In this document: positions 1 to 9,286 of the stretch, piece after piece
How positions within the stretch are numbered: position 1 is the stretch's first letter
How the letters are laid out: every line of letters begins with the position of its first letter
Source of the DNA: Nitrososphaerota archaeon
GTDB taxonomy: Archaea; Thermoproteota; Nitrososphaeria; Nitrososphaerales; UBA183
Length of the DNA stretch: 9,286 nucleotides
Assembly: GCA_029784825.1 (NCBI GenBank)
Contig: JAFMAU010000069.1
Coordinates: 1-9,286, forward strand
Direction of reading: 5' to 3'
Made by a program: the position numbers and the translations under genes
The notes under the pieces: model-generated
Databases searched by the model: none
What the model was told of the DNA's origin: nothing
The model's input: only the letters and a program-made list of their open reading frames with translations

Positions 1-97
1 ACATGCGCCGAAAGTTCGGGAGCTTGTCGAGGAGCTTGTCGAACAGCAGCTCCGGCGGGACGGAGTCCAGGCCAAGCACAGCGACCTTGTTCGTCAA
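1..97 (-). CDS. Alkaline-phosphatase-superfamily protein (type I phosphodiesterase/nucleotide pyrophosphatase-like), 5' part only
   Basis: Only the first 32 codons are in the window; the gene continues past the left edge. Read on the minus strand from a TTG at 97-95, the protein begins MTNKVAVLGLDSVPPELLFD and goes on with KLLDKLPNFRRM. A beta strand (VAVLGLD) ending in a metal-ligand Asp followed by a Pro-Pro-Glu segment is the usual N-terminus of archaeal type I phosphodiesterase/alkaline-phosphatase-family proteins, where GLD(G/S)VPP is typical. The start is supported by GGAG seven bases upstream of the TTG. The gene begins four bases after the sat stop codon, so it is almost certainly on the same transcript. 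Members hydrolyse phosphodiester or phosphomonoester bonds; the substrate here is unknown. Next to sat, an APS/PAPS-related or sulfation-linked role is possible but is inference. The nucleophile and remaining metal ligands lie outside the window. Confidence 0.66.
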   Translation of the reverse strand, partial: MTNKVAVLGLDSVPPELLFDKLLDKLPNFRRM

Positions 98-101
98 CTT
101 C

Positions 102-1244
102 TCACTCCACGAAGGGCGCCTTCGACTTCAGGATCACCTGGGCGACCTCGGGCCTCATGAACTCCTTCGGGGGTGTCTCGCCAGCCGCGAACATCTGCCT
201 CAGCTTGGTCCCGCTGAACGAGAGCCTGTCCTCCTCGCCGTGGGGGCAGCTCCTCTCGCTCGCTATGCCGGCGCACTTCCTGCAGTAATAGAACTCCCTG
301 AAGAAGAGCGGGGTTATCCCCAGGTCTGGGAACTCGCCGAAGATCTCCTGCGCCGCGTACGGGCCGTAGTAGTTCCCGACCCCGGCGTGGTCCCGGCCGA
401 TGGTTATGTGGGTGCACCCGAAGTTCTTCCTCATTATCGCGTGCATCACCGCCTCCTTCGGCCCAGCGTACTGCATCTCGTAGTGCAGGGCGCTCAGCAC
501 GACTGACCTCTTCGGATAGTAGTTGTCTATGAGCGCCCTGTACGCTGAGAGTATGACGTCGTCCTGGAAGTCCCCCGGCTTCTTCTTCCCGAGCACAGGG
601 TTGACGAAGAGCCCGTCCACCAAGGCGAGCGCGCTCTTCTGGAGGTACTCGTGGTTGATATGAGGCGCGTTCCGCGTCTGGAACGCTACCACTGTCTTCC
701 ACCCCCGTTCGGCGAAGAGGACCCTAGTCTCCTTCGGGGTCAGCGTGTAGTCTGAGAACCGCCCGTAGTCCTGCCTGGCCGCCGACTTCAGCCTGCCCGA
801 GACCGCCCGGTCAAGTCCTGCGTATATCTTCGCGACTCCCGGGTGCTTCTCGTCCTCGCTCCCGAACACCTTCATCGCATATTCTTTCTTCGAGAACGCG
901 AAGCTCCCGCCGTACTCCAGGACCGCCAGGGGCTCGTCCTTCTGGTCGACTATGAGCAGCTCGTCCCCAGCTTTGGCCTTCGGTATCTCCGGGGGAGTCA
1001 AGAGTATCGGTATCGTCCACGGCACGTCGCTAGGCAGCCGCATCTGGTCGATGACGCCGAGGTATTCGTCCTCTCCCATGAACCCGTCCAGCGGGCTGTA
1101 CACCCCGCTCGCGAGGTTCGCCACGGTCTGGCGCATCTCCTCCCCGACCCGGATCTTCTGCCCCCCTGAGAACCCTGAGAACGCAGAGTGGTCGGCGTGC
1201 TGCCTGACCTGAACCAGCTTCCCCCCGTGGGGCTGACTCGCCAT
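102..1244 (-). CDS. sat: Sulfate adenylyltransferase (ATP sulfurylase)
   Basis: Cytoplasmic enzyme that converts ATP and sulfate to adenylyl sulfate (APS) and pyrophosphate. The 380-residue protein has the full length of stand-alone prokaryotic Sat, with an N-terminal PUA-like domain (about residues 1-165) and a catalytic domain after it. Visible active-site motifs are QTRNAPHxxH (residues 189-198) and GRDHAG (283-288). A zinc site C321-x2-C324-x8-C333-x-H335 resembles that of bacterial and archaeal Sat enzymes. SGTKLR at 344-349 is the conserved segment near the C-terminus. There is no fused APS kinase domain. The ATG at 1244 follows a GGGGAT ribosome-binding site. It lies 9 bases after the RHH gene and 4 bases before the phosphodiesterase gene, so the three form one operon. 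Whether APS goes to reduction or to sulfation cannot be told, because no kinase or reductase is in the window. Confidence 0.96.
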   Translation of the reverse strand: MASQPHGGKLVQVRQHADHSAFSGFSGGQKIRVGEEMRQTVANLASGVYSPLDGFMGEDEYLGVIDQMRLPSDVPWTIPILLTPPEIPKAKAGDELLIVDQKDEPLAVLEYGGSFAFSKKEYAMKVFGSEDEKHPGVAKIYAGLDRAVSGRLKSAARQDYGRFSDYTLTPKETRVLFAERGWKTVVAFQTRNAPHINHEYLQKSALALVDGLFVNPVLGKKKPGDFQDDVILSAYRALIDNYYPKRSVVLSALHYEMQYAGPKEAVMHAIMRKNFGCTHITIGRDHAGVGNYYGPYAAQEIFGEFPDLGITPLFFREFYYCRKCAGIASERSCPHGEEDRLSFSGTKLRQMFAAGETPPKEFMRPEVAQVILKSKAPFVE

Positions 1245-1253
1245 CGCTATCCC

Positions 1254-1475
1254 CTACAGGTATCCCAGGGCCTTCAGCCTGGCCTTGATCTCTTCGACGT
1301 CCTGGCTCGTGAACGGCTCCGGGGTCTCCTTTGTCTCGTGCATCGCGACTACCTCCCTGAGGACGTATGTCACGTAGTCTGAGACTGACTTGAAGCCTGT
1401 CTTCTTCTCGATCAGCCTCTCGAGCCTTTGATGGAGGGTCTGCGGGATAGACACGGTGGTGTACTTGGTGGGCAA
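1254..1475 (-). CDS. Ribbon-helix-helix (CopG/Arc-type) DNA-binding protein
   Basis: A 73-residue protein. The N-terminal part has the ribbon-helix-helix pattern: a short beta strand (YTTVSIPQ, residues 5-12), a helix (LHQRLERLIEKKTG), a turn with F-x-S-V-S-D-Y, and a second helix (VTYVLREVVAMHE). Such proteins dimerise and bind short palindromic operators. The C-terminus carries an acidic linker and ends in EEIKARLKALGYL, a helical tail also seen in similar form on the sulfatase-fold protein at 6854-8155. The start is TTG at 1475, supported by an AGGGGGT ribosome-binding site eight bases upstream; no ATG is available. It is the first gene of the operon with sat, and a perfect 16-bp palindrome sits just upstream at 1497-1512, so autoregulation of sulfate activation is a reasonable inference. 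The effector is unknown. Confidence 0.86.
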   Translation of the reverse strand: MPTKYTTVSIPQTLHQRLERLIEKKTGFKSVSDYVTYVLREVVAMHETKETPEPFTSQDVEEIKARLKALGYL

Positions 1476-1496
1476 TTACTTCGACCCCCTGATTCT

Positions 1497-1512
1497 TAAT
1501 CATATATGATTA
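1497..1512. promoter_or_regulatory. Perfect 16-bp palindrome, candidate operator of the RHH-sat operon
   Basis: TAATCATATATGATTA is its own reverse complement over all 16 bases. It lies 22 bases before the TTG start of the RHH gene and just downstream of the TATA element at 1523-1530, so it would overlap the predicted transcription start near 1500. That position suits a repressor site, and RHH proteins usually bind palindromes of this size. Binding by the neighbouring RHH protein is inferred, not shown. Confidence 0.55.
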
Positions 1513-1522
1513 TTGCGGCTCG

Positions 1523-1530
1523 CGCTTAAA
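1523..1530 (-). promoter_or_regulatory. TATA element of the RHH-sat-phosphodiesterase operon
   Basis: On the minus strand the sequence reads CGATTTAAGCG, an archaeal TATA element in GC-rich surroundings. A start about 26 bases downstream falls near 1500 and gives a leader of about 25 bases that includes the AGGGGGT site in front of the RHH gene. An alternative TATA, ATATAT within the palindrome at 1497-1512, would place the start too close to the TTG to include that ribosome-binding site. Confidence 0.45.
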
Positions 1531-1531
1531 T
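1524..1531 (+). promoter_or_regulatory. TATA element of the 1557 membrane-protein gene, shared with the divergent promoter
   Basis: The same AT island reads GCTTAAATC on the plus strand. Its centre is about 28 bases before the TTG start at 1557, the spacing expected for a leaderless archaeal transcript. No ribosome-binding site precedes that start. The two opposing genes may therefore use one AT element in opposite orientations. Confidence 0.4.
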
Positions 1532-1556
1532 CGGCGAATACGCGGGTGCCTCACGC

Positions 1557-2042
1557 TTGGACTTCCGCCTTCCGTTCGCCGTGGGGATGGTGATTACACT
1601 GGCCGGGGCCTTCTGGGACGCTTGGCGGCACCTGAACGGGCTCGCAACCAGCGAAAGCCTCCTGAACCCGTTCCTGAACCCGGCCCACGGGACCATCTAT
1701 GCGGGGGCCGCGGTGATGGCAGCGAGCCTGGTTCTCTACAAGACCGGGAGACTGAGCCTCCCGATAACCATCGGCCGGAGGACCTACCTCGCGATGCTGG
1801 CCGGAATCGCCCTGCTGCTCGGGGGCGGTCTCTATGACTTCTGGTGGCACAACGCCTACGGGTTCGCGGACACCACCCCATGGACCCCGTCGCACATGAC
1901 GGCGACGGCCGGCTTCACGATCCTGCTCGTCACCGGGGTCCTTGGCCTGAGCAGGAAGAGCAGCGTGGCAGTCAAGGCCGGGCTCGCGCTCTCGGTCGCC
2001 CTCTTCGTCGCGCTGTGGTCGGCGGTCCTCCTGATGGCGTAG
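1557..2042 (+). CDS. Small five-helix membrane protein with two Asp-x3-His...His motifs (PmoC/AmoC-like metal-site pattern)
   Basis: I do not recognise a named family. The 161-residue protein has about five membrane segments (near residues 5-23, 43-61, 76-96, 113-132, 138-161). Two similar motifs are visible: D21-x3-H25 at the end of helix 1, with NPAH44G opening helix 2; and D94-x3-H98 at the end of helix 3, with DTTPWTPSH113 opening helix 4. All six Asp/His residues would lie on the same face of the membrane, which suggests an internal duplication and one or two metal sites. The pattern recalls the Asp-x3-His-x12-His copper site of PmoC/AmoC, whose motif also contains a DT...TPSH stretch. 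The protein is shorter than usual PmoC and no pmoA/pmoB is present, so enzymatic activity is not claimed. The TTG start at 1557 is preferred because an in-frame stop lies upstream and the TATA spacing fits a leaderless mRNA; GTG 1581 or ATG 1587 would cut into helix 1. Confidence 0.75.
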   Translation: MDFRLPFAVGMVITLAGAFWDAWRHLNGLATSESLLNPFLNPAHGTIYAGAAVMAASLVLYKTGRLSLPITIGRRTYLAMLAGIALLLGGGLYDFWWHNAYGFADTTPWTPSHMTATAGFTILLVTGVLGLSRKSSVAVKAGLALSVALFVALWSAVLLMA

Positions 2043-2099
2043 ACTGGCTGATTCTGTTCTCCAGAGCTCCCCTGAGGACCCGCTCGGGGTCCACGCAGC

Positions 2100-2107
2100 T
2101 TTAATTA
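2100..2107 (+). promoter_or_regulatory. TATA element of the tauE gene
   Basis: CTTTAATTAC stands out from GC-rich flanks. It predicts a transcript start near 2130 and a leader of about 48 bases that contains the GAGGT ribosome-binding site of the gene at 2178. Confidence 0.45.
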
Positions 2108-2116
2108 CAGGTAATT
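2103..2116. promoter_or_regulatory. Inverted repeat overlapping the tauE TATA element, candidate operator
   Basis: AATTAC and GTAATT form perfect 6-base arms around a 2-base spacer (AG). The repeat overlaps the TATA element, where a bound protein would block TBP. With one flanking base at each side it loosely matches the palindrome of the sat operon under the pattern TAATYA-N4-TRATTR, so the same RHH protein could act at both. That is inference from two sites only. Confidence 0.35.
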
Positions 2117-2177
2117 GCAAACCCAGCGCGAGACCCCCAGACTTGACTGCGCATCCCCCCGTATCGAGGTCCTCTTG

Positions 2178-3098
2178 ATGGCCTTCGACATCACCATCCT
2201 CGCTTTTCTGGCCCTCCTCTCGCTTGCGGCCTCGGTTGTGAACGGAGGGCTCGGCTACGGCTACTCAAGCCTCTCTACCCCGCTGGCGATACTCGTCATC
2301 GTCAACAGGATCATCAACCCTGTGTACGTCCTCGTCGAAGGGCTCCTGAACGTAGCAACCATCGGGCTCACCGGGTTCACGAACGTGAAGTCGACCTTCA
2401 GGAGGGTTCTCCCCATCATGATCGCGCTCGTCCCAGGCGTGATCATCGGGAGCTTCGTGCTCACGTCGGTCGCCCCCACCTGGGTCCGGTTCTTCACATA
2501 CCTGATGATCCTTCCCCTGATCCTCCTCCAGGCTGGCGGGGTGAGGAGGCCTGTGAAGTCTGAGCGCGCGGCCGGGGTCCCCCTCGGGTTAGGCGTCGGC
2601 TTGCTCTACTCCATCACCACGATATCCGGCCCCCCGATCGCCCTCTTCTGGAACAACCAGGGCGTCCCCAAGGGGGAGTTCAGGGCAGCCATCGCCCAGA
2701 TCAGGATCACCGAGTCCGCCATCACCATAGCCGTCTATTCGTTCCTCGGCCTCTTCACAGCGAGCACCTTCCAGCTCTTCACCTACGTCGCACCCCCTGT
2801 CCTCCTCGGGATCCCCTTGGGCTTCCTGATCGTGCGGAGGGTGGGGGCGGAGGTGTTCAGGAGGATCTGCATGAGCTTCGACGCGTGGATAGTGGCGTAC
2901 GGCCTGTCAGTGGTGCTTGGCAGCCTGTTCGGGCTTCTGAACCTCGGGTACGCCGTCCTTGCAGCCACGACCGGGATCGACGCGTTCCTCCTCTACAAAT
3001 TCTTCGGGAAGAGAAGGCTCCCGCCCGTCCTTCTTGGAGCGCCAGGAAGTCGTGGGCACATCTCCCCCGAGGCCCCTGCGAACGACGAGGCTCGCTGA
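2178..3098 (+). CDS. TauE/SafE-family anion transporter
   Basis: A 306-residue integral membrane protein of the TauE/SafE (sulfite exporter) family, of usual length. It shows the two-fold repeat of the family: the first half has NGGLGYGYSSLSTPLAI after helix 1, and the second half has ITTISGPPIALFWNNQG, each in a helix-break region thought to line the transport path. About eight membrane helices are predicted. The C-terminal 30 residues are hydrophilic and cytoplasmic-like. The ATG at 2178 is chosen because GAGGT lies seven bases upstream; the frame is open back to a TTG at 2115, but that region is the promoter and its peptide is unlike a transporter N-terminus. Family members export sulfite, sulfoacetate or similar organosulfur anions. 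Nearness to sat favours a sulfur oxyanion, but the substrate is not visible in the sequence. Confidence 0.9.
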   Translation: MAFDITILAFLALLSLAASVVNGGLGYGYSSLSTPLAILVIVNRIINPVYVLVEGLLNVATIGLTGFTNVKSTFRRVLPIMIALVPGVIIGSFVLTSVAPTWVRFFTYLMILPLILLQAGGVRRPVKSERAAGVPLGLGVGLLYSITTISGPPIALFWNNQGVPKGEFRAAIAQIRITESAITIAVYSFLGLFTASTFQLFTYVAPPVLLGIPLGFLIVRRVGAEVFRRICMSFDAWIVAYGLSVVLGSLFGLLNLGYAVLAATTGIDAFLLYKFFGKRRLPPVLLGAPGSRGHISPEAPANDEAR

Positions 3099-3332
3099 GC
3101 TGCCCCCGGGGTGGTAGGTCGGCCGCGCCGCCTGGCCGGTCCCGTCCCTCTTCGGCCTTGGACTGGCGAGGTCCCCTCGCGGCCGGGGCGCCTCCAGCTC
3201 GAAGATGACGCACCCTCCGCACGCGTAGCATAGCCTGGTCTCCAGCTCCGGGTGCTCGTTCTCCAGGACCCTGTACATCCTTGAGTTGCAGTAGGGGCAT
3301 CTGCCCCCGAGGGCACCCTGCCTGAGGCTCAA
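2907..3332 (-). CDS. Small zinc-ribbon protein, C-terminal extent uncertain
   Basis: Read from a TTG at 3332, the first 45 residues hold a convincing zinc ribbon: C12-P-Y-C15, then about 19 residues with a charged stretch, then C35-Y-A-C38-G-G-C41 followed by VIFELE. The family and partner are not recognised; such proteins in archaea are often single zinc-ribbon proteins of unknown role. After about residue 48 the sequence becomes rich in Arg, Pro and Gly, and the open frame runs on until 2907, overlapping the 3' end of tauE by 192 bases in the opposite direction. The tail may be spurious, for example if a sequencing frameshift hides an earlier stop. A TATA element at 3353-3360 fits a leaderless start at the TTG; AGGAGG is present 12 bases upstream but is badly spaced. 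Confidence 0.55.
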   Translation of the reverse strand: MSLRQGALGGRCPYCNSRMYRVLENEHPELETRLCYACGGCVIFELEAPRPRGDLASPRPKRDGTGQAARPTYHPGGSSASLVVRRGLGGDVPTTSWRSKKDGREPSLPEEFVEEERVDPGRGCKDGVPEVQKPEQAAKHH

Positions 3333-3336
3333 CGGG

Positions 3337-3343
3337 TTTTTTT
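3337..3343 (+). terminator. Oligo-T run, possible archaeal terminator after tauE
   Basis: Seven consecutive T on the plus strand, the only such run near the tauE 3' end. Archaeal RNA polymerase can stop at U tracts without a hairpin. It is about 240 bases past the tauE stop, so the transcript would run antisense through the zinc-ribbon gene; it may equally be unrelated to termination. Confidence 0.25.
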
Positions 3344-3352
3344 GCCTCCTTT

Positions 3353-3360
3353 ACTAATAA
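3353..3360 (-). promoter_or_regulatory. TATA element of the zinc-ribbon gene
   Basis: On the minus strand the sequence reads TTATTAGTAAAGGAGG. The TTATTAG core is centred about 25 bases before the TTG at 3332, consistent with a leaderless transcript. Nearly the same block, TTATTAGTGAAAGGAAAGG, occurs before the secreted-protein gene that starts at 6078. Confidence 0.45.
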
Positions 3361-3374
3361 TGAGTTGTGGACTC

Positions 3375-3403
3375 GTGAGATGGACTGTGAATCCATCTTT
3401 CAC
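3375..3403 (+). other. Stem-loop in the divergent intergenic region
   Basis: GATGGA (3379-3384) pairs with TCCATC (3392-3397) around a 7-base loop CTGTGAA; beyond a 2-base bulge, GTGA (3375-3378) pairs with TCAC (3400-3403). The inner part looks like a tRNA-His anticodon arm (loop with U33 and GUG), but no D arm, T arm or acceptor stem of tRNA form surrounds it. A function in either promoter or leader is unknown. Confidence 0.3.
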
Positions 3404-3438
3404 CTCGGGGTTGGCCGGCGACCGTCCGCGAGACTCAA

Positions 3439-3447
3439 GCTCTTATC
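3439..3447 (+). promoter_or_regulatory. TATA-like element of the 3470 membrane-protein gene
   Basis: GCTCTTATC, centred near 3443, lies 26-27 bases before the GTG at 3470, fitting a leaderless transcript. It is a weak match to an archaeal TATA consensus, but it is the best AT-rich element at a suitable distance. Confidence 0.3.
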
Positions 3448-3469
3448 TGGTTCAGTGGCCCCCAGTGAT

Positions 3470-4648
3470 GTGATTCAGGGAGCCCGCGGGAGGAAAAAAG
3501 GGCCCCTCTGGGTCCTGCCTTTCGCCCTCGTCGGGGGCCTCGCCACTGCCACGATGGTGAACGCCCCTGCCCTCTTCATCGGATACGGGCTCCCCTACCC
3601 GGTCATGCTCTTCGCCGCGTGGGCGTTCAGGCCTGCCAGGGCTGCGGCCGCCGAGCTCGGCGCGGTCCTGGTCGCGCTGCCCTTCTTCCTCGTCCCCCAG
3701 TCCACCTTCGTGGCCATCGCCCTCTACTTCACAGCGGCCAGGCCCCTGGTCACATACGCAGCTTCGAAGGTCTACTGGTCTCGAGGCAGGCTCGCATCCG
3801 TGGTCGTGCTCACGGCGCTGGACACGCTCGCTTCGCTCGCCATAGGGATCCTGCAGTTCGGAGTGACCGGAATCGAAGCCGGGGCTGCGGTCTTCGGCGC
3901 GACGCTGGCGGTCTTTTCCTATGCGGCTTTCCACTTTGGAAGGCTGGGGGTCGCCGGAGTCGTCGGAGGCTTCGCGTCCCTCCTTGCGATGCTCGAGTAT
4001 TACCTCGGGCTCCTCGCCTACTTCGCCCCTTACACCGTGTTACTGGCCGTCCTCGCCCTGGCGCTCCTCCTTGTCGGTGGGCGGAGGGGTCCCCACCCCT
4101 CGAAGCTCGTGTACGTCGCGCTCGTCCTGGTCCTGGTCGCCCCGGCCGTGGGGGGCCCAGCCCTCTCTGCCAACGCGTCCGTCGCATCCTACCCGTTCAG
4201 GCCGTCCGGTTGGTCAGGGACGCAGTGGGCTCAGACCAGCCCTGCGTGCCCGGCGACCCCCGACGTCTTCGCCAGCGTCTACAACCCCGCGCGGCTCCGG
4301 ATCGTCGACCCGTGCGTCACGGTGACCGGGACGGTCGACCCCCCGGTGGTGGAGGAGTACGACGGAGACTTCACTTTCTTCCTCAGGCCCGTCTCCCCGA
4401 ACGCAACGACCCTGGCGATAAGCAGCTTCTTCCTCTGGAAAGGGGACATACACCCCGAAGTGGTCCCTGCCGACCAGGGGCGGATACTCGCCCCCCTCGG
4501 GGGCGGTGTGTGCCCGGGGGACGTGCTGAGGGTGACGGGGGCGCTCGTGCTCGACACTGACCACGGCAGCTTCACGGAGATACACCCTGTCTACAGCATC
4601 GCCGTCTTGAGCGCTGTCGGGACCTGGCCACAGTGTCTGCAGGGATAA
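3470..4648 (+). CDS. Polytopic membrane protein with C-terminal extracytoplasmic OB-like domain
   Basis: Not recognised by name. From GTG 3470 the protein has 392 residues. The first 235 form about seven to eight membrane helices (starting at PLWVLPFALVGG), with a positively charged N-terminus. The last helix, KLVYVALVLVLVAPAVGG, is followed by an outside domain of about 155 residues. That domain shows C-V-T-V-T-G-T-V, then EEYDGDFTFFLRP, then VCPGDVLRVTGALVLDTDHG and FTEIHPVYSI. The order VTG / DGD / VRVTG...D-x-x-HG...EIHPV resembles an OB-like domain seen in secreted or membrane-anchored bacterial and archaeal proteins of unknown function. Four Cys in it could form disulfides. The frame is open back to TTG 3365, but that stretch contains a hairpin and reads unlike protein, and TATA spacing favours 3470 (GTG 3455 is also possible). 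It converges on the G1 peptidase gene with a 23-base gap. Confidence 0.72.
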   Translation: MIQGARGRKKGPLWVLPFALVGGLATATMVNAPALFIGYGLPYPVMLFAAWAFRPARAAAAELGAVLVALPFFLVPQSTFVAIALYFTAARPLVTYAASKVYWSRGRLASVVVLTALDTLASLAIGILQFGVTGIEAGAAVFGATLAVFSYAAFHFGRLGVAGVVGGFASLLAMLEYYLGLLAYFAPYTVLLAVLALALLLVGGRRGPHPSKLVYVALVLVLVAPAVGGPALSANASVASYPFRPSGWSGTQWAQTSPACPATPDVFASVYNPARLRIVDPCVTVTGTVDPPVVEEYDGDFTFFLRPVSPNATTLAISSFFLWKGDIHPEVVPADQGRILAPLGGGVCPGDVLRVTGALVLDTDHGSFTEIHPVYSIAVLSAVGTWPQCLQG

Positions 4649-4671
4649 GGCACTGAAAGTGGCGGCCGCGC

Positions 4672-5487
4672 CTAAGGCCCGCTGCTGATCCACTGTATGG
4701 TGAAGCTCTGCCCGTCGGTGGCGAGAGCCGATGGCTGTGCCTTCACCTGGCTCGGGTTCGTCTGGCTCACCATGGTTATCTCCTGCACGTTCGACCCGAA
4801 GGACCCTATCGACCCGGTCGCCCCGTTCATTATGAGCTCGCAGGTCATCGAGATACCTGTGTTGTCCAACCCGAACTTGGCTGTACCAAAGTCCGCCAGG
4901 GAGGTCAGGTGGCACTTCAGCAGGCAGGTCGACGGCGCTTCGACTATCCACTCCGCTGAGCTCCTGGCTGCGCCTGAGACCGTGGCCGAAGCCCCGAACT
5001 GCGCGCCGGTCGTCTCGTCCTTGATCTGCGCCTTGAAGGTCCCGGCCGAATAGAACACCACTGCAGCCATGACGTCGCCTGGGTGGACCGTTATCGCGCT
5101 TATCGTATGGGACGGGCTGGGGAAGAATTCGTACCAGGCGTAGTATGACGCCACCCCGTTGTGGCAGTCAGAGTCGGTCCCGGTCTGCTCCACCGTGCTC
5201 GAGGTGTACCCGTCGATCCCCACCCAGAACGAAGAGTAGTACGTCCCCGACGACGGGCAGGTCACCGAAGGGACGACCCAGGAGTCGGATGCAGCGGAAA
5301 CGGAGCCCGAGGTCCCTGTGACCGCGTACCCGCTCCAGTTGGTGCTCTGGGCGCTCCCGTGGTCGGCCGAGACTATGGTCGCCGGTGAAGACAGCGCCAC
5401 CGCAGGGATAGAAGCGGCTGGAAACGCGAGGATCGGGATCAGGGCGATGGAAACCAGGAGGACCAGCCTAGGTTCGCTGATCTTCAC
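4672..5487 (-). CDS. Secreted G1-family (eqolisin) glutamic peptidase
   Basis: An exported endopeptidase of the eqolisin family (Pfam Peptidase_G1), a beta-sandwich enzyme that uses a Gln/Glu dyad and works at acid pH in characterised fungal members. The 271-residue precursor has a signal peptide (hydrophobic residues 7-32, cleavage probably after an Ala near 31-36) and a domain from NWSGYAV (50-56) onward. The catalytic Gln is very likely Q101 in GIDGYTSSTVEQTG, and the catalytic Glu E183 in AEWIVEAP (E179 is the other choice); their spacing of 82 is close to the 83 in scytalidoglutamic peptidase. Length fits the mature family with almost no propeptide. The GTG start at 5487 has GGGAGG seven bases upstream. 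It follows the secreted-protein gene by 12 bases, so the two are cotranscribed. It suggests life in, or use of, an acidic extracellular setting. Confidence 0.9.
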   Translation of the reverse strand: MKISEPRLVLLVSIALIPILAFPAASIPAVALSSPATIVSADHGSAQSTNWSGYAVTGTSGSVSAASDSWVVPSVTCPSSGTYYSSFWVGIDGYTSSTVEQTGTDSDCHNGVASYYAWYEFFPSPSHTISAITVHPGDVMAAVVFYSAGTFKAQIKDETTGAQFGASATVSGAARSSAEWIVEAPSTCLLKCHLTSLADFGTAKFGLDNTGISMTCELIMNGATGSIGSFGSNVQEITMVSQTNPSQVKAQPSALATDGQSFTIQWISSGP

Positions 5488-5499
5488 CGGCGTTCCTCC

Positions 5500-6078
5500 C
5501 TATTCATCCCCTTTCGGCACGAACGCGATGCTCCCGAAAGCGTCGGCGCTCCAGACCGAGTGGCGGGGGTAGGCAGTCCCGGATATGCTTCCGCTCCCCG
5601 ACGCCTGGCTGAACAGCCCTTCGCCCGACGTTATCGTGTACGTGCCGGAGAGGGTGTTCTGCCCTGTCCACCTCCCTCTGAGGAACGTCAGGCACTCGAC
5701 CCCAGAAACCTGCATGTGTATCTTGTCGTGGCTCGCCGTCGTCATGTCGATGCTGGAGCTGAACGAGGTGCACGGGTGGTTCCTGTTGACGCCCGCCCAG
5801 TTGGCGTGCGTGTTCCCGCTTATCGTGACCGACATCGAGGACGAGAACGTCGCGTTGCTGTAGGTGAGGGTCCCGCTCCCGCCGAACCTCGCGTTAGAGG
5901 AGCACTGCGGTGGGCAGGAGAAGGCTGGGTTCTGGTTCCAGTTCCCACTCGCCACTATGGAGAGGGAGTAGGCCTGCGGCTCAGGCTGCCCGGAGGCTTT
6001 TGCTGCCACAAGCGGGACAGGGAGCATCAGTACGATGAACAAGCCCACGGCCAGGGTCAGGCGGACGTAACTTCGCAA
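5500..6078 (-). CDS. Secreted beta-rich protein of unknown function
   Basis: A 192-residue exported protein. Residues 1-29 form a signal peptide (MRSYVRLTLAVGLFIVLMLP start, AAKASG near the cleavage region). The rest is rich in Ser, Thr, Gly and Asn and alternates as in beta strands. The segment TLSGTYTITSGEGLFSQASG followed by SGSISGT resembles the G-T-Y-x-I-T-G-G-x-G-x-F-x-x-A-x-G pattern of secreted calycin/allene-oxide-cyclase-like barrels, which is a fold suggestion only. Four Cys (C55, C59, C103, C129) could make two disulfides. No catalytic motif is visible. The TTG at 6078 is preferred: TTTATTAG at 6101-6110 is about 28 bases upstream, which suits a leaderless message, and no ATG precedes the hydrophobic segment. 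It is the first gene of a two-gene unit with the G1 peptidase and could be its substrate, inhibitor, partner or simply a co-regulated exoprotein. Confidence 0.8.
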   Translation of the reverse strand: MRSYVRLTLAVGLFIVLMLPVPLVAAKASGQPEPQAYSLSIVASGNWNQNPAFSCPPQCSSNARFGGSGTLTYSNATFSSSMSVTISGNTHANWAGVNRNHPCTSFSSSIDMTTASHDKIHMQVSGVECLTFLRGRWTGQNTLSGTYTITSGEGLFSQASGSGSISGTAYPRHSVWSADAFGSIAFVPKGDE

Positions 6079-6100
6079 ACGGGGGGACGCCCTTTCCTTT

Positions 6101-6110
6101 CACTAATAAA
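6101..6110 (-). promoter_or_regulatory. TATA element of the secreted-protein/G1-peptidase operon
   Basis: On the minus strand TTTATTAGTG is centred about 28 bases before the TTG at 6078. The block continues AAAGGAAAGG and matches the promoter of the zinc-ribbon gene at 3353-3360 apart from an inserted G and a few bases after it. Confidence 0.5.
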
Positions 6111-6122
6111 TAGTAGCATACG

Positions 6123-6134
6123 TCGAATATTCGA
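6123..6134. promoter_or_regulatory. 12-bp palindrome upstream of the G1-peptidase operon promoter
   Basis: TCGAATATTCGA is a perfect palindrome that begins directly after the TAA stop of the DUF457 gene and about 13 bases upstream of the TATA element at 6101-6110. It could be an upstream regulatory site. A 12-base palindrome may also occur by chance in an AT-rich spacer. Confidence 0.28.
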
Positions 6135-6719
6135 TTATAGCCTGGCCCGACCCCCGGAGTCGCGGACCCGAGGGAGCCAGGACAGAGCGCAGAGGGCTGC
6201 CGCCATCGCCTCGAGCAGGACCCATGAAGAATACGGGAACGAGAAGTAGGCGTTGGACAGCGGGGAGAGCACAGGGAAGAGGGCGTAACCAGCGAACACG
6301 TCGTAGCTGAGGTGCCCAGCCACGGCCCCCAGGGTCGCGAAGAAGATCCCGCGGTCAACCCTGCCTGCACGCCTCCCGACGTACGCGAGGAAGAGGGCGG
6401 CCGAGACCGCGAAGAAGACGGAATGGGCGACCCGCGGCTCCAGAGGCAAGTTCAGTGCGGAAAGCAGATGGTCGCTGTCGATGAGGACGCTCTCCCCTGC
6501 GACGAGCAGCGCCAGCGCTGGGTCAAGTGTGAACACTCCGGCAGCGATCCCCCACGCCAAGTGCCCTCCGACCTCTGTCAGGAACGCCCCCAGCGAGTAC
6601 TCGTGGAAGTGGGTGGGAGCCACAGGCGTCAGGAGGCCAAAGAGGCTCCAGGCGAGCGCCGCGCCTCCGAAGGCGACCCCGAGGGTCGCCAGCCACCTGA
6701 ACGAAGGAAGGGGCTTCAT
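6135..6719 (-). CDS. YdjM/DUF457-family membrane-bound putative metal-dependent hydrolase
   Basis: A 194-residue membrane protein of the YdjM (LexA-binding, DUF457, PF04307) family. Conserved polar residues sit at helix ends as in that family: H37-F-H39 and GGH53 in the first third, D81-S-D83-H84 after helix 3, H99-S in the next segment, and GH136-L-S-Y-D140. These His/Asp residues suggest a metal site at the membrane, but no reaction has been established for the family in general. About five helices are predicted, with a short basic tail. The ATG at 6719 is clear; there is no good ribbon of purines before it, and a weak TATA element near 6740-6748 at about 25 bases fits a leaderless start. 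It is divergent from the sulfatase-fold gene, and upstream of, but separated by a promoter from, the secreted-protein operon. Confidence 0.82.
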   Translation of the reverse strand: MKPLPSFRWLATLGVAFGGAALAWSLFGLLTPVAPTHFHEYSLGAFLTEVGGHLAWGIAAGVFTLDPALALLVAGESVLIDSDHLLSALNLPLEPRVAHSVFFAVSAALFLAYVGRRAGRVDRGIFFATLGAVAGHLSYDVFAGYALFPVLSPLSNAYFSFPYSSWVLLEAMAAALCALSWLPRVRDSGGRARL

Positions 6720-6739
6720 TCGCGGACCCCCGCGGACCC

Positions 6740-6748
6740 GTGCTTATT
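6740..6748 (-). promoter_or_regulatory. Weak TATA-like element of the DUF457 gene
   Basis: GGCAATAAGCA on the minus strand, about 25 bases before the ATG at 6719. It is a poor consensus match but the only AT-rich stretch at the expected place. Between it and the start are two copies of GGGTCCGCG. Confidence 0.28.
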
Positions 6749-6805
6749 GCCCTTGGGAAACGCTCAACCATCCGCTGGCCAAACCGGGAGCCGTCCCGAA
6801 AAGAC

Positions 6806-6814
6806 TGAAATATC
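6806..6814 (+). promoter_or_regulatory. TATA element of the sulfatase-fold gene
   Basis: TGAAATATC predicts a transcript start near 6836, giving a leader of about 18 bases. That leader contains GTGAT, part of the archaeal ribosome-binding consensus GGAGGTGAT, five bases before the GTG start. Confidence 0.4.
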
Positions 6815-6853
6815 GTTCCCCAGGCGAGGGCGAATCTCGTCCTGTGATACTGC

Positions 6854-8155
6854 GTGAATAGTCCGAACGTCGTGCTGCTCGTCCTCGACACCCTAAGGGG
6901 GGACTCCTTCGGCGAGCTGGAGAAGCTCACGGAGTCAGGTTTCGTAAGGCTCGACGGGGTCGCCCCATCTTCCTGGACCCTCCCTTCCCATGTCTCGATG
7001 TTCACAGGCAAGCTGTCGTCGGAGCACGGAGTGAGGACAAGGGCAGGGATAGCCTGGGAGGAGCTGATGCGCATATCGAGGGCGACGATGGGGGGCGACA
7101 CCCTCCTCACCCGACTCGCGGCCAAGGGGTACACCACCTACGGGCACTCTGCGAACCAGTTCATCTCCCCCCAGTTCGGCTTCGTCTTCGACCACCAGAT
7201 GCTCTTCGACGGGGGCGGGGCGATAGAGGGGCCTAGGGAGGCCGGGCCAAGCGTCCCCCTGCTCGGCCGGCTCGTCGCCATCCTTACCCGGAAGGGCGCC
7301 ATCGGCGGCGCAGCCCGCTGGCTGTTCTTCGGCCTCCTGGGGAGGGCGCTCTTCCTTGGGGGGAGGGAGGTGAGGGAGAAGGGCGCGACCCCCATCCTCC
7401 GCGCGCTGAAGGAGACCAGCTTCAAGGAGCCGTTCTTCTCATTCGTCAACCTGATGGAGGCCCACCAGCCCTACCTCTGGTGGCCCCTCGACGCCCTCAC
7501 GGTGAAGCTGTCCATACTCGGAAGGCGGCCTCATACGGGCTGGTGGAAGAAGCTCTACCCTGAGCACGCCCGCGTCGCGACTTCGAGCGCGGCTCAGGTG
7601 GTGTCCTACTTCGAGAAGTATGACCCACTGGTCATAGTCACCTCGGACCATGGCCAGCTCATAGGGGAGCGGGGGCGCTTCGGCCACGGGTGGTCCCTCG
7701 ACGAGGCGCTCCTGAAGGTGCCGATCTTCGTCCGCCTCCCGAAGGGGAGCGGGGGGCTGTCGCTGGACGGTCCTCTCGCCAGCCTCTCCGAGGTCCGCAG
7801 GCTGGTGGAGAATGTCATTTCAAGGGAGCCCTGCGCAGTCGGCGCGCAGACAGCCGCAGCGGAGAGCTGGGGGTTCGAAGTCAGCAACGTCAGGGAGGTG
7901 GCCGAGCAGGAAGGGGTGGCGAAGGACCTCTTCGCCACCAGGGTGCGGGTCTTCTCCGCCAAGGGGTCGGTCCTCCTCAACCGCGACACCGGGGAGATAG
8001 AGGAGACGTCACCTGGGCTGTCCCCGGACGAGGCCAGGGAGCTCCTGAAGTCTGCCCCTGCCGCAGCCCCGATAGTCGAGCAGGCGCCGATGCCGATCCC
8101 ATCGCAGGACGAGAAGGAGATGCTCGACCGCCTGCGGAAGCTCGGGTACGAATAG
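6854..8155 (+). CDS. Sulfatase-fold hydrolase (alkaline phosphatase superfamily) with Thr at the nucleophile position
   Basis: A 433-residue cytoplasmic protein (no signal peptide) of the sulfatase family PF00884. Metal ligands are in place: D12 in VLLVLDTLRGD, D265-H266 in VTSDHGQLIGERG, and H278 in FGHGW; H204 in MEAHQPY is the usual His-x-Pro-Tyr. At the catalytic site the sequence is SSWTLPSHVSMFTG (39-52): T42 stands where true sulfatases have the Cys/Ser that becomes formylglycine, and H46 replaces Arg. So it is probably a phosphoesterase or phosphotransferase rather than a sulfate-ester hydrolase; this is inference. About 60 residues around 130-190 form an insertion rich in Gly, Leu and Arg. 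The C-terminus ends EKEMLDRLRKLGYE. The GTG start at 6854 has GTGAT five bases upstream. It is divergent from DUF457 and converges on the P450 gene with a 15-base gap. Confidence 0.86.
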   Translation: MNSPNVVLLVLDTLRGDSFGELEKLTESGFVRLDGVAPSSWTLPSHVSMFTGKLSSEHGVRTRAGIAWEELMRISRATMGGDTLLTRLAAKGYTTYGHSANQFISPQFGFVFDHQMLFDGGGAIEGPREAGPSVPLLGRLVAILTRKGAIGGAARWLFFGLLGRALFLGGREVREKGATPILRALKETSFKEPFFSFVNLMEAHQPYLWWPLDALTVKLSILGRRPHTGWWKKLYPEHARVATSSAAQVVSYFEKYDPLVIVTSDHGQLIGERGRFGHGWSLDEALLKVPIFVRLPKGSGGLSLDGPLASLSEVRRLVENVISREPCAVGAQTAAAESWGFEVSNVREVAEQEGVAKDLFATRVRVFSAKGSVLLNRDTGEIEETSPGLSPDEARELLKSAPAAAPIVEQAPMPIPSQDEKEMLDRLRKLGYE

Positions 8156-8170
8156 CTCTGCTGGTCCCGC

Positions 8171-9286
8171 TCAGCGTCTTTCGAGCTTCATCTTCATCCC
8201 ATACTTCGGCCTCAGGGTGATCCTGGGCTGCACGCCGACCCTCTGCCCTGAGACGAACTTCATGGCCCAGGAGCGGGCCACGGCAGCGAGGACCAGGACT
8301 CCCTCCATCTTGGCGAACGACTCTCCCACGCACCCCCGCGGCCCGCCCCCGAACGGGAAGTAGGCGAAGTCTGGGAGCTTCTCCTCCATCTCCGGGGTCC
8401 ACCTGTCCGGGTCGAACGACTCGGGATCGTCGAAGAAGCGTGGGTCGCGGTGCATCACGTACTGGCTCATCACCATGGTCGAACCCGCTGGGATCAGGAA
8501 CCCTCCGATGCCGCAGTCCTTCACCGCCCGCCTCCCCAGGGCCCAGGCCGGGGGGTAGAGCCTGAGCGCCTCCTTGAACACCCGCGCGGTGTACTCGAGC
8601 CTCTGGTAGTCTTCGACCGCCAGAGCACGCCCCTCCGGGAGGACTCCGTCCAGCTCGCGGTGGAGCTTCTCTTCAGCCTCCCGGTTCTGTGAAAGCAAAT
8701 ACCAGGCCCAGGTGAGCGCGTTCGCGGTCGTCTCGTGTCCGGCAAGCAGGAGGGTCAGGGTCTCGTCCCTCAGCTGTGCGTCGGTCATCGTCCCCCCCTC
8801 TTCGTCCCTGGCCTTCAGCAGGCTCGAAAGCAGGTCCCCGGCGTCGGCCCCGCTGGCCCTCCTCTCCCTGATGATCTTGTACACCGCCTCCTCGAGCCGT
8901 GTCACTGCGGCCGCGAACTCTCCCTTCCCTGGGAGGGGGAGCGGTAGCTTGTCCATGACGAGCCCGAGAGGCCCCGCCCGCCTGTCGTAGTAGGCCATGG
9001 TCTGGTTGAGCGCGACCCCGATCCCCGCGGCCTCCGCCTCCACGTCAGCGTTGAACAGGCACTTCGCCACTATCGCCATGGTCAGCCTGGACATCTCCTG
9101 GTGCATGTCGAGGACCTCCCCGTCCCTCCATGGGCCGCACGCCCTCCGGGTGTAGTCTATCATCACCCTGCCGTAAGACGCGATCATGTTCCTGTGGAGG
9201 AAGGGCTGGATGAGCTGCCTCTGCCTGTGGTGGAAGTCCCCGTCGCTGGTGAGGAGCCCGTCCCCGAGGACCCTCTTGGTCGGAGG
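8171..9286 (-). CDS. Cytochrome P450, N-terminus beyond the window
   Basis: A heme monooxygenase; 371 residues are visible and the frame stays open to the right edge. The Met at 9187 is internal: the codons before it encode LGDGLLTSDGDF and HHRQRQLIQPFLHRN, the conserved C-helix region of P450s. Counting from that Met, the I-helix motif AGHETT is at 149-154 (oxygen activation), ExxR at E206-R209 in FKEALRL, the FDPDRW segment near 268-273, and the heme loop FGGGPRGCVG at 279-288 with ligand C286. All key residues are present. About 70-100 residues are probably missing at the N-terminus. No ferredoxin or reductase gene is visible. The sequence is of the soluble bacterial type with no membrane anchor seen, and horizontal acquisition by an archaeon is plausible. 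Substrate unknown. Confidence 0.95.
   Translation of the reverse strand, partial: PPTKRVLGDGLLTSDGDFHHRQRQLIQPFLHRNMIASYGRVMIDYTRRACGPWRDGEVLDMHQEMSRLTMAIVAKCLFNADVEAEAAGIGVALNQTMAYYDRRAGPLGLVMDKLPLPLPGKGEFAAAVTRLEEAVYKIIRERRASGADAGDLLSSLLKARDEEGGTMTDAQLRDETLTLLLAGHETTANALTWAWYLLSQNREAEEKLHRELDGVLPEGRALAVEDYQRLEYTARVFKEALRLYPPAWALGRRAVKDCGIGGFLIPAGSTMVMSQYVMHRDPRFFDDPESFDPDRWTPEMEEKLPDFAYFPFGGGPRGCVGESFAKMEGVLVLAAVARSWAMKFVSGQRVGVQPRITLRPKYGMKMKLERR

Follow-up and report, generated by a model that had tools for sequence, protein, structure and literature searches.

A 9,286-nucleotide stretch of archaeal DNA (the window) carries a gene for a small membrane protein in which the pattern Asp-x3-His...His occurs twice. 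A sequence-only reading had likened this pattern to the metal site of PmoC/AmoC, subunit C of the methane and ammonia monooxygenases. Does the resemblance reflect shared ancestry, and what might such a protein do?

A five-helix membrane protein with two Asp/His triads

The translation of 1557-2042 contains D21-x3-H25-x18-H44 and D94-x3-H98-x14-H113, so that all six residues, and the stretch DTTPWTPSH, stand where they had been placed (Table 1). The homologue P0004 has a methionine at the position that matches the TTG start in the alignment. The TATA-box-like element upstream would fit a leaderless archaeal transcript.

Table 1. Features of the window gene and its upstream region
Feature	Positions	Strand	Basis
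Gene of the 161-aa five-helix membrane protein	1557..2042	+	TTG start; translation, homologues, AF2 model
Repeat 1, corresponding to the CuC half of PmoC (helices 4-26, 42-62)	1566..1742	+	AF2 helices; half-specific hhalign of the bridging family
Repeat 2, corresponding to the CuD half of PmoC (helices 74-101, 111-131)	1776..1949	+	AF2 helices; hhalign of the bridging family
D21 to H25 codons, Asp-x3-His of copy 1 (DAWRH)	1617..1631	+	Invariant in 54/54
H44 codon, third residue of copy 1	1686..1688	+	Invariant in 54/54
D94 to H98 codons, Asp-x3-His of copy 2 (DFWWH)	1836..1850	+	Invariant in 54/54
H113 codon, third residue of copy 2, end of DTTPWTPSH (105-113)	1893..1895	+	Invariant in 54/54
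Fifth helix, beyond the duplicated core	1965..2036	+	AF2 model
CTTAAAT, TATA-box-like, ending 25 bases before the TTG	1525..1531	+	Read by eye

A homologue search of 5.8 billion proteins returned 58 at E <= 0.01, including the window's own copy (P0002). We left out this copy and four fragments and aligned the remaining 53 homologues with the window protein (n = 54). In this check, which the sequence-only reading had called for, D21, H25, H44, D94, H98 and H113 were identical in all 54 sequences; E33, W97, D105, W109, T110 and S112, among others, were invariant as well. Judged by the alignment, the six-residue pattern is not a matter of chance. Among 176 distinct relatives, counted without the window's own copy and after two duplicates had been merged, a pattern search found the complete double pattern in 169; the seven others are five short fragments, a start-less sequence (P0073) and a 160-aa protein (L134). 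No Pfam or NCBIfam family could be assigned to the window family, which gave only scattered weak matches (the best being Cation_ATPase_C, E 9e-4, in two of the 54 sequences), and a PDB sequence search with the window protein gave no match at E <= 10.

The AF2 model of the window protein (mean pLDDT 92.9, pTM 0.89) has helices at residues 4-26, 42-62, 74-101, 111-131 and 137-160. D21 and H25 close helix 1 and H44 opens helix 2; in the same way D94 and H98 close helix 3 and H113 opens helix 4. Across the 54 sequences, the mean number of Lys plus Arg is 0.04 and 0 between the motif parts, against 3.2 and 2.6 in the opposite loop stretches. Because basic residues occur almost only in the other two loops, the positive-inside rule would put the triads on the outer face, and the motif side is most likely extracytoplasmic. 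Model and loop charges thus agree with the earlier claim that each triad spans the end of one helix and the start of the next, all on one membrane face.

In the structural comparison with PmoC that had been proposed alongside it, Foldseek gave no match at E <= 0.001 for the window model or for that of the bridging family described below, and a search of viral structure models gave none at this threshold either. With Foldseek and VIA-align, the window model resembles helical bundles in general, and PmoC is absent among the best 50 matches listed, an absence that does not speak against a relationship. The bridging-family model aligns with seven PmoC/AmoC entries, at Z values within the helical-bundle background, and cytochrome b561 (Z 11.8) ranks above PmoC.

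Relationship to the PmoC/AmoC core

In PmoC, according to PMC12576850, the ligands are D156, H160 and H173 for CuC and N227, H231 and H245 for CuD. A PmoC/AmoC profile (reference alignment A6, nine subunit C sequences taken from genomes of archaea and plasmids of bacteria) matched 37 of 72 relatives at E < 0.01 on a 10,000-sequence scale (best 1.3e-9); of 3672 decoys, either shuffled or reversed, it matched none. In an earlier set 8 of 71 relatives scored (best 4.2e-9; best decoy 7.9 bits); window-family members were not among the eight, and none of them reached an E below 0.8. Seven plasmid members were scored with the PmoC profile as well: three fell below 0.001, two came at 0.012 and 0.029, and two at E 12 and 21; one plasmid member matched Acyl_transf_3 better (E 3.4e-5, below the cut-off). 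In the printed alignments of the best matches, both triads fall on CuC and CuD.

For profile-profile comparison we used a bridging family (A9) of 44 rows that holds neither PmoC nor the window family. By hhalign it matched PmoC/AmoC (95.8%, P 8.3e-9, with a significant region of ~110 columns), archaeal AmoC alone (87%, P 4e-6) and the window family (98.1%, P 8.2e-14). Shuffling the columns gave at most 0.5% and 7.5% (60 shuffles each), and the reversed profile 0.1%. Compared directly, the window family and PmoC/AmoC did not match significantly (3.9%, P 0.011; 5.5% in another comparison), and archaeal AmoC gave 0.2%. As traced by these profiles, the window family is linked to PmoC/AmoC only through bridging relatives.

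The relationship was also recovered from whole genomes. When the family profile, built without PmoC, was searched over 120 genomes of the class of genome G002, it returned at least 31 AmoC-gene matches (E 2.4e-10 to 2.1e-9), at places already matched by the Pfam AmoC model. At E <= 1e-5 it matched 83 of the 120 genomes; in 12 of these the best E lies no lower than 1e-9 to 4e-8, and AmoC by itself could account for the match. In G002, G044 and, by elimination, G118 and G138, whose assemblies may be incomplete, the family was matched and Pfam AmoC was not. Pfam AmoC itself matches a few relatives only, far below the cut-off; for P0001 it gave no match at E <= 10, the curated Pfam/NCBIfam cut-off not being reached, and it was listed for none of ten other relatives checked.

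Within the bridging family, half 1 and half 2 are homologous (96.1%, P 3.3e-9; at most 8.7% in 60 shuffles), in agreement with the idea of an internal duplication for which a self-alignment had been suggested. In half-specific comparisons, the CuC half of PmoC paired with half 1 (95.4%) and its CuD half with half 2 (74%), against 0.2% and 9.5% for the crossed pairs; a repeat within PmoC itself was undetectable by hhalign (0.6%). The sequence-only reading had likened the second copy to the Asp-x3-His-x12-His site. Instead copy 1 corresponds to CuC and copy 2 to CuD, an assignment made on the bridging family and transferred to the window through family-to-window hhalign. One narrower comparison had favoured copy 2 as the CuC counterpart, and wider profiles reversed this. 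From the homology of the halves and their specific matching to PmoC, we infer that CuC and CuD may descend from one duplication. PMC9038741 reports that D-sites are conserved only in bacterial lineages, whereas the CuD Asn and two His are invariant in all nine rows of A6, two of them archaeal; the paper may define the D-site otherwise.

In PmoC/AmoC/HmoC (Pfam PF04896, NCBIfam TIGR03078/NF041641), as here, two helix pairs bear the two Asp(Asn)/His/His triads, in matching order and place; the first residues of the triads are 71-72 apart, compared with 73 in the window protein, and TPxH ends a triad in both. The window protein differs in being smaller, in having Asp where CuD has Asn, and in its spacing (x18/x14 against x12/x12-13). 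It therefore lacks the exact CuC pattern Asp-x3-His-x12-His (the residues are present, at x18, and x12 occurs in many wider relatives) and the exact CuD pattern Asn-x3-His-x12/13-His (it has Asp and x14, at a site placed equivalently through the bridging-family alignment). Spacing of the PmoC type was seen in 40 relatives with x12/x13, as in bacterial PmoC, and 28 with x12/x12, as in archaeal AmoC. Because P0060 and P0061, which are close to the window family, have x14 in both copies, the x18 of the window protein looks like a local insertion.

What defines a wider PmoC-core superfamily, namely a homologous duplicated two-helix unit with Asp-x3-His...His in each copy, is found here. Together, the hhalign comparisons, the genome-wide profile search, the half-specific matching and the shuffled controls support the earlier view of an internally duplicated, minimal relative of the PmoC core, and thus membership in an unannotated family that appears to share ancestry with that core. 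They do not support a subunit C proper of the copper membrane monooxygenases (CuMMO), since the direct match is non-significant, the spacing differs and AmoA/AmoB were not found in the window. Singleton xmoC genes do exist, according to PMC6215863. In a tree of 69 chosen rows and 133 columns the window family forms its own clade; this tree is weak, has long branches and cannot root PmoC against the family.

Proposed copper handling and its alternatives

The computations gave residue invariance, the duplication (in the bridging family), a predicted one-sided topology, and homology of the family both to the CuC/CuD halves and to the window family. We propose that the gene encodes a minimal stand-alone protein of an unannotated archaeal and bacterial family homologous to the PmoC/AmoC copper core. 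Two tandem two-helix units, each with one Asp and two His, would form a helical bundle with the six residues facing outside the cytoplasm, where they would bind one or two copper ions. The protein would take up, hold or pass on copper at the membrane, not hydroxylate a substrate, because the window shows no AmoA/AmoB and copper gene clusters house some of the bacterial members. Taken whole, this reading of a stand-alone PmoC-core homologue that handles copper at the outer face of the membrane seems to us probable, with considerable room for doubt.

The window gene sits between the sat/RHH genes and a TauE-type transporter. A scan of 10 window ORFs bore out the absence of pmoA/pmoB neighbours noted earlier: it found no AmoA, AmoB or AmoC family. 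Around the window gene no copper gene was recognised, and the surrounding genes make up a locus that relatives without the gene have kept. The eight best matches of the sulfate adenylyltransferase (65-73% identity) are in Nitrososphaerales, Thaumarchaeota or archaeon MAGs, and in 20 related sat loci the RHH gene lies by sat in 17 and TauE in 6. No copy of the window gene was found in these 20 loci, so its location provides no functional hint, and a sulfur or nickel function based on sat, RHH and TauE was rejected. The RHH gene (1254-1475) encodes a 73-aa protein that looks ribbon-helix-helix-like by eye and is possibly a sat regulator. The window also encodes a Peptidase A4 family protein (4672-5487) and a cytochrome P450 (8171-9187).

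For the bacterial context, 12 plasmid records were found with three family members, and all 12 were examined. Copper-named genes lie within 5 kb in 5 of the 12 loci (two near-identical), which is a lead and not a statistic because plasmids are rich in metal-resistance genes. The five comprise Mycolicibacterium vanbaalenii (CopC, heme-copper oxidase subunit III, and also CbtA), Streptomyces F2 and the near-identical FR1 (multicopper oxidase, cupredoxin), Leifsonia (copper-binding four-helix protein, heavy-metal ATPases) and Streptomyces mirabilis (cupredoxin, heavy-metal ATPase). Two more have suggestive neighbours only (BlaI/MecI/CopY-type regulator, TlpA/CcdA, YHS), three have no copper-named neighbour (Rubrobacter and two Deinococcus), and two have no annotation at the locus. 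The Deinococcus deserti relative, one of the three without a copper-named neighbour, lies near cobalamin genes. This context in some bacterial relatives, together with the shared triads, makes copper handling the likeliest role for a protein of this kind. The earlier suggestion to that effect is supported by the context in these bacterial relatives only.

Other readings keep the homology and change the function. The site might hold zinc, iron, manganese or cobalt, or the protein might serve in metal sensing or in assembly. Triads of Asp and His are not specific to copper, the PmoC site held zinc in a crystal according to PMC6572826, and the cobalamin genes of D. deserti and the CbtA of M. vanbaalenii point the same way; copper-named genes are nevertheless the commonest metal-related neighbours of the plasmid relatives, and we consider this reading unlikely. 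The protein could also be a copper oxidase or monooxygenase that works alone and, in the way proposed for the PmoC sites, uses its duplicated site to activate oxygen on a small substrate soluble in the membrane. The family has counterparts of both PmoC triads, and PMC6572826 reports that PmoC copper tracks methane oxidation activity. Against this, an AmoA/AmoB partner is absent among the window ORFs scanned, the CuD Asn is Asp here, no substrate pathway was recognised beside the gene, and some bacterial relatives adjoin copper-handling genes, all of which makes such an enzyme quite improbable.

Convergence on a short WH...TPxH motif in membrane helices could be suspected where only ~110 columns are significant and the structural Z does not stand out. 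We judge it very improbable, given that both halves match in order and specifically, that column shuffles, the reversed profile and sequence decoys fail, and that AmoC is recovered from whole genomes. The top VIA-align Z rows include cytochrome b561 (10.5 and 11.8), SpNOX (10.7) and STEAP2 (9.8 and 8.5), which would suit a four-helix membrane protein like cytochrome b561 or STEAP in which the His residues hold haem. In such proteins the haems are held by His pairs inside the bundle; in b561-type diheme bundles, conserved pairs for two haems occur in both membrane halves. The window protein lacks such b561-type diheme pairs: its four invariant His all sit at the same face, judged by the predicted model and the loop charges, and each triad includes an invariant Asp. 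Helix packing is similar to that of b561, STEAP and cytochrome oxidase subunit III bundles, but His placement differs, identity is at most 11% in the VIA-align rows and such Z values are common for helical bundles; a haem protein therefore seems extremely improbable.

If copper handling is the role, the family gains a testable function in many Nitrososphaeria genomes, ammonia oxidisers included. The family bears on the origin of the copper membrane monooxygenases and on the roles of CuC and CuD, and it offers an outgroup for PmoC/AmoC trees. That subunit C of the methane and ammonia monooxygenases originated from this family is a serious possibility, just short of an even chance. With both triads in one small protein that has no known partner, metal binding and chemistry of the site could also be studied outside a trimeric enzyme that is hard to handle.

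The wider family

Of the 20 genomes from the sat search, 3 yielded relatives at E <= 1e-6 with the window-family profile; of 400 genomes in the class to which one of them, G002, belongs, 161 did so at E <= 0.01. A wider profile found relatives in 13 of 145 genomes from the phylum of one Thermoplasmata MAG. The family spans Nitrososphaeria, Thermoplasmata, Actinomycetota and other bacteria. By the patterns used, no relatives were found in viral contigs or in a first scan of genome contigs. A search with 13 relatives led to 72 proteins. The four of these that carry an organism name (Acidimicrobiales, Chloroflexi, Haloechinothrix, Ornithinimicrobium) are all annotated as hypothetical; a further one bears a dehydrogenase name, and three contain Pfam domains of a different type. 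Among the papers listed by searches of the open-licence PMC literature, we found none that describes the family, or CuC/CuD as a duplication.

These unannotated relatives, mostly 200-615 aa long (200 to 550 residues for most of the wider archaeal ones), share with the window protein the duplicated core and all six residues. Unlike it, most have extra C-terminal helices, and some a further C-terminal segment. In five plasmid relatives (L158, L162, L163, L164, L165) the segment after the helices starts with AHDPGQG, with weak similarity to FixH/YtkA in one of them. The His of this motif could become the chain end if the protein were cleaved there, as in copper His-brace domains. One of the five (L158) is encoded on the Mycolicibacterium chubuense NBB4 plasmid NC_018022.1 together with a monooxygenase subunit C gene (L122). 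P0104 has an apparent beta-propeller between its two helix groups, according to precomputed Pfam domains. A subfamily of ~200 aa (L149, L150) follows a FeS-assembly/PqqD-type protein (Pfam scan of L150 only).

Among the neighbours of wider relatives, a GTPase in three loci was rejected as a functional clue, being housekeeping, and a partner gene (c1) beside ~360-aa relatives was rejected as an AmoB relative (1.4%). In 8 of 20 fetched loci (L141, at 7188-7763, L142-L146, L148 and L157), a ~360-aa relative has a same-strand neighbour of ~191 aa. The one such neighbour that was scanned matched no Pfam family at E <= 0.05, and no relation to AmoB could be detected. These proteins have one apparent membrane anchor and a domain with three invariant His near the end (PH...SH.P...DHQ.E).
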